Of a DNA stretch of 64,000 nucleotides, positions 1 to 64,000 are shown piece by piece. A program made the translations under genes and the position numbers. The notes under the pieces were generated by a model. It was not told the DNA's origin and did not search any database. It saw only the letters and a list, made by a program, of their open reading frames with translations. The stretch lies in IMG/VR virus record IMGVR_UViG_3300007734_000759, positions 1 to 64,000 of that record; one strand, given 5' to 3'. The stretch comes from a virus. Numbering within the stretch: the stretch's first letter is position 1; each line of letters begins with the position of its first letter.

Positions 1-1
1 A

Positions 2-259
2 CAAGGTTTAGGTCTTGGACAGTACTTAACAAAGTTAGAGGATGAATTGAATAGTACTTTTGAAGAACATGAGATAGGAGAATTTGGTTTAGGATTAGGA
101 GAGAGTGGAGAGTATGAAGGAAAGAAAGTAAGAGTGTTCTTTACAGGTCCTGATGATTGGTCTATTGTGATTGAGTATAGTGATGATTTGTTGATTGAGT
201 TGAATAGGATTGAGGATGTAGAGGAGTTGTGTGAGAAGTTAGGATTAGAAAGTTTTTAA
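2..259 (+). CDS. hypothetical protein, 5'-truncated by window edge
   Basis: The reading frame is open from base 2 to the stop at 259, giving 85 visible residues, so the gene begins upstream of the window. A TTG at 47 is an internal codon rather than a convincing start. The visible protein is acidic, contains two GLGLG stretches and has a WSIVIEY strand-like segment followed by a C-terminal helix. I do not recognise a family. It is followed at once by the first promoter module. Confidence 0.6.
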   Translation, partial: QGLGLGQYLTKLEDELNSTFEEHEIGEFGLGLGESGEYEGKKVRVFFTGPDDWSIVIEYSDDLLIELNRIEDVEELCEKLGLESF

Positions 260-283
260 TATCTTAACAAACCTTAAAATCTT

Positions 284-323
284 GGAGAGGAGTTGCATAC
301 TTGAATTCCTCTCCCTATCTTTA
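284..323 (+). promoter_or_regulatory. Bacteroidota-type promoter P1 with palindrome
   Basis: TTGCAT at 293-298 and TATCTTTA at 316-323 fit the -33/-7 spacing of Bacteroidota promoters. An 8-bp inverted repeat (GGAGAGGA 284-291, TCCTCTCC 307-314) brackets the -33 box and ends next to the -7 box, like an operator. It drives the gene at 344. Confidence 0.75.
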
Positions 324-343
324 GGTATCAAACAAAAACAGTT

Positions 344-505
344 ATGAAAACATTTATTATTGACCTCTACACAGGAAAAGTGGATGTCCTTCCTAAAGGA
401 GAGTTTAAAGATGCTATTGATGGACTTGAGGAAGTAGTGAGTGAAGGTGGTATTACATCCTATAGAGGAGAAGAGTACATTGTTGTAGTTCTTAAAAAAC
501 CTTAA
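344..505 (+). CDS. small hypothetical protein (53 aa)
   Basis: ATG at 344 follows the A-rich leader AAACAAAAACAGTT that recurs before most genes in this array. The product starts MKTFIIDLYTGKVDV and ends LKKP; its last codons are part of the next promoter's conserved upstream box. It looks like a compact beta-rich cytosolic protein. I do not recognise a family. Promoter, leader and stop-in-module arrangement support it as a real gene despite its size. Confidence 0.6.
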   Translation: MKTFIIDLYTGKVDVLPKGEFKDAIDGLEEVVSEGGITSYRGEEYIVVVLKKP

Positions 506-541
506 CAAAGGTTGCATATCGAATCAATAGGAGTATCTTTA
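491..541 (+). promoter_or_regulatory. Bacteroidota-type promoter P2 with upstream box
   Basis: The conserved box CTTAAAAAACCTTAAC (491-506) is followed by TTGCAT (512-517) and TATCTTTA (534-541), preceded by G (GTATCTTTA subclass). No palindrome lies between the boxes. Confidence 0.8.
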
Positions 542-569
542 GGTATCAAACAAATAAACAAAAACAGTT

Positions 570-665
570 ATGGTAGTAGTAATCTTTATGCTGTTCCTGA
601 TCTTGATGGGTCTAGGAAACATGAACAAGAAAATGAACAGGTACAATCGAACAAAACTAAAGTAA
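570..665 (+). CDS. tiny hydrophobic membrane peptide (31 aa)
   Basis: ATG at 570 comes directly after promoter P2 and its AAAAACAGTT leader. The product begins MVVVIFMLFLILMGLG, a single membrane-spanning helix, followed by a basic tail. Its stop (TAA 663-665) overlaps the ATG of the next gene at 665, so the two are probably translationally coupled. Function unknown. Confidence 0.5.
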   Translation: MVVVIFMLFLILMGLGNMNKKMNRYNRTKLK

Positions 666-865
666 TGAAGAAAATCAGATTAGTAGGTCGCTTAGCGGCA
701 TCAGCTCTTATAGCAATCTTTCTTGAAGGTTTGATGACATTGGGTCATGCATACAACTTCTCAGAGTACGGACCAATGGGATGGATCGTGCAAGGTTTGA
801 TCTTGGTATTGGTAGCTTGGATTGGTGCTGAGTGGCATGACCACGAAGAGAAGTTGAATTCTTAA
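665..865 (+). CDS. small two-helix membrane protein (66 aa)
   Basis: I place the start at 665 (MKKIRLVGRLAASALIA). A longer frame back to 512 exists, but its TTG start is the -33 box of P2 and would not be transcribed. The protein has two hydrophobic segments (about residues 6-27 and 38-55), an intervening NFSEYGPMGW loop and a charged C-terminal tail WHDHEEKLNS. The context of lipoproteins and membrane peptides suggests an envelope role such as superinfection exclusion. That is inference. Confidence 0.65.
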   Translation: MKKIRLVGRLAASALIAIFLEGLMTLGHAYNFSEYGPMGWIVQGLILVLVAWIGAEWHDHEEKLNS

Positions 866-911
866 AAAACCTTAACGGAGTGGGATCATAAGATCCCATT
901 CCCTATCTTTA
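861..911 (+). promoter_or_regulatory. Bacteroidota-type promoter P3, palindromic subclass
   Basis: The box CTTAAAAAACCTTAAC (861-876) is followed by TGGGAT (881-886) in the place of TTGCAT and by TATCTTTA (904-911). A perfect inverted repeat TGGGATC-ATAA-GATCCCA (881-898) covers the -33 region. Confidence 0.7.
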
Positions 912-931
912 AGTATCAAAAGCAAACAGTT

Positions 932-1480
932 ATGAAAAAAGCATTCGCATTAGCAGCATTGGTCCTATCCTTAGCAAGCTGCACAAAGTCAAAGTGGGAC
1001 GACAACCAACCTGTATGGGTTTATGAGTTTTGGTACAAGAAGTACATGATCTTGAATAACGGAGATACTGTACAAGGTATCAAAGTGAAACCGGATCAGT
1101 TTGGTAATCCAATCAAAGAGCTAATCAACTACAGCGGTCAAAGACCTTCAGCTCAAGGATGGACACCTATCGAATTGAATGCTGAGCAATTGGAAAACGT
1201 TCGTTGGAATTTAGGTAAGGATGATGGAGGAGCAAGGACGTTACAAGTTTGGAAGACAAGGTATGCAGGGAAGACTTTGAAAGAGATGATGAACTTCGGA
1301 GATCCAAACCATGATGGGTATGTTATAGATCCTGCATATGAGAATATGACTGTGGAGGATCTTAAAGCAATTGTTGAAGTATATGAACCTGGAATCTTGA
1401 TTGAGCATACTACGTACAAGTTAAGTCAAAGAGGAGAGACTACAAGGATCAGAGAAGAGATGTATTCCAAGAAAAACTAA
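932..1480 (+). CDS. phage lipoprotein (182 aa)
   Basis: The N-terminus MKKAFALAALVLSLASC is a lipoprotein signal peptide with lipobox L-A-S-C and Cys17 as the lipidated residue, so the product should be anchored in an envelope membrane. The mature part has a YMILNNGDTV motif and a C-terminal NMTVEDLKAIVEVY segment. Both motifs recur in the lipoprotein at 1795 (YVILNNGDTV, NLTADDVKMIVCDY), so the two are paralogues. Phage lipoproteins of this kind often block receptors or a second infection (T5 Llp is a known case). The specific role here is unknown. Confidence 0.8.
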   Translation: MKKAFALAALVLSLASCTKSKWDDNQPVWVYEFWYKKYMILNNGDTVQGIKVKPDQFGNPIKELINYSGQRPSAQGWTPIELNAEQLENVRWNLGKDDGGARTLQVWKTRYAGKTLKEMMNFGDPNHDGYVIDPAYENMTVEDLKAIVEVYEPGILIEHTTYKLSQRGETTRIREEMYSKKN

Positions 1481-1483
1481 TAT

Positions 1484-1534
1484 CTTAAAAAACCTTAACA
1501 GGAGTTGCATCCTAAGCAATTGGTTGTATCTTTA
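1484..1534 (+). promoter_or_regulatory. Bacteroidota-type promoter P4 with upstream box
   Basis: CTTAAAAAACCTTAAC is followed by TTGCAT (1505-1510) and TATCTTTA (1527-1534) with 22-nt box-to-box spacing. The leader differs from its neighbours: it carries AAAGGAG before the ATG at 1558, a rare Shine-Dalgarno-like site. Confidence 0.8.
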
Positions 1535-1557
1535 ATTCAAGAAAGGAGAACAAAGCA

Positions 1558-1728
1558 ATGGAACAAATTGGTCTTTATGTAATATCAGGATTGCTTGTAG
1601 CAAGCATGCTTGAATACCTTAATGGTCAAACAGGAAGTGATATCAAACTTAACTTGTTCGACAGATTATTGTTCGTTGTACTATGGCCTTTGTTTGGAGG
1701 TATGTTAGTAAAATCTCTAATATCTTAA
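1558..1728 (+). CDS. small membrane protein (56 aa)
   Basis: ATG at 1558 sits 7 nt after GAAAGGAG, one of very few genes here with a Shine-Dalgarno-like sequence. The product MEQIGLYVISGLLVAS... has two hydrophobic helices (about 4-18 and 36-53) separated by a polar NGQTGSDIK loop. It ends LIS, with the stop inside the CTTAAAAAACC box of the next promoter. Function unknown. Confidence 0.6.
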   Translation: MEQIGLYVISGLLVASMLEYLNGQTGSDIKLNLFDRLLFVVLWPLFGGMLVKSLIS

Positions 1729-1774
1729 AAAACCTTAACACCGGTTGCAGATCCAACCATCAGTCGTATCTTTA
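1724..1774 (+). promoter_or_regulatory. Bacteroidota-type promoter P5 with upstream box
   Basis: The conserved upstream box overlaps the stop codon of the previous gene. TTGCAG (1745-1750) and TATCTTTA (1767-1774) follow at 22-nt spacing, GTATCTTTA subclass. Confidence 0.8.
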
Positions 1775-1794
1775 GTTATCAAACAAACACAGTT

Positions 1795-2274
1795 ATGAAA
1801 AAAGCAATCTTAATCATCGCAGCAGTAATCACATTGGCATCTTGCTCAAAGCCAGAGCCATGTTGGGTTCAATTCACCCACTACAACGAATACGTGATCT
1901 TGAATAACGGTGACACTGTCACCTACGAAGATGGATTCGTAATGAGTGGAATGGCTACTGGAGCAACAAAGAGACAACTAACTCCACAAGAGCAAGAGCA
2001 ACTACAAAACCATCTCGACACAATGTGTCGTACAACGGTGAAGGGTTTCGAACCATTCCGTGACAAGGGAGAGAAGTGGAGAGAGATGGATTCCATTACT
2101 GGAAAGAAGCATACGTTGGATTACTGGATGAAGTTTCAAAACCATACCATCAAGGAGGAGTACAAGAACCTTACAGCGGACGACGTTAAGATGATTGTAT
2201 GTGATTACTACTACACCTACCAAATGTTCATGGATGATGGAGAGAAGAGATTGTACTACGACATCTTCGAATAA
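1795..2274 (+). CDS. phage lipoprotein (159 aa), paralogue of 932-1480
   Basis: MKKAILIIAAVITLASC is a lipoprotein signal peptide with Cys17 as the lipidation site. The mature protein shares the YVILNNGDTV motif near its start and the NLTADDVKMIV motif near its end with the product of 932-1480, while the middle has diverged. The shared ends and the gene order point to duplication. It ends with a Tyr-rich acidic tail. Likely envelope-located; function unknown. Confidence 0.8.
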   Translation: MKKAILIIAAVITLASCSKPEPCWVQFTHYNEYVILNNGDTVTYEDGFVMSGMATGATKRQLTPQEQEQLQNHLDTMCRTTVKGFEPFRDKGEKWREMDSITGKKHTLDYWMKFQNHTIKEEYKNLTADDVKMIVCDYYYTYQMFMDDGEKRLYYDIFE

Positions 2275-2284
2275 AAAGCAATAT

Positions 2285-2335
2285 CTTAAAAAACCTTAAC
2301 GGAGTGGGATCTTCGAATCCCATTCCCTATCTTTA
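2285..2335 (+). promoter_or_regulatory. Bacteroidota-type promoter P6, palindromic subclass
   Basis: The upstream box is followed by TGGGAT (2305-2310) and TATCTTTA (2328-2335) at 23-nt spacing. An inverted repeat TGGGAT-CTTCGA-ATCCCA (2305-2322) matches the architecture of P3. Confidence 0.7.
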
Positions 2336-2356
2336 GGTATCAAAAGCAAACAAGTT

Positions 2357-2503
2357 ATGGCAGCAGTTTACAAAGTAGAAGTAGTTTCACATTGGAAAAA
2401 CTACACTAAGGAAGAACTTGAAAAGATATTGAACGAAGCAATTAAAAAGCAAATTGAAACAGAATCAAATGAGATTACTATCGAAGTGCAAGAAAGAGTT
2501 TAA
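2357..2503 (+). CDS. small hypothetical protein (48 aa)
   Basis: ATG at 2357 follows promoter P6 and a CAAACAAGTT leader. The product MAAVYKVEVVSHWKNY... has a short beta strand, a KEELEKILNEAIKKQ helix and a final ITIEVQERV strand. That is a plausible small beta-alpha-beta fold. It is co-transcribed with the gene at 2515, 11 nt downstream. Function unknown. Confidence 0.6.
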   Translation: MAAVYKVEVVSHWKNYTKEELEKILNEAIKKQIETESNEITIEVQERV

Positions 2504-2514
2504 ATAAAAAAGTT

Positions 2515-2721
2515 ATGACACAACAAACAGCAGTAGAGTGGTTGGAAAATGAATACAATACAAAGGGTAAATTGACTGCAGTTGACTTTTACCAAGCCAA
2601 AGCAATGGAGAAGGAGCAAATCAAATTAGCATTCAGTATAGGAATGAATAGTAGTGTAGATTACTTTGATGGAGTTACTGATGAGGATGAGAATTACTAC
2701 AACGAAACATTCAATAAGTAA
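2515..2721 (+). CDS. conserved short phage/mobile-element protein (68 aa)
   Basis: The sequence TAVEWLENEY ... AKAMEKEQIKLAF ... YYNETF is a pattern I recognise from short uncharacterised proteins common in phages and mobile elements of Bacteroidota. Their function is not known. The protein is acidic and helical with no membrane segment. It is the second gene of the P6 transcript and is followed by promoter P7. Confidence 0.7.
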   Translation: MTQQTAVEWLENEYNTKGKLTAVDFYQAKAMEKEQIKLAFSIGMNSSVDYFDGVTDEDENYYNETFNK

Positions 2722-2727
2722 GAGTTC

Positions 2728-2777
2728 TTAAAAAACCTTAACAAAGGTTGCAGATCCAATCAATAGGAGTATCTTTA
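2728..2777 (+). promoter_or_regulatory. Bacteroidota-type promoter P7 with upstream box
   Basis: CTTAAAAAACCTTAAC precedes TTGCAG (2748-2753) and TATCTTTA (2770-2777), GTATCTTTA subclass. Confidence 0.8.
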
Positions 2778-2798
2778 GATATCAAAAGCAAACGAGTT

Positions 2799-2921
2799 AT
2801 GAATTATACTGAAAAGGAGATAAAGGTTATAGAGCAAAGAGCATATGACAAAGGTAGAATGGAAGGGGTTGTAGTAACCTTACTAATATGCCTACTGGGT
2901 TTAATCCTTGTGTTACTATAA
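2799..2921 (+). CDS. small membrane protein (40 aa)
   Basis: ATG at 2799 follows P7 and the leader AAAGCAAACGAGTT. The N-terminal half (MNYTEKEIKVIEQRAYDKGR) is a polar helix and the C-terminal half (VVVTLLICLLGLILVLL) is one transmembrane helix. This is a tail-anchored layout. It lies directly upstream of the tRNA-like element at 2928. Function unknown. Confidence 0.55.
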   Translation: MNYTEKEIKVIEQRAYDKGRMEGVVVTLLICLLGLILVLL

Positions 2922-2927
2922 TAAAAT

Positions 2928-3040
2928 AGTCAGGTGGCGGAATTGGTTAGACGCTGCCCGTGGAGGGTTGATTGGTTCCGTTCGACTCGGACGTTGGAAA
3001 TGGTGTTCCACAAATACAGGTTCGAATCCTGTCCTGACTG
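2928..3040 (+). tRNA. aberrant tRNA-like gene, class II (Leu/Ser type)
   Basis: A full acceptor stem (AGTCAGG 2928-2934, CCTGACT 3033-3039) and a canonical T arm (ACAGG-TTCGAAT-CCTGT 3016-3032) are present. The D arm TGGCGGAATTGG...GACGC is the one typical of tRNA-Leu. The region between D stem and variable arm is about 20 nt too long. A 7-nt loop TTCGACT on a CCG/CGG stem (2978-2990) would give anticodon CGA. A TGGAA/TTCCA hairpin (2995-3010) could be the long variable arm. It may be a functional odd tRNA, an insertion-bearing tRNA or a decayed one; the amino acid is uncertain. Confidence 0.55.
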
Positions 3041-3063
3041 CAAAATAAAGAATTTAGGTATTT

Positions 3064-3114
3064 CTTAAAAAACCTTAACAGAGCTTGTCATTCAAATCAA
3101 TAGGAGTATCTTTA
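3064..3114 (+). promoter_or_regulatory. Bacteroidota-type promoter P8 with upstream box
   Basis: CTTAAAAAACCTTAAC is followed by TTGTCA (3085-3090) and TATCTTTA (3107-3114) at 22-nt spacing. Confidence 0.75.
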
Positions 3115-3135
3115 GTTATCAAAAGAAACAAAGCT

Positions 3136-3315
3136 ATGACAAAGAATCAAAAAAGCAGATTAGTTGAGGTGATCAACTTAAACATCGAAGAAGCAAATCG
3201 TCTATTCAAAACAAAAGAACAGTCTGATGCTTACATCATCGGCTTCCTGCAAGGAGTATTGAGAGTAGTAAGAGATGAACTTGAAGAAGGTATAGAAGAA
3301 AAAGTAATATCTTAA
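3136..3315 (+). CDS. small hypothetical protein (59 aa)
   Basis: The start is ATG 3136 (MTKNQKSRLVEV). An in-frame extension to 3085 would use the -33 box as its start codon, so I reject it. The product is a helical cytosolic protein with the segments IEEANRLFKTKEQ and GFLQGVLRVVRDELEEG. It ends VIS with the stop inside the next promoter's upstream box. Function unknown. Confidence 0.6.
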   Translation: MTKNQKSRLVEVINLNIEEANRLFKTKEQSDAYIIGFLQGVLRVVRDELEEGIEEKVIS

Positions 3316-3361
3316 AAAACCTTAACGAGAGTTGATCATTAAACATTCAGTCGTATCTTTA
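3311..3361 (+). promoter_or_regulatory. Bacteroidota-type promoter P9 with upstream box
   Basis: CTTAAAAAACCTTAAC overlaps the stop of the previous gene. TTGATC (3332-3337) and TATCTTTA (3354-3361) follow at 22-nt spacing. Confidence 0.75.
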
Positions 3362-3382
3362 GATATCAAAAGCAAACAAGTT

Positions 3383-3541
3383 ATGAAAACAATCATGTCA
3401 CTAATCGTAGTCGTTCTTATCTCAAGTTGTATGTCAACGAACGGATGTATCGGAGGAGCTGATCATAATAAGAGAGTAGCTCAGAAGAGACATCACTATC
3501 GAGCTAAACATCGTTCATACACTCACTCATATTACAACTAA
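3383..3541 (+). CDS. small His-rich lipoprotein (52 aa)
   Basis: The start is ATG 3383; the longer frame from 3332 begins in the promoter. MKTIMSLIVVVLISSC is a lipoprotein signal with Cys16 as the lipidation residue. The mature part is only about 36 residues, with a second Cys in NGCIGG and a basic His/Tyr-rich tail (KRHHYRAKHRSYTHSYY). It is likely anchored in the envelope; the His-rich tail could bind metal or anionic surface polymer. Function unknown. Confidence 0.65.
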   Translation: MKTIMSLIVVVLISSCMSTNGCIGGADHNKRVAQKRHHYRAKHRSYTHSYYN

Positions 3542-3549
3542 TCTAATTT

Positions 3550-3610
3550 CTTAAAAAGTCTTAACAAAAGAAAAAAAAAGTTGAAGATCGAAAAGTAAGT
3601 AGTATCTTTA
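3550..3610 (+). promoter_or_regulatory. Bacteroidota-type promoter P10
   Basis: A diverged upstream box (CTTAAAAAGTCTTAAC) precedes TTGAAG (3581-3586) and TATCTTTA (3603-3610). The leader to the ATG at 3661 is unusually long and made of repeated AAACATTTAAACAAAC units. Confidence 0.7.
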
Positions 3611-3660
3611 AGTATTGAAAAAATAAACAAACATTTAAACAAACATTAAACAAAAACGTT

Positions 3661-3906
3661 ATGAAAAATTCAAAAAACAAAACAACTGAAACTCAAGTAG
3701 TTAACACAGTAGTTGAAAAAGTAATCTCTAAATCAGACGTATGTCGTGAGTTAGTTATTAAAGACTCTACTATTACTTTAAAGTATGTGAATCAAGAATT
3801 AACAAAGAGAGGTTTTAATACTATGTACTACTCTGAGTTACTTCGAGTTAAAGTTCAAGTTAAGAAGATGAACGAAAAAGCTAAGACTGAAGAAGTTACA
3901 GCTTAA
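3661..3906 (+). CDS. small hypothetical protein (81 aa)
   Basis: ATG at 3661 follows P10 and an A-rich leader. The product has a polar Lys/Asn/Thr start, a central DVCRELVIKDSTITLKYVNQELTKRGFNT segment reminiscent of a helix-turn-helix, and a basic C-terminus. DNA or RNA binding is possible but not shown. It is the last gene of the small-gene array, and its stop is about 30 bp before a terminator. Confidence 0.6.
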   Translation: MKNSKNKTTETQVVNTVVEKVISKSDVCRELVIKDSTITLKYVNQELTKRGFNTMYYSELLRVKVQVKKMNEKAKTEEVTA

Positions 3907-3937
3907 GTAAAAAAAGAATATGTAAATGATTGATACT

Positions 3938-3960
3938 GAGGAGCGAGAGCTCCTCTTTCT
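3938..3960 (+). terminator. rho-independent terminator closing the small-gene array
   Basis: GAGGAGC (3938-3944), GAGA loop, GCTCCTC (3949-3955) forms a 7-bp GC-rich hairpin followed by TTTCTGTTTC. It lies 32 bp after the stop at 3906. Confidence 0.7.
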
Positions 3961-4182
3961 GTTTCAACGAGTAACGTAGAAAAAAAATCTCGAATATGTA
4001 GTGACGTAGAAAATAATACGATAGCACTATGCACATAGTATGCATGTACTATATACGTACTAATAACACACACATTATCATACATATACGCACTATCTAG
4101 TATATGAGCACCTAATACGTTGAAATATAGGAATTCTAGATTTTCGCTTAAAGGCCATATATATGTATATATGTATATATCC

Positions 4183-4285
4183 CTTTCCCAACCCTTCTTA
4201 ACCACCTCCACCCTTTACCTTTCCCAACCCTCCTCTGGCGTAGAAGGCACCCCTACCTGTTTCCACCCTCGTTTTCTTTCCCAAC
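4183..4285 (+). repeat. pyrimidine-rich tract with three CTTTCCCAAC repeats
   Basis: CTTTCCCAAC occurs at 4183-4192, 4219-4228 and 4276-4285, with similar CCACC/CCACCC runs between. The last two copies are followed by a TGGCGTA motif. The + strand is almost purely pyrimidine here, unlike flanking DNA. The direct repeats resemble iterons, but no replication function is demonstrated. Confidence 0.5.
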
Positions 4286-4352
4286 TTTTTGGCGTATATT
4301 TCAATAGGGCAAAAAAAATTGAAACAAAAATTTTTCACCTATAGAAGATATA

Positions 4353-4359
4353 TATTTAT
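4353..4359 (+). promoter_or_regulatory. late motif TATTTAT
   Basis: First example, left to right, of the ATATTTAT motif that precedes late blocks. It lies 5 nt before the ATG at 4365. Confidence 0.45.
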
Positions 4360-4364
4360 CATTA

Positions 4365-5423
4365 ATGAAAAGAGCTATTAACGAAAATACAATCCCAAAG
4401 TGGGTTGCCGACATTTTTAAAACTAAGAAAGAAAAGAGATCGGAACAAGATCAAGTAGATCTAGATAGATACGTGGCTGACTTACGTTTCACAGACCCCA
4501 AGAGGTACGAACGCCTACAGGACATACTGAAGCATGTTGATCCGGATACCGGGCACCTTCCAACCGGGTTAAACACTGGTAATGTTGATGAGTCGGTACT
4601 TGACGATATTAAAGCAAGTCCTAACAAATTTACAAATTGGGAATATAAAGATCCAAAAAATCCATCCCTCGCAAGAAGAATTGTATCAAAGGGTAGGAAT
4701 GCCAACGAAGCAGCTTTGTATGTTAAAATGAGGTATCCAGAATACCCAAAGCTAAACCCACAATACTTTGAGGATACTGGTGTGGTGGTTTCATTGATTG
4801 ATAGATATGTCGAGGCTATTTATAATGGAGAGACAGAGGCTCCCGAAAAAGGGGAGACTCCTTACTTTATGAGAGAAACTAATAACAAAATGAAAAAAAG
4901 TGATTTAATGGAAATGATCCGCGAGGTTATTGCGGAAGAAGTAGGTAAGGTGGATGTTGTCCTTCCTGGAGAAGGAGTGATCGCCTCCGTAACCCCTGAG
5001 CAGAAGAAAGAGCTAAACGGTAAGGGATTTACAAAGAAAGAGCTTAAGGCTTTCGGAATCGATCACGAAGCGATCCGGGATGATATCCGATACAAGGTAT
5101 CAGGTGATAAGTCTTTGCAGCTTACATCTATTCTAAATAAAATACCTGATAACCCGTATTCACATAAAAAAGTAACAGAAAATAAAATGAAAGTAAATCA
5201 ACTAAGACAAATCATTAGAGAAGAAATCTCTAAGGTGTTGAAAGAAAACGCCCTTGGTCTTTCCCCCGATGGAGAGATGTTGTTCAACAAGTGGAAAGCT
5301 GTAAAACTTAAATACAACCCTGAGCTCGCAGCAATGTCTGATGAAGAACTTCTTGCTATGATGAGAGAGTTCGAAAGACACGAAGAGGAAATAGATCGTA
5401 GAGAGCGCTTGAGAGATATGTGA
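4365..5423 (+). CDS. hypothetical protein with two internal capsid-tag-like repeats (352 aa)
   Basis: ATG at 4365 starts MKRAINENTIPKWVADIF. Residues 1-170 are an acidic/basic mixed domain that I do not recognise. Residues about 176-193 (MKKSDLMEMIREVIAEEV) and 275-294 (MKVNQLRQIIREEISKVL) are two copies of the amphipathic motif found at the N-termini of many late proteins in this window. The protein thus looks like three segments joined by tag-like linkers that end in (I/L)xE sequences suited to the gp21 protease. It could be a polyprotein cut during head maturation. That is inference. Confidence 0.65.
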   Translation: MKRAINENTIPKWVADIFKTKKEKRSEQDQVDLDRYVADLRFTDPKRYERLQDILKHVDPDTGHLPTGLNTGNVDESVLDDIKASPNKFTNWEYKDPKNPSLARRIVSKGRNANEAALYVKMRYPEYPKLNPQYFEDTGVVVSLIDRYVEAIYNGETEAPEKGETPYFMRETNNKMKKSDLMEMIREVIAEEVGKVDVVLPGEGVIASVTPEQKKELNGKGFTKKELKAFGIDHEAIRDDIRYKVSGDKSLQLTSILNKIPDNPYSHKKVTENKMKVNQLRQIIREEISKVLKENALGLSPDGEMLFNKWKAVKLKYNPELAAMSDEELLAMMREFERHEEEIDRRERLRDM

Positions 5424-5465
5424 GTATTAACAAATAGTTAAACTACATAACAATTCCTTAACAGA

Positions 5466-5494
5466 GCCGCGTTAATTCGCGGCTTTGCTTTTTT
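5466..5494 (+). terminator. rho-independent terminator
   Basis: GCCGCG (5466-5471), TTAATT loop, CGCGGC (5478-5483) followed by TTTGCTTTTTT. It closes the 4365 transcript. Confidence 0.85.
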
Positions 5495-5499
5495 ATTAG

Positions 5500-5507
5500 T
5501 ATCTTTA
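5500..5507 (+). promoter_or_regulatory. probable -7 box TATCTTTA without clear -33 TTG
   Basis: TATCTTTA at 5500-5507 matches the -7 box of the left-end promoters and precedes the gene at 5544. The terminator hairpin occupies the expected -33 position. Confidence 0.5.
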
Positions 5508-5543
5508 TAGTAAAGGTAATTAGTTAAACTAAAAGATACACTA

Positions 5544-6173
5544 ATGAAAAAACTAATGGTTGCGGTTGTATTAACGCTATTGACGTTATTTAATTTTCAA
5601 ACTGAGGCAAGACCTCGAACCCATAAAAAGCACGTGGGTAAAACCACGCACACACGAGTTCACAACCGCAAAAAGCACAAACCTCATCATAAGAAGGTTA
5701 GAAGAAAAAAGAATGTAAAAAGGAAAAATCGTTGTCCAAAATTCGCGCGGACTAATCCTAAGGCTGTTCACGACATAGTACTTGATATGAGTGCTAAGCA
5801 TGAGGTACCTGCTGAGATTGTGTTTGCCGTAATGTATTATGAGACTGGATACCGTGGTGTAGATCACAAGTCTTATAATGGTAAACGTGTCTCAAGATGT
5901 GGTGCCGTAGGACCTATGCAAATTATGCCTCGTTATGCTGGGAAGGTATTAGGACGTAGGGTGTCTCGTTCCGAGCTTCTAACCAACTACCATACTAACA
6001 TTGAGGTTGGAGTTAAGATGCTTGCTCGTCACTATAAGATGTACGGTTCTTGGTTGAGAGCATTGGGAGCGTACTCAACAGGCAGACCTTATGCCAACAA
6101 GTACGGACGTAGGATTCTCAACAAAGCTAATCAGATTGAAGAGCAAATGCTTATAGCAGGTACGAATTGTTAA
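5544..6173 (+). CDS. secreted lytic transglycosylase (SLT/GEWL fold)
   Basis: Cleaves the MurNAc-GlcNAc bond of peptidoglycan. Residues 1-22 (MKKLMVAVVLTLLTLFNFQT) are a signal peptide, so it acts in the periplasm. Residues 24-63 are an extremely basic His/Lys/Arg region likely to bind anionic polymers. The catalytic domain begins near 70: E100 in the MYYETGY motif is the expected catalytic Glu, and GAVGPMQIMP (120-129) is the signature substrate-groove motif. The C-terminal ALGAYSTG matches the usual A-YN-G block. It has its own -7 box and may help local wall opening. An adsorption-stage role is less likely because it carries a signal peptide. Confidence 0.85.
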   Translation: MKKLMVAVVLTLLTLFNFQTEARPRTHKKHVGKTTHTRVHNRKKHKPHHKKVRRKKNVKRKNRCPKFARTNPKAVHDIVLDMSAKHEVPAEIVFAVMYYETGYRGVDHKSYNGKRVSRCGAVGPMQIMPRYAGKVLGRRVSRSELLTNYHTNIEVGVKMLARHYKMYGSWLRALGAYSTGRPYANKYGRRILNKANQIEEQMLIAGTNC

Positions 6174-6188
6174 AATTCCTTAACACAG

Positions 6189-6219
6189 TTGCTATTTATG
6201 ATACAAGTTCGTATCTTTA
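6189..6219 (+). promoter_or_regulatory. Bacteroidota-type promoter P11
   Basis: TTGCTA (6189-6194) and TATCTTTA (6212-6219) at 23-nt spacing, preceded by CCTTAACACAG, a remnant of the upstream box. It drives the lipoprotein gene at 6258. Confidence 0.75.
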
Positions 6220-6257
6220 TATTATAACACAACAGAAACATTTAAAACCAAATTTAT

Positions 6258-6440
6258 ATGAAACAGTTATTTTTAATCGGTGCTCTAGGATTGGCTTTGG
6301 CATCTTGCAATGGTGGTTCTACAAAAGGTGAAACTACTACAAATGATTCTACAATGGTATGTGATTCTACCGTATGTGATTCTACCGTATGTGACTCAAC
6401 CGCTTGTGATACCACAGTTGTAGATACAACCTCTAAGTAA
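6258..6440 (+). CDS. repeat lipoprotein (60 aa)
   Basis: MKQLFLIGALGLALASC is a lipoprotein signal with Cys17 as the lipidated residue. The mature 43 residues are low-complexity: three VCDST/ACDTT-type pentapeptides in tandem, then VVDTTSK. The DNA repeat (TATGTGATTCTACCG units) shows recent expansion by slippage. Regular Cys residues could form disulfides or be modified at the cell surface. It is co-transcribed with the basic protein at 6442. Function unknown. Confidence 0.7.
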   Translation: MKQLFLIGALGLALASCNGGSTKGETTTNDSTMVCDSTVCDSTVCDSTACDTTVVDTTSK

Positions 6441-6441
6441 T

Positions 6442-6558
6442 ATGCCTAGAACATCACGAAAAGTTGCTAAGAAGGCTAGTAAGTTGTTAAAGACTTCAAA
6501 AAGCAAGACAGTTAAATCTGTTGCAGCATCAGCCCTCAGCAACCGCAAGAAAAAGTAA
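6442..6558 (+). CDS. very basic small protein (38 aa)
   Basis: ATG at 6442 lies 1 nt after the stop of the lipoprotein gene (TAATATG). The product MPRTSRKVAKKASKLL... has about one third Lys/Arg and no acidic residue, with an amphipathic SVAASALSN stretch near the end. It resembles small DNA-condensing or nucleic-acid-binding peptides. The tRNA-Glu gene begins 9 bp after its stop. A role in binding phage or host nucleic acid is inference. Confidence 0.5.
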   Translation: MPRTSRKVAKKASKLLKTSKSKTVKSVAASALSNRKKK

Positions 6559-6566
6559 TCTTGCAA

Positions 6567-6638
6567 GCTCCGTTCGTCTAGGGGTTAGGACATCTCCCTT
6601 TCACGGAGGAAACAGGGGTTCGATTCCCCTACGGAGTA
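6567..6638 (+). tRNA. tRNA-Glu (anticodon TTC)
   Basis: The acceptor GCTCCGT pairs with ACGGAGT (one G-T end pair). The anticodon loop CTTTCAC on a TCTCC/GGAGG stem gives TTC, and the T arm is AGGGG-TTCGATT-CCCCT. CCA is not encoded. Confidence 0.9.
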
Positions 6639-6646
6639 CAAGTTTA

Positions 6647-6725
6647 GGATAGGTTACGGTAACGTAGAAACATAATACTCGGGCAGGGTTAGTTTCTATT
6701 AAGGGTTCGATACCTTTTCTATCCT
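6647..6725 (+). tRNA. aberrant tRNA-like element
   Basis: The acceptor (GGATAGG 6647-6653 with TCTATCC 6718-6724) and T arm (AAGGG-TTCGATA-CCTTT 6701-6717) are contiguous, as in a real tRNA. The middle is abnormal. A possible D arm has only an ACG/CGT stem with a 4-nt loop. The stem AGAAAC/GTTTCT (6666-6671, 6692-6697) encloses a 20-nt loop instead of 7 nt, so no anticodon can be assigned. It lies between intact tRNA-Glu and tRNA-Leu genes. Confidence 0.5.
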
Positions 6726-6733
6726 CAAAAAAT

Positions 6734-6814
6734 GCCTCTGTGGTGGAATGGTAGACACGCTAGACTTAGAATCTAGTGCCGCAAGGTGTGAGAGTTCGAG
6801 TCTCTCCGGAGGTA
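6734..6814 (+). tRNA. tRNA-Leu (anticodon TAG)
   Basis: Class II tRNA. The acceptor GCCTCTG pairs with CGGAGGT, the D arm is TGGTGGAATGG, the anticodon arm CTAGA-CTTAGAA-TCTAG gives TAG, the variable arm is TGCCGCAAGGTGT and the T arm is GAGAG-TTCGAGT-CTCTC. Confidence 0.9.
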
Positions 6815-6935
6815 CAGAGAGCCCTAAGGCCACGGGATCGTAGTTCCTCAACCTCTGTGATTAAGTTGAGTGGGATCGTAAGCCCGATAGGTTGGCAACT
6901 GACCTACTGACCCTTGATAGGCAATAGTTGCAAAC
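6815..6935 (+). ncRNA. possible structured RNA spacer between tRNA-Leu and tRNA-Gln
   Basis: This 121-nt spacer is more structured than other gaps. GGGATCGTA is repeated at 6834-6842 and 6872-6880. CTCAAC/GTTGAG (6847-6852, 6865-6870) and GCAACT/AGTTGC (6895-6900, 6926-6931) form inverted repeats. No ORF or complete tRNA shape is seen. It could be a small RNA or a degenerate tRNA remnant. Confidence 0.3.
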
Positions 6936-7009
6936 TACCCTCTCGTCTAACGGCAGGACAACTGGTTTTGGTCCAGTTAATTGAGGTTCGAATCCTTGGG
7001 GGGTAACCA
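6936..7009 (+). tRNA. tRNA-Gln (anticodon TTG), CCA encoded
   Basis: The acceptor TACCCTC pairs with GGGGGTA, the anticodon loop TTTTGGT on an ACTGG/CCAGT stem gives TTG, and the T arm is TGAGG-TTCGAAT-CCTTG. CCA is encoded at 7007-7009, unlike the neighbouring tRNA-Glu and tRNA-Leu. Confidence 0.9.
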
Positions 7010-7020
7010 ATTAAAATGTT

Positions 7021-7203
7021 ATGGATAAATTTAGAGAACTACCTATCAAGGAGTATGATATAGTGTCGCAAATGATGAATGCCGCTTCCGAACATGGTTT
7101 AGAAGTTGAAGTTGTGACAGAGTTTATAAGCATTCTTAGAAATGATATGGACATAGATCTTGCAGAGGCAGCAGCTATGGCTTTAATTGAATGGGATATT
7201 TAA
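7021..7203 (+). CDS. small hypothetical protein (60 aa)
   Basis: ATG at 7021 lies 11 bp after the tRNA-Gln CCA end, so the gene is probably transcribed with the tRNA cluster. The product MDKFRELPIKEYDIVSQMMNA... is acidic and helical, without membrane segments or known motifs. It is followed within 15 bp by the next gene. Confidence 0.55.
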   Translation: MDKFRELPIKEYDIVSQMMNAASEHGLEVEVVTEFISILRNDMDIDLAEAAAMALIEWDI

Positions 7204-7216
7204 TCAAATTAATAAT

Positions 7217-7528
7217 ATGGAACAAATGTTGTTTGGGTTAGGAGCCCTTTGTACAGTAGTACTTGGAGTATTAGTGTACGTGTTTATTATGACTATTCAG
7301 TCTATCAAAAAGTTCAAATCGTCTCAAGAACGTATGGAGTACTTCTCTCGTGCGGTAGAAGAGTTTAGGTCAACTGCGTGGAGAAATCGTGAGGAGAGTG
7401 AGCGGTTCACTAACAATCGTATTGATGCAGTTTACCAACACATTCATATGGATGTTGAAAAACGTATCGAGAAGTTGGAAGAGAAAATGATTCCTAAAGA
7501 AGCTAAGAAAGAAGTATTGAAAGGTTAA
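7217..7528 (+). CDS. membrane-anchored coiled-coil protein (103 aa)
   Basis: I choose ATG 7217 (MEQMLFGLGALC), just after the upstream stop; a start at 7187 would overlap the previous gene. A single transmembrane helix (about residues 5-29) is followed by a long amphipathic helix with heptad-like spacing to the Lys-rich C-terminus (VEKRIEKLEEKMIPKEAKKE). The layout resembles i-spanins and small coiled-coil anchors. A terminator follows. Function unknown. Confidence 0.6.
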   Translation: MEQMLFGLGALCTVVLGVLVYVFIMTIQSIKKFKSSQERMEYFSRAVEEFRSTAWRNREESERFTNNRIDAVYQHIHMDVEKRIEKLEEKMIPKEAKKEVLKG

Positions 7529-7566
7529 TATTAAATTAAACTAACCTTACTACTTTCTTAAACAGA

Positions 7567-7590
7567 GTCCCTTGCATTAGGGACTTTTTT
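7567..7590 (+). terminator. rho-independent terminator
   Basis: GTCCCT (7567-7572), TGCATT loop, AGGGAC (7579-7584) followed by six T. It separates the tRNA transcript from the T9SS-type gene. Confidence 0.85.
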
Positions 7591-7595
7591 GTTTT

Positions 7596-7602
7596 TATTT
7601 AT
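7596..7602 (+). promoter_or_regulatory. late motif TATTTAT
   Basis: TATTTAT between the terminator and the gene at 7618, 15 nt upstream of the chosen ATG. Confidence 0.4.
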
Positions 7603-7617
7603 CAATAAAAAATGCTT

Positions 7618-9132
7618 ATGAAAAAATTAATTACGTTACTAACCTTGTTACTAACTTTTGGAGCAACCGCTCAGTTCCTAGACTCAACAAACTACAAAGG
7701 AGCTTTCCCCGCAGATCAATCAATGTGGACAAATGGATGGTGTAATTGGAATCCCGATTCAACCAACTACCCAGCAATTAATATAACCGTCTCAGGAAAC
7801 ATCACTTCAAACACTACTTGGACGTCAAACAACACTTACCTTCTATCCGGTACTGTTTACGTTGACTCAGGTGTTACTTTAGTTATACAACCCGGAACTA
7901 TCATTAGAGGTAATGATTTAATTGCTAATTCAAGTTTAATTATTAAAAAAGGTGGTAGACTTATTGCTCAGGGTACTTCAACTAATCCAATTGTATTTAC
8001 TTCCAATAAACCTATCGGATCTCGAGGTGTTGGAGATTGGGGTGGAGTTATCTTGTTAGGCAGAGCTACAATGAACCAAGGTGTAGGATTTATTGAGGGA
8101 TTAGCAGCTATCGCAGATCATCAATATGGTGGTTCAGATGATAATGATAATTCAGGTATCCTATCTTATGTTCGTATTGAATATGGTGGTTATGTATTTG
8201 CCCAAAATAAAGAGATTAATGGATTAACTATGGGTGCTGTAGGAAGAGGTACTCAAATTGATCATATCCAATGTTCTTTTATTAACGATGATGCTTTTGA
8301 GTGGTACGGCGGAGCAGTAAATTGTAAATACTTAGTTTCTTATAGAACCGTAGATGATGACTTTGATTCTGATTTCGGTTATCACGGATTTGTACAGTAT
8401 GGTTTGTCAGTTAGAGATCCACAATTAGGGGATCCTTCTTACTCACTTCCTTCCGGTGCTTCTACTTCTGAAGGATTCGAATCAGACAACGATGCTGCGG
8501 GTTCAAATTTACAACCATTTACAAATGCTACATTTGCTAATTTTACAATGATTGGCCCTTTTAGAGGAAACAATACTTCAACAGTACATCCAGCATATAG
8601 AAGAGGAGCTCGTATTCGTCGTAACTCTCAAATTAAAATTATCAATACTATCTTTACAGATTGGGCAACTGGTGTGATGATTGATGGAGTTGCTTGTGAT
8701 TCTAATGCAATTCGAGGCACTTTAATTGTACGTGATAATCTAATCACCAATTACAGGACCCGAGTAGCAGAGAGAAGTTCCGCTAGCACGTTTAATGTGT
8801 TGCAGTTTATTGGATCAAATAACGATACTCTACCAACTAGTAATATCCTAACTCGTCCTTACGACTTTAATAATCCAGACTATCGTCTCAAATCATCAGT
8901 AAATAGTGAAGATCTTACCTCAATGTTACAAGCGTATCCTAACCCTTGTTCCGATGTGTTATTTGTTATAGCAACTAAAAACGATGTTTTAATGATAACC
9001 GATCTATCAAATAAGTTGATTTTAACGCAAAAGGTTACACAGGGGACGAATATAGTAAATGTTAACTTTTCTAATGGAATTTATTTAGTGAAAGTTGGAA
9101 ATCATACTAAAAAGGTAATTATTAGTAGATAA
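7618..9132 (+). CDS. secreted protein with type IX secretion (T9SS) C-terminal sorting domain
   Basis: I prefer the second ATG (7618): MKKLITLLTLLLTFGATAQ is a clean signal peptide. The body contains beta-helix-like text (TVYVDSGVTLVIQPGT, SLIIKKGGRLIAQGTS, NPIVFTSN) and the motifs DWGGVILLG, YVRIEYGGY, FEWYGGAVN and GFESDNDAAGS. I recognise these from a large family of Bacteroidota secreted proteins of unknown function. The last ~75 residues (YPNP near residue 439, then GIYLVKV and KKVIISR at the end) are a type A T9SS sorting domain. T9SS exports such proteins across the outer membrane and removes the domain. It was probably acquired from a host, and it sits directly before the lysis genes. 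Confidence 0.85.
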   Translation: MKKLITLLTLLLTFGATAQFLDSTNYKGAFPADQSMWTNGWCNWNPDSTNYPAINITVSGNITSNTTWTSNNTYLLSGTVYVDSGVTLVIQPGTIIRGNDLIANSSLIIKKGGRLIAQGTSTNPIVFTSNKPIGSRGVGDWGGVILLGRATMNQGVGFIEGLAAIADHQYGGSDDNDNSGILSYVRIEYGGYVFAQNKEINGLTMGAVGRGTQIDHIQCSFINDDAFEWYGGAVNCKYLVSYRTVDDDFDSDFGYHGFVQYGLSVRDPQLGDPSYSLPSGASTSEGFESDNDAAGSNLQPFTNATFANFTMIGPFRGNNTSTVHPAYRRGARIRRNSQIKIINTIFTDWATGVMIDGVACDSNAIRGTLIVRDNLITNYRTRVAERSSASTFNVLQFIGSNNDTLPTSNILTRPYDFNNPDYRLKSSVNSEDLTSMLQAYPNPCSDVLFVIATKNDVLMITDLSNKLILTQKVTQGTNIVNVNFSNGIYLVKVGNHTKKVIISR

Positions 9133-9159
9133 AAATAAAGTAACATTTTTTCGGAAAGG

Positions 9160-9179
9160 CCTCCATTAGGAGGTTTTTT
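9160..9179 (+). terminator. rho-independent terminator
   Basis: CCTCC (9160-9164), ATTA loop, GGAGG (9169-9173), six T. Closes the T9SS-type gene. Confidence 0.8.
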
Positions 9180-9185
9180 CTTTAC

Positions 9186-9192
9186 TATTTAT
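9186..9192 (+). promoter_or_regulatory. late motif TATTTAT for the lysis block
   Basis: ACTATTTATAA directly after a terminator and 19 nt before the ATG at 9212, the first gene of the lysis block. Confidence 0.55.
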
Positions 9193-9211
9193 AAGAAACA
9201 AACATAAAATT

Positions 9212-9427
9212 ATGGTACTATTAGATTCAACTGCCGTGGCTACACAAGCCTCTCAATTTGGAGTTTTCGAAAAGCTTACCGATTACGGAGCGTTAGGACT
9301 CATCGTTTTGGCATTAGGTTATGTATCATGGATGTTCGTTCAAAAGAAGCTTAAAGAAAACGAAGAGCTTAAAAAGAAAATTGAAGATCTAAGAGAGGAA
9401 TTATTAAGAGCTAAATTACATAAGTAA
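9212..9427 (+). CDS. holin-like small membrane protein (71 aa)
   Basis: An N-terminal ~20 residues, one transmembrane helix (about LGLIVLALGYVSWMF, 29-43) and a charged coiled-coil tail rich in Lys/Glu. The YGALGLIVLALGYVSW core is echoed in the next gene (YGVLGIATLGLGWACW), so the two are paralogues. Size, charge layout and position before a spanin-like pair and an endolysin suggest a holin or holin/antiholin pair. No catalytic motif is expected. Its stop overlaps the next ATG (TAATG). Confidence 0.55.
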   Translation: MVLLDSTAVATQASQFGVFEKLTDYGALGLIVLALGYVSWMFVQKKLKENEELKKKIEDLREELLRAKLHK

Positions 9428-9705
9428 TGCTTTTACAGACAGTACCTTCAGCGGGAGTCTTTGACTCCCTTATCCAGTATGGTGTATTGGGTATAGCTAC
9501 GTTAGGTTTAGGTTGGGCTTGTTGGAAACTACTTCAGCGTCAGCTTGAAACAGAAGAACGTCTGACTAATAAAGTGGAAGAACTTGAAAAGAAGTTCGAT
9601 GGGTATATAGATAATGATCACACTAAGTTGAAGAACTTGGTTGATTCTAATACTAAAGCCTATCTAGAATTAAGAGATATGATTGTTGTTAATACTAAAA
9701 AGTAA
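9427..9705 (+). CDS. holin-like small membrane protein (92 aa), paralogue of the previous gene
   Basis: Starts in a 1-nt overlap with the previous gene. One transmembrane helix (YGVLGIATLGLGWACWKLL) is followed by a long coiled-coil segment (ETEERLTNKVEELEKKF...). Tandem duplicated holin-like genes with different tails often act as effector and antagonist. That role is inferred from position only. Confidence 0.55.
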   Translation: MLLQTVPSAGVFDSLIQYGVLGIATLGLGWACWKLLQRQLETEERLTNKVEELEKKFDGYIDNDHTKLKNLVDSNTKAYLELRDMIVVNTKK

Positions 9706-9708
9706 AAA

Positions 9709-10098
9709 ATGAAATCGAAGTTGCTTTATGCTATCTTAGCTATGGCTGGGACAGTTGGGTTTGTTGTATTTCAAGTTGGGTTTGCTGGAGATAAGCACGT
9801 TACGGTTGTAAAAGAGAATATATCTCTGTACAACGAGAATACAGCTCTGCGAGCTGAGAATGAGGCTTTAAAGGAGGAGAATGCTGCTTTGGATAGCATG
9901 GCAGGTGGAAAGCTCGATAGCTTCAATACCGCTTTGCAAAACAGTGTTGATAACGCCATAGATTCAACTAAAGCAAGTACGGAAGCGAAATTTCAAAAAG
10001 AAATAAAAACATTAAACGATGAACTTCAGCAGATTAAAAGTGATCTTTACGATCTTGATGGTAATGGTCGTAGGATCTCTCTCGGCCCAATCAAATAA
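9709..10098 (+). CDS. i-spanin-like membrane protein (129 aa)
   Basis: An N-terminal transmembrane helix (about residues 5-25, MKSKLLYAILAMAGTVGF...) is followed by a periplasmic coiled coil (NTALRAENEALKEENAALDS, later LNDELQQIKSDLYDL). This is the i-spanin (Rz) layout. The last 80 nt overlap out of frame with the next gene at 10019, the hallmark of Rz/Rz1-type pairs. Spanins disrupt the outer membrane in the last step of lysis. Sequence similarity to known spanins is not visible, so the call rests on architecture. Confidence 0.55.
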   Translation: MKSKLLYAILAMAGTVGFVVFQVGFAGDKHVTVVKENISLYNENTALRAENEALKEENAALDSMAGGKLDSFNTALQNSVDNAIDSTKASTEAKFQKEIKTLNDELQQIKSDLYDLDGNGRRISLGPIK

Positions 10099-10861
10099 AA
10101 ATAAGTATCCACAAACTAAAGTATATCGTGGTGATTCTGTTGTTATTCTATCTGTTGATCAATCGAATTACATCAACAAAACGTTTAAGGAACAGAAACA
10201 AGCTCTTGATTCGTTTAAAGTAGTTACAGATACCTTAACCAAGTATAGAGATTCGGTTATTGTAAAGTATGTCACTACCGATAGTATTCTAACAGTAACT
10301 GATTCACTTCGTAGAGAGCTTCTAGCTTATAAGAATAAAGTAGAAGAGGCTGCTAAATTAGGTTTATACGTTACCTACGACACTATTAGAGAACAAGCTA
10401 AGTTCTTGCCATTTGATAAGGATTTCAAAGTTCAGATGAAGGAAACTGAAAATGGGGTTAAGCTATTTGCTACTAGTTTTGATCAGTTCACAAAAACTAG
10501 AATTATTACAGGAGGAAGTTTAGCTTTGTTGAGTGGATTGTCGTATGGTATTAATAGTGAAGTAGTTAATGATCCTTACGACTTTGCTAAAAGGTTTCCT
10601 AACATGCCTACTACGTTTTGGGATCATTATGGTAAAACAGGACCAAGTAGTTGGGCTAGAGAAACTAGAGTTGGCAACTTAGTATTCAAATCAGATCTAT
10701 GGCACATCTCTAAAGGAGTTGGTGTTACGGCTATGACGTTATCGTTTCCTATATCACTATACGAAGCAACAAAATGGAAACAAGTTATTTATAGAAGTCT
10801 AATAAATTCAGTATGTTACACAATAGGTTACAATGTATCAACAAAATTAATAATTAAATAA
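10019..10861 (+). CDS. exported coiled-coil membrane protein, spanin-partner candidate (280 aa)
   Basis: It begins inside the previous gene in another frame. MNFSRLKVIFTILMVMVVGSLSAQ is a signal peptide. A periplasmic coiled region (about 45-120) is followed by a hydrophobic segment (TGGSLALLSGLSYGI, about 170) and a C-terminal domain with YDFAKRFPNMPTTFWDHYGK and a second apolar stretch. A classical o-spanin is a short lipoprotein; this product is longer and lacks a lipobox. If it is the spanin partner it is of a different type. Alternatively it is a unimolecular membrane-disrupting protein. Confidence 0.5.
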   Translation: MNFSRLKVIFTILMVMVVGSLSAQSNKNKYPQTKVYRGDSVVILSVDQSNYINKTFKEQKQALDSFKVVTDTLTKYRDSVIVKYVTTDSILTVTDSLRRELLAYKNKVEEAAKLGLYVTYDTIREQAKFLPFDKDFKVQMKETENGVKLFATSFDQFTKTRIITGGSLALLSGLSYGINSEVVNDPYDFAKRFPNMPTTFWDHYGKTGPSSWARETRVGNLVFKSDLWHISKGVGVTAMTLSFPISLYEATKWKQVIYRSLINSVCYTIGYNVSTKLIIK

Positions 10862-10862
10862 T

Positions 10863-11459
10863 ATGAATATTCAAAATTTAAAAGGTCACATCCCCGACAC
10901 AGTACTCGCTCAAATTCCATCTGTGATGGAGAAGTTCAAAATTGATACTCCATTGGAGTTAGCTCACTTCTTGGCTCAGTGTGGTCACGAAAGTGGAAAC
11001 TTTAAAGCAGTATCTGAAAACCTAAACTACTCAGCTGATGGTTTAAAGAAAATCTTTCCTAAATACTTTCCTGGAAACTTGAATGAATCCTACGCTCGTA
11101 AGCCAGAGGCTATTGCTTCTCGTGTCTATGCTTCGCGTATGGGTAATGGAGATGAATCTTCTAAAGAGGGTTTCAAATTTAGAGGTAGAGGCTACATCCA
11201 ATTAACCGGTAAAGCTAACTACGCTGAATTTGATAAATTTGTAGAAGATGACATTCTAGCAAATCCAGATTTAGTAGCAACTAAGTATCCCTTGCTTTCA
11301 GCTGCTTGGTTCTTTTCCAAGAATAAACTAAATGAAATTGCTTCTAAAGGAGCTGACGATGCTACTGTTACTGCTGTTACTAAAAGAGTGAATGGTGGAA
11401 CTATTGGATTGGCTGATCGTATCAAGCATTTTAAAGAGTTCTACGCTCTATTAAAATAA
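10863..11459 (+). CDS. endolysin, glycoside hydrolase family 19 (chitinase/lysozyme-like)
   Basis: Cleaves glycan strands of peptidoglycan. The length (198 aa) equals a single GH19-type endolysin domain. QCGHESGNF (E43) carries the expected catalytic Glu, FRGRGYIQLTGKANY (106-120) is the hallmark block, and VTKRVNGG near the C-terminus is the conserved substrate-loop motif. There is no signal peptide, so release needs a holin; the holin-like genes lie just upstream. This is the principal lysis enzyme candidate. Confidence 0.9.
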   Translation: MNIQNLKGHIPDTVLAQIPSVMEKFKIDTPLELAHFLAQCGHESGNFKAVSENLNYSADGLKKIFPKYFPGNLNESYARKPEAIASRVYASRMGNGDESSKEGFKFRGRGYIQLTGKANYAEFDKFVEDDILANPDLVATKYPLLSAAWFFSKNKLNEIASKGADDATVTAVTKRVNGGTIGLADRIKHFKEFYALLK

Positions 11460-11463
11460 CAGA

Positions 11464-11470
11464 TATTTAT
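11464..11470 (+). promoter_or_regulatory. late motif TATTTAT
   Basis: GATATTTATTATAAC four nucleotides after the endolysin stop and 20 nt before the ATG at 11491. Confidence 0.5.
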
Positions 11471-11490
11471 TATAACAAACAAACAAAACT

Positions 11491-11736
11491 ATGAAGAAAT
11501 TCTTTAAATCAATGTTGAGTTCCACATCAGGTGATGTCAGCTCAAAAAGAGTTATAGCATTTTTAGGCTTTTTAGCTTTAGCCGGTACAATGATTATCAA
11601 TAGTAACACTCACGAAGAAATTAAACCTTCTGCAGAGTTGGTAAGTGCTGTTGAATATATCACCATTGCTTGTCTTTTTGGTACTAGCTTAGATAACTTT
11701 GCTGCTCCTAAAAAACCTAATAAAACAGAAGAATAA
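11491..11736 (+). CDS. small two-helix membrane protein, possible holin (81 aa)
   Basis: A basic N-terminus (MKKFFKSMLSSTSGDVSSKR) precedes two hydrophobic helices (about 22-38 and 54-72) and a charged tail KKPNKTEE. The SxxGDVSSKRVIAFL start is familiar from phage proteins annotated as holins, but I cannot confirm the family. It overlaps the next gene by 1 nt and sits between two murein-degrading enzymes, which supports a lysis role. Confidence 0.55.
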   Translation: MKKFFKSMLSSTSGDVSSKRVIAFLGFLALAGTMIINSNTHEEIKPSAELVSAVEYITIACLFGTSLDNFAAPKKPNKTEE

Positions 11737-12203
11737 TGTTAACAACACAGCAGATAATTGAAAGGTACGGTAAACCTGATGATGACGGTTCTGATTACTT
11801 GGTACTCTTAGATTTACCCTACCCAATGAGACTGGCATGGGATAAGGATACAATAGTATCTAGAATTAGATGTCATAGGTTAATCAAAGATAGATTATCT
11901 GCTGTTTTTTCTGATTTATTAGAACATTACGGATTGCCAGAACTCCAGAGACTAGGTATTGATTTGTTTGGAGGATGTTTTGCTTTTCGTAAAATGAGAG
12001 GCGGTAAGGATTGGTCAAGACATGCTTGGGCAATTGCTATTGATTTAGATCCAGATAGGAACTCGTTGAAAGCAACATCTAAGACAGCTCAGTTTGCTAA
12101 ACCCGCCTACAAAGCTATGATTGATATATTCTATAAACATGGATTTATATCTTTAGGCAGAGAAAAGAATTATGATTGGATGCACTTTGAAATAGGAAAC
12201 TAA
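11736..12203 (+). CDS. M15-family peptidase (VanY/L-Ala-D-Glu-type endopeptidase)
   Basis: A zinc metallopeptidase expected to cut peptidoglycan stem peptides. SRHAWAIAIDLDP supplies H96 and D103 as zinc ligands, and DWMHFE supplies H150, in the usual H-x6-D ... H order of the family. The 155-aa length fits a catalytic domain without a wall-binding module. There is no signal peptide. With the GH19 enzyme it gives the phage both glycan- and peptide-cutting activity. Confidence 0.85.
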   Translation: MLTTQQIIERYGKPDDDGSDYLVLLDLPYPMRLAWDKDTIVSRIRCHRLIKDRLSAVFSDLLEHYGLPELQRLGIDLFGGCFAFRKMRGGKDWSRHAWAIAIDLDPDRNSLKATSKTAQFAKPAYKAMIDIFYKHGFISLGREKNYDWMHFEIGN

Positions 12204-12204
12204 T

Positions 12205-12810
12205 ATGAAAAACTTAAACATACTTAAGAAATTAATAAAAGAAGAACTTGATAGAGTTCTAGCTGAAGATCATAATAGCTTTGATAACTATATGTTTTTT
12301 CAAAACCTACAAACAATTAATAGAGCTACGGGAGAGATGCTTCAAATGAATCCTAGGTACGTAGATGCTATTTTATCTGACGGTCATCAGTGGGCGGTAG
12401 ATCATATTGCAACATCTGCCGATGATGTAAGTGAAGTTCATGGTTTTTTGTTGAACCGTCAACCTATGATGGAGAGTGATGATGAATTATTTAAGCCTCT
12501 CGATCCTAATCAAAATAGCGATACTATCCTAAGTAAGATAGTAAAGCATGGCCAGGAGTTGCTAAAGTATAATTTAGGATTAGATATCGCAAAGTTAAAT
12601 CAGATTGAATCTACTCTACGAGCTATGGTTGCTGATATGGATAAGGGAAGTGATGGATCCAATCAGGCAGGTAATGATGATTTGTATGAAAAACGTCTGA
12701 CTAAAGCTGCTAAAGGATATACTTCAAAATTCGATAACGATCCTAATTTAACAAAGAAGCAAAAAGGATTTTCTGACTTTATCCAGGGTAAGATTTTAAA
12801 ATCTAAATAA
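12205..12810 (+). CDS. hypothetical protein with N-terminal capsid-tag-like motif (201 aa)
   Basis: The N-terminus MKNLNILKKLIKEELDRVLA, followed by E-D, is one of the clearest copies of the amphipathic tag and ends in an (L/I)xE-type sequence (VLAE) suitable for the prohead protease. The remainder is helical and acidic (residues 22-160) with a basic C-terminus (KKQKGFSDFIQGKILKSK). I do not recognise a family. It is probably an internal head protein if the tag works as proposed. Confidence 0.6.
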   Translation: MKNLNILKKLIKEELDRVLAEDHNSFDNYMFFQNLQTINRATGEMLQMNPRYVDAILSDGHQWAVDHIATSADDVSEVHGFLLNRQPMMESDDELFKPLDPNQNSDTILSKIVKHGQELLKYNLGLDIAKLNQIESTLRAMVADMDKGSDGSNQAGNDDLYEKRLTKAAKGYTSKFDNDPNLTKKQKGFSDFIQGKILKSK

Positions 12811-12841
12811 CGCAGGTTTTAGTAGCGTTATTGTAAGGATT

Positions 12842-12848
12842 TATTTAT
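12842..12848 (+). promoter_or_regulatory. late motif TATTTAT
   Basis: TATTTAT lies 49 nt before the ATG at 12898. A TAACGC/GCGTTA inverted repeat (12808-12830) lies just upstream and may be a weak terminator. Confidence 0.4.
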
Positions 12849-12897
12849 ATTAGTATATACAATCCAAAACTAATCGATAATCGCTACAAACCGATGT

Positions 12898-13329
12898 ATG
12901 GCACATACACAAAACATAATTGACATAGAGAAGATATTTGATATCTTCGAATCTTCTAATCCTAATACTGCTGAGGAAAAGCAAGTAGGGCAGCACTATA
13001 CTAATATTGCCTTCTTTACTAAGATGGTAAACCAAGCTCATGTATATCCTAAAACTTTAGGTATTCTGAGAGAAATGTTTACAAATATTGACGATATAGG
13101 TGAGTTGGAGTTCATGGGAACATTAATGCTGATCAGCAGGGCATTTAGGAGAATAGAAAATATACCATTAGATAATCTTACTCTAAAGGAACTAGTTATC
13201 GAAAGTAAAATTAAAGAAAGCTATTTCAAAGCATTAAATACAGCAATCAAGTACTTTGTGGAGGTTGAAGAATACGAGAAGTGTGTAATTCTTCAAAACC
13301 ATCTAAACTTTTTCTATAAGGATTGTTGA
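12898..13329 (+). CDS. hypothetical protein (143 aa)
   Basis: ATG at 12898 gives MAHTQNIIDIEKIFDIFE. The protein is all-helical and leucine-rich, ending with VEEYEKCVILQNHLNFFYKDC, which resembles a short paired-helix interaction motif (UvrB/UvrC-like helices share this look). That is only a resemblance. It stands alone between a late motif and a host-type promoter. Function unknown. Confidence 0.55.
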   Translation: MAHTQNIIDIEKIFDIFESSNPNTAEEKQVGQHYTNIAFFTKMVNQAHVYPKTLGILREMFTNIDDIGELEFMGTLMLISRAFRRIENIPLDNLTLKELVIESKIKESYFKALNTAIKYFVEVEEYEKCVILQNHLNFFYKDC

Positions 13330-13356
13330 CTTTTTGGAAAAAATTTATTATCTTCT
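13326..13356 (+). promoter_or_regulatory. Bacteroidota-type promoter before the HD/gp55 operon
   Basis: TTGACT (13326-13331) and TATCTTCT (13349-13356) have the 23-nt spacing of the left-end promoters. The 85-bp leader to the ATG at 13442 is almost pure A/T. A host-type promoter for the operon that encodes the late sigma factor makes regulatory sense. Confidence 0.6.
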
Positions 13357-13441
13357 AATTATTATTAAAATAATAAGAATAAAAAGAAATAATAGATAAG
13401 AAAATAATTAATAAATAATATTAAAATATAATAATAAAATT

Positions 13442-13630
13442 ATGAGAAACCGCAATCTATACTTTGCAAAAATTGAAGCTGTTGAAGGTAAACTTAAAGC
13501 TTTACAAATGATGGTTAAGATGAGTCAATCTGCCGATGAGTTTTTGAGAGTAGCTCAAGAAGCAGAAGAGATACTACAAGATGTGAAAGATATGTTTAAT
13601 AGAGAGCCTGTTGCTCCTAACGAATATTAA
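13442..13630 (+). CDS. small helical protein (62 aa)
   Basis: The product MRNRNLYFAKIEAVEGKLKALQMMVK... is a two-helix coiled-coil-like protein. It is the first gene of a tight operon: the next ATG is 1 nt after its stop. Function unknown. Confidence 0.6.
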   Translation: MRNRNLYFAKIEAVEGKLKALQMMVKMSQSADEFLRVAQEAEEILQDVKDMFNREPVAPNEY

Positions 13631-13631
13631 T

Positions 13632-14411
13632 ATGTCCTCAAATAGACACTTAAAACTTACCGCTGAGCAGATATTAGAAAACTGGGAGAAGTTCTTAGGT
13701 AATATTGATAAATATATTCCTGGGGAGAGGGGTGAAACTCTTAGAGCATTTTATGAAAAGTATGCTGAGAGATTCATAGCTTTACCTGCTTCACATAAGA
13801 GTGATTATCATAATTGTTTTGCAGGAGGTTATGTAGAACATGTTAATAGAGTAGTAGATGCTGCTCTTCGGTTACACGCAGTTTGGAAAGACTTTGGAGC
13901 TGAGGATTCCTATACAGTGGAAGAACTGGTATTTGCAGCTTTAAATCACGACTTAGGTAAATTTGGAGACTTAGAACATGAGTCAGTATTTCCTAATGAT
14001 AACGATTGGGAGATTAAGAATAGAGGAATGCTATACAAATTTAATCCAGACTTAACCTTCATGACAGTTCCGGACAGGGGTCTTTGGCTACTTTCTCAGC
14101 TAGGTATTAAAGTTTCAATTAATGAGATGTTAGGTATTAAACTCCACGACGGACTATATGATGAGGCTAATAAAGCGTATTACATCTCCTACTATGAGGA
14201 ACGTAAAATGAAAACGTCTCTTCCATATGTACTACATCAAGCCGATTTATTAGCTGCGAGGGTTGAATACGAGAACAGAGACAAAACTCCAGCTACAACC
14301 TTGAAACCTAAAGTGCAACCAAAAAAAGAAGCTATCAAAACTAAGGCACTAACATCGGTGGGATCGGATAGCTTAAAGAATGTTATAAGTAATTTTTTTG
14401 ATAACGACTAA
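13632..14411 (+). CDS. HD-domain metal-dependent phosphohydrolase (259 aa)
   Basis: I place the start at 13632 (MSSNRHLKLTAEQIL), immediately after the upstream stop. The domain has an early His (DYHNCFAGGYVEH), the HD pair in LNHDLGKFGDLEH and later His/Asp residues (KLHDGLYDE, HQADLLAARVE), the metal-site order of HD hydrolases. Such enzymes act on nucleotides or nucleic-acid ends; the substrate here is unknown. The C-terminus is a basic linker and tail. It is translationally coupled to the next gene (TAATG) and lies two genes before gp55. Confidence 0.75.
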   Translation: MSSNRHLKLTAEQILENWEKFLGNIDKYIPGERGETLRAFYEKYAERFIALPASHKSDYHNCFAGGYVEHVNRVVDAALRLHAVWKDFGAEDSYTVEELVFAALNHDLGKFGDLEHESVFPNDNDWEIKNRGMLYKFNPDLTFMTVPDRGLWLLSQLGIKVSINEMLGIKLHDGLYDEANKAYYISYYEERKMKTSLPYVLHQADLLAARVEYENRDKTPATTLKPKVQPKKEAIKTKALTSVGSDSLKNVISNFFDND

Positions 14412-14683
14412 TGGAAATAATTATAGGAATCACATCAGGCCTGCTTTTAATAGCGGGCTTTGTTATTTGGAATCTACTAAGCAAAGTAGAACGCCAAGAA
14501 GATTTAATTGAGAAGTATCAACAATATCTTACATCTTTAGACACATCAATTAAACTTTCATCAAAGAGATTGGAAGAAATAGATGTTAAAGGAATGTTTA
14601 GTTCCGATGATGAGATAGGTTGGTATTTTAAACAGATAAAAGAAATCCAATTAATATTGGATGACTATAAGCTTAAAATATAA
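14411..14683 (+). CDS. membrane-anchored small protein (90 aa)
   Basis: An N-terminal transmembrane helix (MEIIIGITSGLLLIAGFVIWNLL) is followed by a helical cytosolic part with SKRLEEIDVKGMFSSDDEIGWYFKQIKEIQ. Similar proteins sit beside gp55 in marine T4-like phages in my recollection, without known function. It overlaps both neighbours by 1 nt, so it belongs to the gp55 operon. Confidence 0.6.
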   Translation: MEIIIGITSGLLLIAGFVIWNLLSKVERQEDLIEKYQQYLTSLDTSIKLSSKRLEEIDVKGMFSSDDEIGWYFKQIKEIQLILDDYKLKI

Positions 14684-15384
14684 TGGTGGAGAAAAAATCT
14701 AAAAACTATTTTACAAAGGAAACTGAAGATGCTATAGTTCTATACAATAATAGTAGTGATTCTTACTATAAAAATAAGATATACAATGAAAAGATAAGAT
14801 ATGCTTTCTTTAAGCTAACAGAAAATATCATACATACGTATAAATTTTACTACACAGAAGAAACTTCCATTGAGGATCTACAGCACGAAGTTACCACCTT
14901 TCTACTATCTAAGATACACCTATTTGATATATCGAAAGGTGCTAAAGCTTATTCATACTTCGGTACCATTGCCAAGAGGTATTTAATAATGACAAATACC
15001 AAAAACTATAAACGTAAAATAGAAAAAACATCGGTATCTGAGATAGAGGATAGTGCGGATTTTAGTTATAACCTAACAGATCAGGATAACTTACAAGATG
15101 AGCTATCAGACTATATTAATAAATTCATAGACTACGTAACAGATAATATATATGAGTTGTTCCCTAAGGATGAAGATGCCCAGATAGCTGATGCAATACT
15201 TGAATTGTTTAGGAAACGTATGAGCTTGGATGTGTTAAATAAAAAAGCTCTTTACATTTATATTAGAGAACAGATAGACGTTAAGACTCCCAAAATTACA
15301 AAGGTAGCTAACGATTTACATAGTATCTTTAAGAGAGGTTACATCCACTATATAGAGGAAGGTTATGTTTCTTTTGAAAATTAA
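14683..15384 (+). CDS. 55: late-transcription sigma factor, T4 gp55-like (233 aa)
   Basis: Recruits host RNA polymerase to phage late promoters. Residues 65-102 (DLQHEVTTFLLSKIHLF ... KAYSYFGTIAKRYLI) match the reduced sigma-70 region 2 of T4-like gp55. The preceding YNEKIRYAFFKLTENIIHTYKFYY block is also typical of the family in marine T4-like phages. The length (233 aa) is slightly above T4 gp55 (185 aa). Its presence fits the second promoter class (TATTTAT motif) before structural genes. Sliding-clamp coactivation, as in T4, cannot be judged from this window. Confidence 0.85.
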   Translation: MVEKKSKNYFTKETEDAIVLYNNSSDSYYKNKIYNEKIRYAFFKLTENIIHTYKFYYTEETSIEDLQHEVTTFLLSKIHLFDISKGAKAYSYFGTIAKRYLIMTNTKNYKRKIEKTSVSEIEDSADFSYNLTDQDNLQDELSDYINKFIDYVTDNIYELFPKDEDAQIADAILELFRKRMSLDVLNKKALYIYIREQIDVKTPKITKVANDLHSIFKRGYIHYIEEGYVSFEN

Positions 15385-15393
15385 ACAAATTCA

Positions 15394-15400
15394 TATTTAT
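15394..15400 (+). promoter_or_regulatory. late motif TATTTAT heading the baseplate block
   Basis: CATATTTATTGTAAA, 9 bp after the gp55 stop and 15 nt before the ATG at 15416, the first gene of the baseplate block. Confidence 0.6.
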
Positions 15401-15415
15401 TGTAAATAACGCTAT

Positions 15416-15754
15416 ATGAGCAATTTAGATAGTATAATATTCAAAGAAAAGAAATTCTCAGACATATTAGAGGAAATTTACAACAATTCGAAAACAAAAG
15501 AGAAACAAATAGCAGCTCTAATCTCAGAACTTAAACCTTTAATAAACGACATAGGAGATGCAGTATTAGTTGTTCCATTGATCAAGGAGTACATGGAGGT
15601 AGGTGTGAAGAATGATGAGCAACTTATCAAAATGGCAACTATTGTGCAAAGAGCATTAAATAATAGCTCAGGAGGAGATGATGGAGGATTAGGCATAAGC
15701 GATGCTGAAAAACAACAATTGTTGGAAGAAATTCAAAAATTTAATACTAATTAA
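15416..15754 (+). CDS. hypothetical helical protein, baseplate operon (112 aa)
   Basis: The product MSNLDSIIFKEKKFSDILEEIYNN... is helical with a Gly/Asp-rich hinge (SSGGDDGGLG, residues 89-98) before a final helix. It overlaps the ATG of the next gene by 1 nt. Position before the hub/spike gene suggests a structural or assembly role in the baseplate. No family recognised. Confidence 0.6.
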   Translation: MSNLDSIIFKEKKFSDILEEIYNNSKTKEKQIAALISELKPLINDIGDAVLVVPLIKEYMEVGVKNDEQLIKMATIVQRALNNSSGGDDGGLGISDAEKQQLLEEIQKFNTN

Positions 15755-17028
15755 TGGCTACTAGATTTGGATTTGATGCTTTAAATAGAGGCTTAACTTC
15801 GGGACTTAGAGGCAACTTTATAACAAAGTTTGCTATGGGTACGGAAGGTTTGATCATACAAGGAAGGGTAAAATCTATAGTTTTAGACAGTACTCATCCA
15901 AGGTTTTTGGAACTAGGAGAGTGGAACGGACTAGGAACAATTGAATTCACATCAGTAACACAACCAACAAGTGGTAAGCAAACTACCACAAATACAACAG
16001 CTCGTCCCGTATTTTCAAATATAAAAGTATATCCACTAGAAAATGAATTAGTGTATTTAATAGCATTGCCAACTACTGAAATAGGAACAGATACTAATAG
16101 TACATCCTACTACTATATTAACAGTATTGCATTGTGGAATCACCCTCACCATAACGGATACCCTGTTAATGCTGTCGAAGTGCCAGAAGAGCAGCGTAAA
16201 GATTATATACAAGCAAGCTTAGGATCTATTAGGAGAGTTACAGACGGTAGCACAGAAATAAGTTTAGGTAAAACTTTTCAAGAACAAGCTAATATACATC
16301 CAATACTACCTTATGAAGGAGATGTATTAGTTGAAGGGAGATTTGGAAATAGTATCCGATTAGGAAGCACTGTTGTTAGTAAAGATACAAATCAAGGACA
16401 AAATAACTGGTCAAACATTCCTACATCAGGAACTCCCATTACCATTATAAGAAATGGACAACCATCAGATGCAAGTGATGAAGGATGGGTACCTATTGTA
16501 GAAGATATCAACAAAGATCAATCATCAATCTACTTAACGTCAACTCAAAAGATAAACATACAACCTGCATCAATTAACGATGTAGCCTATGACTCTCCTC
16601 CTAAAAAACCTAATGAGTATTATGACGCACCTCAGATTCTACTAAATTCAGATAGAATATACCTAAACAGTAGGAAAGACAGCATATTATTATCATCAGG
16701 AGGCTTAATAAGCTTACTAGCACAGAACAGTGTAAATATATCAGCAAAAAAGACAATAATATTAGATAGTCCAAATATAAGATTAGGCAGCAAGGCGGCT
16801 AAAGAACCCTTACTAAAAGGACAACAGACAGTTGATTTATTAAGAAAACTACTTGTAAATCTTAATGAATTTATGAAGGTATGCCAAACACAAGCAGTGC
16901 CACTACCTGACCAAAAAACAGTACCCTTAACCAAAATTAATCAAGCATCCCAGCAAATGGCAGGAGTACTAGAAGGACTACTTCAGCAAGTTGATGATTT
17001 AAAATCTAAAACAAATTTCACAATATAA
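15754..17028 (+). CDS. baseplate hub/spike protein, gp5-like (424 aa)
   Basis: The central LPYEGDVLVEGRFGNSIRLGST block is the OB-fold signature I know from gp5-type hub proteins of marine T4-like phages. Residues about 290-355 (ILLNSDRIYLNSRKDSILLSSGGLISLLAQNSVNISAKKTI split into short strands) look like a triple-stranded beta-helix needle. No lysozyme domain is visible, unlike T4 gp5. It probably forms the membrane-piercing spike. The C-terminal helix (LLQQVDDLKSK) may mediate trimer contacts. Confidence 0.75.
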   Translation: MATRFGFDALNRGLTSGLRGNFITKFAMGTEGLIIQGRVKSIVLDSTHPRFLELGEWNGLGTIEFTSVTQPTSGKQTTTNTTARPVFSNIKVYPLENELVYLIALPTTEIGTDTNSTSYYYINSIALWNHPHHNGYPVNAVEVPEEQRKDYIQASLGSIRRVTDGSTEISLGKTFQEQANIHPILPYEGDVLVEGRFGNSIRLGSTVVSKDTNQGQNNWSNIPTSGTPITIIRNGQPSDASDEGWVPIVEDINKDQSSIYLTSTQKINIQPASINDVAYDSPPKKPNEYYDAPQILLNSDRIYLNSRKDSILLSSGGLISLLAQNSVNISAKKTIILDSPNIRLGSKAAKEPLLKGQQTVDLLRKLLVNLNEFMKVCQTQAVPLPDQKTVPLTKINQASQQMAGVLEGLLQQVDDLKSKTNFTI

Positions 17029-18578
17029 TGGCAGAGTTTACATATAGGATAGCTTTTAGAGATGATATTGATAATCAATACATCACCAGTTCTATAATAT
17101 CTCCATATTTTCCACCATCAGCAGCAAACCTAAACACAGTTGTTGAAAATAATATATTTTCATTTACAGAGGATGATGCAAACTTTGTAGGATTTAATTC
17201 ACAACCCACTAAACTACAAGCATATAAACTTCCCGATGACCAAACTGTAGTAGTTAAGCAAACATATAACCAAGACTACTACATAGAAGTAACAATACCT
17301 GCAGGATTACAGAATCCTACAAATCCGCAACAAAACGGACCTTACATCTTTCAGTCCAACGAATCGACGGTAGAACCAAGTCCTTCTAAAATTATAGACT
17401 ACATTAATGTGAGGGAATCCCGAGTAGATTACGGAAGTACTTGGACAAAATTCAAAGTGGAAGATTTACAACCAGTTAATCCTCCTCAAAACCCTAAGTC
17501 GTACGGATTTAGAGTACAAACTCCAGGATACCAAGAGTTACAATTCTTTTCCGAGGCAGGAGTGCAGTCTCAAAATGGAGTAGTAGATTTAGGAGTAAAA
17601 GTTCTAAATAGGATACAAACAAACCAGCAGAAAGAGATAGCAGCATTTCAAGAAGTTGATAGTAATGGTATAAATAACAACAGCCCCTCAGGAGAAAAAG
17701 CAAAAGGTCTAGATAGACTATCTCAACTATTGCAGAAACGTTCGAGCACATTAAAAACAGTATTAGTAACAGCTCTTACAGCAGAGATAACTCAATTTGG
17801 TATCAGCAATATTAAAGAACTTATTGACCAAACACTTCCAGGACAGCAACAAATATCCTTAGATAAACTATTAGAAAAACTACCCAAGCTCTGCCCAACA
17901 AAGAGAAAGATAGAACAGATTATAACTATACGTAATAGATATACAGATCAAATTAACACATTCTTCACAAACGTTCAAAGACTTTCAACAGGGTTAACAG
18001 GAACACAGCAGGTAGCACAGGCTATATCAATAGGTATAACAGTTACATCAACCGTACGTAAAGCAGCAAACGCAGCACTCGCCTTCGTTCCTGTAACACC
18101 AGGTGCTGCACCATCTAGTATTAATATTTTAAAAGATTTAGAGGATGAAATTAAACCTAGATTAGATAAGATCCTCAAAACGGTAGGAGTACTGACATCT
18201 ACAATTGCTTTTGTTGCAGCTATACTGAACACAATAATCCAACTACTAAAGATATTGGATACTTTAATACTTCTCTGCTCACAGCAATTAGGAATACCTT
18301 TTGATGAAATTAATAACTTATTAAATTCATTAGATAATCAATTAATATCAAATCTACAAAACACAACATCAGATACGAACAACACGTATAAAGGTTTTAA
18401 ATTTGAAATAGTGTTAGATGTAACAAATAATACAAAATATCCAAAAAGATTTGTTGTTGCAAAAGATAAGTTCGGAGTTATTTTATTAAAAAGTGATTCA
18501 TCCTTTGCTCCAAATCCACAAATATTGATTGACGAGTTAAAATTTATTATAGATAGAGACAAGCTATCAGCAGGATAA
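17028..18578 (+). CDS. structural protein with central hydrophobic helical region (516 aa)
   Basis: The N-terminal half is beta-rich (residues 1-180). Residues about 230-430 are helical and include very apolar stretches (ISIGITVTSTVRKAANAALAFVP, then VGVLTSTIAFVAAILNTIIQLLKILDTLILL in pieces), unusual for a soluble tail protein. The C-terminus returns to a beta domain ending RDKLSAG. It overlaps the spike gene by 1 nt. The hydrophobic segments could insert in a membrane during DNA delivery. Family unknown; a hub or injection role is inference. Confidence 0.55.
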   Translation: MAEFTYRIAFRDDIDNQYITSSIISPYFPPSAANLNTVVENNIFSFTEDDANFVGFNSQPTKLQAYKLPDDQTVVVKQTYNQDYYIEVTIPAGLQNPTNPQQNGPYIFQSNESTVEPSPSKIIDYINVRESRVDYGSTWTKFKVEDLQPVNPPQNPKSYGFRVQTPGYQELQFFSEAGVQSQNGVVDLGVKVLNRIQTNQQKEIAAFQEVDSNGINNNSPSGEKAKGLDRLSQLLQKRSSTLKTVLVTALTAEITQFGISNIKELIDQTLPGQQQISLDKLLEKLPKLCPTKRKIEQIITIRNRYTDQINTFFTNVQRLSTGLTGTQQVAQAISIGITVTSTVRKAANAALAFVPVTPGAAPSSINILKDLEDEIKPRLDKILKTVGVLTSTIAFVAAILNTIIQLLKILDTLILLCSQQLGIPFDEINNLLNSLDNQLISNLQNTTSDTNNTYKGFKFEIVLDVTNNTKYPKRFVVAKDKFGVILLKSDSSFAPNPQILIDELKFIIDRDKLSAG

Positions 18579-18595
18579 ACATTTTCTAAAACAAC

Positions 18596-18602
18596 TATTT
18601 AT
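18596..18602 (+). promoter_or_regulatory. late motif TATTTAT
   Basis: ACTATTTATTAATATG: the motif ends only 4 nt before the ATG at 18607. Confidence 0.55.
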
Positions 18603-18606
18603 TAAT

Positions 18607-18975
18607 ATGAAAGCAGGAGATTTCAAAAAAATGATTAAAGAGGCTGTACGTGAGGTATTTCAAGAGGAAATGCGTGAAATACTTTTAGAAGCAGTTAAGA
18701 GTCCTAAAGTACCTGTAGGAGCAGGAAATTATGGATCTGTTACAGAAACAAGATCAACCACAGGAACAAAAACTCTTTCGGAAGCATCTAGACAAGCATT
18801 TAGAGACATGATGGGAGGAAACTTTTCATCAAAAGAACAAGACACTTTTACCTTCAATACAAATAACATCCAACCTGCGTATACACCTCCACCGATCTCG
18901 ACAACAGGAGAAGGTTCAGCTCTCCCTGCAGGAGAAGTAAATTTAGACCAGATAATGGGATTAATGAGTAGATAA
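18607..18975 (+). CDS. hypothetical protein with N-terminal capsid-tag-like motif (122 aa)
   Basis: The N-terminus MKAGDFKKMIKEAVREVFQE is a copy of the amphipathic tag and has possible (L/I)xE-type cut points further on (ILLEA). The rest is Ser/Thr/Gly/Pro-rich and poorly structured until a short final helix LDQIMGLMSR. It has its own late motif and sits directly before gp25. Function unknown. Confidence 0.6.
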   Translation: MKAGDFKKMIKEAVREVFQEEMREILLEAVKSPKVPVGAGNYGSVTETRSTTGTKTLSEASRQAFRDMMGGNFSSKEQDTFTFNTNNIQPAYTPPPISTTGEGSALPAGEVNLDQIMGLMSR

Positions 18976-18976
18976 C

Positions 18977-19393
18977 ATGGCATTTGGCATTAGAACAATA
19001 AACCCTATCGACACAAAACCAGGCACAGCCGTAGGTGTTAGTCTTCCTTTCAATGGACCTACAGGGTTTAATTCTACATTCACTACTAGAGATGCTATTA
19101 AAACAAATCTAATTAATTACTTTTTGACTAATGTAGGTGATAGGTACGACAATCCAAATTTTGGAGGAAATCTAAGGCAGTATATTTTTGAGCAAATTCA
19201 ACAGGATACGTTTGACAGTATTACGCAGGATCTTCAAGCAAAGATAAATACTTATTTCCCATCAATTACGATTACCAATATCGAAATAGAACAAGCAAAT
19301 ACTCAAACAGATCTAAATACTACAATCGTAACTATAACCTACGATATAGTAGGAACAGGAAATACAGACACACTACAAATAGGATTTTCATAA
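18977..19393 (+). CDS. 25: baseplate wedge protein, gp25/GpW-like (138 aa)
   Basis: The length and the pattern AIKTNLINYFLTNVGDRYDNPNFGGNLRQYIFE followed by a C-terminal beta segment (LNTTIVTITYDIV) are those of gp25-like wedge proteins, which seed sheath polymerisation. It overlaps gp6 by 1 nt, as in other T4-like phages where 25 and 6 are linked. Confidence 0.85.
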   Translation: MAFGIRTINPIDTKPGTAVGVSLPFNGPTGFNSTFTTRDAIKTNLINYFLTNVGDRYDNPNFGGNLRQYIFEQIQQDTFDSITQDLQAKINTYFPSITITNIEIEQANTQTDLNTTIVTITYDIVGTGNTDTLQIGFS

Positions 19394-21240
19394 TGGCAGT
19401 AAAAAGAGATATCAAATACTTGAATAGAGATTTTAGCGATTTGAGAGAGACGCTAATAAACTTCACAAGAACATATTATCCAACAACATATAACGACTTC
19501 TCTCCAGCATCTCCAGGGATGCTGTTTATGGAAATAGCCGCATACGTAGGGGATGTATTATCCTTTTACACAGATAATCAAATTCAAGAAAATTTTTTAC
19601 AATATGCAAGACAGACTAATAACCTATTCCAACTTGCATATATGTTTGGATATAAACCCAAAATAACAGGAGTAGCATCAACTACAATAGACATTTACCA
19701 ACAGGTACCAGCGAAGTTTGAAGGAGGGTCCTACATTCCCGATTTCTCATATGCACTATATGTAGCACCAAACGCTACTATAACAGCTAATACCGATGCA
19801 ACCACAACTTTCTTAATAGAGGACGCAGTAGATTTTTCAATATCTAGCTCCTTAGATCCAACGGAAGTATCAGTCTATACAACAGCAGGAGCTACGCCTA
19901 CAAATTACCTACTTAAAAAAAGTAGACAGGCTATATCGGCAGCAGTAAACACAACAACTTTTACTTTTGGAGCTCCTGAAAGATTTACGACAGTTGAAAT
20001 TAATACGAGCAATATTATAGGAATTTTAGATATTGTAGATAGTGATGGTCAAGTTTGGTATGAAGTAGATTACTTAGCACAAGATGCTGTGTTTGATTCT
20101 ATTAAAAATAATAATGTAAACGATCCAACCTTTTCAACTGCAAACGATACACCTTATCTTTTAAAGTTAAAAACAGTACAGAGAAGATTTGTAACTAGAT
20201 TTATAAACAACACAACTCTGCAATTACAATTTGGAGCAGGAACAACAAACGATAACGATGCCGAATTAGTACCAAATCCCGATAATGTTGGATTAGGCCT
20301 ACCGTTTGGAAGATCAAAACTTACAACAGCGTACGATCCTACTAATTTTATTTTCACACAAACATACGGTATAGCTCCTGCAAACACTACTCTAACAGTA
20401 AGATACTTAACAGGTGGGGGAGTCAACTCAAATGTAGCAGCAGGCACTTTAACTATATTTAACGGAACTACTACATTTGCAAATATACAAACAGATAATA
20501 CAACAGCAAATCTAGTATTTAGTTCACTAGCAGTAACAAATCCAACAGTAGCCTCAGGTGGAGGAGACGGAGATACAATCGAAGAACTTAGACAAAACAC
20601 AATAGCAAATTACGGAGCCCAACTAAGAGCAGTCACTCAAAATGACTATTTAATACGAGCGTTATCGCTACCACCTAAGTACGGAACAGTTGCAAAAGCG
20701 TATATAGAACCTACAAAAGCACAAAATGTTAATGTAGGAGAAATACCATCTGTTTTAGATTTATACATTCTAACGTACAACAGCGGAGGAACATTGACAC
20801 AAACCTCAAACGCTCTTAAAACAAACCTGATAACCTACTTATCGCAATACAGAATGATAGGCGACTCAGTAAGGATCGTAGATGCATTCATTATCAATAT
20901 AGGCGTAGATTTTGAAATAGTCACATTACCTAACTATAATAATAACTTAGTTCTAGTGCAATGCATACAAACCTTGCAGGAATTGTTTAACGGAAGTAAG
21001 TGGCAAATAAATCAACCAATTGTATTGAGAGAATTGTACACCGCATTAAATAATGTACAAGGAGTCCAATCCATTAAACAAATTAACATCACAAATAAAG
21101 TAGGATCAGGTTATTCAAATTATGCTTATGATTTAAAAGGAGCAACATTGAATGATGTAATCTATCCTTCGTTAGATCCTTGTATCTTCGAAGTTAAATA
21201 CCCAAACTCTGATATAACAGGAAGAATAGTAACTATATAA
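19393..21240 (+). CDS. 6: baseplate wedge subunit, gp6/J-like (615 aa)
   Basis: The start MAVKRDIKYLNRDFSDLRETLINFT and PASPGMLFMEIAAYVGDVLSFYTDNQ are hallmark sequences of T4-like gp6. The length is close to the usual 600-660 aa. The C-terminal half (YGAQLRAVTQNDYLIRALSLPPKYGTVAKAY in pieces) matches the J-like domain. gp6 dimers build the inner wedge ring with gp7 and gp25. Its neighbours fit that role. Confidence 0.9.
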   Translation: MAVKRDIKYLNRDFSDLRETLINFTRTYYPTTYNDFSPASPGMLFMEIAAYVGDVLSFYTDNQIQENFLQYARQTNNLFQLAYMFGYKPKITGVASTTIDIYQQVPAKFEGGSYIPDFSYALYVAPNATITANTDATTTFLIEDAVDFSISSSLDPTEVSVYTTAGATPTNYLLKKSRQAISAAVNTTTFTFGAPERFTTVEINTSNIIGILDIVDSDGQVWYEVDYLAQDAVFDSIKNNNVNDPTFSTANDTPYLLKLKTVQRRFVTRFINNTTLQLQFGAGTTNDNDAELVPNPDNVGLGLPFGRSKLTTAYDPTNFIFTQTYGIAPANTTLTVRYLTGGGVNSNVAAGTLTIFNGTTTFANIQTDNTTANLVFSSLAVTNPTVASGGGDGDTIEELRQNTIANYGAQLRAVTQNDYLIRALSLPPKYGTVAKAYIEPTKAQNVNVGEIPSVLDLYILTYNSGGTLTQTSNALKTNLITYLSQYRMIGDSVRIVDAFIINIGVDFEIVTLPNYNNNLVLVQCIQTLQELFNGSKWQINQPIVLRELYTALNNVQGVQSIKQINITNKVGSGYSNYAYDLKGATLNDVIYPSLDPCIFEVKYPNSDITGRIVTI

Positions 21241-21242
21241 CA

Positions 21243-22352
21243 ATGGCAGTATATAAATTATTTCCGGAAAAAGATGCAACTTTGTATTCACAATATCCCT
21301 CCTCAAACACAGGAATAGATGAGATAGTGGAATCAAGTATTATCCCCTCACAATTCAACCTACTCACATCACTACCACAGGCTTCTAGATTTTTAATAAA
21401 ATTTTCACAACAAGAACTTACAACTATAAGCGCAAGTCTATTAGCAGGATCACCTTTTTACTCAGCAAGTCTAAAACTATATGCAGCCAATGCATCAAAC
21501 ATTAACCAAACAACAACCTTACAAATTTTTCCAGTATCAGGCTCGTGGAATAACGGAACAGGGAAGTACGGCGATGTACCACCTACTACAAACGGAGTTA
21601 GTTGGCTATATAGAAGTTCGGAGCTGATTGATCCATGGCTAACTGCATCCTTTGCTCAGGGAAGCACAGGATCCTTTCCAACTACAAATCCAGGAGGAGG
21701 CACTTGGTATACCAGCTCTGCCTATACAGCATCTCAAGTGTTTGAATATGCAAATTCGGTAGACGTAAACGTAGATGTAACTTCAGCTGTAAATGCGTGG
21801 CTACAAGGAACGATCTCAAATGATGGATTTATACTAAAACAAAAAGATGAGTTTATTAATAGTAGTAGTTATGCTACAACTCTAAAATTCTTTTCAATAG
21901 ACACTAACACAATATATCCTCCATGTCTTGAGTTAAAATGGAGAGATTATCAATTTAACAAAGGAACTAATCCAATAATTACAAACACCAATATATACGT
22001 AAGCCTACAGGACAATCCAGGAATATTCAATACCGGAGCAGTAAATAAATTTAGGTTAAATGTTAGACCTAAATTTCCAACAAGAGTATTTCAAATAACT
22101 CCACTGTATACTAATAATTTTTATTTACCGACATCTTCGTATTATGCTATTCAAGATGTTGACACCAACGAGTATATTGTAGACTTTGATGAAACATTTA
22201 CACAAATAAGCGCAGATGTACAATCTTCATATTTTACTGTATATATGAACGGTTTAGAACCTGAAAGATATTATAAAATTTTAATCAAAACTATTCTAGA
22301 CGGTAGTACTTATATACTAGATGAGAATTATTATTTTAAGATCGTCAAGTAA
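21243..22352 (+). CDS. structural protein with DNRLRE-like domain (369 aa)
   Basis: The product MAVYKLFPEKDATLYSQYPS... contains KLFPEKDATL, VTSAVNAWLQG and FILKQKDEF. These resemble a DNRLRE-type beta-sandwich of surface proteins. The C-terminal part (RPKFPTRVFQ ... GLEPERYYKILIKT) is a second beta domain. It lies between gp6 and the very large putative wedge protein and overlaps the next gene by 1 nt. Probably a baseplate-wedge-associated virion protein. Confidence 0.6.
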   Translation: MAVYKLFPEKDATLYSQYPSSNTGIDEIVESSIIPSQFNLLTSLPQASRFLIKFSQQELTTISASLLAGSPFYSASLKLYAANASNINQTTTLQIFPVSGSWNNGTGKYGDVPPTTNGVSWLYRSSELIDPWLTASFAQGSTGSFPTTNPGGGTWYTSSAYTASQVFEYANSVDVNVDVTSAVNAWLQGTISNDGFILKQKDEFINSSSYATTLKFFSIDTNTIYPPCLELKWRDYQFNKGTNPIITNTNIYVSLQDNPGIFNTGAVNKFRLNVRPKFPTRVFQITPLYTNNFYLPTSSYYAIQDVDTNEYIVDFDETFTQISADVQSSYFTVYMNGLEPERYYKILIKTILDGSTYILDENYYFKIVK

Positions 22353-22738
22353 TGGAAAATATTAGACTAAATAAAACTGTATTCGATAAAACAAATTATA
22401 CAAAAATTGTAGATACGCAATTTGCGGAGCTAGTACCTCAACAAAAACAACCTATAATAGCAGTAGAATTACCAAGCATTGATCAGTTTTTTAATTTCTA
22501 TAATCAATTATTTTATACAATTCCCAAAACAGGAGATACAAACTCTCACACATACTTAATACAACAAAGTAGTAATTATATAGGAGATATACAAGTAAAT
22601 GAGGATGTACAAGCATTATTAGATGAAATAGATCAACTTAGAACAGAAAACCTGTTGTTAAATCAGCAAGTTGTACAACTACAATCACAAACAACTAAAG
22701 AACAAGCTAAACAAGCATTAGATGCAGCAACTAGTTAA
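22352..22738 (+). CDS. structural protein with C-terminal coiled coil (128 aa)
   Basis: Residues 1-85 are a small domain with DQFFNFYNQLFYTIPKTG. Residues about 84-125 (VQALLDEIDQLRTENLLLNQQ...) form a strong coiled coil. It overlaps the next gene by 17 nt in another frame. The layout suggests an oligomeric adaptor of the baseplate. Family unknown. Confidence 0.6.
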   Translation: MENIRLNKTVFDKTNYTKIVDTQFAELVPQQKQPIIAVELPSIDQFFNFYNQLFYTIPKTGDTNSHTYLIQQSSNYIGDIQVNEDVQALLDEIDQLRTENLLLNQQVVQLQSQTTKEQAKQALDAATS

Positions 22739-25700
22739 TATAAGACCAATAGTACCTACTGACTTCGAGACTCAAGCATATTCACTTAATGACAGTGCTT
22801 TGATGAATTCTTTTGAAATTGAAGATACCTTCAATGCTCAAACAGATTATATTGAATATCACATATATGACTACAATCAGGAGCTGATCTATACAACAGA
22901 ACAAGGGTCGTATGCAACTTATAATAACGTAGTTAATATAGATCCTAAAGAAGATATACTAGCAGTGGGATTTGATCAAGGATCCTACTACACAGTGTAC
23001 AATTTTCTAACATCTCTAGCTAATTCAAATCCAACAAATAAATACTACATTAGTGAGATAAGTAGTGATAGGACAGAAATTAGATTAGATAGTAACGTAA
23101 TTACCAACGAAGATTTACAGCAAGGAGCCCAGCTAGTAATTTCAAAAATTGAAAGCAGTACGTATTATTACGATTTCTTTTTAAACTTTGGATCTAATAA
23201 TCTTATAATTGCAAACAACGTTTTATTAGATAATACAGACATCACAAATCCTACAATTTTAATAAAACTATACGAACCGTTACCAGCAGAGTACGATGTT
23301 TATTCTGAATTGTGGATTGTTGAGAATTTAAGGGAGCCAGTAGCGTACAGTGTAGAAATACTAACAACATTCGATGATCAAGCCCAGGGAATTCAATTAA
23401 AAGGTCCTAATTTTAATTTAAACATATCAAATGAGGTAAGTACAACTTCAACACCAACAAGTTTACAAGAGCTACTAACAACTGATCTAGCACTAGGTAC
23501 AGCAAGTTTACAATACAACTTAAACAGTCTACTAGCTGAAAAAGGAATTGAAATCAACATCGACTACTCACAGTACGATAACTTTATACACTTCTCATCA
23601 GCTCAGACAAGACTTGAGAACTTCTACTACAAGCTAAGCTTATTAGAGCAATACCAAGCCTCTGCAAGCATCGTAACAAGTAACAACATATACACGTCAG
23701 GATCAAATGTATTATTACAAAATAAAATTAATGAAATAATAACAAACTTTGACGGGTATGAATACTACCTATATTACACCTCAGCAAGCACAGCGTGGCC
23801 AAAAACAAATACAGAACCTCCATTTATAAATACAACAACAACATCTACATTAGGAACTGACTGGTTAGCAAACCAATTAATATCAGCTTCTAATTTTGAC
23901 GAAACTAATAAAGATAATTTAGTATACTCAATTCCTCCCTACCTTAGGGACGATCCAATGAATTCTCAATTTGAGTTATTTGTTCAGATGGTCGGACAAC
24001 ACTTTGACATACTCTGGACGTATATAGGAGGTATAACTGAGAAATACAACGCAGATAATAGATTGGATTATGGTATTTCTAAAGATCTCGTAGCCGATGC
24101 TTTACGCGATCTAGGAATCACAATATACCAAAATAACTTCAGCACTCAGAATATTTACTCATCGCTGTTAGGAATAACATCAACAAACAGTTTATTAAAT
24201 ATTCCAAACACTACAAATACACTACCAGCTGCAACAGGGCTTGAATACATAAACACATACGTTACAGCATCTTCAACAAGTTCTCTAGTACCCTTAGATG
24301 ATGCTAATAAGGAAATTTATAAAAGAATTTACCACAATCTTCCATACCTACTAAAGAAAAGAGGAACTACAGCTGGGTTAAGAGCGTTGATTAATTTATA
24401 CGGCATACCAGACACAGTACTAAGAATTAATGAATTTGGCGGACAAGATAGGAAAAACGCTGACGATTGGGATAACTGGCAAGATACATTTAACTACAGC
24501 TTCTATGTCACAGATGTAGATCAATCTATATATACACCAGCCGTGCTCTACCCTTCAGGTATTCCAAATACGATAATGGTACGGGTAAAGAGTCCTAAAT
24601 TAAGTGAAGTGGTGTCTCCGGAAGTGATTCCAACACCTTTTACCAACAATATAATGTTGATGTGCTCTAATACTCCCGTAGGATATGAACCAATAGAGTT
24701 CTATTCTGCACTAGTTGTAGAGTACACAGGCTCAGGACTTACATCAGGATCTTATTCAGGTTCTATATACGATCCATATTACCAATACGCAACAGTAAAA
24801 TGGATACCAAATATAAGCTACCCCCAGTACTCTGCCAGTGCGTACATACCATTTTACAACGAAGATTGGTGGTCAATAATGGTTACAGTCAACCCTGATA
24901 TAGACAATAACGTATACACCAGTTCTCTGTACGTAAAACAAAAAGGAAACTCACAAGGAGCTTCATATATACGATATGAGCAATCTCAACAAATATTACA
25001 ACCTAACGTTGCTCTTGCACCTTGGGAGACGATAATAACACCTTATCCATATAGCTTCCTTATAGGAGATACTGAAATCAATAGTGTAGGAGCTACTGTA
25101 AGGAATGTACAAGAACTAAGGTACTATAGTACAGTAGTATCGGAGAGCATATTTGACGACTATGTAATGAATCCTTACTCAATTGAAAGTAATCAGATAT
25201 CAGGATCACAATCGTCCTATAACAGCTTACGATTTAGAGCACCACTTGGATCAGATTTAGATACAACCTCACCAGCAACAAAAACCTCTATTCACCCAAG
25301 TATTACAGGGTCTAAAACTTCTACCCCAACAGCATCATTCTCAGATGGAAGCAGCACATATGCCAGCTATAAATTTAATTATCAAAAAAATCAGGAATAC
25401 ATATATCAAAAGCAACCAAACGCAGGTATTAAAATAGCAGTATCAGACAAGATCAAGCTAAGTAGTACAACTCTACCGATAGGAAATACACTCTCTCCAT
25501 ACATATCAATTCAACAAAATCTAGCAGCAAGTCAAAGCTATACTCGAGATGTGAATTACACCGAGGCAGGATTTTCACCTCAAGATGAAATAAATGATGA
25601 CATCATCGATCAATTAGGATACTTTAATTTTGGAGATTATATAGGGGATCCCCGATTAGAATCATCATCTTACACATCATATCCAGACCTCGACTCCCTT

Positions 25701-26387
25701 AGAGACTCCTACTTCGTAAAATATACTAAAAACTACAACGTCCAAGACTACATAAGGTTAATTAAATACCTTGACAACTCTCTATTCAAAATGATTAAAG
25801 ATTTCGTTCCTGCGAGAACAGGTCTAGCTTCAGGAGTTATTATTAAACAACATCTACTAGAGAGAAACAGAACTCGCCCTGCCCAAGTTAGTTGGACAAG
25901 ACCTGAATATACGGCATCTGTTACTACCCGAGCTGTGGGATATGCCACAGGATCTAAAATTTATACATTCACAGGATCTACAGGAGGAACATTACCATAC
26001 CTAACAGCCTTTACAAGTTCATTCTCTGGATCAACTTATCAGCCTGCATATCTTAACATATCCCAAAGTTGGAGTGAACAAATTAAAACAATTTCAGGAT
26101 CTGTAACAAAAATACACAATACATTAGATGAGTTTTATAACGGAGAATTCCAAGGAACAGCCGTTACAGTAACTAATGGATCGCTAATAGATCCAAATTG
26201 TGAAATATTTTTAGACGTAAATGTTGCAGAAACGGATTATATTCCCGTTCTATATGATTATAGGGTCACCAGTCAGAGTATCTTCTTGAGTAACGTTGTA
26301 CCACTTTTAGGTGAAATTAGTATTTATTATACGGACGAGGAGATAGCAATAGGATCTCCAGGCAGACCAGGAACAATTACAGATTAA
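22722..26387 (+). CDS. very large baseplate/tail protein, candidate gp7 equivalent (1221 aa)
   Basis: The largest gene of the window. Its order (25-6-x-x-this) corresponds to gp7 (T4: 1032 aa). The N-terminal part is beta-rich. The central region has MVGQHFDILWTYIGGI, IYKRIYHNLPYLLKKRGTTA and LRALINLYGIPDTVLRINEFGG, blocks I recognise from large structural proteins of uncultured T4-like phages. The C-terminal part (RLIKYLDNSLFKMIKDFVPAR) has a helical knot before Ser/Thr-rich beta repeats. gp7 assignment is by position and size, not clear homology. Confidence 0.6.
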   Translation: MQQLVNIRPIVPTDFETQAYSLNDSALMNSFEIEDTFNAQTDYIEYHIYDYNQELIYTTEQGSYATYNNVVNIDPKEDILAVGFDQGSYYTVYNFLTSLANSNPTNKYYISEISSDRTEIRLDSNVITNEDLQQGAQLVISKIESSTYYYDFFLNFGSNNLIIANNVLLDNTDITNPTILIKLYEPLPAEYDVYSELWIVENLREPVAYSVEILTTFDDQAQGIQLKGPNFNLNISNEVSTTSTPTSLQELLTTDLALGTASLQYNLNSLLAEKGIEINIDYSQYDNFIHFSSAQTRLENFYYKLSLLEQYQASASIVTSNNIYTSGSNVLLQNKINEIITNFDGYEYYLYYTSASTAWPKTNTEPPFINTTTTSTLGTDWLANQLISASNFDETNKDNLVYSIPPYLRDDPMNSQFELFVQMVGQHFDILWTYIGGITEKYNADNRLDYGISKDLVADALRDLGITIYQNNFSTQNIYSSLLGITSTNSLLNIPNTTNTLPAATGLEYINTYVTASSTSSLVPLDDANKEIYKRIYHNLPYLLKKRGTTAGLRALINLYGIPDTVLRINEFGGQDRKNADDWDNWQDTFNYSFYVTDVDQSIYTPAVLYPSGIPNTIMVRVKSPKLSEVVSPEVIPTPFTNNIMLMCSNTPVGYEPIEFYSALVVEYTGSGLTSGSYSGSIYDPYYQYATVKWIPNISYPQYSASAYIPFYNEDWWSIMVTVNPDIDNNVYTSSLYVKQKGNSQGASYIRYEQSQQILQPNVALAPWETIITPYPYSFLIGDTEINSVGATVRNVQELRYYSTVVSESIFDDYVMNPYSIESNQISGSQSSYNSLRFRAPLGSDLDTTSPATKTSIHPSITGSKTSTPTASFSDGSSTYASYKFNYQKNQEYIYQKQPNAGIKIAVSDKIKLSSTTLPIGNTLSPYISIQQNLAASQSYTRDVNYTEAGFSPQDEINDDIIDQLGYFNFGDYIGDPRLESSSYTSYPDLDSLRDSYFVKYTKNYNVQDYIRLIKYLDNSLFKMIKDFVPARTGLASGVIIKQHLLERNRTRPAQVSWTRPEYTASVTTRAVGYATGSKIYTFTGSTGGTLPYLTAFTSSFSGSTYQPAYLNISQSWSEQIKTISGSVTKIHNTLDEFYNGEFQGTAVTVTNGSLIDPNCEIFLDVNVAETDYIPVLYDYRVTSQSIFLSNVVPLLGEISIYYTDEEIAIGSPGRPGTITD

Positions 26388-26392
26388 TAATA

Positions 26393-28639
26393 ATGGCTTA
26401 CAGACGAGGTGTAAAATTTCTTAAGATAAACAAGACCGATGCTTTAGGTAACGATAAAACCGCTACCCTAAGCCAGTTAAAGAACATACGTATTAGATAT
26501 TCTGATATAGGAGTAGTTCAATACGATGTTTTTAACAAAACTGAGTATCCAACTTATTTTCTATTTCAAGTAGATTATAAAGATACGGTAAGCTCCATCG
26601 ATAGAGGTATTTACGATTATAGATTGATAGCATCTTCAAGCACACTCAACGGATTAGCCACATCAGTATTAGACGACATAGTACAGATTACAAACTACGA
26701 CAGTACTCCAATTGCCAATTCACGATTTTTAGATAACGAAGGAACTTATACAATAACAGACTCAGAACACTTCCCTAACGTAACTATTATATATACAGCA
26801 TCCGTTAGTTATGGTGATTCGGGTGCAGGATATCCACTCAATCCAACTCTTCGATTCTCAACAGGCGATTCATCTCCAGGATTAGTAATAACAAGTTCTT
26901 CACCAGGCGAAGTAAACAGTGACGGAACTATAACATTTTCAGGAACTTTTACAGACCCATTTCCTTCAAATAAAAACTACTTTTTGGAGGTATTTGCTAC
27001 TTCTAGCAACAGTGCAAAACCTGTTTCATTTACAAATGCACGACTATTCGTAACACAGTCTATAGGACCGACAGGAAACAGTCCTTTGCTAATTGTACCA
27101 TCTCCCGACACTGCTTTAAAATTTGAAGGAACTGATTGTGATGTTACGTACGGACTTATTGATAGGTATCCTACAAGTCAATATTTTATGGATATTGATT
27201 ATTCAACAGGATTAACAATTCCAACAAATCAAATAGCATTGGTATCTGGAACAGCAACTCCAGCATCAGTTAAGGATTATTACTACTACCTACAAGCACA
27301 AGCAAGACCAAGATACCAAGGAAGTAGGTTAATAGGTCAGCAACTAAATACCTACACAGCAGGAGATATTAGTTACGGTAAAGAACCCGTTATCAATTTA
27401 GGTCAAGCCTACTTCAGCTATTTTAATTACATTTACGGAGTATCTCCAGAAGTTAATGGAGTAATAGCAGCGGATATCAAATATGTGATAGATCAAGCAG
27501 GAGATATATACGCACCAGGATTAGATTCAGAGGCTGTGAGAACGTTAAGACAAAACTATCCAGAAGGATCCATAGCATCTGTAAAACTGATAGGTGAAAC
27601 AAGCCAGGCAATGTCTACATACTTAAATAAAGAATTTACAGTATATAGAGCTGGTGCTAAAGTTAAACCTATTCTTTATTCACAAACAGGAAGTCTAGGA
27701 TATACGTCAAGTATTGTCTTTAATCCAACTGCAGGAGCTCCTAAATCGTATAAAATGACAGCAGGGCAAGCAGATGGAGCTGTATATACAATTGCTGCAA
27801 ACTCCCAACAATTTCCGTACGTATTCAGTCAAGAAACAGTAGATGAGGCAAGCTACTACGATAACTCAACAGGAGTATACACCTTTACACTAGCTCCCCT
27901 AGTTCAGGTGCAATTTCAAGCAGGTGTATCAGTAACAAATACATCAACAACAAATAGTACTGTGCAACTACTAATCGTAAAGAATAATACTATACCGTTA
28001 GCCAACGTTTTAAAAACTCTTTTACCAGAAGAAAAGGATGCATCTGTTACAGCTACTGGAGGCTATGCTAGCTTTGCAGCTGGGGATACCGTAAGTGTTA
28101 AACTGATTAATTTATCAACCACTAATACGATAACCTCTAAAGACGGATTATTTCAAACTTTTCAAAACGGCTTAGCAGGATCAGCTGCAACATCAGCTCC
28201 ATTTTTCTTATCAGGAAGTTCACCAACTTCTAGTATATTAACATGCTCATTAGACTTATTTAAAAAGCTAGGATATCCACAAGCAGATATAACATCTAGT
28301 GGATTTAATCCAATAGTTGATAATTTTACATTTAAGGTAGGTGACCAATTAAGATTTCAAAATGACGAGACTAGAGCTCACACCATAACAGCGATAGGTA
28401 ATCCATCTACTCTATACGGCCCAACTCTTACGATTACACCTCCATTGGTATCGGGATCGAATATCGATTTCTTCTTATTACGAAGATTTGAGGACAGTAC
28501 TAATACAGTTCTGTTGCTAGGGGGTAAGCCTGGTGGAGGTACTAGTGGAGGTACTTTAACACCAAAATACGTTAGTGATGCGTTACAAAAAGGTACTTCT
28601 ACCATATTAGCAAATTTATCATCAAAGAATTTAATTTAA
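26393..28639 (+). CDS. tail/baseplate appendage protein (748 aa)
   Basis: The product MAYRRGVKFLKINKTDALGND... has beta-rich domains with Ig-like text (FPNVTIIYTASVSYG) and a middle LRQNYPEGSIASVKLIGETSQ block. The C-terminus is Gly-rich (GGKPGGGTSGGT) followed by a helix that ends NLSSKNLI. It lies 5 bp after the large wedge gene. Probably an outer baseplate or fibre-attachment protein (T4 gp9-gp12 region). No specific homologue recognised. Confidence 0.55.
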   Translation: MAYRRGVKFLKINKTDALGNDKTATLSQLKNIRIRYSDIGVVQYDVFNKTEYPTYFLFQVDYKDTVSSIDRGIYDYRLIASSSTLNGLATSVLDDIVQITNYDSTPIANSRFLDNEGTYTITDSEHFPNVTIIYTASVSYGDSGAGYPLNPTLRFSTGDSSPGLVITSSSPGEVNSDGTITFSGTFTDPFPSNKNYFLEVFATSSNSAKPVSFTNARLFVTQSIGPTGNSPLLIVPSPDTALKFEGTDCDVTYGLIDRYPTSQYFMDIDYSTGLTIPTNQIALVSGTATPASVKDYYYYLQAQARPRYQGSRLIGQQLNTYTAGDISYGKEPVINLGQAYFSYFNYIYGVSPEVNGVIAADIKYVIDQAGDIYAPGLDSEAVRTLRQNYPEGSIASVKLIGETSQAMSTYLNKEFTVYRAGAKVKPILYSQTGSLGYTSSIVFNPTAGAPKSYKMTAGQADGAVYTIAANSQQFPYVFSQETVDEASYYDNSTGVYTFTLAPLVQVQFQAGVSVTNTSTTNSTVQLLIVKNNTIPLANVLKTLLPEEKDASVTATGGYASFAAGDTVSVKLINLSTTNTITSKDGLFQTFQNGLAGSAATSAPFFLSGSSPTSSILTCSLDLFKKLGYPQADITSSGFNPIVDNFTFKVGDQLRFQNDETRAHTITAIGNPSTLYGPTLTITPPLVSGSNIDFFLLRRFEDSTNTVLLLGGKPGGGTSGGTLTPKYVSDALQKGTSTILANLSSKNLI

Positions 28640-28641
28640 CA

Positions 28642-28648
28642 TATTTAT
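28642..28648 (+). promoter_or_regulatory. late motif TATTTAT
   Basis: ATATTTATAATAAA, 17 nt before the ATG at 28666 and a few bases after the previous stop. Confidence 0.6.
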
Positions 28649-28665
28649 AATAAAAAAACAAATAC

Positions 28666-29322
28666 ATGGGATACTTAAATAACCAAGTAATAACAATTGA
28701 TGCTATTCTAACTACCAAGGGCAGAGAACTGCTAGCAAGAAATGACGGTTCTTTTAGAATTACGCAATTCGCATTAGCTGATGATGAAATTGATTACACG
28801 TTGTATAACCCAACCCACCCATCAGGCTCAGCATATTACGGGGAGGCAATTGACAACTTACCTTTATTAGAAGCGTTTCCTGAAGATAGCCAGATTATGA
28901 AATACAAATTGGTTACCTTACCTAGAGGAACAGCTAAACTACCTATACTAGATTTAGGATATACAGCAATCACAATTAAACAAGGAGCATCTTTGTCCAT
29001 CACTCCTCAAACACTAAACTACTCAGGAGGTAACAACTTTGAAAGTTCAGGCTACTCCTTTACAATTTCCGATGTTAGACTAGCTAATACATTTACTGCA
29101 ACAGGTATTCAAACAGCTCAAGCAACAGCTGCAAATACAACAACTACAATTGGAACTAACGTGTCTAAAACAGTAGTAGGAACATCTCTGAGCTTTACAG
29201 CAACAACTGTGAACACTCTTTTTGGAACTACAAATACAGCACTATATGCAACATTAACAGTAGTAGGTAGAGATAGTGGAGCTAGATTAACAATTCCTGT
29301 AACAGTAAATAAAATATCATAA
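28666..29322 (+). CDS. conserved virion protein (218 aa)
   Basis: The N-terminal block GYLNNQVITIDAILTTKGRE, then ELLARNDGSF, ITQFALADDEIDYTLYN and MKYKLVTLPRG, is strongly conserved in environmental T4-like phages as I recall, without known function. The C-terminal 80 residues are Thr-rich beta sequence. It heads a three-gene tail block. Probably a tail or baseplate surface protein. Confidence 0.6.
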   Translation: MGYLNNQVITIDAILTTKGRELLARNDGSFRITQFALADDEIDYTLYNPTHPSGSAYYGEAIDNLPLLEAFPEDSQIMKYKLVTLPRGTAKLPILDLGYTAITIKQGASLSITPQTLNYSGGNNFESSGYSFTISDVRLANTFTATGIQTAQATAANTTTTIGTNVSKTVVGTSLSFTATTVNTLFGTTNTALYATLTVVGRDSGARLTIPVTVNKIS

Positions 29323-29324
29323 AT

Positions 29325-30344
29325 ATGTCATTCAAGAGATTAGAAACAGATGACTTCGTAATATCAGCAGATTCAATTACAGCTGCTATATGGACCAATA
29401 ATAGCCCAACCTTAACGCAATTTTTTACATCATCAGTGCAAGCTGCAGGAGCAGCAGGACTGTTTTATCGTTCAGTGTACCAAACCGGATCAACTTTGAC
29501 AGGCGCTGAAGTTCAGTTTGATCTAGTATACGGAAACAAAGCAGGATCAGGAAGTGCTCTTTACAACTCAGCAATTAATGGAAAATCTCCTACAACTACA
29601 ATCTATGGACAATATAGAACACTAGTAAACGGAGATGAGAATACAGATTTCAGTTTTGGAGGAGTAACAGCAACTGAATTCTACGGAATATCAGTATCTA
29701 GAAACAGATACAAAGAATCCCTTTTTCCAGGATCTTTAACCCTAACTTTAAAATCAGGATCAAACACTTTAACTCTAACAGATGATTCGCAAGTAGTTTC
29801 TTCTATATCCTTTAAAGATGCAGGTAGAGTATTCCAACTTGTCTCAGGATCTGCAGGGGTTAGAAACACAGGAAGACAGGCAAACGGCTATACAGTAGCT
29901 TCTGGATCTTATGGCTGGTTTCTACCAGACATCGGTACTATCTTATTAAATCCACTAGCCCTTACAGCTTCAGTAGCAGATGGAGGAATGGCATTACCTA
30001 CTAATAGATCAAGCAACTCAGACGGAGCAAATCTTAACACGATCTTTAACGCAATCTCAGGAGGAGCTTCTTTCACATTAAATTCACAAGAAACAATCAC
30101 ATCAGATTACATTTTTATAAGACCGAGATCATCTGAATTTAACTACTCCGAAAACCCCAGCTACATATCAGGATCTACAGGAGAGGTTATATATCCTGAT
30201 TTTATCAATAATCCTCAAACTTATATAACAACTGTAGGATTATATAACGATACAAATGATCTACTAGCAGTAGCTAAGCTATCTAGACCTTTGAAAAAAG
30301 ACTTTACGAAAGAAGCTCTTGTTCGAGTTAAATTAGATTTCTAA
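29325..30344 (+). CDS. virion protein with C-terminal TTVGLYN module (339 aa)
   Basis: A beta-rich protein with many SGS turns. The last ~45 residues (ITTVGLYNDTNDLLAVAKLS ... VRVKLDF) recur at the C-terminus of the next gene product (VTTVGLYNENQELLAVAKLA ... LVNIDR). The two proteins share this module but differ elsewhere. The module is probably an attachment domain to a common tail partner. Confidence 0.6.
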   Translation: MSFKRLETDDFVISADSITAAIWTNNSPTLTQFFTSSVQAAGAAGLFYRSVYQTGSTLTGAEVQFDLVYGNKAGSGSALYNSAINGKSPTTTIYGQYRTLVNGDENTDFSFGGVTATEFYGISVSRNRYKESLFPGSLTLTLKSGSNTLTLTDDSQVVSSISFKDAGRVFQLVSGSAGVRNTGRQANGYTVASGSYGWFLPDIGTILLNPLALTASVADGGMALPTNRSSNSDGANLNTIFNAISGGASFTLNSQETITSDYIFIRPRSSEFNYSENPSYISGSTGEVIYPDFINNPQTYITTVGLYNDTNDLLAVAKLSRPLKKDFTKEALVRVKLDF

Positions 30345-30347
30345 TGA

Positions 30348-31334
30348 ATGAGTGCGTTCAAAACATTACTAGCATCTGATTTAATTGTAACCCCTTTTAC
30401 AGTTAATAAATCACTTTCCTTCACAGGAACAGAGTTTACAAGTTCCGCTGTAGGAATCGATAAGTATATAGGTAGGTATACAACAGGTACAGAGACGACA
30501 GGATTTTTCACAGGAAGTTACCCAGTCTATCAGAAAGCCGTTTATGATTCCGTAAAGCAACTATATTACTCAAACTATTCAGGATCTAGGTACAATGCCT
30601 CAGGATCTTTCGAAAATTACCTCTCATCGACGGTAAACTGGAGTATAGGAGATGCTTTCGATACATTTCCAAACACAGGGATCGATAGATACTTTCCATA
30701 CACACAATCCTACAATGATAGTGTGATAGGGGTCATAACAATTCCTAGAAAATTGTACGGAAGTTATATAACACCAAGCTCTTTTGTACTAGACTACAAG
30801 GCAATTGTTGTAGGAACGGGATTAGTAAGTGGATCACTTTACGATGATGGGGAAGGTAATATACTAGCACATCCTCAAGATGTTCATGTAGGAAATATTA
30901 TATATCAACATGGTATAGTCACTATTACAAATAACATAACAGTAGGAGCACTTACTGTTGCCGAATATGGTAAAGGTAGATATGGAACAATTGATCTTTA
31001 TGGAAGTTCTGCAGGGAACGGGGTATTATTAGTACCAACTATTATCAACAATACAAACCTAACCTGCTCTTACCAAGCAAGCACCCAGTTATATGAAACA
31101 CAAATTAAATGCACGATATCACCTAGCGAATTTAATACTACATTAAATCCAACGATATACGAAGGAACAGGATCTATATATGGATTTGCAACAAGTTCTT
31201 ATTTTGCACCTTACGTAACCACTGTAGGATTATATAACGAAAACCAAGAACTACTTGCTGTAGCGAAGCTGGCACAACCTTTACAATCATCAACAACAAC
31301 CGATACAACAATTCTAGTAAACATAGATCGATGA
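30348..31334 (+). CDS. virion protein with C-terminal TTVGLYN module (328 aa)
   Basis: Shares start style (xSFKRLETDDFVIS versus MSAFKTLLASDLIVTPF) and the C-terminal TTVGLYN-LLAVAKL module with the preceding gene, so the pair is likely an old duplication with a diverged middle. The central region contains FPNTGIDRYFPYTQSYND. Its stop overlaps the ATG of the Zn mini-protein (ATGA). Confidence 0.6.
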   Translation: MSAFKTLLASDLIVTPFTVNKSLSFTGTEFTSSAVGIDKYIGRYTTGTETTGFFTGSYPVYQKAVYDSVKQLYYSNYSGSRYNASGSFENYLSSTVNWSIGDAFDTFPNTGIDRYFPYTQSYNDSVIGVITIPRKLYGSYITPSSFVLDYKAIVVGTGLVSGSLYDDGEGNILAHPQDVHVGNIIYQHGIVTITNNITVGALTVAEYGKGRYGTIDLYGSSAGNGVLLVPTIINNTNLTCSYQASTQLYETQIKCTISPSEFNTTLNPTIYEGTGSIYGFATSSYFAPYVTTVGLYNENQELLAVAKLAQPLQSSTTTDTTILVNIDR

Positions 31335-31492
31335 ACCTTAGAGAAATAGTACAGCAGATAGTAGCTGAAAAGATTGCTAAAAAAAGCAACTGCTGCTACA
31401 AATGTGGACATATGCATAAAATGGGAACAGCCTGTCCAAAACCAACATACTCCAAATCAGATCCCAAACATTGCAAAAATAGAAAAAAATAA
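31331..31492 (+). CDS. Zn-ribbon/knuckle mini-protein with tag-like N-terminus (53 aa)
   Basis: ATG at 31331 overlaps the upstream TGA, and the next gene starts 2 nt after its stop, so it is embedded in the operon. The N-terminus MNLREIVQQIVAEKIAKK resembles the capsid-tag motif with an (I/V)AE site. Then CCYKCGHMHKMGTACP supplies a C-x2-C ... H ... C zinc-knuckle pattern, and a final HCKNRKK adds His/Cys. It may bind nucleic acid. Function unknown. Confidence 0.6.
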   Translation: MNLREIVQQIVAEKIAKKSNCCYKCGHMHKMGTACPKPTYSKSDPKHCKNRKK

Positions 31493-31494
31493 CT

Positions 31495-31953
31495 ATGTGG
31501 TTATATAAAGATAAAGAGGTTGCATCAATTGAGGATATGCCTCAAGGTACTATAGGTTTTATTTACAAGGTTACTCATAAAACGACAAACAAATCGTATA
31601 TTGGTAAAAAGGTTTTACAACATACTCTAAAAAAGAAACTTACAAAAAAAGAGCTTGCTGAATTAACAGGACCAGGCAAGAAACCAACTTTCAAAAGAGT
31701 GAGTAAGGAATCCGATTGGAAAACATATTATGGATCTTCTAAACCTCTATTAGCAGTACTAAAAGAAGAAGGATCTGAAAACTTTACAAGAGAGATTATT
31801 AAGTACGTTCATACAAAGAAACAACTAACCTATTTTGAAACCAAGTACCTTTTCTCATACGGAGTACTAGAATACCCAGATCAATACTTCAATGATAACG
31901 TACTAGGTAAGTTTTATACAAAAGATTTGACATCGTTGGAGATTGACGATTAA
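31495..31953 (+). CDS. GIY-YIG family nuclease (152 aa)
   Basis: The motif pair GFIYKV (20-25) and SYIGKK (34-39) is a GIY-YIG variant. SDWKTYYGSSK and a later helix with FETKYLF supply the usual downstream conserved block and Glu. Such single-domain enzymes in T4-like phages include restriction-like endonuclease II and homing-type nucleases. The lack of an obvious DNA-binding tail favours a domain used in host DNA degradation or recombination. The exact role is unknown. Confidence 0.7.
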   Translation: MWLYKDKEVASIEDMPQGTIGFIYKVTHKTTNKSYIGKKVLQHTLKKKLTKKELAELTGPGKKPTFKRVSKESDWKTYYGSSKPLLAVLKEEGSENFTREIIKYVHTKKQLTYFETKYLFSYGVLEYPDQYFNDNVLGKFYTKDLTSLEIDD

Positions 31954-31969
31954 TTGTGTATATTATAGC

Positions 31970-32905
31970 ATGGTTAATCAGGTTTTGATAGGTTTAGTAG
32001 ATAAAGTACTGGGAACAGGAAAACCCACTGCTCGTAATAATCGAGCATACACTTGCCCTTTCTGTAATCACCACAAACCTAAGTTTGAAGTTAATTTCAC
32101 ACCAAACGAAAAGAATCAATATCCATACAATTGCTGGGTATGTGGAGTGAAAGGAAGATCGTTGGTAAACTTATTTAGAAAAGTAAATGCATCAATTGCT
32201 CAACTTGAGGAATTAGGTTTACTACTTAAAGTAAAAGTAACAAACGACCAATCTCAAACTCAAACTCTCAAAATACAATTACCAAAGGAATACAAAGCGT
32301 TATCATCGGTTTCTAAAGGAGATATTGTAGCAAGGCATGCAATAAGCTATTTAAAGAGGAGAGGCCTTAATAAGCATGATATTCACAAGTATAGTATAGG
32401 GTATTGCAGCAGTGGTCAATATGCAAATATGATCATTATTCCTTCCTACGACAATACTGGAGAATTAAACTACTTCATTGCAAGAAACTTTGATCAAAAC
32501 TCCCCAGTCAAGTATAAGAATCCACCAATATCAAAAGACATTATTGCATTTGAGTTATTTGTTAATTGGAATTTACCAATAGTAATTTGCGAAGGAGCAT
32601 TTGATGCCATAGCAATAAAAAGGAATGTAATTCCACTATTCGGAAAGATTATATCAACTACATTAATGAAGAAGCTTGTAACTTCACAGGTAGATAAAAT
32701 ATACATTGCATTAGATAAGGACGCACAAAAGCAAGCACTACAACATTGTCAACAACTTCTAGATTTAGGAAAGGAAGTTTACTTGGTTGACATGGAAGAC
32801 AAAGATCCAAGTGAGATGGGCTTTGAGAATTTTACTAAACTAATTCAAACCACTTTGCCGGTAGACTACTACGATCTCATGCAGAGAAAACTCCAAATGA
32901 TATGA
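31970..32905 (+). CDS. DNA primase (T4 gp61/DnaG-type, Zn finger + TOPRIM; 311 aa)
   Basis: I start at ATG 31970 (MVNQVLIGLVDKVLG). An N-terminal zinc motif C29-x2-C32 ... C55-x2-C58 (CPFCNHHK, NCWVCG) precedes the catalytic core. The TOPRIM signature is in VICEGAFDAIAI (Glu) and YIALDKDAQKQAL (DxD-like). It synthesises RNA primers with a replicative helicase. T4 gp61 is 342 aa, so the length fits. It is unusual to find it embedded in the virion block; the adjacent nucleases suggest a small DNA-metabolism island. Confidence 0.8.
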   Translation: MVNQVLIGLVDKVLGTGKPTARNNRAYTCPFCNHHKPKFEVNFTPNEKNQYPYNCWVCGVKGRSLVNLFRKVNASIAQLEELGLLLKVKVTNDQSQTQTLKIQLPKEYKALSSVSKGDIVARHAISYLKRRGLNKHDIHKYSIGYCSSGQYANMIIIPSYDNTGELNYFIARNFDQNSPVKYKNPPISKDIIAFELFVNWNLPIVICEGAFDAIAIKRNVIPLFGKIISTTLMKKLVTSQVDKIYIALDKDAQKQALQHCQQLLDLGKEVYLVDMEDKDPSEMGFENFTKLIQTTLPVDYYDLMQRKLQMI

Positions 32906-33696
32906 GTATAACTAAAGGAATGAATGTTCTAACAGAGCATAAGAAGAAGAAAATTAACTTCGATGCTCCGTTGAAGCAAATAAACTTCTTAGACAGGAGA
33001 GTTTACAAAAGAGCTGAAGGAGTGTATTATCCATCAGTAACTACCATTCTAAACTACATGCCAAAGAATAATTTCTTTATGACATGGTTGAAGGATGTAG
33101 GGCATAATGCTGATCTAATCGCAAGGAGAGCAGCTGAGGAAGGTACACAAGTACATAAAGCAATTGAAGAGTTAGTAGAAGGGAATGAAATATCTTGGAT
33201 TGACGATTACGGTAATGCTAAGTATAATGAGAATGTATGGGGAATGATATTGAAGTTTGCTGAGTTTTGGAATAACCATAAACCTAAATTAATTTCCTCA
33301 GAAGAATTTGCGTATTCCGACGAACATCAATTTGCAGGTACAGCAGACTTGGTAGTTGAAATGGATGGAGAGACTTGGTTACTAGATATTAAGACATCCA
33401 ACGCATTACATAAGACTTATGACATGCAACTTGCAGCTTATGCAAAAGCACTGAAGGAAACTAGAAACCTCGAGATACAACGCACAGGAGTAATTTGGTT
33501 AAAATCTTCTAAAAGACAGACATCAAATAAACCAGGAGTGTATCAAGGTAAAGGTTGGGAGATTAAAATAGTAGATGAAATCGAATACAATTTTGACTTA
33601 TTCCAGACAGTTTACAAACTTTACAAACTAGAAAACCCAACAACAGAACCAATTTACAGTTCATATCCTACCACGATTTCTTTATCTTTAGAATAG
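32902..33696 (+). CDS. PD-(D/E)XK nuclease, Cas4/RecB-type (264 aa)
   Basis: The motif order is that of the RecB-like family: H85 in GTQVHKAIE, GTADLVV with D149, WLLDIKTS with D162 and K164, then QLAAYAKAL (Q-x3-Y motif). No Fe-S cysteine set is seen. It overlaps the primase by 4 nt, so the two are coupled. It probably trims or resects DNA ends during phage replication or recombination. Confidence 0.8.
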   Translation: MSITKGMNVLTEHKKKKINFDAPLKQINFLDRRVYKRAEGVYYPSVTTILNYMPKNNFFMTWLKDVGHNADLIARRAAEEGTQVHKAIEELVEGNEISWIDDYGNAKYNENVWGMILKFAEFWNNHKPKLISSEEFAYSDEHQFAGTADLVVEMDGETWLLDIKTSNALHKTYDMQLAAYAKALKETRNLEIQRTGVIWLKSSKRQTSNKPGVYQGKGWEIKIVDEIEYNFDLFQTVYKLYKLENPTTEPIYSSYPTTISLSLE

Positions 33697-33697
33697 A

Positions 33698-33704
33698 TAT
33701 TTAT
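33698..33704 (+). promoter_or_regulatory. late motif TATTTAT
   Basis: GATATTTATTACTAAA directly after the nuclease stop, 12 nt before the ATG at 33717. Confidence 0.6.
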
Positions 33705-33716
33705 TACTAAAACAGA

Positions 33717-34679
33717 ATGATTAAGCTATTATCGTTATTTAAGGATGTTATCCAAGAGGGAGGGAATGTTTTTGGTACAACTGATCGCATTAAAAGAGAA
33801 GATATACCACCTACTCTTGATAGGTTTGTAGAAGAATTAGGTAAGATTTTTCCACAAAAGAAAAATACTTTTAAATTTCAAACCCTAGGATCTGTAGGAC
33901 AGAAAGATGAATCAGGAGATATAGACTTAGGATATGATGGTAATAACCTTACGAAAGACGGAAAAGCTGATTTAGAAGGTTGGAACATCGATCCACAAGA
34001 GTTTCAAGAAACTTTTGATCGTATTAGAAAAAGAGTTAGATCGGCAACAGAAGAACAATCAACTAAACGAGCAATGCTTGAGCTGATTGCAAAACAAGTA
34101 ATAGAAGCTCCAGGACCAATTAAAGCTGACATGAAAGCGGCAGGTAATGGTTCACTATTCTTCGAGTTTCCTCAGTTCGATCCTTCTGGAAACGAATTGG
34201 ATAAGCATGTACAAATCGACATCAATGTAGGTGATTTAGATTGGCTGAAGTTCTCGTATTATTCTAAAGGATACACAGGAAATATAAAAGGGTTGCATAG
34301 AACACAACTACTAGTAGCTTTGTTTAAAAATAAAGATTTAATTTTCAATCACAATCTAGGAGTAAAAGATAAAGAAGGAAATGTATTAGCTAGAAATCCC
34401 CAACAAGTTCTAGATTTACTTAATAAAATTTATGGAACTAACATCTCTGAGGATATAATTTACGACTACTCAGAGTTAATGGATTACCTACAAGCAAACC
34501 TACCTGAATCAGAACTCAATTCAATTTACGATATATACTTAAAAATCCTAGACTCAACTAGAGCAGATATACCACAACACTTACAAGATTATTGGATTAA
34601 AAACCAAGAAAGGTTAGGCCTTAGAGGTAAGTTTTTACCAGACGATTCGAATCTAACAAAATATAAAATAGAAGCATGA
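33717..34679 (+). CDS. nucleotidyltransferase-fold protein with tag-like N-terminus (320 aa)
   Basis: The N-terminus MIKLLSLFKDVIQE is tag-like. Residues 58-71 (GSVGQKDESGDIDL) carry the GS ... DxD signature of the pol-beta nucleotidyltransferase superfamily (D68, D70), and a third acidic residue is available in VQIDINVGD. The substrate is unknown; relatives include poly(A)/tRNA nucleotidyltransferases and antibiotic- or toxin-type enzymes. It overlaps by 4 nt a second protein with the same fold, so the two probably act together. Confidence 0.65.
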   Translation: MIKLLSLFKDVIQEGGNVFGTTDRIKREDIPPTLDRFVEELGKIFPQKKNTFKFQTLGSVGQKDESGDIDLGYDGNNLTKDGKADLEGWNIDPQEFQETFDRIRKRVRSATEEQSTKRAMLELIAKQVIEAPGPIKADMKAAGNGSLFFEFPQFDPSGNELDKHVQIDINVGDLDWLKFSYYSKGYTGNIKGLHRTQLLVALFKNKDLIFNHNLGVKDKEGNVLARNPQQVLDLLNKIYGTNISEDIIYDYSELMDYLQANLPESELNSIYDIYLKILDSTRADIPQHLQDYWIKNQERLGLRGKFLPDDSNLTKYKIEA

Positions 34680-36478
34680 GCGGTTCAGCAGGAGGACAAA
34701 GAATTTCACGAGCAGCAGTAGAAGCTACGGTCAAGGATTATATCGATAGAGTTCTTTCTAAATTCAAAGGATTCAAATCAGCAAAAGTATCCGGATCATA
34801 TAATTACAGCGATAAACAAGACTTTGGCGATCTTGATCTAATTGTCTTTATTGAAGGAGATGATAAAAAACAAGTAAAAGATGCTCTTGCTAATTATTTA
34901 CAAAGTCTACCCGATGATGTAATAGTTCCTTTTAAGAGTGAAAAGTACGCAGGGAAGAAACTTCTCAAACCAGGAGAGCTTGTAACCGTTTTATATCCAA
35001 TAGCAGGAGTGCCAGGAGAATTTGTACAAATTGATAACATAGTAGCAATCTCACAACAGGAAGAGCAGTTTAAACAGACCTTCTTGGATGTACCTGCTGC
35101 AACTCAAGGTTTAATTTTAGGACTAGTAAAAGCAGCAACTGTTGAGGAAGATCCACAACAAATCTTTAAAAGATTAGGAATAACAGATGTACCAACTCCT
35201 GAAGAAAATCAAGAATACGATTTCAATTTAAGTGGAGATAAATTATCACTTAGATTAGTAACACTGGGAGATGGTTTTAAGGAGTTAGGTAGAGAAGTAG
35301 TTTGGACATCTCAAAATTGGAGCGATGTCGAGAAGCTGCTTTCAAATTATGATTTAAACGTACCTTTTGAGGATCTACTTAAACAAGTAAAATCTAATCT
35401 GTCAACAGAACGAGGTAAGAATAGAGTAAAAGGAATTTTTAGGTCAATGGTTTCGGTTAAGAGTGGTGAGGTTGGAACTCCAAAAGGAGATGATAAGGAA
35501 AAAGCACTTACACAAGTAGCAGCTTTAGAAGGTAAGTATTCACAACTTACATTAGAATTAATTAAACCTTTCTTAGGTGAGCAAGAAGAATCACCACAAT
35601 CAATCGCAGTATTTCCAGGAGCATTTAAACCACCTCATAGATCACACTTCGAAGTTATCCAAAAAGTAGCTCCAATGGTGGATGTTGTGAAAGTATACGT
35701 ATCTAAGCAGCCAAGAGGAGGAGGGAAAGAGGTAACAATAACGCAAGATCAAGCATTAAAGGTCTGGGATATATATAAAAATTATCTACCAAACAACGTA
35801 GAGATTATACCAGCAACTAATGCAACCCCTGTTTTAGACGCGTATCAGGAGATAGAAGCACATCCTAACAATCAATACTTAGCTATCTATGGAAAAGGTG
35901 AGGAAGGGCGCTGGAAAGCTGTTGAAAAGGATCGTAACAAGTATGGACATGTTAAAACTGTAAACTTAGGAGATATTGAGGGAGTATCTGCAACAAAGAT
36001 TAGAACCTTACTAGCACAAGGAGATGATGCCCAACTTATTGAGTATTTACCTAGCATAAGTGAAGAAGACGCTTTAGAAGTTTTACACATATTACTTGGT
36101 ACAGTAAGAGAGTTTGTTACACGTAAGGATTTAGAGGATGTAGAGCAAGTAGCTGATACAGAATTAGCTCCCGTAGACGTAACATTTGATAGACATTTTA
36201 CAGATAGAGTAAACGATCCGAGAAACACTCCAGAAATCTCTAAAGAGGAGTTAATAGACTTTTTTAAAAAACTAGCCAAGAAGCAGGGAGCTCTTAAATC
36301 TCTATTGAATAAAGACAGTGAAGTAGTTGCCAAAGATATGCAAAGAGATTTAAACACTCCAATTATCGCTACACAAAAAGATAAATCAGGGGTTAAGCAA
36401 ATAGCACCTAAAACTATCATGCGTAAGAAAAACTTCAATACTCCAAATAAAACTATATTTGTAGAGAAGAAAAAATAA
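34676..36478 (+). CDS. three-domain fusion: nucleotidyltransferase + HxGH-type (NMNAT-like) adenylyltransferase + C-terminal domain (600 aa)
   Basis: Residues 38-58 (VSGSYNYSDKQDFGDLDLIVF) form a pol-beta-type site (GS, D52, D54). Residues 311-330 (AVFPGAFKPPHRSHFEVIQK) with VSATKIR at 437-443 form a cytidylyl/adenylyltransferase core; H321-R-S-H324 is a variant of HxGH. Residues about 500-600 (FDRHFTDRVNDPRNTPEIS) form a third domain that resembles small RNase-like toxin folds only in outline. The middle domain could work in NAD synthesis, as NMNAT enzymes do in KVP40-type phages, or adenylylate another substrate. The fusion of two nucleotidyl-transfer domains is unusual. Confidence 0.7.
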   Translation: MSGSAGGQRISRAAVEATVKDYIDRVLSKFKGFKSAKVSGSYNYSDKQDFGDLDLIVFIEGDDKKQVKDALANYLQSLPDDVIVPFKSEKYAGKKLLKPGELVTVLYPIAGVPGEFVQIDNIVAISQQEEQFKQTFLDVPAATQGLILGLVKAATVEEDPQQIFKRLGITDVPTPEENQEYDFNLSGDKLSLRLVTLGDGFKELGREVVWTSQNWSDVEKLLSNYDLNVPFEDLLKQVKSNLSTERGKNRVKGIFRSMVSVKSGEVGTPKGDDKEKALTQVAALEGKYSQLTLELIKPFLGEQEESPQSIAVFPGAFKPPHRSHFEVIQKVAPMVDVVKVYVSKQPRGGGKEVTITQDQALKVWDIYKNYLPNNVEIIPATNATPVLDAYQEIEAHPNNQYLAIYGKGEEGRWKAVEKDRNKYGHVKTVNLGDIEGVSATKIRTLLAQGDDAQLIEYLPSISEEDALEVLHILLGTVREFVTRKDLEDVEQVADTELAPVDVTFDRHFTDRVNDPRNTPEISKEELIDFFKKLAKKQGALKSLLNKDSEVVAKDMQRDLNTPIIATQKDKSGVKQIAPKTIMRKKNFNTPNKTIFVEKKK

Positions 36479-36481
36479 TAA

Positions 36482-36778
36482 ATGTCTCAAACGATATTTC
36501 TTGATTGGAATGATGACCGGGTAGGAACTTGGGATGGTAACGACTTTGTATGGGAGTTTGTTGCTATTGTTATTCCCGATACTATTCCAACAACTGGAGG
36601 TGGTAGTTATGATGAGAGTGGAGCAAGAAAAAAACGTAGAACACGGATCAAACTAATCACTTTCATTGATAACAAAGAGATAACAGAGGTAAAAGAAATA
36701 AAAGAATTTCCAAGTATATTTATACAAGACGCAAAGTTCGTCCAAAAAGATGGTATTAAACTTGAAATCAAACTGTAA
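36482..36778 (+). CDS. hypothetical protein (98 aa)
   Basis: The product MSQTIFLDWNDDRVGTWDGNDFVW... is a small beta protein with a Gly-rich loop (TTGGGSYDESG) followed by the very basic KKRRTRIKLI, then a beta-hairpin end. It overlaps the next ATG by 1 nt. No family recognised; conserved position before the 191-aa protein suggests a structural accessory. Confidence 0.5.
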   Translation: MSQTIFLDWNDDRVGTWDGNDFVWEFVAIVIPDTIPTTGGGSYDESGARKKRRTRIKLITFIDNKEITEVKEIKEFPSIFIQDAKFVQKDGIKLEIKL

Positions 36779-37353
36779 TGTATATAGTATATCTTGACCA
36801 ACCTAAGACATTTGAATGCTCAATCCAATTAGAAGGAGCTTCTATTTCAAATTCGAAAGCTAGGTTGATAATGGAAACCAAAGAAGGTCTTAATTTTATT
36901 TTCAATGGAAAAATAACAGACGACGGTAAGGTTTCTATTCCTATTACAAAACTAAAAAACATCATCAAAGAAGAGCAGAGAGGAAAAATTATGCTAGAAG
37001 TCATTGCAGATGACGTGTACTTCTCACCTTGGTCTTCTGATTTTGAAACAGCTCTAATGAAAAAGGTCCAAGTTACAGTAAACGAGGAGATAACCAAACC
37101 ATCTAAACCAAGCGTATCAGTTACAATACACGAGCCTGCAAAACAACCTATTAGAAAAGTTGACCATTTGTTAGAAATTGTTTATATTCTAGCTAAGAAT
37201 AAAATTACAATTCTAAACATTAAAGAAAATCAAAATAGGTTAAGTACTATAATTGATAAGTACGTAGTTAATAAGAAACTCGATAAATCACAACTAAACG
37301 AAATTTTAACAAAACTACCTCAAAAATTATACGAGCTAACCTACAGTAAATAA
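36778..37353 (+). CDS. conserved phage structural-operon protein (191 aa)
   Basis: The product MYIVYLDQPKTFECSIQLEG... has a beta-rich N-terminal domain (residues 1-105) ending in SPWSSDF, then a flexible Pro/Lys linker and a helical C-terminal domain (VDHLLEIVYILAKNK onward). I recall similar proteins in marine T4-like phages without assigned function. It sits just before the fibre genes and could be a fibre-connector. Confidence 0.5.
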   Translation: MYIVYLDQPKTFECSIQLEGASISNSKARLIMETKEGLNFIFNGKITDDGKVSIPITKLKNIIKEEQRGKIMLEVIADDVYFSPWSSDFETALMKKVQVTVNEEITKPSKPSVSVTIHEPAKQPIRKVDHLLEIVYILAKNKITILNIKENQNRLSTIIDKYVVNKKLDKSQLNEILTKLPQKLYELTYSK

Positions 37354-37360
37354 CTAAGGT

Positions 37361-39421
37361 ATGCCTAATCCGCTATATAATCTTTTTGGTAAGAAAGTTT
37401 CCGATACCTACCACTCACTTCTACAATCAGGATCGGATGGTAAATTTTATGATGGGGATGGAAATGAGGTTACTATTAATGCCACCATTCCTGATATCTA
37501 TGTTCTAACAAGTTCATTTAATAATTTTACATCTTCCTATAATACCGGATCATTTACCGGTTCTTTTACTGGTAGCTTATTAGGAACTGCATCTTATGCA
37601 TTAAATGGAGGAGTAACTCAAATCACAGCAGGAACAGGTGTTATTATTTCTCCACCTACTGGATTAGGCAATGTAACGGTAACATCGTTAGCACCAAGCT
37701 ATAACACAGCAACAGGATCTTACGGATCTTTTTTCAGTACTGGATCACAAACAGCAGTACTAGCGACAGAAATATACTCAATGTCTATTTCAACAACAGA
37801 CATTTCAAATGGAGTATACATAAGCGGATCAGGAGATCCATATAACACCTTCGTTAAGTTTACTAATGCAGGAACTTACAACATTCAATTTTCAGCACAG
37901 TTCTCCAATTCAGGAAACAACCCATCAGATGTAATTATTTGGTTGAGAAAAAATGATGCATCATCTGTTAATGATTTAGCTGATAGTTCTGGAATATGTA
38001 CTGTACCTGCTAAAAAAGGAACAGTTCCCGGTCAGCTTATAGCAAGTTGGAATTACCTTATTAACGTAGTAGCAGGAGATTTTATACAATTACTATGGCA
38101 TACTGCCGATGCAAACGTAATTACATTAGAAACTATAGCTGCAGGAACAAATCCAGCCCACCCAAGAACACCAGCACTTATCTTAACTGCCCAAAGAGTA
38201 GATACTTTTCTAAGCAACACAGGATCGTTTAGTGGATCGTTTACTGGAGAATTTACAGGAAGCTTATTGGGAACAGGAAGCTGGGCTGTAAGTGCAAGCC
38301 AAGCAGTAACATCTTCGTATTCTAATACATCACAAACTACGTCAACAATCACAGTAAACTCTTTTGGAAGTAATGTAGAGAGTTATCTACTGATGTCAAA
38401 CGTAGTTGCATTACCTGGTGTAGCAATAGGAGGTGATGCTGATTTAAGATATAATGCATCAACTAATAGACTCTCTGTAGGATCTATATCAGCTACAAGT
38501 TTAACAGGCTCTCTACAAGGAACAGCTAGCTGGGCAGATAATGCAACAACAGCGAGTTATATATTAAATGCTGTTAGTAGTTCATTCGCATCAACTGCTT
38601 CATTTGCTCCAAACTATCTGTTAGTAAGCAGCACTAGCTCAATGCTAGCTCCATACGTCTTGAGTTCTCAAACATCTAGTTTTGTAACAAATTCTCAAAC
38701 AGGATCATTTATAACAACAGCATCAGTTAGTTTAAATACGATTACTTTTACAAAAGCAAACGGTACAACTTTCCCGATCACCGTAGACACAGGATCAGGA
38801 GGCGGAAGTGGAGCAGGATTTCCATTTTCAGGTAGTGCTGTAATAACTGGATCATTATTTATATCAGGTTCAGCAGGATTAACTATTACAGGTAGCGGTA
38901 TACTTACCGCAGGTGCAGTTGGAGGTGATGAAGGAGGGGAAATTTTACTAGGTAAAGCTATCACCAATACTACATTAACAGGTTCCGGAGTTACAATTGA
39001 TGTATACCAGAATAGACTTAGGATATTTGAACAAGGAGGTTCAAATAGAGGAGGATATTTCGATATTACAGACTTAGCCACAGGAGTAGGTACAAACTTA
39101 TCAACCGCAGAAGTAACACTAAACAGACAAGCAGCTAGCTATGTTTTGGCACTTACGGACATAGGTAAATTAGTAGAGATGAACGTAGGTACTGCCAATA
39201 CATTAACAGTACCGTCGAGTTCAACTGCCAACTTTCCAATTGGAGCTAAAATTGATATAGCACAATACGGAGCTGGTCAAACGACAGTAACTACCGGAAG
39301 TGTTAACGTACTATTACGAAGTGCAGGTAATGCGACTAAGCTAGCTGCCCAATATGCAGGGGCAACTGTAGTAAAAATAGCTACAGACGAATGGTACTTG
39401 TTTGGGAATATAACAGTATAA
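37361..39421 (+). CDS. tail-fibre-like protein with GSFTGS/GTASxA repeats (686 aa)
   Basis: The N-terminal ~45 residues (MPNPLYNLFGKKVSDTYHSL) probably attach to the virion. Three copies of a TGSFTGSFTGSLLGTASYA-type repeat (near residues 62, 288 and 380) separate beta domains, a pattern typical of trimeric phage fibres. The C-terminal third is Gly/Ser/Thr-rich beta sequence ending KIATDEWYLFGNITV, a shape seen in fibre tips. Likely part of host recognition, together with the next gene. Confidence 0.7.
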   Translation: MPNPLYNLFGKKVSDTYHSLLQSGSDGKFYDGDGNEVTINATIPDIYVLTSSFNNFTSSYNTGSFTGSFTGSLLGTASYALNGGVTQITAGTGVIISPPTGLGNVTVTSLAPSYNTATGSYGSFFSTGSQTAVLATEIYSMSISTTDISNGVYISGSGDPYNTFVKFTNAGTYNIQFSAQFSNSGNNPSDVIIWLRKNDASSVNDLADSSGICTVPAKKGTVPGQLIASWNYLINVVAGDFIQLLWHTADANVITLETIAAGTNPAHPRTPALILTAQRVDTFLSNTGSFSGSFTGEFTGSLLGTGSWAVSASQAVTSSYSNTSQTTSTITVNSFGSNVESYLLMSNVVALPGVAIGGDADLRYNASTNRLSVGSISATSLTGSLQGTASWADNATTASYILNAVSSSFASTASFAPNYLLVSSTSSMLAPYVLSSQTSSFVTNSQTGSFITTASVSLNTITFTKANGTTFPITVDTGSGGGSGAGFPFSGSAVITGSLFISGSAGLTITGSGILTAGAVGGDEGGEILLGKAITNTTLTGSGVTIDVYQNRLRIFEQGGSNRGGYFDITDLATGVGTNLSTAEVTLNRQAASYVLALTDIGKLVEMNVGTANTLTVPSSSTANFPIGAKIDIAQYGAGQTTVTTGSVNVLLRSAGNATKLAAQYAGATVVKIATDEWYLFGNITV

Positions 39422-39425
39422 CGGC

Positions 39426-40244
39426 ATGATAGGAACAGTAGCAAGTAATCAATTAACTCAAGAATATATTCAAATATTGAGTCAATCCAACGTTGCTCTT
39501 TCTGGCGTACGGCCTACCTATGTCAATCAATTAAAGCAAGATACATTAGTTAGATCCCTAAAACAAGATGGATCTTGGAATCTTATAGACGTTTTGTATA
39601 TATTTGCTAATGATGAATCAACAGGTAATTTTGCCTTACTGAATTGGACTAATCCATCTCTATATTCATTAACAAAAATTAATTCACCTGTGTTTTTTTC
39701 AAATAGAGGGTATAGTAGTGCAAACTCTACTAACTATCTTTCATCATCATGGGCACCATCCAATGGAGTTAATTTTCAACAAAACAGTGCTTCAATAGGG
39801 GGCATGGTGTATAATACACCAACTGCTAACAGCTCAAGTGCTTTAATAGGAACAAATGGAGCAACCCAAAATGCTGTATTTCTAGTACCCAGGACAGTAA
39901 GTACGTATAGAACATCTCTAAACCAAGCCACGTTGAATGCTAGTACTATTCCTCAAAACTTCATGGCAAGGAGAGTGATAGGAGCATTCAGATCACAATC
40001 ACTAAACTACGATCAATTTTACCCATCTTCAAGTACTGTAGATGCGTTTATTAGACCAACAACCAACATGACAAGCTCCGCTCCTACAACACAACAAGTC
40101 AATATATTATCAGCTAATCAGAATGGTACTAGACTATACGGAGGAGATTTAACAGCATCAATGGCCTGGTTTGGAGGATACGGAATTGTAAATAGATTAG
40201 CAACATTTACTGGTTCAATGACAACTTATATAAATTCAATTTAA
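39426..40244 (+). CDS. receptor-binding/fibre-tip-like protein (272 aa)
   Basis: A beta-rich, Ser/Thr/Asn-rich protein with WNLIDVLYIFANDEST near residue 50 and RRVIGAFRSQS later. This resembles LamG-like carbohydrate-binding modules at the ends of phage fibres. Position directly after the fibre gene supports a tip or adhesin role. No catalytic motif seen. Confidence 0.6.
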   Translation: MIGTVASNQLTQEYIQILSQSNVALSGVRPTYVNQLKQDTLVRSLKQDGSWNLIDVLYIFANDESTGNFALLNWTNPSLYSLTKINSPVFFSNRGYSSANSTNYLSSSWAPSNGVNFQQNSASIGGMVYNTPTANSSSALIGTNGATQNAVFLVPRTVSTYRTSLNQATLNASTIPQNFMARRVIGAFRSQSLNYDQFYPSSSTVDAFIRPTTNMTSSAPTTQQVNILSANQNGTRLYGGDLTASMAWFGGYGIVNRLATFTGSMTTYINSI

Positions 40245-40245
40245 T

Positions 40246-40458
40246 ATGAGAGTATTAAAAGGCAATCCACAACAGATAGCAATGTTAAATGGGTATCACA
40301 ATAATAATTCAACTTTACTATTCCTTCCAGACTACGCAGGTAATATGACAACCTCTGTTAATGTCGTAGATAATCCTGATTTTGAAGCAATACGAGACGA
40401 ACTACTACAACTAGAGGAAATAGAGTACGTAGAGTTCCCCATACAAGATGATATTTAA
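40246..40458 (+). CDS. small acidic protein (70 aa)
   Basis: The product MRVLKGNPQQIAMLNGYHNN... ends with a strongly acidic helix (DELLQLEEIEYVEFPIQDDI). It starts 1 nt after the fibre-tip stop. It may be a fibre chaperone, since small acidic proteins often follow fibre genes; this is inference. Confidence 0.55.
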   Translation: MRVLKGNPQQIAMLNGYHNNNSTLLFLPDYAGNMTTSVNVVDNPDFEAIRDELLQLEEIEYVEFPIQDDI

Positions 40459-40467
40459 TTAAAAGAT

Positions 40468-40836
40468 ATGTTCAAACATCATTTAGCCTCCCTGACAAAA
40501 CACATGGTAGAATGCGGAATGCCCATTACTCCACTACCATCTGTGCAATTTATACACAACGACGAGGAGAATGCACAAGATATCCTAGGTAGAACAGCAT
40601 ATTACGAACCACAAAGTAAATGCATTGTACTTTACACTAAAGGAAGACATCCTAAGGATATACTAAGATCTTTTGCACATGAGATGATCCACCACATGCA
40701 AAATATAGAAGGAAGATTGAATCACATAGATACAACTAACGTAAACGAAGATCAAAATTTATATGAACTAGAGTTGGAAGCATACTCAAAAGGTAATATG
40801 TTATTTAGAGAGTGGGAAAACTCTTGCAGAGCATGA
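40468..40836 (+). CDS. zincin metallopeptidase-like protein (122 aa)
   Basis: HEMIH at residues 71-75 (SFAHEMIHHMQNIEG) is the HExxH zinc signature, and the downstream LYELELEAYSKGN offers a Glu as third ligand. The small size fits minimal peptidase domains seen in phages. It overlaps the HAD phosphatase gene (ATGA). There is no tag-like N-terminus. Substrate unknown. Confidence 0.7.
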   Translation: MFKHHLASLTKHMVECGMPITPLPSVQFIHNDEENAQDILGRTAYYEPQSKCIVLYTKGRHPKDILRSFAHEMIHHMQNIEGRLNHIDTTNVNEDQNLYELELEAYSKGNMLFREWENSCRA

Positions 40837-41345
40837 TTAAATTAGAACAACTACTAAAAGAAATACAACAACAGGATTATCGTATTTATTGTGATCTTGA
40901 TGGAGTCTTGAGTAATTTTGACGGTAGATTTAAAGAACTCGTAGGCGATTCGCCCGACAATTACAAAGATCAATACGGCAAGAAAGCGTTTTGGAGAGCT
41001 ATAGATGATCAAGGTGAGGAGTTCTGGTCAGGAATGAAACCAATGCCAGATGCTAAAAAGCTATGGAATTACATAGGCAAGTATAAACCCGAACTACTAT
41101 CAGCACCATCGAGCAAGCAATATTCACACACAGGTAAACAACTATGGGTAGATCAACACCTACCAGGTGTAACTCTGAACCTAAAACCCGCAACTGAGAA
41201 GCATTACTACTGCACAGGACCTTATGACATCTTAATAGACGACAGAGCAGACACGATTCAAAGATGGAATAATGCAGGTGGTGTAGGAATTCTACATAAA
41301 AATGCACAAGATACAATAAACCAACTAGCTGAGCTAGGTTTATGA
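40833..41345 (+). CDS. HAD-superfamily phosphatase with tag-like N-terminus (170 aa)
   Basis: I start at ATG 40833, which overlaps the upstream stop. Residues 1-14 (MIKLEQLLKEIQQQ) are tag-like and precede the HAD core, which begins at residue 17 with YRIYCDLDGVLSNFD (D21, D23 catalytic pair). A later DILIDDRADTIQRWNN supplies the acidic motif. The sequence type resembles 5'(3')-deoxyribonucleotidases, so it may dephosphorylate nucleotides or nucleic-acid ends. Confidence 0.75.
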   Translation: MIKLEQLLKEIQQQDYRIYCDLDGVLSNFDGRFKELVGDSPDNYKDQYGKKAFWRAIDDQGEEFWSGMKPMPDAKKLWNYIGKYKPELLSAPSSKQYSHTGKQLWVDQHLPGVTLNLKPATEKHYYCTGPYDILIDDRADTIQRWNNAGGVGILHKNAQDTINQLAELGL

Positions 41346-41347
41346 TA

Positions 41348-41354
41348 TATTTAT
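41348..41354 (+). promoter_or_regulatory. late motif TATTTAT
   Basis: ATATTTATAACTAAAA, 16 nt before the ATG at 41371; begins 2 nt after the previous stop. Confidence 0.6.
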
Positions 41355-41370
41355 AACTAAAATAATCCAT

Positions 41371-41769
41371 ATGAAATTACAACATTTTAGAAAATTAATT
41401 AGAGAAATGGTTGAAATGGAGCTAGATGAGAAAAGAAAAGCTCCAGACAGAAAGCTAGAAAAAGACGAACTAGGAAAATTCTTCGTAGTAGTGAAAGTTA
41501 CCTCAGAGGATTCTGATCCAGTAATGACAGTAAACTTGCTAGATTTTGCTCACAAAATTAAGAGTGGTGAAATTCCATTGGAAAAACTTGATAGTGTATT
41601 TTCTAAAAGTGGATCTGCTCGTAAAAGGGCTAATGAGATTTTGAAAGTAGTTAAGGAAGAGAGAGAAGCTTTGGAAGAAGAAATGGAAAAGATCCGCGAA
41701 TTAAGAAGACAGGAAGAGGAAATGAAAGCATCAGCAAAGTCAAAAGTTAATAAGTTAAAAGGAGCATAA
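41371..41769 (+). CDS. tagged helical protein (132 aa)
   Basis: MKLQHFRKLIREMVEMELDE is a textbook copy of the proposed capsid tag, ending in LDE. A short beta segment (KFFVVVKVTSEDSDPVMTVN) follows, then a long charged coiled coil (VVKEEREALEEEMEKIRELR in part). It overlaps the next gene by 1 nt. Likely internal head or core protein; function unknown. Confidence 0.65.
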   Translation: MKLQHFRKLIREMVEMELDEKRKAPDRKLEKDELGKFFVVVKVTSEDSDPVMTVNLLDFAHKIKSGEIPLEKLDSVFSKSGSARKRANEILKVVKEEREALEEEMEKIRELRRQEEEMKASAKSKVNKLKGA

Positions 41770-42344
41770 TGTCCAGCAACGTTTTGAAAAGAGAGTTTAG
41801 AGAAAAAGATGTGCAACGTCTTCGAAATTTGATTACCAACAAACAAGGTAATAAAACCTCTATCTCTACAGGTTACAATAAAGATGAGATTGTACGTAAT
41901 GAGGGAGATGTGTGGGAGGAGGATGGTAGAAAGTGGACTGTTAAAAATGGAGTTAAGTCAAACATTACAAAATTAGATGGGGCTAGAAAAACAGCAACAA
42001 TGCCGTTATTTTGTCCATGTTGTAGTAAATTAATGAAGCATAAGTTCGATAAAGGATTCTATATGCAATACTACAAATGTTACGATTGCGTAGTAAAGAT
42101 TGAAACTAAGTTACGAGCTACGGAAAAATGGGATGATTACGAAAAAACAATCCATAATGGAGATGTAGAAGGGTTAAAGAAAGATGTGACATTGTTTATG
42201 GAGAGTTTGTTAACAGAATCAAATCAAGGATTTGTAACAGAGCAAGGTGACATCGAGCAGTGGAAGTCAGGAGGTAGGGATAAAGAGTTATTAAAAAAGC
42301 AGTTGGACGAAGCAATTAATTACTTAGATTCTTTAAAAAAATAA
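41769..42344 (+). CDS. conserved phage protein with Zn ribbon (191 aa)
   Basis: The N-terminal SSNVLKREFREKDVQRLRN and VWEEDGRKWTVKNGVKSNITKLD blocks are familiar from marine T4-like phages. A four-Cys ribbon is formed by CPCC (near residue 83) and CYDC (near 106). The C-terminal VTEQGDIEQW and a final helix close the protein. It may be a nucleic-acid-binding late protein. Function is not known in any relative I can name. Confidence 0.6.
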   Translation: MSSNVLKREFREKDVQRLRNLITNKQGNKTSISTGYNKDEIVRNEGDVWEEDGRKWTVKNGVKSNITKLDGARKTATMPLFCPCCSKLMKHKFDKGFYMQYYKCYDCVVKIETKLRATEKWDDYEKTIHNGDVEGLKKDVTLFMESLLTESNQGFVTEQGDIEQWKSGGRDKELLKKQLDEAINYLDSLKK

Positions 42345-42347
42345 ACT

Positions 42348-42962
42348 ATGGAATTTATACTACCTGTAGTATTAGCATTAATAACCTCTATTCTTGGACC
42401 TATCGTAGTTGAATGGGTGAGAAAAAAGCTTAATAAGACGCCAATTAGCGATCCCTTAGCAGAGGCAATAGAGCACAACCAGGAGATAGATCACCAACTT
42501 CAACTGATAATGGATGAAACTGAGGCTAGTAGAATTTGGATAGCCCAATTCCATAACGGAGGTCATTTCTACCCTACAGGTAAATCCATTCAAAAATTTT
42601 CAATATTTTACGAAAGAGTTGCTCCAGCGGTTAATTCCATCATGGAACTTTTCCAAAATATCCCAGTATCACTGTTTCCAAAAGCGCTAGGACAGCTATT
42701 TAAGGAAAGGGAGTTAATAATACTCGACTGTGAAAACGATGAAAACTTCGATTTACCATCTATACCAGGAGAAAGAGGTAGTCAATCCTTTTATATGTTG
42801 AGTATCCACGATACTGATGATAGATTCATAGGAGTATTAGCTTTGTCTTTCGTAGATAAAGGAAGAAGATTAACAAAAGAAGAGTGGATATTTATTAGAA
42901 GTCGAACAGGAACGATAGGTATGCTCTTAACAAACTATTTAAAAAACGTAAAAAAACAATGA
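42348..42962 (+). CDS. membrane-anchored GAF-like protein (204 aa)
   Basis: An N-terminal transmembrane helix (about MEFILPVVLALITSILGPIV) is followed by a cytosolic domain with ASRIWIAQFHNGGHFYPTG ... SFYMLSIHDTDDRFIGVLALSFV. This matches the beta strands of a GAF-type sensor domain. The ligand is unknown. It overlaps the next gene by 4 nt. Such a protein could sense a host metabolite or simply be a membrane anchor. Confidence 0.55.
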   Translation: MEFILPVVLALITSILGPIVVEWVRKKLNKTPISDPLAEAIEHNQEIDHQLQLIMDETEASRIWIAQFHNGGHFYPTGKSIQKFSIFYERVAPAVNSIMELFQNIPVSLFPKALGQLFKERELIILDCENDENFDLPSIPGERGSQSFYMLSIHDTDDRFIGVLALSFVDKGRRLTKEEWIFIRSRTGTIGMLLTNYLKNVKKQ

Positions 42963-43264
42963 CAGATTCTTTCAGCATACATAATTGGCAGTTGAAAAAC
43001 GCCATTGAAGAGTATAGACAAATACTAGAGCCAGTTCCAGGACCTATACAAGAAGACGAGGTTGAAATTCTATGGAATAACCTTCGTAACCACACAGAAG
43101 TTAGAGCTGATATCATAGCAGCAGCATCACCCATAGCAAATGTAAACAGTAAAAGTTTTAATTGGGGAGACTTGAAGTCAAAACTTAGAGGCCTTATTGT
43201 TGGTTATTTCAACAATCACCCTAGAGAATTCTATTATTACGAGGGTATAGCACAATCTATTTAA
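42959..43264 (+). CDS. hypothetical protein (101 aa)
   Basis: A small helical protein with GPIQEDEVEILWNNLRNHTE and FNNHPREFYYYEGI. It is coupled to the GAF-like gene by overlap. No family recognised. Confidence 0.5.
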   Translation: MTDSFSIHNWQLKNAIEEYRQILEPVPGPIQEDEVEILWNNLRNHTEVRADIIAAASPIANVNSKSFNWGDLKSKLRGLIVGYFNNHPREFYYYEGIAQSI

Positions 43265-43270
43265 AGGTAC

Positions 43271-43277
43271 TATTTAT
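43271..43277 (+). promoter_or_regulatory. late motif TATTTAT, 1 nt from the start codon
   Basis: ACTATTTATAATG: only one base separates the motif from the ATG at 43279, the tightest case in the window. Confidence 0.5.
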
Positions 43278-43278
43278 A

Positions 43279-43854
43279 ATGAGAACTAAAAAGCTACTTG
43301 ATAATGTCGAAACTCTCGCTCGATCATTAGCACAAAGGTATGATCTCAACTATGATTTAGTATTAGCAGCCGTAAGACAAGTTCTACAAAAGTTTAAAAA
43401 ATTGAATGAAATGAATACAATTGAAAAATTAACCTGGCAGAAAAAAGCTGGAATTATTTCCGAAACTCAATATAGAGAAGCTGTAGAAGCTCTTACATCT
43501 GAGGATGCTATTCGTAAAATGATACGAGAATCTCTACCAAGCATACTTAACGAAAAAAAGAAAAAAGCAAAGGCTAGTAAGGAAGAAACCCCTCCAGCAG
43601 AAGATGTAGATATGGATATGGAAGACACATCAACAGAAGGAGATGATTTTGGCATGGATGCTGCTGAAGCACCAGCTCCAGAAACAGCAACACCTCAAGA
43701 TGTCCAAAAAGAGTTAATGGATGCGTTGGAGGCTGCAAAGAAGATAGGAGATGTTAAACTACAAAGACAAATTAGCAACGCATTAACCTACTTCACTCGT
43801 CAACAAGTAGCAGGATCGGAGGGAGAAGCTTCTACTGCAGCACCTGCGTTGTAA
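43279..43854 (+). CDS. hypothetical protein with internal tag-like motif (191 aa)
   Basis: The N-terminal 45 residues are helical (LARSLAQRYDLNYDLVLAAVRQVLQKF). A segment IRKMIRESLPSILNEKKKK near residue 76 is tag-like and is followed by a long acidic, Ala/Glu/Asp/Pro-rich low-complexity region. A C-terminal helix (LQRQISNALTYFTRQQ) ends the protein. This acidic-core pattern resembles prohead core proteins. Function unknown. Confidence 0.55.
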   Translation: MRTKKLLDNVETLARSLAQRYDLNYDLVLAAVRQVLQKFKKLNEMNTIEKLTWQKKAGIISETQYREAVEALTSEDAIRKMIRESLPSILNEKKKKAKASKEETPPAEDVDMDMEDTSTEGDDFGMDAAEAPAPETATPQDVQKELMDALEAAKKIGDVKLQRQISNALTYFTRQQVAGSEGEASTAAPAL

Positions 43855-43887
43855 TATTGAAAAAATATACTGATATTATCAAAAGAC

Positions 43888-44370
43888 ATGACAAAAGAGG
43901 AGTTTGTAGGGCTTATTAGAAAAGCAGTTAGGGATAAAGTAAAGTCAGGAAAACTAGCTCTTCCAGGTAAAGGAGAGGTTACTATCCCTAGTAAATTTCC
44001 AACAGTGGAAGAAACGTTGGTAAAATTGCTAACAGACCAGTACCCTCTTTTTGTACAAGATATATTATGGATTGCTCCTCGTCCTACAACTTTTAAAGTA
44101 GTGTTTAAGAATAATCAATCAATGCTTATGGTTAAAACAGACACTGATTGGATGGTTCAAATAGAAGGTAAAAAATATTACATGCCTTCTTTGCAAGATG
44201 AACAAAGAGCAGCAGAGGCGATTGCAAGAGTATTAGGATACGGACAAGCCAAAGGTGCGGCAGGAGAAACAGCTCCACCAGCGGGTGAAGGAGGAACAGC
44301 AACACCACTTCCACCAGCTGAAGAAACCCCACCATTTGAAGCTCCCGAAGAAACCCCACCCGCAGTTTAA
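43888..44370 (+). CDS. tagged hypothetical protein (160 aa)
   Basis: The N-terminus MTKEEFVGLIRKAVRDKV is tag-like but lacks a clear LxE end. The middle domain (FVQDILWIAPRPTTFKVVFKNN, DTDWMVQIEGKKYYMP) is a small alpha/beta unit. The C-terminal ~45 residues are Pro/Glu/Ala/Thr-rich (PPAEETPPFEAPEETPPAV). Function unknown. Confidence 0.6.
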   Translation: MTKEEFVGLIRKAVRDKVKSGKLALPGKGEVTIPSKFPTVEETLVKLLTDQYPLFVQDILWIAPRPTTFKVVFKNNQSMLMVKTDTDWMVQIEGKKYYMPSLQDEQRAAEAIARVLGYGQAKGAAGETAPPAGEGGTATPLPPAEETPPFEAPEETPPAV

Positions 44371-44371
44371 A

Positions 44372-45403
44372 ATGATGCAAGACGTACTAGATAAATTTTT
44401 AAAGGAAGTAAGTTATAAATTTCCAAAAGGATATCCTGACATGAAAAACCCTCAGGATATTAAGTTATTAAATAAATTAGTTATGGAATATACAAATGAA
44501 GCAGAGGATCCTCAAATAGAACCTCAAGCAGATTCAACACAGCAATCATTATCAGAATACGATCAGATAATAGCAAGTACTATAGGAGACGGAAAAACTT
44601 ATCCCAAGCCTACCGGTGCATACAAGATTGGACAAGATGGAAATGTAAATAGCACTGATTTAAAATTCTATAAAGAGCTGTATTATAAAAGTCCTAAAAC
44701 TGCAAAAGGAGGAGAATCAAGTAAAGGATCAGGTCACGGTGAAATAGCAATGTACTGGCTTTTACAAAAAGAATATCCAGGACAAGTTCAGGATAATAGA
44801 AGAGAAGGTAAAGACGCAGCAGATTTAAAAATAGGTAATACAACCTTAGAGGTTAAAGCTGTAGGTACTAAACAAGTTCAATATGGTCGTATAGGGAGTG
44901 AAGGGGGAATCTTAGGATTGTTAAATGTAGTATTTGGAAGTACGGCAATGGACAGTGCAATGGATGGTGAAAACTTCTTAAATGATGGAAGTGCCTTAGG
45001 CTTCACAAAAGATCAACTAGTAAAAGCAGTAACCGCCTTCGACAAACTCAGAACAAACCAAGGCTTACGAGCATTGGCAAAAGGAGATGGTGTACCAAAG
45101 ATAGACTTCATAACTCAAATGATGACTAAGCTCGACAAAGCACATCTTGCTATGGGCGAGTATAAAAACGCAGAAGAAGGAGCAGGTAAAGTGTTACTAG
45201 ATCTACTAGCCAAAAAAACAATTAGTAAAATGGGAGGAGATGGCTACTTAGTAGATCTCACACCGCAAGGCGGTATGAAATACTACCATCTTACATTAGA
45301 TTACGTAAAAGGTCTTGATCCAAAGGATGCTTTAAATAGCGTAGTAGTTAACCAAGGGCAGTTGAAAGTTAACTTTGGACAGCTGTTGAGCAAGAAGCAA
45401 TAA
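44372..45403 (+). CDS. PD-(D/E)XK nuclease-like protein with tag-like N-terminus (343 aa)
   Basis: The chosen start is ATG 44372; an upstream extension to 44255 is a shadow of the Pro-rich tail of the previous gene. Residues 1-13 (MMQDVLDKFLKEV) are tag-like. The catalytic pattern is E124 (GHGEIAMYWLL), D151 (AADLKIG) and E160-x-K162 (TTLEVKAVG), the order of restriction-type endonucleases. The remaining 180 residues are helical. If packaged and injected it could attack host DNA or rival elements; alternatively it acts in DNA packaging. Confidence 0.65.
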   Translation: MMQDVLDKFLKEVSYKFPKGYPDMKNPQDIKLLNKLVMEYTNEAEDPQIEPQADSTQQSLSEYDQIIASTIGDGKTYPKPTGAYKIGQDGNVNSTDLKFYKELYYKSPKTAKGGESSKGSGHGEIAMYWLLQKEYPGQVQDNRREGKDAADLKIGNTTLEVKAVGTKQVQYGRIGSEGGILGLLNVVFGSTAMDSAMDGENFLNDGSALGFTKDQLVKAVTAFDKLRTNQGLRALAKGDGVPKIDFITQMMTKLDKAHLAMGEYKNAEEGAGKVLLDLLAKKTISKMGGDGYLVDLTPQGGMKYYHLTLDYVKGLDPKDALNSVVVNQGQLKVNFGQLLSKKQ

Positions 45404-45410
45404 AAACAAC

Positions 45411-45417
45411 TATTTAT
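45411..45417 (+). promoter_or_regulatory. late motif TATTTAT
   Basis: ACTATTTATTAGCATG, 4 nt before the ATG at 45422. The 13 bases after AC are identical to the motif at 56579. Confidence 0.6.
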
Positions 45418-45421
45418 TAGC

Positions 45422-46078
45422 ATGAAGCTAATAGACATACTAAAGGAATCAATCCAACCGGCTAAGAAGGGTTGTTCATGCGGTTGTAACTCGTGTGACA
45501 ACGCTCCAAAGCTAAAAGACACATCAACCATCATATCGGAAGGTTTACAATACCATATCGCGAATAAAAAACCTATTACCGATACGTTATATAGGTACGG
45601 TAGCGATGCTCACATTAAGCTTATTATTGAAACTCGTCAACTATTAGAAGAAGGTCGTATTGAGCTTAGTGGAGATGATTTAGAACTATTCGAAGAGAGT
45701 GACTTAGGTAGAATAGGAATCTACGAAGGACAAAAAGTCCTTTTAGATTACCCACTACTAGAAAACGAAGAAATCGACGAAGCTAAGCACGGCGGAAAAG
45801 ATGTACAACTCAACAAACCTAGAAGAGGTGGTCCTAAAAAGTTTTTTGTTTACGTTCGCAAACCTGGAGGAGGAATTAAGAAGGTAGCATTTGGAGCTAA
45901 AGAAGGAGGAGGTAACCTAGCTGTTAAACTCAACGATAGAGAAGCAAGACAAGCTTTTGCTAAGAGACATAAATGTGCACAGGCAAACGATAAAACAACT
46001 CCAAAGTATTGGAGCTGCAGACTTCCAAGATACGCAAAAGCATTAGGATTAAAATCAAACTTTACAGGATTCTGGTAA
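45422..46078 (+). CDS. tagged Cys-rich mosaic protein (218 aa)
   Basis: MKLIDILKESIQPAKKG is a tag followed at once by CSCGCNSCDN, a cluster of four Cys that could bind metal or an Fe-S centre. A second part (residues about 40-125) ends in IDEAKHGGKD. The C-terminal ~85 residues (PKKFFVYVRKPGGGIKKVAFG ... FAKRHKCAQANDKTTPKYWSCRLPRYAKALGL in pieces) form a basic domain common in environmental phages. The gene belongs to the cargo-like run and has its own late motif. Confidence 0.65.
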   Translation: MKLIDILKESIQPAKKGCSCGCNSCDNAPKLKDTSTIISEGLQYHIANKKPITDTLYRYGSDAHIKLIIETRQLLEEGRIELSGDDLELFEESDLGRIGIYEGQKVLLDYPLLENEEIDEAKHGGKDVQLNKPRRGGPKKFFVYVRKPGGGIKKVAFGAKEGGGNLAVKLNDREARQAFAKRHKCAQANDKTTPKYWSCRLPRYAKALGLKSNFTGFW

Positions 46079-46088
46079 AAAATAAAAT

Positions 46089-46646
46089 ATGGCAAATAAA
46101 CTAACACAAATGAACGAAATGTTGGCTGCTTCCAATGAAGCAATCACAACCCCAATGACTCTTGCACCTGAGGTGGTTAAGATGTTAATAGAGAGAATTG
46201 GAGATGAGTATACAGCACACTACTTCTACAGAAACGCTGCAAACTGGTGCAAAGAGAAAGCATATTTCAGAGCAGCAGCTTTTTTTGATGGAGAAGCATC
46301 AAACGAATTAGAGCATGCCAAGTTAGTGCAAGATTATTTAGTGGATTGGAACACTCTTCCAGTTATTCCACCCGTATCAATGGTACCACAATTTTGTAAC
46401 CTAATCGATATTGTAAACAAAGCATACGACTTAGAGTACGGCTTGTATTTGAAGTACAACGAAAACTCAGCAGCAGTATTTCCAGCAGATCTAGCTACAT
46501 TCGACTTCCTACAAGAACTAAGAATCGGACAGAGAAAATCAGTAGCAGAGTACTCAGATCTACTAAATGCTGCACAGCTAGTAAATGTATCAAATAACTT
46601 TGAGGTTCTATACTTCGAACAGACATACTTTCCTGAAGTAGGATAA
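46089..46646 (+). CDS. ferritin-like diiron protein (185 aa)
   Basis: Predicted four-helix ferritin fold that oxidises and stores iron. RIGDEYTAHYFYRNAANW (about 36-53) and EASNELEHAKLV (69-80) give the expected E40 and E73-x2-H76 ligands. DLEYGLYLKYNENS and LQELRIGQRKSVAEY (about 114-155) give the second pair of helices. The length is normal for ferritins. The N-terminus (MANKLTQMNEMLAASNEA) is helical but not a clear tag. It overlaps the next gene by 1 nt and is one gene from a superoxide dismutase, so the pair would limit oxidative damage. Confidence 0.75.
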   Translation: MANKLTQMNEMLAASNEAITTPMTLAPEVVKMLIERIGDEYTAHYFYRNAANWCKEKAYFRAAAFFDGEASNELEHAKLVQDYLVDWNTLPVIPPVSMVPQFCNLIDIVNKAYDLEYGLYLKYNENSAAVFPADLATFDFLQELRIGQRKSVAEYSDLLNAAQLVNVSNNFEVLYFEQTYFPEVG

Positions 46647-47431
46647 TGACTAATCTTACTGACATATTAAAAGAAATTCTTCTTGATGAGAAAAAGAAGA
46701 GAGACAGATGTCTACGTATTGCAGATCGTAAGTATGATAAACCATCTGCATATAAATCAGGTGCTGTAGTTAAATGTCGTCAAGGTAAGATTTGGAAAGA
46801 TTTGAAAGAGAATTGGCAAGATACTTCTTGGGAAAATGAAAAAGGGCAAAAAATAACCTTACCGCAGTTATTAGATGTTATAAAAAACTACCCTGTTAAA
46901 AATATTCCTGTAAAAGACGTAGAAAAAATAGTTATCAGAAAAGACACAGGAGGTATAGAATCTGATAGATTGGACAAAGCGGATACTCAACATCCAATTA
47001 TAATTGTTGTAGACGATAATAATAATCTTAAATATATTCTAGACGGTAACCACAGAGCCAATAAGGCCATAGATAATGAATTAAAAACCATTCCAGCTAA
47101 ACTAGTAAACATTAAAGAATTACCACAAGACTTTCAAAATGTTTTAACTGAAGAAGAATCACTACGAAAGTGGTTCGGACGCAAAGGAGCACCTGGCAAA
47201 TCGAAAGGTTGGGTAGATTGTAATACTTGTCGTGATGGTAAATGTAAACCGTGTGGCAGACAGGAAGGAGAGAAAAGATCAAAATATCCATCATGCAGAC
47301 CAACACCAGCAGCATGTAAACAAAAAGGTAAAGGTAAGACGTGGGGTAAAACTAAGGAAAACCTAGACCCTAAAACATTCAAAGATACAGGAAAAGCCGC
47401 ACCATACGGTTCAGGATATAAACCAGCATGA
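46646..47431 (+). CDS. tagged ParB-like / Cys-rich mosaic protein (261 aa)
   Basis: MTNLTDILKEILLDEKKKRD is a strong tag with LLDE as cut site. Next comes CLRIADRKYDKPSAYKSG (residues 22-39), a basic Cys module. The centre (IIIVVDDNNNLKYILDGNHR) has the DGNHR box of ParB-like nuclease/ATPase domains. The C-terminal module (LRKWFGRKGAPGKSKGWVDC ... CKPCGRQEGEKRSKYPSCRP) is a Cys/Gly/Lys domain that recurs in marine phages. The modular build suggests domain shuffling among cargo proteins. Confidence 0.65.
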   Translation: MTNLTDILKEILLDEKKKRDRCLRIADRKYDKPSAYKSGAVVKCRQGKIWKDLKENWQDTSWENEKGQKITLPQLLDVIKNYPVKNIPVKDVEKIVIRKDTGGIESDRLDKADTQHPIIIVVDDNNNLKYILDGNHRANKAIDNELKTIPAKLVNIKELPQDFQNVLTEEESLRKWFGRKGAPGKSKGWVDCNTCRDGKCKPCGRQEGEKRSKYPSCRPTPAACKQKGKGKTWGKTKENLDPKTFKDTGKAAPYGSGYKPA

Positions 47432-47432
47432 T

Positions 47433-48122
47433 ATGATAACTCTATTAGAAATATTAAAAGAAGCATCTAAGGAAAAAACTGAACGTTTAGAAAAACAAGA
47501 TGTAAAATTTAAAATACCAAAATTAAATTATTCATACTCTTCTCTTCAACCGTACATAGATAAGGAGACTATGGAAGAGCATTTCAATAAACATTTTAAA
47601 GGATACACGGATAAACTTAATGCTGAATTAGATGAAAAATCTATCAGAGTAAAAGCTGAAAATCAAATTGAAGCTATTCAAATAATACTAGGTAAATATC
47701 CTAAAAATGATATTATTAGAAATAACGGCGGCGGTTTTTACAATCACGTCTTGTATTTTGAAAACATTACACCCGACTATAAGGCACCTTCAACTAAGTT
47801 TAAAAACTTATTAGAAAAAAACTTTAATTCATTTTCCGAATTTAAAGAAAAATTTAAAGAAGCTGGTTTAAAGCAATTTGGATCAGGTTGGGTATTTTTA
47901 ATTCAAAAAGGAAATAAATTAGTCATAGAATCATATGCTAATCAAGATAATCCGTATCTTGATAAAAATTTTAAAGGCAGAATTTTAATTGCTATGGATG
48001 TTTGGGAACATGCTTACTACCTAAAACATAAATCCCAAAGAGGAAATTATATTAATGATTTTTTTAAAGTAGTAGATTACAAAGTAGCTGAAGAAAGATT
48101 AGAAATACCAAATACTTTATAA
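47433..48122 (+). CDS. sod: Fe/Mn superoxide dismutase with N-terminal tag extension (229 aa)
   Basis: Converts superoxide to O2 and H2O2. The metal ligands are all present: H50 (TMEEHFNKHFKGY), H105 (NNGGGFYNHVLYFE), D189 and H193 (MDVWEHAYYLK). The normal SOD start (LPYAxxALxPxI in bacterial enzymes) aligns with LNYSYSSLQPYI at residue 31. About 25 extra residues therefore precede it, beginning MITLLEILKEASKE, the same tag found on unrelated neighbours. The gene follows the ParB-like mosaic by 1 nt and is one gene from the ferritin. Virion packaging is inferred from the tag. Confidence 0.9.
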   Translation: MITLLEILKEASKEKTERLEKQDVKFKIPKLNYSYSSLQPYIDKETMEEHFNKHFKGYTDKLNAELDEKSIRVKAENQIEAIQIILGKYPKNDIIRNNGGGFYNHVLYFENITPDYKAPSTKFKNLLEKNFNSFSEFKEKFKEAGLKQFGSGWVFLIQKGNKLVIESYANQDNPYLDKNFKGRILIAMDVWEHAYYLKHKSQRGNYINDFFKVVDYKVAEERLEIPNTL

Positions 48123-48134
48123 AGAATATCCAAT

Positions 48135-48770
48135 ATGTTAAATAATAACATCCCGTTTTTTAAATGTTTAATCAAACAGTCGTATTTTACAAAAGATGTT
48201 AGAGATGCTGAGATATACCATGATGCTTATGCTTTTGGAATTCAATCAGTAACAGGAAAAATTCTTACATTTCACGTAATGACCGATTATGGAATGTTAA
48301 GGTCGAGAGTTCCCATCTCAGAATTGTATATAAAAAAACCTGTAAAAGATATCCCATACTACTACAAGCAACTGTGGGACTGTTTTGATAATGACAGCAC
48401 TGTGGTTTTTTATGAATACCTCAAAGAAAAACGTTGCAAAGTGATCCTTAGAGATAAAACATTTACCTGGGCAACTTACATGTTTACCGTAGACTGGCAA
48501 AATAACCCATACAGCGACGAACCCAGTGACTACAAGTGTGGACACGTACTTAGAGCAGATGATGGTTATTTAATGTGTATGCCAAATAATAGAATTTTTT
48601 GGAAAGATTCTAATTGGATCACTAAAGAGTTTCCTATTGAACCTAAGGCAATTAAAGTAGATACTGAATTATTAGCAGTAGAATCTGTTGCCGACCGATG
48701 GATAACAGAGGATACTGATTCATTTTATTACGATATCCATGAAGCCGTACAAAGACCTAAAAGTCACTAA
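48135..48770 (+). CDS. conserved hypothetical protein (211 aa)
   Basis: The product begins MLNNNIPFFKCLIKQSYFT. It contains AYAFGIQSVTGKILTFHVMT and LRSRVPISELYIKK near the N-terminus and ADRWITEDTDSFYYD near the end. I recall similar proteins in marine T4-like phages, function unknown. It overlaps the following cupin-like gene by 32 nt in another frame. Confidence 0.6.
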   Translation: MLNNNIPFFKCLIKQSYFTKDVRDAEIYHDAYAFGIQSVTGKILTFHVMTDYGMLRSRVPISELYIKKPVKDIPYYYKQLWDCFDNDSTVVFYEYLKEKRCKVILRDKTFTWATYMFTVDWQNNPYSDEPSDYKCGHVLRADDGYLMCMPNNRIFWKDSNWITKEFPIEPKAIKVDTELLAVESVADRWITEDTDSFYYDIHEAVQRPKSH

Positions 48771-48999
48771 TAAGTATATTCTTCGAGAATTTTCACAAAA
48801 CATTGATCCTATCGAACTTATGTGGCATAGGGATGATGAAGATAGGATGGTTGAAATAATAGGAGAAACTGATTGGAAACTGCAATTAGATAATCAACTT
48901 CCAACAAGCATGAACGAGCCTATATTTATACCAAGACATGAATGGCATAGAGTCATTAAAGGAACAGGAAATCTTACTTTGAAAATACACAAACTGTGA
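48739..48999 (+). CDS. cupin-like small protein (86 aa)
   Basis: LMWHRDDEDRMVEIIGETDW and EPIFIPRHEWHRVIKGTGNL give the two-motif His/Asp/Glu pattern of a single small cupin barrel, with WH-x-D and H-x3-H as possible metal ligands. The size is the minimum for the fold. It could be a dioxygenase-like or purely sugar-binding unit. The GTG start of the next gene overlaps its stop (GTGA). Confidence 0.6.
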   Translation: MKPYKDLKVTNKYILREFSQNIDPIELMWHRDDEDRMVEIIGETDWKLQLDNQLPTSMNEPIFIPRHEWHRVIKGTGNLTLKIHKL

Positions 49000-50516
49000 A
49001 GAAACTAATATTAGAAATAGTAGAACTTAGTAGCGACGAAAGATCTCAAATAGATCAGATCATACCTAAGATAGTGCAAGCATACCAAGAAGGTAAAGCA
49101 GTTAAAGGAGGAGCGTATCCGGTAGGAAGCATAACGTATAAAATGAGGTCAGCAGAAAACCTACCTCGACTACAGAAGCAGCAGAAAGATTTACAAGCTA
49201 AACTTGAGAAAGCTCCAGATGATCAAAAACCACCTATACAAGATAAATTAAGTAGGATAGACAAAGCCATATCGACCGAATCCCAAGGAGGAAAAGTTAG
49301 CATATTACTATCGAACGGACACAGACAACATCCAGAAAACGTGGAAGGTTTATACCTACCTGTAAATCTTACAAATTTACAAGATAACGTCATAAGCATT
49401 AGTCAAAATCTCGTTCAGAAATACTACGGATTAAAAGGAAAACTAACTGGTAGAGAGAAGGAAGGTGAGCAACAACTACGTCGAGTTTTAACTCACGAAT
49501 TAGTCCATGCTAAAGATCCAACACTAAACCACCTTAGTCCAAACGCACAAGGAAGACGAGCAAGACCGGGAAGAGAGGAGACTGAGCAATCTGGTGAATT
49601 TAACATAGAAGCATATTTTAAAAAACCAGAAGAAGCACTAGCTTTCTCAAGCCAATTGAACGAAGTAATAACGAGATTAATATCTACTTGGATCAAAGAT
49701 AACTTAAAGACAGGAGAGGAAATAGTAACTAAAATTCCTGGAGTGGGTGTTCCAATAATTCAACAAACCGATAAAGCTCTATACGCAAAAGCTGAAGAAA
49801 TACAAGACGCATTACGGGACCTAGATCAGCTATTTGCTAAAGGGTTAAGAGCTAGAAGTTTTTCTCCTTTGGGTAAAGCGTTTATGAAGGAGATAGAAAG
49901 TGAGGGACTTTTCAAGAAGTTTTTTAATAAAATTTACAAATTCCTAGAAAAAATAGGATTAAGTAAAAAAATAGAAACTCCTCAAGACAGCTATATTCAA
50001 GCAATGGAACTACTTAAAAAATACAACCCAAAAGGATACGAAGCAGCAGCTAAAGGATTTCGAAAGAGCTTCAAAAAACTAGAGCTAGCAATTAATGCAG
50101 CACTATATAAGAGAATGGTAGCATTACTTAAAGCTGCTGACGATCTTCCTGGATTACAAAAAGAAAAAACTAAACTAGAAAAAGAACTACAAGCTTTAAA
50201 AGCAATCCCAGCAACTTCTAGAGAAAAGAGAGCAGAGTTGGAGAACCAAATAGGGCAGCTTGACTCTCTACTAAAAACAGCAACTCGGATCAATAAAAAT
50301 CCAAATACTGCAAAGATTATACAAATAGCAGTTGAAGGAACTGACCCTCCAAGAGAGGAGATAGCAGATTCAACGAAGGTTAGTCAAATTAAAACAGAGC
50401 TTGAAGCAGCGAAAGGGAAGTTATATCCTAAACAAGCGGTAACTGAGATAACAGCTTTAAAGAATAGATTAGTAGAACAAGTTTATAAAAAAATAATTGA
50501 ACTAGTACAAAGTTAA
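48996..50516 (+). CDS. zincin metallopeptidase with long helical region (506 aa)
   Basis: The start codon is GTG at 48996, overlapping the upstream TGA. MKKLILEIVELSSDER is a weak tag-like N-terminus. HELVH at 167-171 (RVLTHELVHAKDP) is the zinc signature, and the downstream EFNIEAYFKKPEE region offers a Glu as third ligand. Residues about 260-506 are long helices and coiled coils (LQKEKTKLEKELQALKA and similar). The helical region could span the head core or pair with another protein. Target protein unknown; host-protein cleavage after injection is speculation. Confidence 0.65.
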   Translation: MKKLILEIVELSSDERSQIDQIIPKIVQAYQEGKAVKGGAYPVGSITYKMRSAENLPRLQKQQKDLQAKLEKAPDDQKPPIQDKLSRIDKAISTESQGGKVSILLSNGHRQHPENVEGLYLPVNLTNLQDNVISISQNLVQKYYGLKGKLTGREKEGEQQLRRVLTHELVHAKDPTLNHLSPNAQGRRARPGREETEQSGEFNIEAYFKKPEEALAFSSQLNEVITRLISTWIKDNLKTGEEIVTKIPGVGVPIIQQTDKALYAKAEEIQDALRDLDQLFAKGLRARSFSPLGKAFMKEIESEGLFKKFFNKIYKFLEKIGLSKKIETPQDSYIQAMELLKKYNPKGYEAAAKGFRKSFKKLELAINAALYKRMVALLKAADDLPGLQKEKTKLEKELQALKAIPATSREKRAELENQIGQLDSLLKTATRINKNPNTAKIIQIAVEGTDPPREEIADSTKVSQIKTELEAAKGKLYPKQAVTEITALKNRLVEQVYKKIIELVQS

Positions 50517-50526
50517 AAAATAAGAA

Positions 50527-51252
50527 ATGTCAATAGTAGTTGTAGGAGCAGGCTTAGCAGGGTTATCAGTAGTAGATACCTTACTACAGAATGATATGAA
50601 CCCACAAGAAGTAGTGTTAATCCACGAAGGAGTAAATCCATGGGATCGTGATAGTATATACGGATTTGGAGGAAATACATGGACTAACAAACTTACGTTA
50701 ACAAAAAAATTACAACTCTTACCCGAACTACAAAATTACTTAGATCCTCAAGACATAGACGTGAAGATAGCACAGGCAAGTACTTTCATAAGTAAGTATA
50801 CTAACAGCAGAGCAGTGGAATACGAGGATCGAATTGAATTAGATTCCGAAACAGTAAATTATTTTTTAGCAAAAATATGGGCTGATTTTAGAAACAACCA
50901 AATTAAAATAGAAGGTGAGTCAGTCTGTAGGCAAATAACTAATATAAGCAATTACATTATTTACGACAAACAAGGAGAGGATTTTCAACACGAGCAACGC
51001 TTCACTAAGTTAGTTCTTGCAACAGGAAGAGATGGATACAACGTGGCACACTCCTTAGGAGAATACGCTGCAGGTTTGGCAGATATTCCACTTAAAATAG
51101 TCACACCAAGTACTTTACAAGTTAACAAGAACTGTACTTTATGTAATATGGAAAGTGTTTATGTCGTAGGGAGTATATTAGGCTATACGAATCCTATGGT
51201 GTCAATTATCCAAGGAATTATAGCAGGAGAATCAATAGCAAAAAGTATATAA
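50527..51252 (+). CDS. FAD/NAD(P)-binding Rossmann-fold oxidoreductase (241 aa)
   Basis: MSIVVVGAGLAGLSVVDTLL holds the GxGxxG dinucleotide motif at residues 7-12, with an acidic residue at the end of the second strand (VVLIHEG). The C-terminal SVYVVGSILGYTNPMVSIIQG is the second FAD-contact motif of flavin oxidoreductases. It is shorter than most flavoprotein monooxygenases and has a CTLCNM cysteine pair near residue 200, which could be redox-active. Substrate unknown. It overlaps the next gene by 1 nt. Confidence 0.7.
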   Translation: MSIVVVGAGLAGLSVVDTLLQNDMNPQEVVLIHEGVNPWDRDSIYGFGGNTWTNKLTLTKKLQLLPELQNYLDPQDIDVKIAQASTFISKYTNSRAVEYEDRIELDSETVNYFLAKIWADFRNNQIKIEGESVCRQITNISNYIIYDKQGEDFQHEQRFTKLVLATGRDGYNVAHSLGEYAAGLADIPLKIVTPSTLQVNKNCTLCNMESVYVVGSILGYTNPMVSIIQGIIAGESIAKSI

Positions 51253-51593
51253 TGAAAAACATAGTAATATTGTGGATTATATCCATAGGTTTAGCAGTAG
51301 GAATAGGATGGTACTTACACAAAGAACCAACCACTCCACCACCAAGCACAGACAGATATCAACATCAGATTGACAGTTTGATAAAATACAACGATAGTTT
51401 AAATACTCTCGTTGATCTCAACAACAAAGATATTTCTCGATTAAGAGATTCAATTAATAAAGTTGAAGCAGGAATTGACAGGAAAGAAGATAATTTAGAT
51501 AAACTAAAAAAAGATTATGAACAAAAAATTAAGCGTATTGATAGCTTGTCTTCTGATGAGCTTACCAAGCTTCTCACAGAAAGGTACAAGTGA
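51252..51593 (+). CDS. i-spanin-like membrane coiled-coil protein (113 aa)
   Basis: An N-terminal transmembrane helix (MKNIVILWIISIGLAVGIGWYL) is followed by a periplasmic coiled coil (residues about 38-105, IDSLIKYNDSLNTLVDLNNK and KLKKDYEQKIKRIDS). The 3' end overlaps by 77 nt, out of frame, with the next gene. This is the same architecture as 9709/10019 and as Rz/Rz1 pairs. The call is architectural. Confidence 0.55.
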   Translation: MKNIVILWIISIGLAVGIGWYLHKEPTTPPPSTDRYQHQIDSLIKYNDSLNTLVDLNNKDISRLRDSINKVEAGIDRKEDNLDKLKKDYEQKIKRIDSLSSDELTKLLTERYK

Positions 51594-51921
51594 TTCTTTA
51601 ATACTACTTCCTAAGTCTATTGTAGTTAAAATTACAAAAGATTTGGAAAGATATGATCTATGTAAGAAAGAAGTTCTAACAAAAGACAGTGTTATTCGTG
51701 ATTATATTACTATAAAACATATCAACGATAGTATTATACATAAGCTAGACAGCAATCAAAACATACACCTAACACAAATTTCCAACTGGGAAAAAGCAGA
51801 TTCTACACGGAATTTACAAGTAACTGGGTTGAAAAATGACGTAGAAAAGTACAAAACTCAACGTAATTGGGCAGGTGGACTGGGTGTAGCTTTAACGGTT
51901 TTGGCGATACTATTCCTATGA
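51517..51921 (+). CDS. exported C-terminally anchored coiled-coil protein, spanin-partner candidate (134 aa)
   Basis: It starts inside the previous gene in another frame. MNKKLSVLIACLLMSLPSFS is a signal peptide. A periplasmic region with repeated KDSVI, INDSI and LDSNQ spacing runs to a C-terminal transmembrane helix (GGLGVALTVLAILFL). A classic o-spanin lipobox is absent (a Cys is present at residue 11 but without a lipobox context I would trust). It overlaps the terminase start by 4 nt (ATGA). Confidence 0.55.
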   Translation: MNKKLSVLIACLLMSLPSFSQKGTSDSLILLPKSIVVKITKDLERYDLCKKEVLTKDSVIRDYITIKHINDSIIHKLDSNQNIHLTQISNWEKADSTRNLQVTGLKNDVEKYKTQRNWAGGLGVALTVLAILFL

Positions 51922-53486
51922 GTCAACCAGATTTAAGAGAGGCAATACGCCTAGAATTCATTAAATGTGCACAAGATCCAGCGCATTTTATGAAGAAATA
52001 CTGTTACATTCAACACCCTCAGAAGGGTAGAATCCTATTTAATCTGTACCCTTTTCAGGGAAAAGTATTAAATTTATGGAAAGATAACAAGTATAATATC
52101 GTTTTGAAGTCGAGACAGTTAGGAATTTCTACACTTGGTGCAGGATATTCTCTATGGTTAATGTTATTTCATAAGGATAAAAACGTACTTTGTATTGCAA
52201 CTAAGCAAGAAACTGCTAAGAATATGGTTACCAAGGTGCGTTTTATGTATGAACACCTACCTTCTTGGCTTAAAGTAACAGCGGATGAGAATAATAAACT
52301 ATCATTAAGGCTGTCAAATGGCTCTCAAATCAAAGCAGTATCAGCTGCATCCGATGCAGGTCGTTCAGAAGCTGTGTCATTATTGCTGATCGACGAGGCT
52401 GCTTTCATCGATGGCATTGGAGAAATATGGGCTTCTTCGCAGCAAACACTTGCAACGGGTGGGGGAGCAGTAGTATTATCAACTCCAAATGGAGCAGGTA
52501 ACTGGTTTCACAAAACATGGGTAGACGGAGAATCAGGAGAAAACGACTTCTTACCTATTAGATTACCCTGGAGTGTACACCCAGAAAGAGACCAATCATG
52601 GAGAGATACCCAAGATAAACTATTAGGACCACGAATGGCAGCACAGGAATGCGACTGCAACTTTGATACATCAGGAGATGTAGTGTTCACATCTGAGGTA
52701 CTAGAACAATACATGCCTATGATTCAAGATCCAATCGAACGTAGAGGGATGGATAGAAACCTTTGGGTATGGGAACCAGTAGATTGGAGTAAGCAGTATA
52801 TGGTTCATGCCGACGTGGCAAGAGGAGATGGAAAAGACTACTCAGCCTTCCACGTAATGGATCTAGCAACTTGTACACAAGTGGCAGAGTATAGAGGACA
52901 AATCCCAACAAAAGAGTACGCTCAACTACTAACAGCAATAGCAACAGAATACAACTCAGCACTCCTCGTAGTTGAGAATGCAAACATAGGATGGGCGGTT
53001 GTACAGGATATAATTGCTCTAGGCTATGCTAACCTACACTACACAGTAAAAGGAGAGCAGAACGCAGTAGAGACCTATATAAATGCATACGAAGATCCAT
53101 CTAAGATGGTTCCAGGATTCACTACATCAGCTAAAACTCGTCCAATGATTATAGCTAAGATGGAAGAATATGTGAGAGAAGGTAGTGTTGTTTTTAAATC
53201 TAAACGACTGCTAGAGGAGATGAGAGTATTCATCTGGAAAAACGGAAGAGCAGAAGCGCTATCGGGATACAATGATGACTTAGTTATGAGCTTTGCTATA
53301 GGATTATATACAAGAGACACAGCACTGAGATATAGAGGTCAAAGTTGGGATATGGGTAGAAGTATGTTTAATAATATGACTAAGGTTGATACGTTCTTAC
53401 CTAAGAATTATGACGATTACAAAGACAGAAATCCATACCAAATGGATGTCAATGGAGGACAAGAAGACATCCGTTGGCTATTCTGA
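51918..53486 (+). CDS. 17: large terminase subunit, T4 gp17-like (522 aa)
   Basis: Packages DNA into the prohead using ATP and cuts the concatemer. I start at ATG 51918 (MSQPDLREAIRLEF), which overlaps the upstream stop. The ATPase has a Walker A variant SRQLGIST (65-72), Walker B LLLIDE (155-160) and the coupling motif VVLSTPNG. The nuclease domain has VHADVARGDGKDYSAF (D299), an acidic VVENANIG and GYNDDLVMSFAI near 470. The length is somewhat below T4 gp17 (610 aa). No recognisable small terminase is next to it. Confidence 0.95.
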   Translation: MSQPDLREAIRLEFIKCAQDPAHFMKKYCYIQHPQKGRILFNLYPFQGKVLNLWKDNKYNIVLKSRQLGISTLGAGYSLWLMLFHKDKNVLCIATKQETAKNMVTKVRFMYEHLPSWLKVTADENNKLSLRLSNGSQIKAVSAASDAGRSEAVSLLLIDEAAFIDGIGEIWASSQQTLATGGGAVVLSTPNGAGNWFHKTWVDGESGENDFLPIRLPWSVHPERDQSWRDTQDKLLGPRMAAQECDCNFDTSGDVVFTSEVLEQYMPMIQDPIERRGMDRNLWVWEPVDWSKQYMVHADVARGDGKDYSAFHVMDLATCTQVAEYRGQIPTKEYAQLLTAIATEYNSALLVVENANIGWAVVQDIIALGYANLHYTVKGEQNAVETYINAYEDPSKMVPGFTTSAKTRPMIIAKMEEYVREGSVVFKSKRLLEEMRVFIWKNGRAEALSGYNDDLVMSFAIGLYTRDTALRYRGQSWDMGRSMFNNMTKVDTFLPKNYDDYKDRNPYQMDVNGGQEDIRWLF

Positions 53487-53512
53487 GTTGTCTATAAACA
53501 ACTTATGTAGTA

Positions 53513-53519
53513 TATTTAT
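53513..53519 (+). promoter_or_regulatory. late motif TATTTAT before the portal gene
   Basis: ATATTTATAACAAAA, 11 nt before the ATG at 53531, in a 44-bp gap after the terminase. Confidence 0.6.
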
Positions 53520-53530
53520 AACAAAAACCA

Positions 53531-55432
53531 ATGGCAGATACTTCTGTATTTAGTAGATTAAAAAGATTATTCTCAACTGATGTTATAGTTAGGAATGTAG
53601 GAGGTAACCAACTGAAGGTTATCGACATTAACTCAATCCAACTTTCAGGTCAAATTGAGACTAACTCCCTATACGATAGATTCACAAGACTCCACTTAAC
53701 AGGAGCAGCTCCCGTATACAATCCAGCACTCAACTACCAAACTCTCCGTATTCAATTATACTCAGATTACGAAGCGATGGATACCGATGCTATTATTGCA
53801 TCTGCTTTAGACATACTTGCTGATGAGTCTACTTTAAAAAACGACATGGGAGAAATTTTACAAATTAGAAGCTCCGATGAGACTATTCAAAAGTTACTCT
53901 ACAATTTATTCTATGATGTAATGAATGTTGAGTTTAATTTATGGTCGTGGATTAGACAAATGTGCAAGTATGGTGACTTCTTTTTAAAATTAGAAATTGC
54001 TGAGAAGTTTGGAATATATAATGTAATTCCTTACACTCCTTATAACATAGTAAGAGAGGAGGGTTTTAATAAAGAAAATCCAACAGCAGTTAGATTTAAG
54101 TTTGATCCAGACGGATTGGGAGGAGGAAGCTCAGGGTACTACGGAGGTGCTCAAACAGCTTTAGAAACATCCAATACTATCTATTTTGATAACTATGAAA
54201 TGGCACATTTCAGACTACTATCTGACGTAAACTTTCTACCATACGGTCGTTCCTATATTGAACCAGCTCGTAAACTGTTTAAGCAATATACTCTAATGGA
54301 AGACGCGATGTTAGTGCATCGTATTGTTAGAGCACCTGAAAAGAGAGTATTCTATATCAACGTAGGAGGTATTCCACCTCAAGAGGTTGACGGATTTATC
54401 CAAAAGACAATTTCTAAGATGAAGAGAACTCCTTACGTAGATCAAAATACAGGAGAATATAATCTTAAATTTAATATGCAGAATATGATGGAAGACTTCT
54501 TCATCCCAGTAAGAGGTAATGATTCTGCAACTAAAATCGATACAACTAAAGGATTAGAGTACGACGGCATTAAAGACGTTGAGTATTTGAGAGACAAACT
54601 ATTCGCAGCTCTCAAAGTACCTAAAGCTTTTATGGGGTATGAAAAAGATCTAGAAGGTAAAGCAACGCTAGCATCGCAAGACATCCGATTTGCAAGAACA
54701 ATTGAAAGACTTCAAAGAATTATCATATCAGAACTTACTAAGATTGGATTAATTCACTTATATGTTCAAGGGTATACTGGAGAAGCTCTTACTAATTTCG
54801 AACTAGGAATGACTACTCCATCAATCATTTACGATCAAGAAAAGATCGCACTGCTGAAGGAGAAAGTTGACTTAGCTAAAAACATTATTGATGGTAAATT
54901 ACTTCCATCCGATTGGGTATACGACAACGTATTCCACTTTAGCGAAGATCAATACGATGAGTATAGAGACTTAATTAGAGAAGATCAAAAACGAGCCTTC
55001 CGCCTTAATCAAATTATGAACGAAGGTAACGATCCACTAGAATCAGGCAAATCCTACGGAACACCACACGATTTAGCAATGCTATATGGAAAGGATAGAA
55101 ATGAGGCTAATCAACAAAACCAAGTTCCATTAGGATACGAAGAGAAACCTGTACTAGGTCGACCTGTTGAGAATCCAACAGATCGCAATACCCAAGATGA
55201 TAACTTTGGTAAAGATAGATTAGGAACTCAGAGAATGAAGGACAGAGGCCTAGAATCAAACCCAGTAAAGCATGAATTCAAAGGGGGATCTCCATTGGCT
55301 TTGGAAACTACAAAGGCAGAGTATTTGAAAAATAAGCAATTACTAGAGCAATTAAACAACTCTAAGAAGATATTATTTGAACAAGGAAAGGTTGAAGAAG
55401 GTCTTTTAGATGAAAGACAAATTAGGGAATGA
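53531..55432 (+). CDS. 20: portal vertex protein, T4 gp20-like (633 aa)
   Basis: Forms the dodecameric DNA channel and nucleates head assembly. YEAMDTDAIIASALDILADE, LFYDVMNVEFNLWSWIRQMCKYGDFFLKLE (in pieces), VRAPEKRVFYINVGGI and KVPKAFMGYEKDLEGKATLA are hallmark blocks of gp20 in T4-like phages. The C-terminus extends beyond T4 gp20 (524 aa) with a basic/acidic tail including the GGSPLALETTKAEYLKNKQL segment. Its gene lies between terminase and core genes as in T4. Confidence 0.95.
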   Translation: MADTSVFSRLKRLFSTDVIVRNVGGNQLKVIDINSIQLSGQIETNSLYDRFTRLHLTGAAPVYNPALNYQTLRIQLYSDYEAMDTDAIIASALDILADESTLKNDMGEILQIRSSDETIQKLLYNLFYDVMNVEFNLWSWIRQMCKYGDFFLKLEIAEKFGIYNVIPYTPYNIVREEGFNKENPTAVRFKFDPDGLGGGSSGYYGGAQTALETSNTIYFDNYEMAHFRLLSDVNFLPYGRSYIEPARKLFKQYTLMEDAMLVHRIVRAPEKRVFYINVGGIPPQEVDGFIQKTISKMKRTPYVDQNTGEYNLKFNMQNMMEDFFIPVRGNDSATKIDTTKGLEYDGIKDVEYLRDKLFAALKVPKAFMGYEKDLEGKATLASQDIRFARTIERLQRIIISELTKIGLIHLYVQGYTGEALTNFELGMTTPSIIYDQEKIALLKEKVDLAKNIIDGKLLPSDWVYDNVFHFSEDQYDEYRDLIREDQKRAFRLNQIMNEGNDPLESGKSYGTPHDLAMLYGKDRNEANQQNQVPLGYEEKPVLGRPVENPTDRNTQDDNFGKDRLGTQRMKDRGLESNPVKHEFKGGSPLALETTKAEYLKNKQLLEQLNNSKKILFEQGKVEEGLLDERQIRE

Positions 55433-55444
55433 TATATACACATA

Positions 55445-55451
55445 TATTTAT
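55445..55451 (+). promoter_or_regulatory. late motif TATTTAT
   Basis: ATATTTATATAAAATAC, 15 nt before the ATG at 55467. Confidence 0.55.
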
Positions 55452-55466
55452 ATAAAATACAACTCA

Positions 55467-56330
55467 ATGCTAGGCACATTTAAACACTCGAAATATAAAA
55501 ACACGGGAATACTTTTCGAGCTACTTGCGAGGCAGATAACAGCTGACACTCTATCAGGTAAGTCGACAAAGGCAGTTGATTTGCTAAAAACACACTTTGT
55601 AAAATCAGAATTAGGCAAAGAGTACAGGTTATACGAAACGTTAATGAAACAGAAGTCATTAACAGAGCCAAGAGCTCAGTTGGTTATTGAAACTCTATTA
55701 GATGCTTCTAAAAAACTTAATCGTAAAGTATTAAAGCGAGAAAAGTATAATTTAATTAAGGAAATTAAAAATCACTATAATTTAGAAGAGTTTTTTAAAA
55801 CAAAACTTCCATATTACAAAACACAAGCCGCTTTTTATATTTTATTAGAGATGCATAACGCTGAAGAGCCGATCAACCCTTCACAAATTGTCCAAAATAA
55901 AATAACAATACTAGAACATTTAACATCTAAAAAAGTTGACGCAAACAAAGTACAGTCAGAAGTTTTAGAGGAGTATGAAGGATACGATAAGGATCTACGT
56001 ATTCTAGCGTACAAAATATTACTTGAGAAGTTTAACGGCAAGTATGCAGACCTTACAACCAAACAGAAACAAATCCTACAACAATACATTACATCGGTAG
56101 ATTCACAACCTAAACTTCGTGAATATTACAACGTAGAAATTACTGAAATTAAAAAACAATTAACTAAAGTTTCAAAGCAGATTTCAAATAAAGTAGTAAA
56201 GATTAAAATAGAAGAAGTATTAAAATTTGCTACAGAAGTTGAAAAAACGACACAGATTAACGGAGACGATATAGTAAACCTATTACAATTTCACGAACTG
56301 CTACACGAAATAAAAAAAGCTAATGGATAA
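55467..56330 (+). CDS. conserved helical protein in the prohead-core position (287 aa)
   Basis: I start at ATG 55467 (MLGTFKHSKYKNTGILFELL); a longer frame from 55410 would overlap the portal gene and lie upstream of the late motif. The N-terminal KNTGILFELLARQITADTL block is one I know from T4-like phages between portal and protease genes. The rest is helical and Lys/Glu-rich. It overlaps the next gene by 8 nt. Position suggests a prohead core or assembly role. Confidence 0.65.
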   Translation: MLGTFKHSKYKNTGILFELLARQITADTLSGKSTKAVDLLKTHFVKSELGKEYRLYETLMKQKSLTEPRAQLVIETLLDASKKLNRKVLKREKYNLIKEIKNHYNLEEFFKTKLPYYKTQAAFYILLEMHNAEEPINPSQIVQNKITILEHLTSKKVDANKVQSEVLEEYEGYDKDLRILAYKILLEKFNGKYADLTTKQKQILQQYITSVDSQPKLREYYNVEITEIKKQLTKVSKQISNKVVKIKIEEVLKFATEVEKTTQINGDDIVNLLQFHELLHEIKKANG

Positions 56331-56574
56331 AGGTAAACTTAGGGAGATTGTTAAGAAGATCATAAAAGAAATGTCTGTAACAGGTGGAGGAGTGGCAGGT
56401 GCAACTACCACCGCAGGAACAGGAGAAGGTGTAGCTACTAAGTATGCTTTTAATCCAAATAGAAAGGCAAAAGGTACATCTCACAATTACTACACGGATA
56501 AGTTAGGATTCAAAGAAGCTCCCTCTGGAAGACCAAAGTCAAAAGTTATGGATTATAAAGATCTATGGAAGTAA
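56323..56574 (+). CDS. tagged small protein in the prohead-core position (83 aa)
   Basis: MDKGKLREIVKKIIKEMSVT is a tag copy followed by a Gly/Ala/Thr-rich linker (GGGVAGATTTAGTGEG) and a basic C-terminal part ending MDYKDLWK. Its place between gp20 and gp21 corresponds to T4 genes 67 and 68, which encode small core proteins cut by gp21. Sequence similarity to those is not visible. Confidence 0.6.
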   Translation: MDKGKLREIVKKIIKEMSVTGGGVAGATTTAGTGEGVATKYAFNPNRKAKGTSHNYYTDKLGFKEAPSGRPKSKVMDYKDLWK

Positions 56575-56578
56575 CTAC

Positions 56579-56585
56579 TATTTAT
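56579..56585 (+). promoter_or_regulatory. late motif TATTTAT
   Basis: ACTATTTATTAGCATG, identical in these 16 bases to the copy at 45411; 4 nt before the ATG at 56590. Confidence 0.6.
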
Positions 56586-56589
56586 TAGC

Positions 56590-56754
56590 ATGAGAGATCT
56601 AGATGAAATATTAAATGAGTTAGAGCAAGCTAAAATGGAAGCACGAACTGCACGGCAGCGTGTTAGTGATTTAGTAAGAGAAAGAAGAATAACTCGCAAA
56701 AAGACTCGTTTAGTAAACCTATTATACGAACTAATTAAAGAAAAAGCACTATGA
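56590..56754 (+). CDS. small charged coiled-coil protein in the prohead-core position (54 aa)
   Basis: ATG at 56590 follows a late motif and the stop overlaps the next ATG (ATGA at 56751). MRDLDEILNELEQAKMEART... is one long amphipathic helix with a basic centre (VRERRITRKKTR) and a final LLYELIKEKAL. Position and charge fit a gp67/gp68-type core protein. It is too short for routine gene calls but well supported by its signals. Confidence 0.65.
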   Translation: MRDLDEILNELEQAKMEARTARQRVSDLVRERRITRKKTRLVNLLYELIKEKAL

Positions 56755-57794
56755 CGCTTCAACAACAATACAATTTAATCAAAGAAGGAAAAGGAGATAA
56801 AGCATATTTTCTTAAAAATGCTAAGTTTGAATTTCCAAACTTATTTAATGCATACACTTCTTACGAAGACGCAGCCACAATGCTAAAGGCTAAAGGACTG
56901 ATTACAGAAGGAGTAGGAGGAGTAGTAACAGTTGGAAAAGACCAAGATTGGATTGGAATCTTCAAACAAAACATTACAGAAGAAACTAAAGCAGTAGAAA
57001 AGAAAACCTCAAAAGAAGTTGAAGATGTGCTAGCTCATAACTACGATTATAAAGATCAAAAAAACATTGACAACTTAAATGGTCAAGCTTTTCTTCACGG
57101 ATTCTACACAGAAATGCAAGATCCTAAGAATGAGGATAAAAATACAAACCAAGTTAAACAAATTGTAGCTAAGAATCTAGCAAAAGATCCACTATACTAT
57201 ACAAAAGATGGAATGTTTGGATTGAAAGGTGTAGGATATACAACAGAAGCTCCAGGCCTAGGAACACCAAAAGAACCTAAAGGTAGATACAAATCATCTG
57301 GATACGGAGACTTGAGAGAAGGTATAGAAAATAAAAAATTAAAACTACAGCGAATCGTTAAACAAGGCTTAAAAGGATTAGATCTTTACAGAAACACCTC
57401 AAGCGATGGTGAGGAACTTTACTATTACGATGGAGATGTGTTATATAGTGTTAGGGATGATGGGTCAAAAGGACCTTCTGTTAGAATGAGTTTATTCGAT
57501 ATAACTGGATTGGAAGGAGAAGAACCAGAAAATACGTTCCTAAAACCAGGAGAAAAGCAAACCTTCAAACCTATACCAAGCCAAGCAGACACAGCAGGAG
57601 ATAAACTAAGAGCTTCCACAGCCCGCTATAGTAAACTTAAAGAAATTATTCGTGAACTAGTCTTACAAGAGCTTAACGAAGAAACTCCAGCAGCCGATGC
57701 AATAGATAATCAAATCGATACGGTAAAAAAACAGTTAGGAGCTCTTTATACTAAAAAAGGACAGGAGTTGAGCAAACCAGGAACAGGATCGTAA
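56751..57794 (+). CDS. prohead-core-position protein with C-terminal tag-like motif (347 aa)
   Basis: The product MTLQQQYNLIKEGKGDKAYFL... has FEFPNLFNAYTSYEDAATML, familiar from structural proteins of marine phages. The C-terminal SKLKEIIRELVLQELNEE (about residues 298-315) is a tag-like helix placed at the end instead of the start, followed by a short tail. It lies directly before the protease gene. Probably a core or scaffolding component; function not established. Confidence 0.6.
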   Translation: MTLQQQYNLIKEGKGDKAYFLKNAKFEFPNLFNAYTSYEDAATMLKAKGLITEGVGGVVTVGKDQDWIGIFKQNITEETKAVEKKTSKEVEDVLAHNYDYKDQKNIDNLNGQAFLHGFYTEMQDPKNEDKNTNQVKQIVAKNLAKDPLYYTKDGMFGLKGVGYTTEAPGLGTPKEPKGRYKSSGYGDLREGIENKKLKLQRIVKQGLKGLDLYRNTSSDGEELYYYDGDVLYSVRDDGSKGPSVRMSLFDITGLEGEEPENTFLKPGEKQTFKPIPSQADTAGDKLRASTARYSKLKEIIRELVLQELNEETPAADAIDNQIDTVKKQLGALYTKKGQELSKPGTGS

Positions 57795-57795
57795 C

Positions 57796-58422
57796 ATGAG
57801 CAAGCAAGTATTAATAGAAACCCAAATCTTTAAACCTAAACCATTAACAATTGTTGAAGGTGTAGGAGGTACCAAGAACCTTTTGGTAGAGGGTATTCTT
57901 GCTACTGCTGAAGTGAAGAATGGCAACGGCCGTTACTATTCAAAAGAGTTGTGGGATAGAGAGATCGGCAAATACATGGAATTGGTTAGGGAGAGAAGAG
58001 CTTGTGGTGAGCTTGATCACCCCGATTCCCAAATTATAAACTTAAAGAACGTATCCCACGTTATCACAGATATGTGGTGGGATGGGGATAAGGTAATAGG
58101 AAAAATTGAAATCCTACCAACCCCATCAGGAAACATTCTTACATCCTTGTTTGAAAACAGCATACCAGTAGGAGTATCTTCAAGAGGTATGGGGTCTCTA
58201 AAACAAGTAGGAGAAATCATGGAAGTACAAGATGATTTCGAACTCCTATGCTGGGACTTTGTATCAACACCATCTAACCCAGGATCATACATGGCTCCAG
58301 TAGGTAAGATGAGAATGAATGAAGGATTACAAGCTTCACAAGGAAGCACTGACAAGTTTGCAAAAGTAAACCAAATCCTCACAGAAATTCTGTGTGCAAA
58401 CGGTACTTGTCCATTATTTTAA
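57796..58422 (+). CDS. 21: prohead core protease, T4 gp21-like (208 aa)
   Basis: A serine protease that cuts scaffold, capsid and internal proteins at (L/I)xE sites during head maturation. The catalytic His is H75 in GELDHP; the Ser is in VGVSSRGMGS (S128/S129); WDFVSTPS carries a conserved Asp (D154). The length fits gp21 (212 aa in T4). Its gene lies between core proteins and the scaffold, and a terminator follows. It is the enzyme expected to process the tagged proteins of this window. Confidence 0.95.
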   Translation: MSKQVLIETQIFKPKPLTIVEGVGGTKNLLVEGILATAEVKNGNGRYYSKELWDREIGKYMELVRERRACGELDHPDSQIINLKNVSHVITDMWWDGDKVIGKIEILPTPSGNILTSLFENSIPVGVSSRGMGSLKQVGEIMEVQDDFELLCWDFVSTPSNPGSYMAPVGKMRMNEGLQASQGSTDKFAKVNQILTEILCANGTCPLF

Positions 58423-58454
58423 GCACCCCCCTATCGATAGTCTCGTTAGGCCAA

Positions 58455-58479
58455 GCCCTCTTCGGAGGGCTTTCTTTTT
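58455..58479 (+). terminator. rho-independent terminator after gp21
   Basis: GCCCTC (58455-58460), TTCG tetraloop, GAGGGC (58465-58470), then TTTCTTTTT. Confidence 0.9.
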
Positions 58480-58637
58480 AAAAAAATTATATATATAAAT
58501 ATATTTTTGCAAAACTGCACCATATTTATCCACGAATATGCTATTCCATTGTTAGGAGATTTTTATAGCATTACTGTATTATTGTTTATTTATTGCGTAT
58601 CCAATATACGTATTCCCACAAAAAAATTTGAGGTAAA
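58480..58637 (+). promoter_or_regulatory. scaffold/capsid leader with two late motifs
   Basis: This 158-bp AT-rich gap has TATTTAT at 58523-58529 and 58587-58593, and a GAGG sequence 7 nt before the ATG at 58638. It feeds the scaffold and major capsid genes, the most heavily expressed late genes. Two motifs plus a Shine-Dalgarno-like GAGG may reflect that demand. Confidence 0.5.
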
Positions 58638-59975
58638 ATGTCAAGAGCATTATTAAAAGAAGCAATTGCCGACGCAAAAGCCGTGAAGGAAGCTGCTATT
58701 GCAAACGCCAAGGCTGCTCTCGAGGAAGCATTTACACCACACCTGAAGGAACTTCTTGCTAGCAAACTGGAAAGTTTGGAAGAAGAAGAAATGGAAACTG
58801 AAGGAATGGGTAAAGCATCCAAGATGAAAAGAGCCATGGACGAGTATGGGATGGAGCATCCAGATATCGACATGGACGGCGATGGAGATGTTGACGCAGA
58901 CGACGTCGCATTGATGAAGGAAATTGATCTCGATGAAATCTTAGCTGAATTAGACGGCTTAGATGAAAAGAAGATCAAAACAGCTCGTCAAACAGACAAC
59001 CGCGATGCGGAGGAAGAGGATAATCCATTTGATAAAGGTAGAACCAAACATCAACCAATGGATGAAGCCAAGAAATCAGATGATTCTGAAGAAGAAGCAG
59101 ATGATGAAGAATTTAACATGGATAACATTGAAAAAGCAATCAGAAAAGTCATCGACGATATGGTTGAAGCTGGTGAACTGGAAGCAGGAGAAGGCGAATC
59201 AAGAGAAGATGAGGATTCAATGAAAGACTTGGAAGATGATGCCATGGGTGAAGAAGATGAAGAGATTGACTTACAAGAGCTTATTAGAGAGATGAAAAAA
59301 GAAGAACAAATGCGTGAATATGTTGAAGGCGGACCTTCTTCTGAAAATGCTCTGTTGAAAGCCGTTGATGCTGCTCTTGAAAAGGGTGGTGAATTAGCTA
59401 AAAAACTATTGAAGCTACTAGCTAGTGGTGGTGGTGGTTGGCAAAGAGGTGGTATGTATGAAGAGGACTTGAACGAATACGTTGAAGGTGGTCCTTCTTC
59501 TGAAAACGCTCTACTAAAGGCTGTTGATGCTGCTCTTGAAAAGGGTGGAGAATTGGCTAAAAAGCTAATGGCACTACTTGCTCAAGGTGGTGGTGGTTGG
59601 GATCAAGGAGGTATTTATGAAGATGAGCTTAACGAAGCTTACTCTACCATTAAAACTCTCCGCTCTGAACTTAATGAAGTAAACTTGCTAAACGCTAAGT
59701 TGCTTTATACCAACAAAATCTTCAAAGCTAAAAACTTGACTGAAGGTCAAAAGGTAAAGGTTTTATCAACATTTGATAAAGCTACAACTGTAAAAGAAGT
59801 TAAATTGGTATTTGAATCACTAAGTACATCAATTGCTGCTTCTAACAGCACAGTTAAAGCTCCAATCAAAGAATCAATGGGCTTTGCATCTAAAGCTTCA
59901 GGCGTAGTTAAAAACAATCAAACGATTGAAACAGACGCTGTGATCGCTCGCATGAAAAAGCTCGCAGGACTATAA
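58638..59975 (+). CDS. 22: prohead scaffold core protein, T4 gp22-like, with duplicated module and EF-hand-like motif (445 aa)
   Basis: The main scaffold of the prohead, expected to be destroyed by gp21. It is acidic and helical with a start MSRALLKEAIADAKAVKEAA like gp22. It is longer than T4 gp22 (269 aa) because of two additions. First, DMDGDGDVDADDVALM (about residue 75) is an EF-hand/dockerin-type calcium loop. Second, a 53-residue unit beginning EYVEGGPSSENALLKAV is present twice in tandem. The C-terminus (LNEVNLLNAKLLYTNKIFKA, IARMKKLAGL) matches the conserved gp22 end. Confidence 0.9.
   Translation: MSRALLKEAIADAKAVKEAAIANAKAALEEAFTPHLKELLASKLESLEEEEMETEGMGKASKMKRAMDEYGMEHPDIDMDGDGDVDADDVALMKEIDLDEILAELDGLDEKKIKTARQTDNRDAEEEDNPFDKGRTKHQPMDEAKKSDDSEEEADDEEFNMDNIEKAIRKVIDDMVEAGELEAGEGESREDEDSMKDLEDDAMGEEDEEIDLQELIREMKKEEQMREYVEGGPSSENALLKAVDAALEKGGELAKKLLKLLASGGGGWQRGGMYEEDLNEYVEGGPSSENALLKAVDAALEKGGELAKKLMALLAQGGGGWDQGGIYEDELNEAYSTIKTLRSELNEVNLLNAKLLYTNKIFKAKNLTEGQKVKVLSTFDKATTVKEVKLVFESLSTSIAASNSTVKAPIKESMGFASKASGVVKNNQTIETDAVIARMKKLAGL
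59316..59633 (+). repeat. tandem 159-bp duplication inside the scaffold gene
   Basis: Unit 1 is 59316-59474 and unit 2 is 59475-59633, each 53 codons, encoding EYVEGGPSSENALLKAV...GELAKKL...GGGGW...N. The protein copies are nearly identical while many third positions differ, so the duplication is not recent and the copies are under selection. Confidence 0.85.
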
Positions 59976-60006
59976 ATTAAAGTAAAACAAAAAAACTAAA
60001 AACGCA

Positions 60007-61716
60007 ATGAGCACAATTCAATCATTACTTGAATCAGCTAATCCTTGGAGAAACGTACAATCTGACGCTGCAAGATTAGCAACCAAGTGGGCTAAAACTG
60101 GCTTGCTTGAAGGCCTAGATGGCGAAATCAATCGTAACAACATGGCTATGATGCTTGAAAACCAAGCTAAGCAACTTGTTGTTGAATCTTCAACTTCTGG
60201 TGGTGGTACCGCAGGTGGTACCTTTACTGCAGGTGTAGGTGAACAGTGGGCTGGTGTAGCTCTTCCATTGGTACGTAAGGTGTTTGGACAGATCGCTTCT
60301 AAGGAGTTCGTTTCTGTTCAACCTATGAACTTGCCATCTGGACTAGTATTCTTCTTGGATTTCCAATATGGAACTAACAAAAACCCATTCTCTAGCGCAG
60401 CAGGAGCCAACTCAGTATTCGGTGGAACTTCAACCCCAGGATCTTCTGCAGGATATCCTTTCTCTACCAACAATGCAACCAACGGTTTGTACGGAGCTGG
60501 TCGTTACACCTACTCTACTAACTTGACTGGATCTCTATTGGCACAAGCAGCTGCTACCAACTTAGGTATCACAACTGCATCTGCTACTTGGGCTTCTTTC
60601 AACTTCGATGCTGATTTTACATCATCTTTTGGTACTTTTGACGTATACACTCTTACAAATGCTTCTACCAAACTAGTAAACATGGATAAAGAAGCAGTAC
60701 GCAGCTTCTACATTTCTGGTTCATACACTGGTGCAACTAAAGCAGGTATCGCATTGCCAGCATTCACAACTTATAATGCTACTACTGACGCTTTGTCCTT
60801 CATTGTAACTAAGTCAGCTTTCACAGGAGCTACTCCTCTAGCACCTACAGCATTTACAGGTTCTTTCATCATCTCCTACTCAATGCAGCCTACTGACAAT
60901 AAGAGAGGTGATTTTGAAGATACAAACACTACATTGAACCAAGCTTACAACAACCCAATTTCTATTCCAGAAATCAACGTTCAGATGCAATCTCAAGCGA
61001 TCGTTGCTAAAACTAAGAAATTGAAAGCTGTATGGACTCCTGAATTTGCTCAAGATTTGAACGCTTACCAAAACATTGATGCTGAAGCTGAATTGACTTC
61101 AATGATGTCTGAGTACGTTTCTCTTGAGATTGATTTGGAAATCCTAGATATGTTGATTCAAGATGCTGCTGCTGGTACTGAGTTCTGGTCTGCCGTTAAC
61201 AACGTAGCTTACGACGGAACAGCTCTTACCACTCTTACCTCTGGTTTCTACAACACTCAAGGTCAATGGTTCGCAACTCTTGGTACTAAAGTTCAAAAGC
61301 TTTCTAACAAGATTCACCAATTGACTCTTCGTGGTGGTGCTAACTTCTTGGTAATGTCTCCAACAGTATCTACTATCTTGGAATCAATTCCTGGATTCGC
61401 TGCTGATGTGAACGGTCAAACTGAGAAAATGAACTATGCTTTCGGAGTACAGAAAGTAGGTCAATTGAACGGTCGCTATAAGGTTTATAAGAACCCATAC
61501 ATGACTGAAAACACAATCTTGGTTGGTTTCCGTGGTTCTCAGTTCTTGGAAACTGGTGCTGTATTTGCTCCTTACATTCCATTAATTATGACTCCTCTTG
61601 TGTACGATCCAAACACCTTCACTCCACGTAAAGGTCTATTGACTCGCTACGCTAAGAAGATGTTGCGTCCTGAGTACTATGGTAAGATCTACGTATCTGG
61701 CTTAACTACTATCTAA
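60007..61716 (+). CDS. 23: major capsid protein, T4 gp23-like (569 aa)
   Basis: Forms the hexamers of the head. VQPMNLPSGLVFFLDFQYG (near residue 105), PEINVQMQSQAIVAKTKKLKA (in pieces), WTPEFAQDLNAYQNIDAEAELT and RYAKKMLRPEYYGKIYV are signature blocks of gp23. The N-terminal ~60 residues are the expected propeptide. A likely gp21 cut is after E60 (QLVVE/SSTSGGG), the equivalent of the T4 cut after residue 65. The gene uses many GCT/TCT/GGT codons, unlike its neighbours, consistent with high expression. Confidence 0.95.
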   Translation: MSTIQSLLESANPWRNVQSDAARLATKWAKTGLLEGLDGEINRNNMAMMLENQAKQLVVESSTSGGGTAGGTFTAGVGEQWAGVALPLVRKVFGQIASKEFVSVQPMNLPSGLVFFLDFQYGTNKNPFSSAAGANSVFGGTSTPGSSAGYPFSTNNATNGLYGAGRYTYSTNLTGSLLAQAAATNLGITTASATWASFNFDADFTSSFGTFDVYTLTNASTKLVNMDKEAVRSFYISGSYTGATKAGIALPAFTTYNATTDALSFIVTKSAFTGATPLAPTAFTGSFIISYSMQPTDNKRGDFEDTNTTLNQAYNNPISIPEINVQMQSQAIVAKTKKLKAVWTPEFAQDLNAYQNIDAEAELTSMMSEYVSLEIDLEILDMLIQDAAAGTEFWSAVNNVAYDGTALTTLTSGFYNTQGQWFATLGTKVQKLSNKIHQLTLRGGANFLVMSPTVSTILESIPGFAADVNGQTEKMNYAFGVQKVGQLNGRYKVYKNPYMTENTILVGFRGSQFLETGAVFAPYIPLIMTPLVYDPNTFTPRKGLLTRYAKKMLRPEYYGKIYVSGLTTI

Positions 61717-61740
61717 TAATAACTTGATCTAATTCTTACA

Positions 61741-61764
61741 AAGGGAGCTTCGGCTCCCTTTTTT
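61741..61764 (+). terminator. rho-independent terminator after the major capsid gene
   Basis: AAGGGAGC (61741-61748), TTCG tetraloop, GCTCCCTT (61753-61760), then TTTT. The strongest hairpin of the window. Confidence 0.95.
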
Positions 61765-61769
61765 GTTGA

Positions 61770-61776
61770 TATTTAT
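61770..61776 (+). promoter_or_regulatory. late motif TATTTAT before phoH
   Basis: GATATTTATATTAGA between the capsid terminator and the ATG at 61808 (31 nt). Confidence 0.5.
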
Positions 61777-61807
61777 ATTAGAGTTACGATAATTAAATAA
61801 CGTTTCA

Positions 61808-62494
61808 ATGACATCAAATCACCACACTGATCCAATCTTCGCTGAGAAGAGAAGACCTAAGAATCCAATTAAGTTCAAAATGAACTTAAACGACGAGCAG
61901 AAGATAGCAAAAGAGATCATCCTTCAAACCCCAATCACACTTCTCAAAGGAATGGCAGGTTCAGGTAAAACACTTCTCGCATGTCAGATAGCATTAGATA
62001 TGTTATTTAAAAAAGATACAGAGAAGATTGTAATTACAAGACCGACTGTAGCAAGAGAAGAGATAGGATTTCTGCCAGGAGATATCAAAGAAAAACTTGA
62101 TCCGTGGCTAGCTCCAATCTATGCAAACCTATACTTACTATACGATAAGGAGAAAGTTGATAAGATGATAGCAGATGGAACTATTGAGATCGTTCCATTT
62201 GCGTTTATGAGAGGTCGAACGTTCCCAAACAATGTAGTTATCGTCGATGAGTGTCAAAACATTACACACGCGCAAACAGAACTTGTTTTAGGGCGTTTAG
62301 GAAAAGGAGGGAAAATGATCTTTTGTGGAGATTTATCCCAAACAGACTTAAAGAATAAGAAAGATAGTGGTATTGGATTTTTTAATAGACTTGAGGAAAA
62401 TATTAGAGGAGTAAAAGTAATAACCTTAAAGACAAACCACAGACATGAAATAGTAGAGCCTATCTTAAAAGTATACGAAGATTATCGAGACTAA
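61808..62494 (+). CDS. phoH: PhoH-like P-loop ATPase (228 aa)
   Basis: LLKGMAGSGKTLLACQIAL is the Walker A motif, VVIVDECQNITHAQTE the Walker B/motif II, and FCGDLSQTDLK and LKTNHRH are the following helicase-like motifs. This is the PhoH family, common in marine phages and used as a diversity marker. The true role is uncertain; RNA-related ATPase activity is proposed for the family. The length is normal. It stands between structural genes and has its own late motif. Confidence 0.95.
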   Translation: MTSNHHTDPIFAEKRRPKNPIKFKMNLNDEQKIAKEIILQTPITLLKGMAGSGKTLLACQIALDMLFKKDTEKIVITRPTVAREEIGFLPGDIKEKLDPWLAPIYANLYLLYDKEKVDKMIADGTIEIVPFAFMRGRTFPNNVVIVDECQNITHAQTELVLGRLGKGGKMIFCGDLSQTDLKNKKDSGIGFFNRLEENIRGVKVITLKTNHRHEIVEPILKVYEDYRD

Positions 62495-62498
62495 TTGA

Positions 62499-62505
62499 TA
62501 TTTAT
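62499..62505 (+). promoter_or_regulatory. late motif TATTTAT
   Basis: GATATTTATAACTAAAA, 10 nt before the ATG at 62516 and directly after the phoH stop. Confidence 0.6.
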
Positions 62506-62515
62506 AACTAAAAAC

Positions 62516-62968
62516 ATGGCTAACTTAACTATACTGATTAATGAAAAGCTAACCTTAGACGGTAATGATAGAGGTATACTAACTACTCAAGTGGTGTCAA
62601 ATGTAAATAACATAGACAATAGAGTAGTAACTTGTCCCACAAGCTCTATCACTGAACTATTTAGTATGACAGACTCAGACCAATCATACGCAGCGTTTAA
62701 AACAGGAAGCTTTAGATACGGTAGAGTAACAAATAGATCTGAACTTCCCATAAAATTACAGGTTACTACTTACAACAGTAAGACGAGTACCGAAGCTTTT
62801 GCAAATTATATAGTAAGCGGAGGTTATTCTTTTATGATATCATCTCCAGTAGGTACAGGAAGTGCAGTACCAATAAATACTTTCGTATTCAACGACTACA
62901 TCTCATCAATAGGAGTAGAACCCACAGGATCTGCAGCAGTTATCGAATACTTTATAGCAACAACTTAA
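62516..62968 (+). CDS. structural protein, head/tail-completion region (150 aa)
   Basis: I start at ATG 62516 (MANLTILINEKLTLDGNDRG), after the late motif. A compact beta-rich protein with VNNIDNRVVTCPTSSITELF and RYGRVTNRSELPIKLQVTT. It precedes the neck-type gene by 11 nt. Probably a virion surface or connector protein. No specific family recognised. Confidence 0.55.
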   Translation: MANLTILINEKLTLDGNDRGILTTQVVSNVNNIDNRVVTCPTSSITELFSMTDSDQSYAAFKTGSFRYGRVTNRSELPIKLQVTTYNSKTSTEAFANYIVSGGYSFMISSPVGTGSAVPINTFVFNDYISSIGVEPTGSAAVIEYFIATT

Positions 62969-62979
62969 TTTAAAATACA

Positions 62980-64000
62980 ATGTCAAGTGTATCAATTTGG
63001 GCAGGATCCAGCACATTTATTCCAGGAATGACTCCTTTTGGTTTCTACGATTACGATGTAGATTTCCAAAAAGATGCAGATAGAGTAGCAAAATTCTGTG
63101 CTCAACGCTTAGGATATCCGTTAGTTGATATTGAACTACAAGATATTAATTTTTATACAGCATTCGAGGAAGCTATCACAACCTATGGTAATGAAATGTA
63201 TGCTTTTAAAGTTAGAGAAAATTATCTATCCTTAGAAGGAGCTAGCAATCTTCCAACTTTAAATGATAAAACCATAACACCTAACATGGGAGTAGTGATC
63301 CGACAATCAGATCAATATGGAACTGAAGCAGGAGTAGGAGGTAGTGTAACATGGAGATCAGGATCTTTGGATCTACAAGCAGGACAACAGCAGTATGATT
63401 TAACTATCTGGGCATCAGCATCAGGGATTCAAGCAGGGGATTTGGAAGTTAAAAGAGTATTTTTTGAAGAAGCACCTGCAATTGTACGATACTTCGATCC
63501 TTATGCAGGTACTGGTACCGACATACAAGCACTAATGGATACTTTCGACTTTGGTAATTACTCACCAGGTATTAACTTCATGTTAATGCCTATTAATTAC
63601 GATCTCCAAAAGATACAAGCAATCGAGTTTAATGACCAGGTAAGAAAATCAAATTATAGCTTTGAATTAATAAATAACCAGTTAAGAGTGTTTCCAATTC
63701 CAGAAAGACCTAAAAAACTACTATTTCAATACATATTAAAATCTGATAGGGTTAGTGGAAGCATATCACAAGGAAATAATTTAGTAACAGACATCTCAAA
63801 CGTTCCTTACACAAATCCACAATACTTAATAATAAACTCAGTAGGAAGACAGTGGATATTTGAATACACACTAGCTCTTTGTAAAGAAATGTTAGGATAT
63901 ATTAGAGGAAAATATGGTCCCATCCCGATTCCAGGAGCAGAGGTAACTCTAAACCAATCCGACCTACTTAGCGCTGCAACAGCAGAAAAAACAGCACTAA
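62980..64000 (+). CDS. neck/structural protein, 3'-truncated by window end (candidate gp13 equivalent)
   Basis: ATG at 62980 opens a frame that runs without a stop to the window end (340 codons visible). The product MSSVSIWAGSSTFIPGMTPF... contains FCAQRLGYPLVDIELQDINF, FYTAFEEAITTYGNEMYAFK and REMLGYIRG-like EMLGYIRGKYGPIPIPGAEV. I know these blocks from neck or connector proteins of marine T4-like phages. Assignment to gp13 rather than gp14 is by impression. Confidence 0.6.
   Translation, partial: MSSVSIWAGSSTFIPGMTPFGFYDYDVDFQKDADRVAKFCAQRLGYPLVDIELQDINFYTAFEEAITTYGNEMYAFKVRENYLSLEGASNLPTLNDKTITPNMGVVIRQSDQYGTEAGVGGSVTWRSGSLDLQAGQQQYDLTIWASASGIQAGDLEVKRVFFEEAPAIVRYFDPYAGTGTDIQALMDTFDFGNYSPGINFMLMPINYDLQKIQAIEFNDQVRKSNYSFELINNQLRVFPIPERPKKLLFQYILKSDRVSGSISQGNNLVTDISNVPYTNPQYLIINSVGRQWIFEYTLALCKEMLGYIRGKYGPIPIPGAEVTLNQSDLLSAATAEKTAL

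Follow-up and report, generated by a model that had tools for sequence, protein, structure and literature searches.

The window analysed, a stretch of 64,000 nt, belongs to the 159 kb genome of an Immutovirus-like phage of the T4 type, in which TerL, portal, major head protein and baseplate wedge were recognised as T4-type markers with PHROGs. A 127-bp repeat is found at both ends of the record, and the record is therefore taken to be circular. Positions 263-3660 hold part of an array of small genes, each one or two of them preceded by a repeated module, and further modules occur at 128-159 kb. There are 38 modules on the plus strand genome-wide, 10 of them at 263-3660. A genome-wide module scan returned none in the structural half (6.2-94.2 kb); the last module ahead of the structural genes (6169..6257, plus strand, box with 3 mismatches, -7 box at 6212-6219) lies upstream of ORF 6258-6440. 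A RecA/RadA-type recombinase related to that of Flavobacterium phage vB_FspM_immuto_2-6A (immuto) is encoded at 85625-86695. Ten array proteins compared with Pfam and PHROGs gave weak matches only, none above the Pfam cut-off, so the functions of the genes are left unclaimed.

Every module follows the same order: a box of two half-sites (CTTAAMAAAYCTTAAC), usually a TTG at -33, a -7 box (TATCTTTA), a short leader and the ATG. All ten in the window are on the plus strand, and each is named here with the ORFs that it is predicted to drive. Module 1 (263..343; ORF 344-505) is of class B, its box being shifted upstream by one helical turn to 52 nt from the -7 box at 316, and a strong hairpin covers its -33 region and spacer. 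The box of module 2 (491..569, -7 box 534-541; ORFs 570-665 and 665-865) contains the stop of ORF 344-505. In module 3 (861..931, -7 box 904-911), ahead of the lipoprotein-like ORF 932-1480, a hairpin (GGAGTGGGATC/GATCCCATTCC) replaces the -33 TTG. Module 4 (1484..1557, -7 box 1527-1534; ORF 1558-1728) has an atypical leader, and module 5 (1724..1794, -7 box 1767-1774) precedes a second lipoprotein-like ORF, 1795-2274, a paralogue of ORF 932-1480 with 28% identity. Module 6 (2285..2356, -7 box 2328-2335) serves ORFs 2357-2503 and 2515-2721, module 7 (2727..2798, -7 box 2770-2777) serves ORF 2799-2921, and module 8 (3064..3135, -7 box 3107-3114) serves ORF 3136-3315, whose stop lies inside the box of module 9 (3311..3382, -7 box 3354-3361; ORF 3383-3541). 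Module 10 (3550..3660) is again of class B, with its box 52 nt from the -7 box at 3603 and a long leader before ORF 3661-3906, a paralogue of 157576-157818 (49% identity).

The ten box copies reported in the earlier note were all recovered, with TATCTTTA downstream in 10/10. Eight are exact copies of CTTAAAAAACCTTAAC and two (263, 3550) carry 2 mismatches; at up to 3 mismatches the window holds 13 box matches against 2.3 expected, a count reached in 0/100 shuffles. Other details of that description proved less uniform. The element given as TTGCA(T/G) or a variant is present as a TTG at the -33 place in 8/10 modules, but a GGGATC hairpin arm takes its place at 861 and 2285. TATCAAA lies 3′ of the -7 box in eight of the ten and is missing from two, and AGTT precedes the ATG in seven, the rest having AGCA, AGCT or CGTT. 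The preceding stop codon, said often to fall inside the box, does so in 4/10; it lies within 4-11 nt in five and 143 nt off in one, where a tRNA-like element fills the gap.

Genome-wide, TTAA-N6-TTAA occurs in the 80 nt upstream of TATCTTTA at 39/57 sites, where the expectation is ~0.02 per site. The distance from box to -7 box is 42 nt in 28 cases, 52 in four, 53 in five, 72 in one and 80 in one (on the minus strand), placing 37/39 boxes at 42, 52 or 53 nt, on one helix face, with 38/39 box-bearing modules on one strand. The TTG stands mostly 22-23 nt upstream of TATCTTTA. This anatomy and phasing are direct observations. Since the box is phased at these distances on the same helix face, we regard it as a working part of a promoter; a function in recombination instead of transcription was rejected in view of the strict phasing to the -7 box. 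Strong hairpins occur in 9/38 home modules and in 7/28, 6/18, 11/18 and 8/16 modules of the related records L015, L108, L111 and L112, with a mean z of only -0.7 to -1.6.

Most likely, the module built around TATCTTTA is a compact promoter from which one or two of the small accessory genes are transcribed. The flavobacterial sigma-A consensus, defined in F. psychrophilum, is TAnnTTTG at -12 to -5 (PMC9723704). In all modules counted, TATCTTTA fits every position of this consensus but the last. The promoter claim of the earlier note is supported in that -7 box and spacing fit this promoter type. A TAnnTTT core at -7 and short 5′ leaders are common to the F. psychrophilum promoters (PMC9723704) and the modules, whereas the modules end the -7 box in A, not G, and continue with a conserved GGTATCAA or AGTATTGAA. 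We expect the modules to be read early, probably by the host's own RNA polymerase and primary sigma factor, through the -33 TTG, the -7 TATCTTTA and a short A-rich leader without a Shine-Dalgarno sequence. The CTTAA pair, whole helical turns away from the -7 box, may be contacted by an activator or, in the way of an UP element, by RNA polymerase. As a candidate phage sigma factor, the one Sigma70_r2 match of the genome (14839-14991) was sub-threshold and insufficient.

The CTTAA box could also be the site of a dedicated regulator, and the array would then form a regulon, switched by a protein of the host or of the phage, and not simply a set of strong promoters. We give this possibility slightly less than an even chance. 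Proteins of the OmpR/PhoB type use tandem direct half-sites 10 bp apart, and the sequence-specific half-sites, the 10-bp period and the strict phasing of the box would suit such a site. So would its restriction to the studied phage: 15 related records have no more than 3 box-like matches on either strand, as in controls, and the exact home-type full module has no match in IMG/VR outside its own record. However, position and A-richness fit an UP element equally well, the relatives, whose modules have only A-rich tracts in place of the CTTAA box, seem to manage without it, and no regulator emerged from the analysis. In bacterial genomes the exact home-type module has two single matches, one in Gilliamella and one in a Campylobacteraceae MAG, both regarded as chance. 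A regulator site would be compatible with a role of the modules as seams.

The reading we favour, with a probability of roughly 0.7, is that the modules are both promoters and recombination seams through which gene cassettes are shuffled. They qualify as seams because tens of near-copies, in one direction, stand between unrelated small genes. The modules of the home array are themselves mosaics. The spacer of module 6 equals that of module 3 at 23/27 positions, and their genes are unrelated. In module 7 the spacer is shared with module 5 on its left and with modules 2 and 8 on its right; that of module 8 is shared with the module at 158881 on its left and with modules 2 and 7 on its right. An aligned run of at least 9 is found in 21/378 spacer pairs, compared with a mean of 2.8 in 1000 column permutations, none of which reached 21. 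The longest shared run, 15, was equalled in 13/1000 permutations.

The shuffling proposed in the earlier note is supported in three related lineages; it is seen in relatives and not in the studied phage, for which no close relatives were found, so that no event is visible in its own array. The home-array DUF932 protein used as a query found no relatives, and relatives did turn up with its homologue from L102 as the query. The relatives compared are metagenome assemblies, in the pairs L108/L110, L111/L112 and L145/L146. Within each pair the differences are of whole cassettes, and a chimeric module stands in the genome that lacks the cassette. Five such gains or losses are observed, with the left half of the chimera from one copy and the right half from another: L108 11957/12357 against L110 7157, L110 12040/13615 against L108 17994, L111 1559/2515 and 3377/5661 against L112 2607 and 3468, and L146 against L145 17254. 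Exchange breakpoints inside a module are seen in this chimeric form in relatives only. The earlier note would have been refuted by an array whose gene content is fully conserved among relatives, and this is clearly not the case: Immutovirus matches 0/12 ORFs of the window array and 4/51 of the rest of the array, with 62/92 matched in the comparison region (10.8-94.2 kb).

Breakpoints fall near -7 boxes in 9/14 cases in L108 and 10/18 in L111, where 2.1 are expected in each (P ~0.002 for both, by rotation of the modules). Under a rival reading the modules are repeated promoters only, alike through selection: breaks would occur anywhere near gene starts, only joins that keep a promoter would survive, and the modules would be no cause of recombination. 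The gene-start control agrees with this to a degree, since right-hand breakpoints at module-bearing starts number 4/6 in L108, where 16/23 starts have a module, and 6/8 in L111, where 16/31 do, so that no preference for modules over other gene starts is demonstrated. Cassette turnover is also heavy in the module-poor pair L145/L146, with 19 junctions and one recognised module each. We nevertheless consider this explanation unlikely, because crossovers within the shared core yield mosaic modules, because non-functional spacer letters are common to unrelated cassettes beyond column composition, and because the crossover lies within the L108 module pair 11957/12357, whose two copies are 90% alike over 78 nt.

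Two further explanations were rejected as highly improbable. A mobile repeat (REP/MITE-like) inserted beside small genes would account for the hairpins and for near-identical copies adjoining unrelated genes, but not for the single orientation and fixed -7 box distances of the copies, which are mosaic, not clonal, and show neither terminal repeats nor target duplications. Assembly errors at short repeats are a natural concern with metagenome contigs whose seams are repeats, but G006 and G007, which stem from two data sets, agree over 17.5 kb (99.99%), the shared cores are mostly ~16-30 nt, below usual read length, and the five events span three lineages.

If the modules do act as seams, two copies would recombine, typically across the core TTCG-TATMTTTA-GGTAT. 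Whole cassettes would thereby be deleted, inserted or replaced, and one complete promoter would remain. The gene upstream would keep the left half, made up of hairpin, -33 and spacer, and the gene downstream would keep the right half, the leader. Recombination proteins encoded by the phage itself presumably carry out the exchange.

The cassette of module 7 carries a passenger, a tRNA-like RNA without an anticodon arm (2928..3040, plus strand; Rfam tRNA, 36 bits). It has 275 distinct relatives with interchangeable cores. These are not canonical tRNAs: among the 222 of 275 family elements taken into the test (53 were set aside), an anticodon arm (5 bp, 7-nt loop after the D arm) was found in 7, and in 8/200 shuffled cores. 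ARAGORN calls a tRNA in 49/275 and misses the window copy. A literature search for tRNA-like phage RNAs without an anticodon found nothing, and the family is apparently undescribed. We tentatively suggest, with the odds leaning against it, that the cassette pool also moves a new class of RNA. Its tRNA chassis, with the acceptor AGTCAGG/CCTGACT, a D arm and a T arm, would be constant, and interchangeable cores of ~10-130 nt, often structured, would take the place of the anticodon arm. RNase P and RNase Z would free these RNAs as protected small RNAs that act on the host as decoys or antisense agents, and the promoter modules would shuffle them between phages. Their confirmation would add a large RNA class, so far undescribed, to aquatic phages.

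The modules flag dozens of tiny genes whose expression probably begins on entry, a natural place to search for anti-defence and host-takeover genes. There is a precedent in archaeal viruses, in which early regulatory sequences mark anti-defence genes (abstract of PMC11065993). There, likewise, one conserved promoter precedes many unrelated small early genes; those promoters are archaeal, unlike the modules, and the abstract makes no claim of recombination. A literature search for promoter arrays in Bacteroidetes or Flavobacterium phages found nothing, and Microcystis phage Mel-JY01 (TerL 54%) has no module array. In immuto (Immutovirus, MW353175) an array likewise lies ahead of the baseplate genes, and its module core matches, with AGTTGCC upstream, TATMTTTAGGTATCAA, a leader and the ATG; unlike the array studied here, it has no CTTAA box, and it shares 0/12 window-array genes.

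The likeness to T4-related phages drawn in the earlier note is apt. Promoter early stem-loops (PeSLs) are repeated early-promoter stem-loop elements between small genes in the variable regions of T4-type phages, for which cassette shuffling has been proposed (Arbiol 2010 and Comeau 2014, as cited in PMC4503421 and PMC4177764). The modules resemble them in the T4-type genome, in the 38 plus-strand copies between small genes, in their variable region and, as the chimeric modules of the relatives show, in gene-exchange breakpoints that fall inside the element. In PeSLs the hairpin stands beside the promoter, and the early promoter is of the E. coli sigma-70 type. The modules, in contrast, have a Bacteroidota-type -7 box with the TTG mostly 22-23 nt upstream, an A-rich leader and a phased CTTAA pair, and their hairpin, strong in a minority of home modules, overlaps the -33 and spacer. 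Because the promoter is not of the E. coli sigma-70 type, the module is PeSL-like in its working and is not classed as a PeSL. What differs is thus the sequence, the type of host and the way in which hairpin and promoter overlap. The joins are resolved at base level: the -7 box, at which the promoter does its work, is also where joins usually fall. Our data extend promoter-seam shuffling, known from T4-type phages of other hosts, to Immutovirus-like phages of Bacteroidota: the trick itself is that of T4-like viruses, and what is new is a version for a different host group.

The small-gene promoter array proposed in the earlier note is borne out and is larger than first reported. All ten boxes claimed there are present in the sequence, and they form part of a genome-wide set: across the whole genome, 39 of the 57 TATCTTTA sites have TTAA-N6-TTAA within 80 nt upstream, 38 of these on the plus strand, against a chance expectation of about 0.02 boxes per site. 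No module sites are listed at 6.2-94.2 kb, the region of the structural genes. In the 28 class A modules the distance from box start to -7 box is 42 nt; in the 9 of class B it is 52 or 53 nt, about one helical turn longer; the two remaining modules have 72 nt and, on the minus strand, 80 nt. A TTG is found 22-24 nt upstream of the -7 box in 28 of the 39 modules and 26 nt upstream in one, and is missing in 10. Because such strict phasing is what protein contact requires, the CTTAA-pair box would most simply be an UP-like element or activator site. PMC9723704 gives the flavobacterial sigma-A consensus as TAnnTTTG at -12 to -5; our -7 box is similar, but its final base is A. The leaders have no Shine-Dalgarno motif, as judged by eye. 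PMC6847099 describes F. johnsoniae genes without Shine-Dalgarno sequences, in which an A at -3 favours initiation, whereas GTT ends 8 of the 10 window leaders and places G at -3.

The genome is circular and 159 kb long, as bases 1-127 of the window recur at the end of the record; the window thus begins inside the genome. Matches to PHROGs of T4-type phages were obtained for TerL, portal, major head protein and baseplate wedge. The nearest relative found among isolates was Flavobacterium phage vB_FspM_immuto_2-6A (immuto), with 59% TerL identity; identity reaches 70% among the IMG/VR records kept, and is 64% for the record of related locus L108. Bacteroidota is the probable host phylum, judging from the isolate relative and from the type of promoter. 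The TerL of Microcystis phage Mel-JY01 (PP395634.1, 15768-17366) is 54% identical to that of this Bacteroidota-type phage, and its three core-module matches are scattered; its host or kinship is worth a look. In the record of locus L113, TerL (73716-76477) appears as two matches, residues 1-250 and 246-522, about 1.2 kb apart, a pattern expected from an intron or a homing endonuclease insertion. The window ORF at 14683-15384, shared with Immutovirus (45%, at 78174-78860), has a sub-threshold Sigma70_r2 match at 14839-14991 (21 bits, cut-off 24) and may encode a late sigma factor like gp55 of T4.

Full conservation of array gene content among relatives, the test set in the earlier note, is not what we see. 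None of the 12 window-array ORFs (344-3906) has a tblastn match in immuto, and 4 of 51 do at 139.7-159.2 kb, 62 of 92 at 10.8-94.2 kb and 31 of 81 at 94.2-139.6 kb. Window array genes take part in four small-gene paralogue pairs (932/1795, 2515/154408, 3661/157576 and 1558/131213). The 27-nt spacers of the 28 class A modules also share runs of sequence. Among 378 pairs, 21 have an aligned run of at least 9 (2.8 expected) and 8 a run of at least 11 (0.4 expected), counts reached by none of 1000 column permutations; the longest common run, 15, was reached by 13 of the 1000. Modules 534, 1767, 2770, 3107 and 158923 (named by -7 box start) form a chain of half-shared spacers, the trace that crossovers within modules would leave. 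Modules 904 and 2328 have 23 of 27 spacer letters in common, and their downstream genes are unrelated.

No IMG/VR record other than its own matches the exact home module, and no near relative of the phage was found. Two single matches in a bacterial and archaeal genome collection were taken as chance. Relatives were found via another pattern and via the DUF932 gene located in the array; module counts at the 61 DUF932 loci are 7 to 17 in six (L108-L113) and 0 to 4 in the remaining 55. Over matching parts, L108 and L110 are 92% identical, and L111 and L112 83.5%. L108 has one cassette of about 400 bp more than L110, flanked by two modules 90% alike over 78 nt, and the single L110 module at that site matches the left L108 copy in its left part and the right copy in its right part. 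Conversely, 1.6 kb present in L110 and not in L108 is flanked by two modules whose only common sequence is the 16-nt core TTCGTATATTTACATA; here the chimera is in L108. L111 has an extra cassette between modules 1559 and 2515 and, between modules 3377 and 5661, another additional stretch with a further module at 4367; in both cases the L112 module is chimeric, with its seam at the core. L145/L146, of a module-poor lineage, provide one more chimeric case, with the switch in the spacer.

Breakpoints were taken as the ends of collinear pieces (gap of at least 60) inside the array span, and were scored as near a module at -45 to +30 of the -7 box. Against rotated module positions, a null that takes no account of gene starts, 9 of 14 were near in L108 (2.06 expected, P 0.002) and 9 of 14 in L110 (1.73 expected), counting for this pair only breakpoints inside the array span; the figures were 10 of 18 in L111 (2.09 expected) and 11 of 18 in L112 (1.81 expected). 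Of right-hand breakpoints near a gene start, 4 of 6 in L108 and 6 of 8 in L111 fall at module-bearing starts, where 16 of 23 and 16 of 31 starts bear a module; one further breakpoint in each lies elsewhere. Joins therefore fall at gene starts and inside modules, but the data do not show that modules are favoured over other starts. The chimeric modules are stronger evidence than these statistics. The earlier proposal of recombination between modules is thus upheld by cassette differences with chimeric modules in relatives, but not by any preference for modules as join sites.

Strong hairpins (-6 kcal/mol or lower between -32 and the -7 box) occur in 9 of 38 home modules, 7 of 28 in immuto, 6 of 18 in L108, 11 of 18 in L111 and 8 of 16 in L112. 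The z-scores average a weak -0.7 to -1.6, so hairpins belong to some modules, not all. In L108 and L111, several of them combine a G+C-rich stem and a loop containing TTGG with a run of T right before the -7 box, and look like an intrinsic terminator overlapping the promoter. Just outside the home array, at 5460-5507, a hairpin and T run directly 5′ of a TATCTTTA box that lacks the CTTAA pair make a putative terminator fused with a promoter. In related locus L102, two stretches (5575-5644 and 7092-7162) are 84% identical. On the minus strand they read as the core promoter of the modules (TTCGTATCTTTAGGATGTCGG), and in the next 70 nt or so no gene is evident; this may be a small RNA.

The module-7 cassette holds a tRNA-like element (2928-3040) that scores 36 bits against Rfam tRNA and is not called by ARAGORN. 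It shares a constant acceptor stem, AGTCAGG/CCTGACT, with elements in L111 (2027-2127, 2378-2470, 11064-11175) and L113 (16573-17577); L111 has several copies, three of them within the cassette missing from L112. Two IMG/VR pattern scans returned at least 120 stretches each, and the loci collected contain at least 275 different elements, about 60 to 190 nt long, with some phages carrying several on one contig. Common to them are AGTCAGGTGG, the greater part of a D arm and, in nearly all, ACAGGTTCGAATCCTGTCCTGACT, ends that the search pattern itself mostly fixes. The family has D and T arms but lacks an anticodon arm, one being seen in 7 of the 222 elements that could be tested and in 8 of 200 shuffled cores. 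Its cores are highly variable and resemble each other as shuffled sequence does (mean score -0.143 vs -0.155; 241 cores of 30-80 nt). Singletons make up 163 of the 275 cores, and the others fall into 40 small families; BLAST gave 250 hits for the real cores and 0 for shuffled ones. In the largest family (nine members, seven folded) a CG pair of the core is replaced by UA in 3 of 7 sequences, both partners having changed, a hint of structure and no more. A stop codon lies within 20 nt upstream of 218 of the 275 elements and an ATG within 30 nt downstream of 156, counts that have no control set. Among the best 25 of 121 isolate phage records, at most 26% of the element is matched, mostly the T arm, and immuto has no such element. 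Our literature search found no description of a tRNA-like phage RNA without an anticodon, which does not itself prove novelty. At 16087-16149 of L113, within a cluster of tRNAs and tRNA-like elements, is an Rfam freshwater-1 sRNA match (72.3 bits, gathering threshold 72).

The array is well supported as a promoter-seam array of a T4-type Bacteroidota phage, known in kind and more extensive than first reported. Semilegitimate recombination at conserved intergenic signals is described in PMC4177764. The home modules work like the promoter early stem-loops (PeSLs) of T4-type phages, but we do not file them as PeSLs, because their promoter is of another type and only a minority of them contain stem-loops.

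Follow-up and report, generated by a model that had tools for sequence, protein, structure and literature searches.

A beta-helix protein of large Bacteroidota phages, predicted to be exported by the host type IX secretion system, with a possible role in phosphorus capture

Introduction

In Flavobacterium johnsoniae, the PhoBR operon encodes OprP, PhoR, PhoB, the TonB-dependent receptor Fjoh_0545 and the lipoprotein Fjoh_0546 (FII), which has a pectin-lyase fold; Fjoh_0545 and Fjoh_0546 are both strongly induced under phosphate depletion (PMC8115612). Homology models of FI and FII resemble polygalacturonase (Lidbury et al., PMC8115612), and FII and its paralogues (FI) are reported relatives of ElpS from Caulobacter crescentus. 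ElpS (CC0170) is a surface protein of phosphate starvation whose gene lies beside that of the TonB-dependent receptor CC0171; it is itself not a phosphatase, and secreted phosphatase activity rose only on its overproduction (PMC2996285).

Cargo of the type IX secretion system (T9SS) encoded by phages has already been described for Cryophage (PMC7468147) and for crAss-like phages (PMC6949934). The Cryophage proteins carry type A T9SS domains, as does the protein studied here, but have endoglucanase, GH39 and PA14 bodies, and the portions of that report available to us do not connect them with phosphate or TonB-dependent receptors. The crAss-like proteins likewise have a T9SS domain, their bodies being BACON-domain proteins encoded near head genes. 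In the megaphages Mar_Mega_1 and LR745206, a SusC-like TonB-dependent receptor has been termed an auxiliary gene and carbohydrate uptake suggested for it; the accessible portions of the paper (PMC9723777) mention no partner protein. That paper was the sole relevant report found in the literature on phage-encoded TonB-dependent receptors.

Here we describe a gene at positions 7618-9132 (plus strand) of a 64,000-nucleotide stretch of viral DNA, hereafter the window (positions 1 to 64,000 of IMG/VR record IMGVR_UViG_3300007734_000759), that encodes a 504-aa beta-helix protein with a T9SS tail. Its bacterial family resembles the FII/Fjoh_0545 pair (PUSIV) in that a beta-helix surface protein of the pectin-lyase type has a TonB-dependent receptor and PhoB/PhoR as genomic neighbours. 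FII is described as a lipoprotein, whereas the window protein has a T9SS domain in place of a lipid anchor and is encoded without adjoining receptor or regulator genes. FII appears to be a member of this bacterial family, as inferred from layout, fold and published description without direct alignment. By analogy, ElpS may be related to the family as well, the sequences not having been directly compared: it is reported to be homologous to FI and FII and is likewise a phosphate-starvation surface protein whose gene adjoins a TonB-dependent receptor, but it is a lipoprotein, its release depends on the T2SS and it is not phage-borne. As far as the literature was searched, three findings are new: what the body is, how widely and repeatedly it occurs among phages, and that it is paired there with a receptor carried by the phage.

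Results

The source record is 159,435 bp long and carries genes for portal, major head protein, baseplate wedge and large terminase, and Flavobacterium phage immuto (160 kb) matches part of its structural region in both sequence and gene order. It is a large myovirus related to immuto. The open frame under study runs from an ATG at 7612 or 7618 to the stop codon at 9130-9132, giving 504 aa if the ATG at 7618 is used, and homologues of the same length occur on two other phage contigs, L001 and L002. It is the only gene between two terminator-like hairpins on the plus strand, one upstream (7564-7587) and one downstream (9153-9180). A TATTTAT motif on the same strand (7596-7602) precedes it; this motif occurs at 29 sites in the window, including 7596, 9186 and 53513, and one also precedes the portal gene. 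Of the 29 window sites, 14 are found 8-45 nt upstream of a start codon, where chance would give 1.4, and a role of TATTTAT as a late promoter element is possible to likely. Downstream lie lysis genes, namely endolysins at 10863-11459 (plus strand; PHROG 181, E 6e-68), which is context and no part of the mechanism proposed below, and at 11736. The late expression inferred in an earlier sequence-only reading of this DNA agrees with the flanking hairpins, the enriched motif and the nearby lysis genes, although late timing itself remains only suggestive.

That reading had also proposed a signal peptide and a type A T9SS sorting signal, and had named a search with Pfam and TIGRFAM sorting-domain models as the way to check the latter. 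The Sec-type signal peptide comprises residues 1-19 (MKKLITLLTLLLTFGATAQ; 7618-7674, plus strand) and has no lipobox cysteine; the call rests on reading the sequence and on a helix at residues 2-13 of the structure model, not on a dedicated predictor. At the other end, a disordered linker (residues 427-437, 8896-8928, plus strand; pLDDT <50 in AlphaFold2) is followed by the sorting domain (residues 440-502, 8935-9123, plus strand), which scores above the curated cut-offs of both TIGR04183 in NCBIfam (E 5.7e-8, 32.6 bits, cut-off 23) and PF18962 in Pfam (E 6.9e-7, 29.9 bits, cut-off 27). No other product of the 159,435-bp record matches TIGR04183. In the AlphaFold2 model this domain is a beta-sandwich like those of solved T9SS domains, with TM-scores of 0.70 (of the target) to RemA-CTD (8gl6), 0.71 to RemZ in 8gl8 and 0.57 to the RgpB CTD (7pq4), and a sequence search of the PDB matched T9SS domains only. 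The domain diverges fast (28% identity between the window protein and the L001 copy) yet is still recognizable, and 26 of the 33 non-redundant phage sequences match TIGR04183 at E ≤0.001. Both secretion signals thus hold up, and export by the T9SS is well supported as a prediction, with no export experiment behind it. The Bacteroidota host deduced from the sorting domain is also supported: the closest homologue among bacteria comes from a Bacteroidota genome that encodes a full SprA translocon, and the related phage immuto has Flavobacterium as its host.

Phage immuto itself encodes a protein with the same two signals. Its immuto26A_15 (MW353175, 12691-13422; L165:3692-4423) has 243 aa, a signal peptide and a type A T9SS domain (46.5 bits), and its annotation does not mention T9SS; its secretion signals are like those of the window protein, whereas its cohesin-like body belongs to an unrelated family. 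Upstream of it are two further secreted-looking proteins, one of them annotated with a C-type lectin domain.

The body of the window protein (residues 20-425, 7675-8892, plus strand) matched no family in Pfam, PHROG or NCBIfam. AlphaFold2 modelled it confidently as a beta-helix, and Foldseek searches with the full and the body-only models gave weak beta-helix matches that included polysaccharide lyases, GH28 enzymes and tailspikes. All were remote (TM ≤0.42, about 10% identity) and indicate the general beta-helix fold only, so no enzyme identity was taken from them. A phage tailspike or depolymerase was likewise set aside, given the signal peptide, the T9SS domain and the location of the gene outside the tail cluster. 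Nor is the protein a SusD, although it may function similarly: no SusD domain (PF07980, PF14322 and similar) was found in 47 family members. At 69 positions, conservation is at least 95% in the alignment dominated by bacterial sequences as well as in that of the phages; 16 of these are acidic, and the conserved positions include the motifs around D224-E228 (D224, D225 and E228), D246-D252 and E288-D292. From the spacing of these motifs we infer that the body has an acidic, probably cation-assisted binding face, for which there are no binding data. Between the window and L001 copies the body shows a dN of 0.11 and a dS of 1.22 (ratio about 0.09), the dS being close to saturation; these substitution estimates indicate that the body is under purifying selection.

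A profile query found the body family in 67 viral loci, which fall into 32 groups at 95% identity and give 33 distinct sequences with that of the window; homologues in other phages, which the sequence-only reading had proposed to look for, are therefore numerous. Terminase was found on 15 of 31 and capsid on 12 of 30 phage contigs with a family gene, many of the negatives being attributable to short contigs. The L001 copy is 73% identical and lies in the same surrounding gene order as in the window; the L002 copy, also 73% identical, is in another arrangement, again adjoining an endolysin. Three members (L145, L154 and L159) have no C-terminal sorting domain but start with lipoprotein-type signals, so that they seem to reach the surface in a different way, as far as can be predicted. 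In the tree, phage sequences fall into several clades, the best tree requiring four changes and the well-supported branches alone forcing at least two. On this phylogeny there were at least two separate acquisitions by phages, and one single recent pick-up is ruled out. The window, L001 and L002 make up one clade, whose sister is the bacterial gene L008, among Chitinophagaceae sequences; the L008 genome has two family members and a full SprA. Two short faecal scaffolds labelled 'Bacteriophage sp.' (MT837092 and MT838075) carry bacterial-type genes, are likely bacterial and were excluded from the phage evidence. In phage L003, the product of the gene after the family copy (L003:11499-13130) has a T9SS domain of type B (TIGR04131), which makes two adjacent genes for surface proteins in this phage.

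In 22 viral loci, belonging to 9 of the 32 groups, the beta-helix gene is followed within less than 100 bp by a gene for a TonB-dependent receptor of about 850-930 aa, in which plug and barrel domains are both present. In the receptor tree, nine sequences from phages group in a single clade that is well supported and internally diverse, so that these receptors have probably been evolving in phages for a long time. In the L111 cassette, genes for a Gp23-type capsid protein and a prohead protease are close by. The 634-kb megaphage LR745206 encodes a lipoprotein form of the body family and then the TonB-dependent receptor (L087:7743-11583); elsewhere that record has one more plug domain, and T9SS domains at two places. 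The receptor plug domain was absent from the window phage, from immuto and from most other records searched.

Bacterial homologues show about 43-64% identity to the phage protein in the best segment, and their neighbourhoods are informative. A TonB-dependent receptor is present in 72 of 78 bacterial loci, upstream and on the same strand and usually immediately adjoining. Response regulators (35 of the 78 loci) and histidine kinases (17) come next in frequency; their best NCBIfam models include PhoB, PhoR and PnpS, with scores below the equivalog cut-offs. PitA and a phosphate-selective porin lie near the family gene in L075; in L021 there is a PhoX-like neighbour that has a T9SS domain itself. 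In an even draw of 150 genomes from one order, 125 hold a family member at E ≤1e-15. Among 15 of these Flavobacteriales genomes that were inspected in detail, the receptor is adjacent in all 15, before or after the family gene, and a PhoB-like regulator is near in 11; 5 have PhoR-like kinases nearby and 2 have proteins weakly resembling PhoX. The members in these genomes have 400-470 aa and mostly lipoprotein-type N-termini. PhoH was found in 15 of 27 records but is too common in phages and bacteria to carry weight as evidence for phosphate. Assignment of the phage body to this family of receptor partners is well supported by sequence comparison, and the bacterial context points to phosphorus acquisition together with a TonB-dependent receptor, as far as gene neighbourhoods can tell. 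The sequence-only reading had suggested that the product decorates or modifies the cell surface or its surroundings, which was right but vague, the bacterial context being indicative of phosphorus acquisition; it made no mention of the phage T9SS cargo described earlier (PMC7468147, PMC6949934).

Discussion

We propose, as a modestly probable reading, that this is a host-derived auxiliary gene and that its product, a T9SS-exported surface protein of the phosphate-regulon type, boosts phosphorus capture during infection, the role in infection being inferred. The protein would be made in the infected cell, possibly late, and its signal peptide is predicted to direct it into Sec export. From the identity of the C-terminal domain it is predicted that the host T9SS translocon would recognise this domain and bring the protein to the surface, and that host enzymes would remove the domain. 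The acidic beta-helix body may then help to bind phosphorus compounds and deliver them to a partner TonB-dependent receptor, a step inferred because of the conserved gene pairing and the published phosphate induction. The receptor would come from the host in the case of the window phage and from the phage itself in the related group, and the extra phosphorus would presumably feed phage DNA synthesis. Against a phosphorus role, the window phage does not itself encode the receptor, and experimental data are lacking for export, phosphate binding and expression alike. The sub-cut-off scores of the regulator matches, the fast divergence of the sorting domain and the effect of ElpS on phosphatase activity only when overproduced (PMC2996285) also count against it, as does the indirect nature of the link to FII and ElpS. 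An early gene would be easier to reconcile with nutrient supply than one near lysis genes, and this position, together with the possible late promoter, is compatible with superinfection exclusion or with some function around lysis.

Superinfection exclusion is the main rival. Here the partner protein would flood the surface and cap or alter a host TonB-dependent receptor that is a possible entry site of other phages. TonB-dependent receptors are common phage receptors, and receptor-blocking phage lipoproteins are known from T5 and relatives of phi80; the window phage, which has the partner alone and encodes it among late or lysis genes, fits exclusion. The idea was also suggested for T9SS cargo by Bellas et al. 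(PMC7468147). However, a mere cap would not need all the conserved acidic positions, and that other phages carry the receptor too is unpredicted by exclusion, which we regard as unlikely but still deserving attention. The nearby lysis genes would suit a surface-bound or released glycan-active enzyme, the body of which cuts host or environmental polysaccharide and, for example, frees progeny phage. The enzymes and tailspikes among the Foldseek matches and the polygalacturonase-like homology models of FI and FII (PMC8115612) agree with this, but the remoteness of those matches, which extend to the general fold only, and bacterial neighbours that are phosphate genes and a receptor with no carbohydrate enzymes make it improbable in our view.

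The gene might instead be a passenger, recently captured from a host and useless to the phage: the window clade has as its closest sister a bacterial gene that no receptor adjoins, and the phage gene stands alone between terminators. A dN/dS of about 0.09 in the body between related phages, retention in three related phages despite differing gene order and repeated acquisition by unrelated phages all speak against such a passenger, and we hold it to be very unlikely. Host contamination or chimeric assembly, which the sequence-only reading had itself named as the finding that would refute it, has only the existence of close bacterial homologues in its favour. It is already contradicted by the same flanks on independent contigs (L001), with phage genes on both sides, by other arrangements elsewhere and by a phage-only clade, and a misassembled host fragment can be ruled out for practical purposes.

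Returning to phosphorus capture, a wider claim is that large Bacteroidota phages have a virus-encoded outer-membrane device for phosphorus acquisition, consisting of a T9SS-exported capture protein and, in one group, the phage's own TonB-dependent receptor; we advance this only tentatively, as a serious possibility. If it is true, the phage gives the infected cell an energised importer for nutrients, or boosts one, and Bacteroidota phages exploit the secretion system of their hosts' phylum, along with TonB-dependent import, towards phosphorus supply. The cyanophage genes pstS and phoA are the classic phosphorus auxiliary genes, and we know of no equivalents for Bacteroidota phages. A functional reading is thereby offered for some phage T9SS cargo, and the megaphage receptor is extended to a receptor-partner pair. 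Cultured systems indicated for testing are F. johnsoniae, of which a strain without Fjoh_0546 has been reported (PMC7807042), and immuto with its host, Flavobacterium sp. LMO8.

Other features of the phage genomes

A 69-nt repeat occurs nine times at 272-6236 of the window (TTAAAAAACCTTAAC ... TATCTTTA), mostly 5' of small genes, and is probably a phage promoter family. At 59301-59618 of the window, a 159-nt tandem duplication (79% identical) lies within a gene for 445 aa that precedes the one for the head protein. Elsewhere in the source record, and read from sequence only, there are an apparent GroEL-like chaperonin (G000, 106167-107786) and, at about 110-127 kb (L093, L094), an apparent large cluster of sugar and glycosyltransferase genes, as likewise in immuto. 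Beside the lysis genes of both L001 (4159-5355) and L002 (8578-9918) is a secreted-looking protein of about 400-450 aa; the two have similar C-termini and no NCBIfam match. In the records of L111, L119 and L158 (G009, G012 and G029), which are three related phages, one in-frame TAA falls within the large terminase match, which suggests an intron, a split gene or recoding.

Follow-up and report, generated by a model that had tools for sequence, protein, structure and literature searches.

A putative capsid-cargo cassette encoding superoxide dismutase and a phage-type ferritin in a T4-like phage

The window analyzed here is a 64,000-nt stretch of viral DNA; the rest of its 159-kb record was also read, as stretches. 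At positions 46089–51252 it carries tightly packed genes upstream of the large terminase gene, and this interval likely belongs to a capsid-cargo cassette in a T4-like phage whose hosts are probably Bacteroidota; N-terminal tags would direct the payload proteins of the cassette into the head. The sequence-only reading had described an island for iron and oxidative stress, a description that appears to miss the organizing principle, namely the tags shared by neighboring genes. The superoxide dismutase (SOD), the ParB/Cys protein and the products of ORFs 45422 and 44372 all have at their N-terminus a short hydrophobic helix that closes with [L/I]-x-E. The 48996 product probably begins with such a tag as well (MKKLILEIVE, with Glu at position 10, 48996–49025; the fit is partial). 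These tags have the form of the propeptide that targets T4 proteins to the capsid and is cleaved by gp21; both its capsid-targeting sequence (CTS) and an L/I-x-E cleavage rule have been described (PMC9026906, PMC3012670).

Table 1. Features of the predicted cassette and neighboring late genes (window positions)
Feature	Position	Strand	Basis or remark
NT5C-like nucleotidase, tag MIKLEQLLKE	40833–41345	+	
ORF 44372 protein	44372–45403	+	conserved N-terminal segment
ORF 45422 protein, Cys motif CSCGCNSC	45422–46078	+	
Phage ferritin, 185 aa	46089–46646	+	PF00210, phmmer, AlphaFold model
ParB/Cys mosaic: DUF5872-like N-part, ParB-like insert, Cys-rich RKWFGRKG module preceded by LTE	46646–47431	+	
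Mn-type superoxide dismutase	47433–48122	+	Sod_Fe_N, Sod_Fe_C, ligands
phrog_3704 protein (labelled ferredoxin), conserved, untagged	48135–48770	+	
Small cupin-like protein, conserved anchor	48739–48999	+	cupin by eye only
506-aa protein, GTG start, HELVH zincin-type motif	48996–50516	+	
Short FAD-binding (GAGLAG) flavoprotein, untagged	50527–51252	+	Pyr_redox_2 1.5e-5, below Pfam cut-off
Large terminase subunit	51867–53486	+	59% identical to Flavobacterium phage immuto
Prohead protease gp21 homologue	57796–58422	+	Peptidase_S77, PF03420, 2e-29
Scaffold gp22 homologue	58638–59975	+	position; resemblance to gp22 cluster of L090 and others
Major capsid protein gp23	60007–61716	+	1.1e-73

Every ORF listed for the interval was found at its coordinates, and the close coupling noted earlier holds throughout, with gaps of 1–12 nt and overlaps of 1–32 nt. 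ORF 46646 starts on the last nucleotide of the ferritin stop codon (a 1-nt overlap), the SOD gene follows ORF 46646 after 1 nt, and 12 nt separate it from ORF 48135. The latter shares 32 nt with ORF 48739, which is overlapped by ORF 48996 over 4 nt; ORF 50527 begins 10 nt further on, and its end at 51252 overlaps the next gene by 1 nt. Neighboring gene order, which had been put forward for comparison, is kept in many other contigs and is not unique to this one. ORFs 48135 and 48996, both inside the interval, went unmentioned in the sequence-only reading.

The proposed ParB-like/Cys-rich mosaic was recovered as a ParB-like stretch (phrog_17560, 1.3e-11; phrog_723, 0.018) inserted in a Cys-rich protein tagged MTNLTDILKE (46646–46675); the Cys-rich protein of locus L002 has no such stretch. 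The 45422 protein carries the tag MKLIDILKE (45422–45448), and its C-terminal domain is preceded by IDE/AKH (IDE at 45773–45781). In the 44372 protein, the first ~37 residues are conserved (tag MMQDVLDKFLKE, 44372–44407), and the payload differs in most relatives. ORF 48135 serves as an anchor downstream of the variable part, and the large terminase gene marks the downstream limit of the cassette. Neither the 48135 product nor the cupin-like protein nor the flavoprotein bears a tag. The gene called cupin-like is present, but the cupin call was a pattern resemblance with no Pfam match. Likewise, the GxGxxG motif of the proposed flavoprotein is there, but its profile match is subthreshold; a search for its relatives in viral contigs found none, and related phages carry other flavoproteins of 265–450 aa at this position.

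To evaluate the tags, the pattern h..hh.E was counted in related loci. It was present at the N-terminus of 97 of 387 non-redundant ORFs, compared with 11.8±3.1 in internal windows, although the homologous sequences are not independent and this and the other null comparisons consequently overstate significance. A control with Asp at the last position yielded 11 against 11.2 expected. The tagged ORFs span 60 payload clusters. In the variable cassette, 19 of 26 ORFs are tagged. In T4, used as a control, the pattern gave 12 hits in 116 CDS, among them ipII, ipIII, Alt, gp24 and gp2. A second tag, RMQKLAGIITE, copies the C-terminus of the gp22 scaffold: RMQKLAG-type motifs stand at 13 N-termini and at no internal position, and they also form the gp22 C-terminus in this phage, in immuto and Mel-JY01, and in 11 others. 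The gp22 homologue of the window starts with MSRALLKE/A and ends with ARMKKLAGL, and gp23 has a candidate propeptide cut at VVE/S. The grouping of the whole interval as a single redox operon was dropped because the cassettes of relatives, which form variable arrays, hold many unrelated, non-redox payloads that share these N-terminal tags. The presence of SOD and ferritin also varies independently among relatives.

The cassette genes of the window are mostly single- or two-module, and several unrelated enzyme domains per polypeptide were seen only in relatives L034–L039 and in immuto, a phage cultivated on strain LMO8 that also bears these tags; the NT5C-like module also occurs inside polyproteins of relatives. 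A first automatic set of module boundaries was noisy, so a test on named modules was added, in which 48 of 55 junctions carried hydrophobic-x-E (23.7±3.6 expected; maximum 36 in 1000 draws). With the automatic boundaries, cargo-like proteins gave z=7.3 and all other proteins z=0.4; the motifs h-x-D, h-x-K and h-x-x-E were not enriched. Composition alone as the cause of the junction motif was rejected on these controls and on the non-cargo proteins. The same evidence bears on whether the multi-module proteins might simply be polyvalent proteins of the ordinary kind, cut by their own metallopeptidase modules, with hydrophobic-x-E reflecting linker composition. Zincin-like motifs (SHEMIHH, HELEHL, HELVH) are indeed present in these proteins, and such processing was proposed by Iyer et al. 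(PMC5512222), but the enriched motif is specific, is not enriched at the boundaries of other proteins and equals the gp21 rule, and most standalone tagged proteins contain no peptidase motif. We regard self-processing as quite improbable.

The SOD call is confirmed by matches to Sod_Fe_N (2.5e-19) and Sod_Fe_C (1.6e-30) and by a complete set of metal ligands: H26, H81, D167 and H171, together with Y34 and the Mn-type G77/Q146, are kept in 14/14 phage sequences. Its 23-aa N-terminal extension, MITLLEILKE/ASKEKTERLEKQD (tag at 47433–47462), is absent from cellular SODs. Matches in phage records were mostly cellular-type enzymes, which align only from residue 24 and look like host DNA, and distant jumbo-phage SODs. 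Standalone SODs of relatives also carry N-terminal tags, and in some relatives SOD is a module of 1000–1600-residue polyproteins. Within multidomain proteins of 430–1600 aa, the SOD domain is preceded by LKE, LNE, IRE, LQE, IKE or ITE, with the hydrophobic-x-E site usually 6 residues before it.

The ferritin-like diiron protein proposed earlier proved to be a non-heme ferritin (PF00210, E=4.6e-17; phmmer ~1e-12 against bacterial non-heme ferritins). AlphaFold modeling predicts the four-helix fold with a fifth short helix, matching E. coli FtnA with a TM-score of 0.89–0.90 (normalized by target) and ~1.3 Å rmsd. The diiron ligands, whose possible loss had been raised, are retained: E40, E73, H76, E116 and Q148, with Y47 (Tyr24 of FtnA), form the ferroxidase A/B site, and the corresponding E17/E50/H53/E94/Q127 (FtnA numbering) are invariant in 82/82 ferritins from viral contigs. 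In contrast to FtnA, the third iron site (E49, E126, E129, E130) is mostly lost, with N/S/T/A at 49, mostly G/I at 126 and S/A at 130 in 79 of 82, and the protein was therefore filed as a non-heme ferritin, not as the FtnA subtype. The family matched 98 viral contigs, and three divergent queries found no match among 50,697 isolate phage records; it is nearly phage-only in the collections searched.

Residues 1–24 form an extension beyond FtnA, beginning MANKLTQMNE (hydrophobic 8, Glu10). The tag is partial, as these two positions are kept but the full helix is not; it is retained in the clade of the window and missing in clades with 8–18-residue N-termini, including the gp21–gp22 clade. Extensions vary from 8 to 69 residues across the family, and h-x-E occurs in 25 of 37 long ones, compared with 16.2±2.6 after shuffling. 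Genes within three places of ferritin are tagged in 94 of 278 cases (8.4 expected). The commonest conserved upstream neighbor is of the 45422 type, and in L007–L009 a 48739-type gene lies directly downstream. Ferritin lies among the prohead core genes gp21/gp22/gp23 in 12 of 80 loci. This position, the tags and the hydrophobic-x-E sites point to the head assembly pathway, and to describe the set as "not part of T4 morphogenesis" seems misleading. As head cargo, ferritin is more ambiguous than SOD.

Iron/redox chemistry is supported for the ferritin and SOD genes by intact active sites and purifying selection (dN/dS ~0.06–0.14), whereas a dedicated operon is not. Intact sites and purifying selection would be equally expected if both were late auxiliary metabolic genes whose enzymes manage iron and oxidative stress inside the infected cell, their extensions being irrelevant or serving other localization, and many ferritins have no tag. 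This we consider unlikely, since the SOD extension is missing from cellular SODs and has a form common to unrelated proteins, and since it would leave unexplained both why Glu is specific and why polyprotein junctions carry the motif. Iron had also been suggested to reside in tails or heads. Placement of ferritin in heads is favored; tail iron for siderophore receptors, as in a Ferrojan-horse type mechanism, found no support and is very improbable. Ferritin is near the tail tube gene in seven loci (before a baseplate hub gene in those examined), and a different ferritin-like protein was reported by mass spectrometry in a Vi01-like virion (PMC10892097), but in more loci its neighbors are prohead core genes or the head-cargo cassette, ferritin keeps iron inside a protein cage and not as a receptor ligand, and Vi01-like phages show no TonB/FeoB dependence (PMC10892097).

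We hypothesize that the head-cargo payloads are made late, each with an N-terminal propeptide (the L/I-x-E helix or the gp22-mimicking RMQKLAGIITE) that would dock them, within the prohead, onto the scaffold core. The gp21 protease would then cut after Glu and so free the mature proteins before DNA packaging; in relatives it would also divide multi-enzyme polyproteins into their modules. The predicted cargo comprises the Mn-type SOD and, probably, the phage-type ferritin. As the most likely use, SOD would remove superoxide and ferritin would oxidize and store Fe(II), and together they would limit the harm that superoxide and Fenton chemistry do to the phage genome, whether packaged or newly injected. 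A 24-mer ferritin cage measures ~12 nm and the portal channel ~3 nm, making ejection of an assembled cage implausible. Late expression, packaging, cleavage and protection are all predictions from sequence, and no virion proteomics for these phages was found. We lean slightly towards a broader picture in which the heads of Bacteroidota T4-like phages are loaded enzyme compartments, taking in ferritin, SOD, a plastocyanin-like protein and dozens more via scaffold-mimicking or CTS-type tags, some as gp21-cut polyproteins, so that the virion would have its own antioxidant and iron-sequestering content. Besides revealing a phage ferritin family, the analysis offers a sequence rule for predicting the unannotated proteins that these phages carry in their heads, and it turns "auxiliary metabolic gene" calls such as SOD and ferritin into testable virion-cargo predictions.

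The cassette ties together the internal proteins of T4, polyvalent proteins and cargo loading of the encapsulin kind. Like T4 internal head proteins (IPI–III, Alt), the payloads have a short N-terminal propeptide with hydrophobic positions, Glu near residue 10 and the L/I-x-E rule, are diverse and common only in the tag, and are accompanied by a gp21 homologue. The differences are the SOD and ferritin payloads, the tens of payload families, the second tag copying the gp22 C-terminus, the polyproteins with a site at most junctions, and packaging that is predicted from sequence. Polyvalent proteins of phages and conjugative elements (Iyer et al. 2017, PMC5512222, where the word "superoxide" is absent) are likewise long phage polypeptides in which unrelated enzyme domains and zincins are joined and which are believed to be packaged and delivered, but here prohead-protease-type sites lie at the junctions and the same modules also occur as separately tagged genes. 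Encapsulins (PMC8346489) share an HK97-fold shell whose enzyme cargo is taken up by a dedicated loading mechanism; the comparison is an analogy only, since here a phage head filled with DNA forms the shell and the N-terminal tag is predicted to be cleavable. Finally, chlorovirus PBCV-1 has a late-expressed Cu/Zn SOD that is reported to be present in the virion and thought to lower superoxide during infection (PMC7019647), although that enzyme belongs to an unrelated family and to a eukaryotic virus.

The ORFs that the sequence-only reading had grouped as a redox and iron island are present at 44-51 kb, directly upstream of the large terminase gene (terL), closely spaced on a single strand. Its ferritin and superoxide dismutase (SOD) assignments were upheld by Pfam and the ParB-like one by PHROGs, whereas the flavoprotein gave only a weak match and the cupin is a sequence pattern alone. 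The phage, whose record spans 159,435 bases, is by sequence T4-like and probably has a Bacteroidota host, because its large terminase shares 59% identity with that of the cultivated Flavobacterium phage immuto. Terminase (54%) and scaffold end also place the Microcystis phage Mel-JY01 (PP395634) with these two, and the cyanobacterial host recorded for it may be worth checking.

Features of the window (single numbers, ORF starts; slash, end of the tag)
Feature	Position	N-terminus	Remark
tRNA genes	6567-7009		three (Glu, Leu, Gln)
Tagged ORF	44372	MMQDVLDKFLKE/V	residues 1-37 ~60% identical in most relatives, remainder differs
Tagged ORF	45422	MKLIDILKE/S	
Ferritin	46089-46646		Pfam, 4.6e-17
ParB/Cys-rich mosaic	46646	MTNLTDILKE/I	ParB-like PHROGs matched
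SOD	47433-48122	MITLLEILKE/ASKEK	Fe/Mn SOD by Pfam, 1.6e-30 and 2.5e-19
PHROG 3704 protein	48135-48770		label 'ferredoxin' probably wrong for this member; cysteines scattered, Pfam ferredoxin match absent
Tagged ORF	48996	MKKLILEIVE/L	GTG start; tag probable, fit partial
Short flavoprotein	50527		weak FAD/NAD-binding match (Pfam)
Overlapping gene pair	51252-51921		resembles Rz/Rz1-type spanins; immediately before terL; 51252, phrog_739, 2.6e-6
gp21 homologue	57796		
gp23 homologue	60007		

The feature common to SOD and ORFs 46646, 45422, 44372 and probably 48996 is the N-terminus, a short hydrophobic helix ending in L/I-x-E. In T4, propeptides of 10-19 residues direct internal proteins to the prohead core, and the prohead protease gp21 cleaves after L/I-x-E (PMC9026906); the targeting sequence is the sole common part of T-even internal proteins (PMC3012670). 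Among ORFs from ferritin- or SOD-related loci, immuto and Mel-JY01 (called mechanically), the pattern h..hh.E (h, hydrophobic) stood near the N-terminus in 97 of 387 non-redundant ORFs versus 11.8±3.1 for internal windows; such contrasts, though strong, describe motifs rather than gene products, and related sequences are non-independent. The Glu lies mainly at position 10 or 12; Asp in its place gave no excess (11 versus 11.2), and Gln, Ser or Thr a milder one. Tagged proteins form 60 payload clusters, and six relatives have tags on 19 of the 26 ORFs of their variable cassette. As a control, the pattern recovered 12 of 116 T4 genes, including ipII, ipIII, Alt, gp24 and gp2, and missed ipI.

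A second motif, of the RMQKLAG type, was seen at 13 N-termini and never internally; I-T-E or a comparable site usually comes after it. The motif also stands at the C-terminus of the scaffold gp22 in the window phage, immuto, Mel-JY01 and 11 more phages; a cargo tag copying the scaffold end would fit docking in the prohead core. Beyond the late genes of the window, RMQKLAGxITE-type tags are found on proteins at 97842, 104271, 104609 and 136220 of the full record (two adjacent), which are perhaps further cargo.

Similar sites mark junctions within long proteins. In five relatives (L034-L038) SOD forms part of proteins 1000-1600 residues long, with further modules such as an NMNAT-like domain, zincin motifs, plastocyanin, GNAT, a zeta-type kinase and NT5C; in a sixth (L039) it follows an NT5C module, and immuto encodes similarly long multi-domain proteins. 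The plastocyanin-type copper domain (Copper-bind, 6.8e-14 and 4e-16) lies within a phage multi-domain protein in L034 and L035. Hydrophobic-x-E is always upstream of these six SOD domains, six residues away in 5 of 6. The peptide APFGSGYKP, then LKE, leads directly into SOD in L035; the window has this peptide as APYGSGYKP at the end of ORF 46646, and the tagged SOD gene starts one base later. Of 55 module starts, covering ten named modules, 48 had hydrophobic-x-E within 22 residues upstream, versus 23.7±3.6 (maximum 36 in 1000 draws). With automatic boundaries the excess was z=7.3 in cargo-like proteins versus z=0.4 in all others, and the control motifs h-x-D, h-x-K and h-x-x-E showed no comparable excess at module boundaries.

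Judged by sequence, both enzymes look functional. All 14 phage SOD copies keep H26, H81, D167, H171 and Y34 and the Mn-type G77 and Q146, pairwise dN/dS against the window copy is ~0.10-0.14, and alignment with cellular-type SODs starts only at residue 24 of the phage SOD. Alignment of the ferritin to bacterial non-heme ferritins begins near residue 25; its AlphaFold model (pLDDT 84.7; residues 8-18 below 50) superposes on E. coli FtnA with a target-normalised TM of ~0.9 and rmsd of ~1.3 Å. E17, Y24, E50, H53, E94 and Q127 (FtnA numbering) are invariant among 82 ferritin sequences, which mostly lack the third iron site of FtnA; dN/dS is 0.06-0.08 in unsaturated pairs. E. coli SodA and FtnA served as reference sequences, the latter cross-checked against a PDB alignment. 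Profile searches found ferritin relatives in 98 viral contigs (80 kept) and, among bacterial and archaeal genomes, on a single metagenome-assembled contig; searches of isolate phage records matched none.

Ferritin is likely associated with the head, less certainly than SOD, because of its extension motif, its loci beside head genes and its tagged neighbours. In the window clade, position 8 of the extension stays hydrophobic and position 10 stays Glu, whereas the other positions drift; hydrophobic-x-E occurs in 25 of 37 dereplicated long extensions versus 16.2±2.6 shuffled (0 of 2000 shuffles reach 25), and clades with a short extension are without it. Across 80 loci, ferritin lies together with gp21, gp22 or gp23 (major capsid protein) in 12, with gp21 and gp23 Pfam-confirmed in the cases examined, near a 45422 homologue in 27 and near a tail tube gene in 7; 34 neighbourhoods are unclassified. 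Up to three places from ferritin, 94 of 278 ORFs are tagged versus 8.4. Large-phage contigs such as L092, L097, L100 and L121 show another recurrent N-terminus (MKHLKLFEEF, MKYLKRFNEN, MKHVKLFEQFIFE), borne by unrelated genes in the vicinity of ferritin and possibly a large-phage version of the head tag.

From these observed identities, active sites, tags, junctions and neighbourhoods, we infer that cargo proteins would be expressed late, dock on gp22, have their tags cut by gp21 and be present in virions. Most speculatively, SOD and an Fe(II)-oxidising ferritin might keep superoxide, free iron and Fenton chemistry in check close to DNA, whether in the free virion or during entry. A complete ferritin cage would be too large for the portal, and ferritin would therefore either remain inside the head or be packaged in the form of smaller units. 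A ferritin-like protein, different from that of the window, was reported from virion preparations of Vi01-like phages, which showed no TonB/FeoB dependence (PMC10892097); for SOD in virions, chlorovirus PBCV-1 provides a precedent (PMC7019647).
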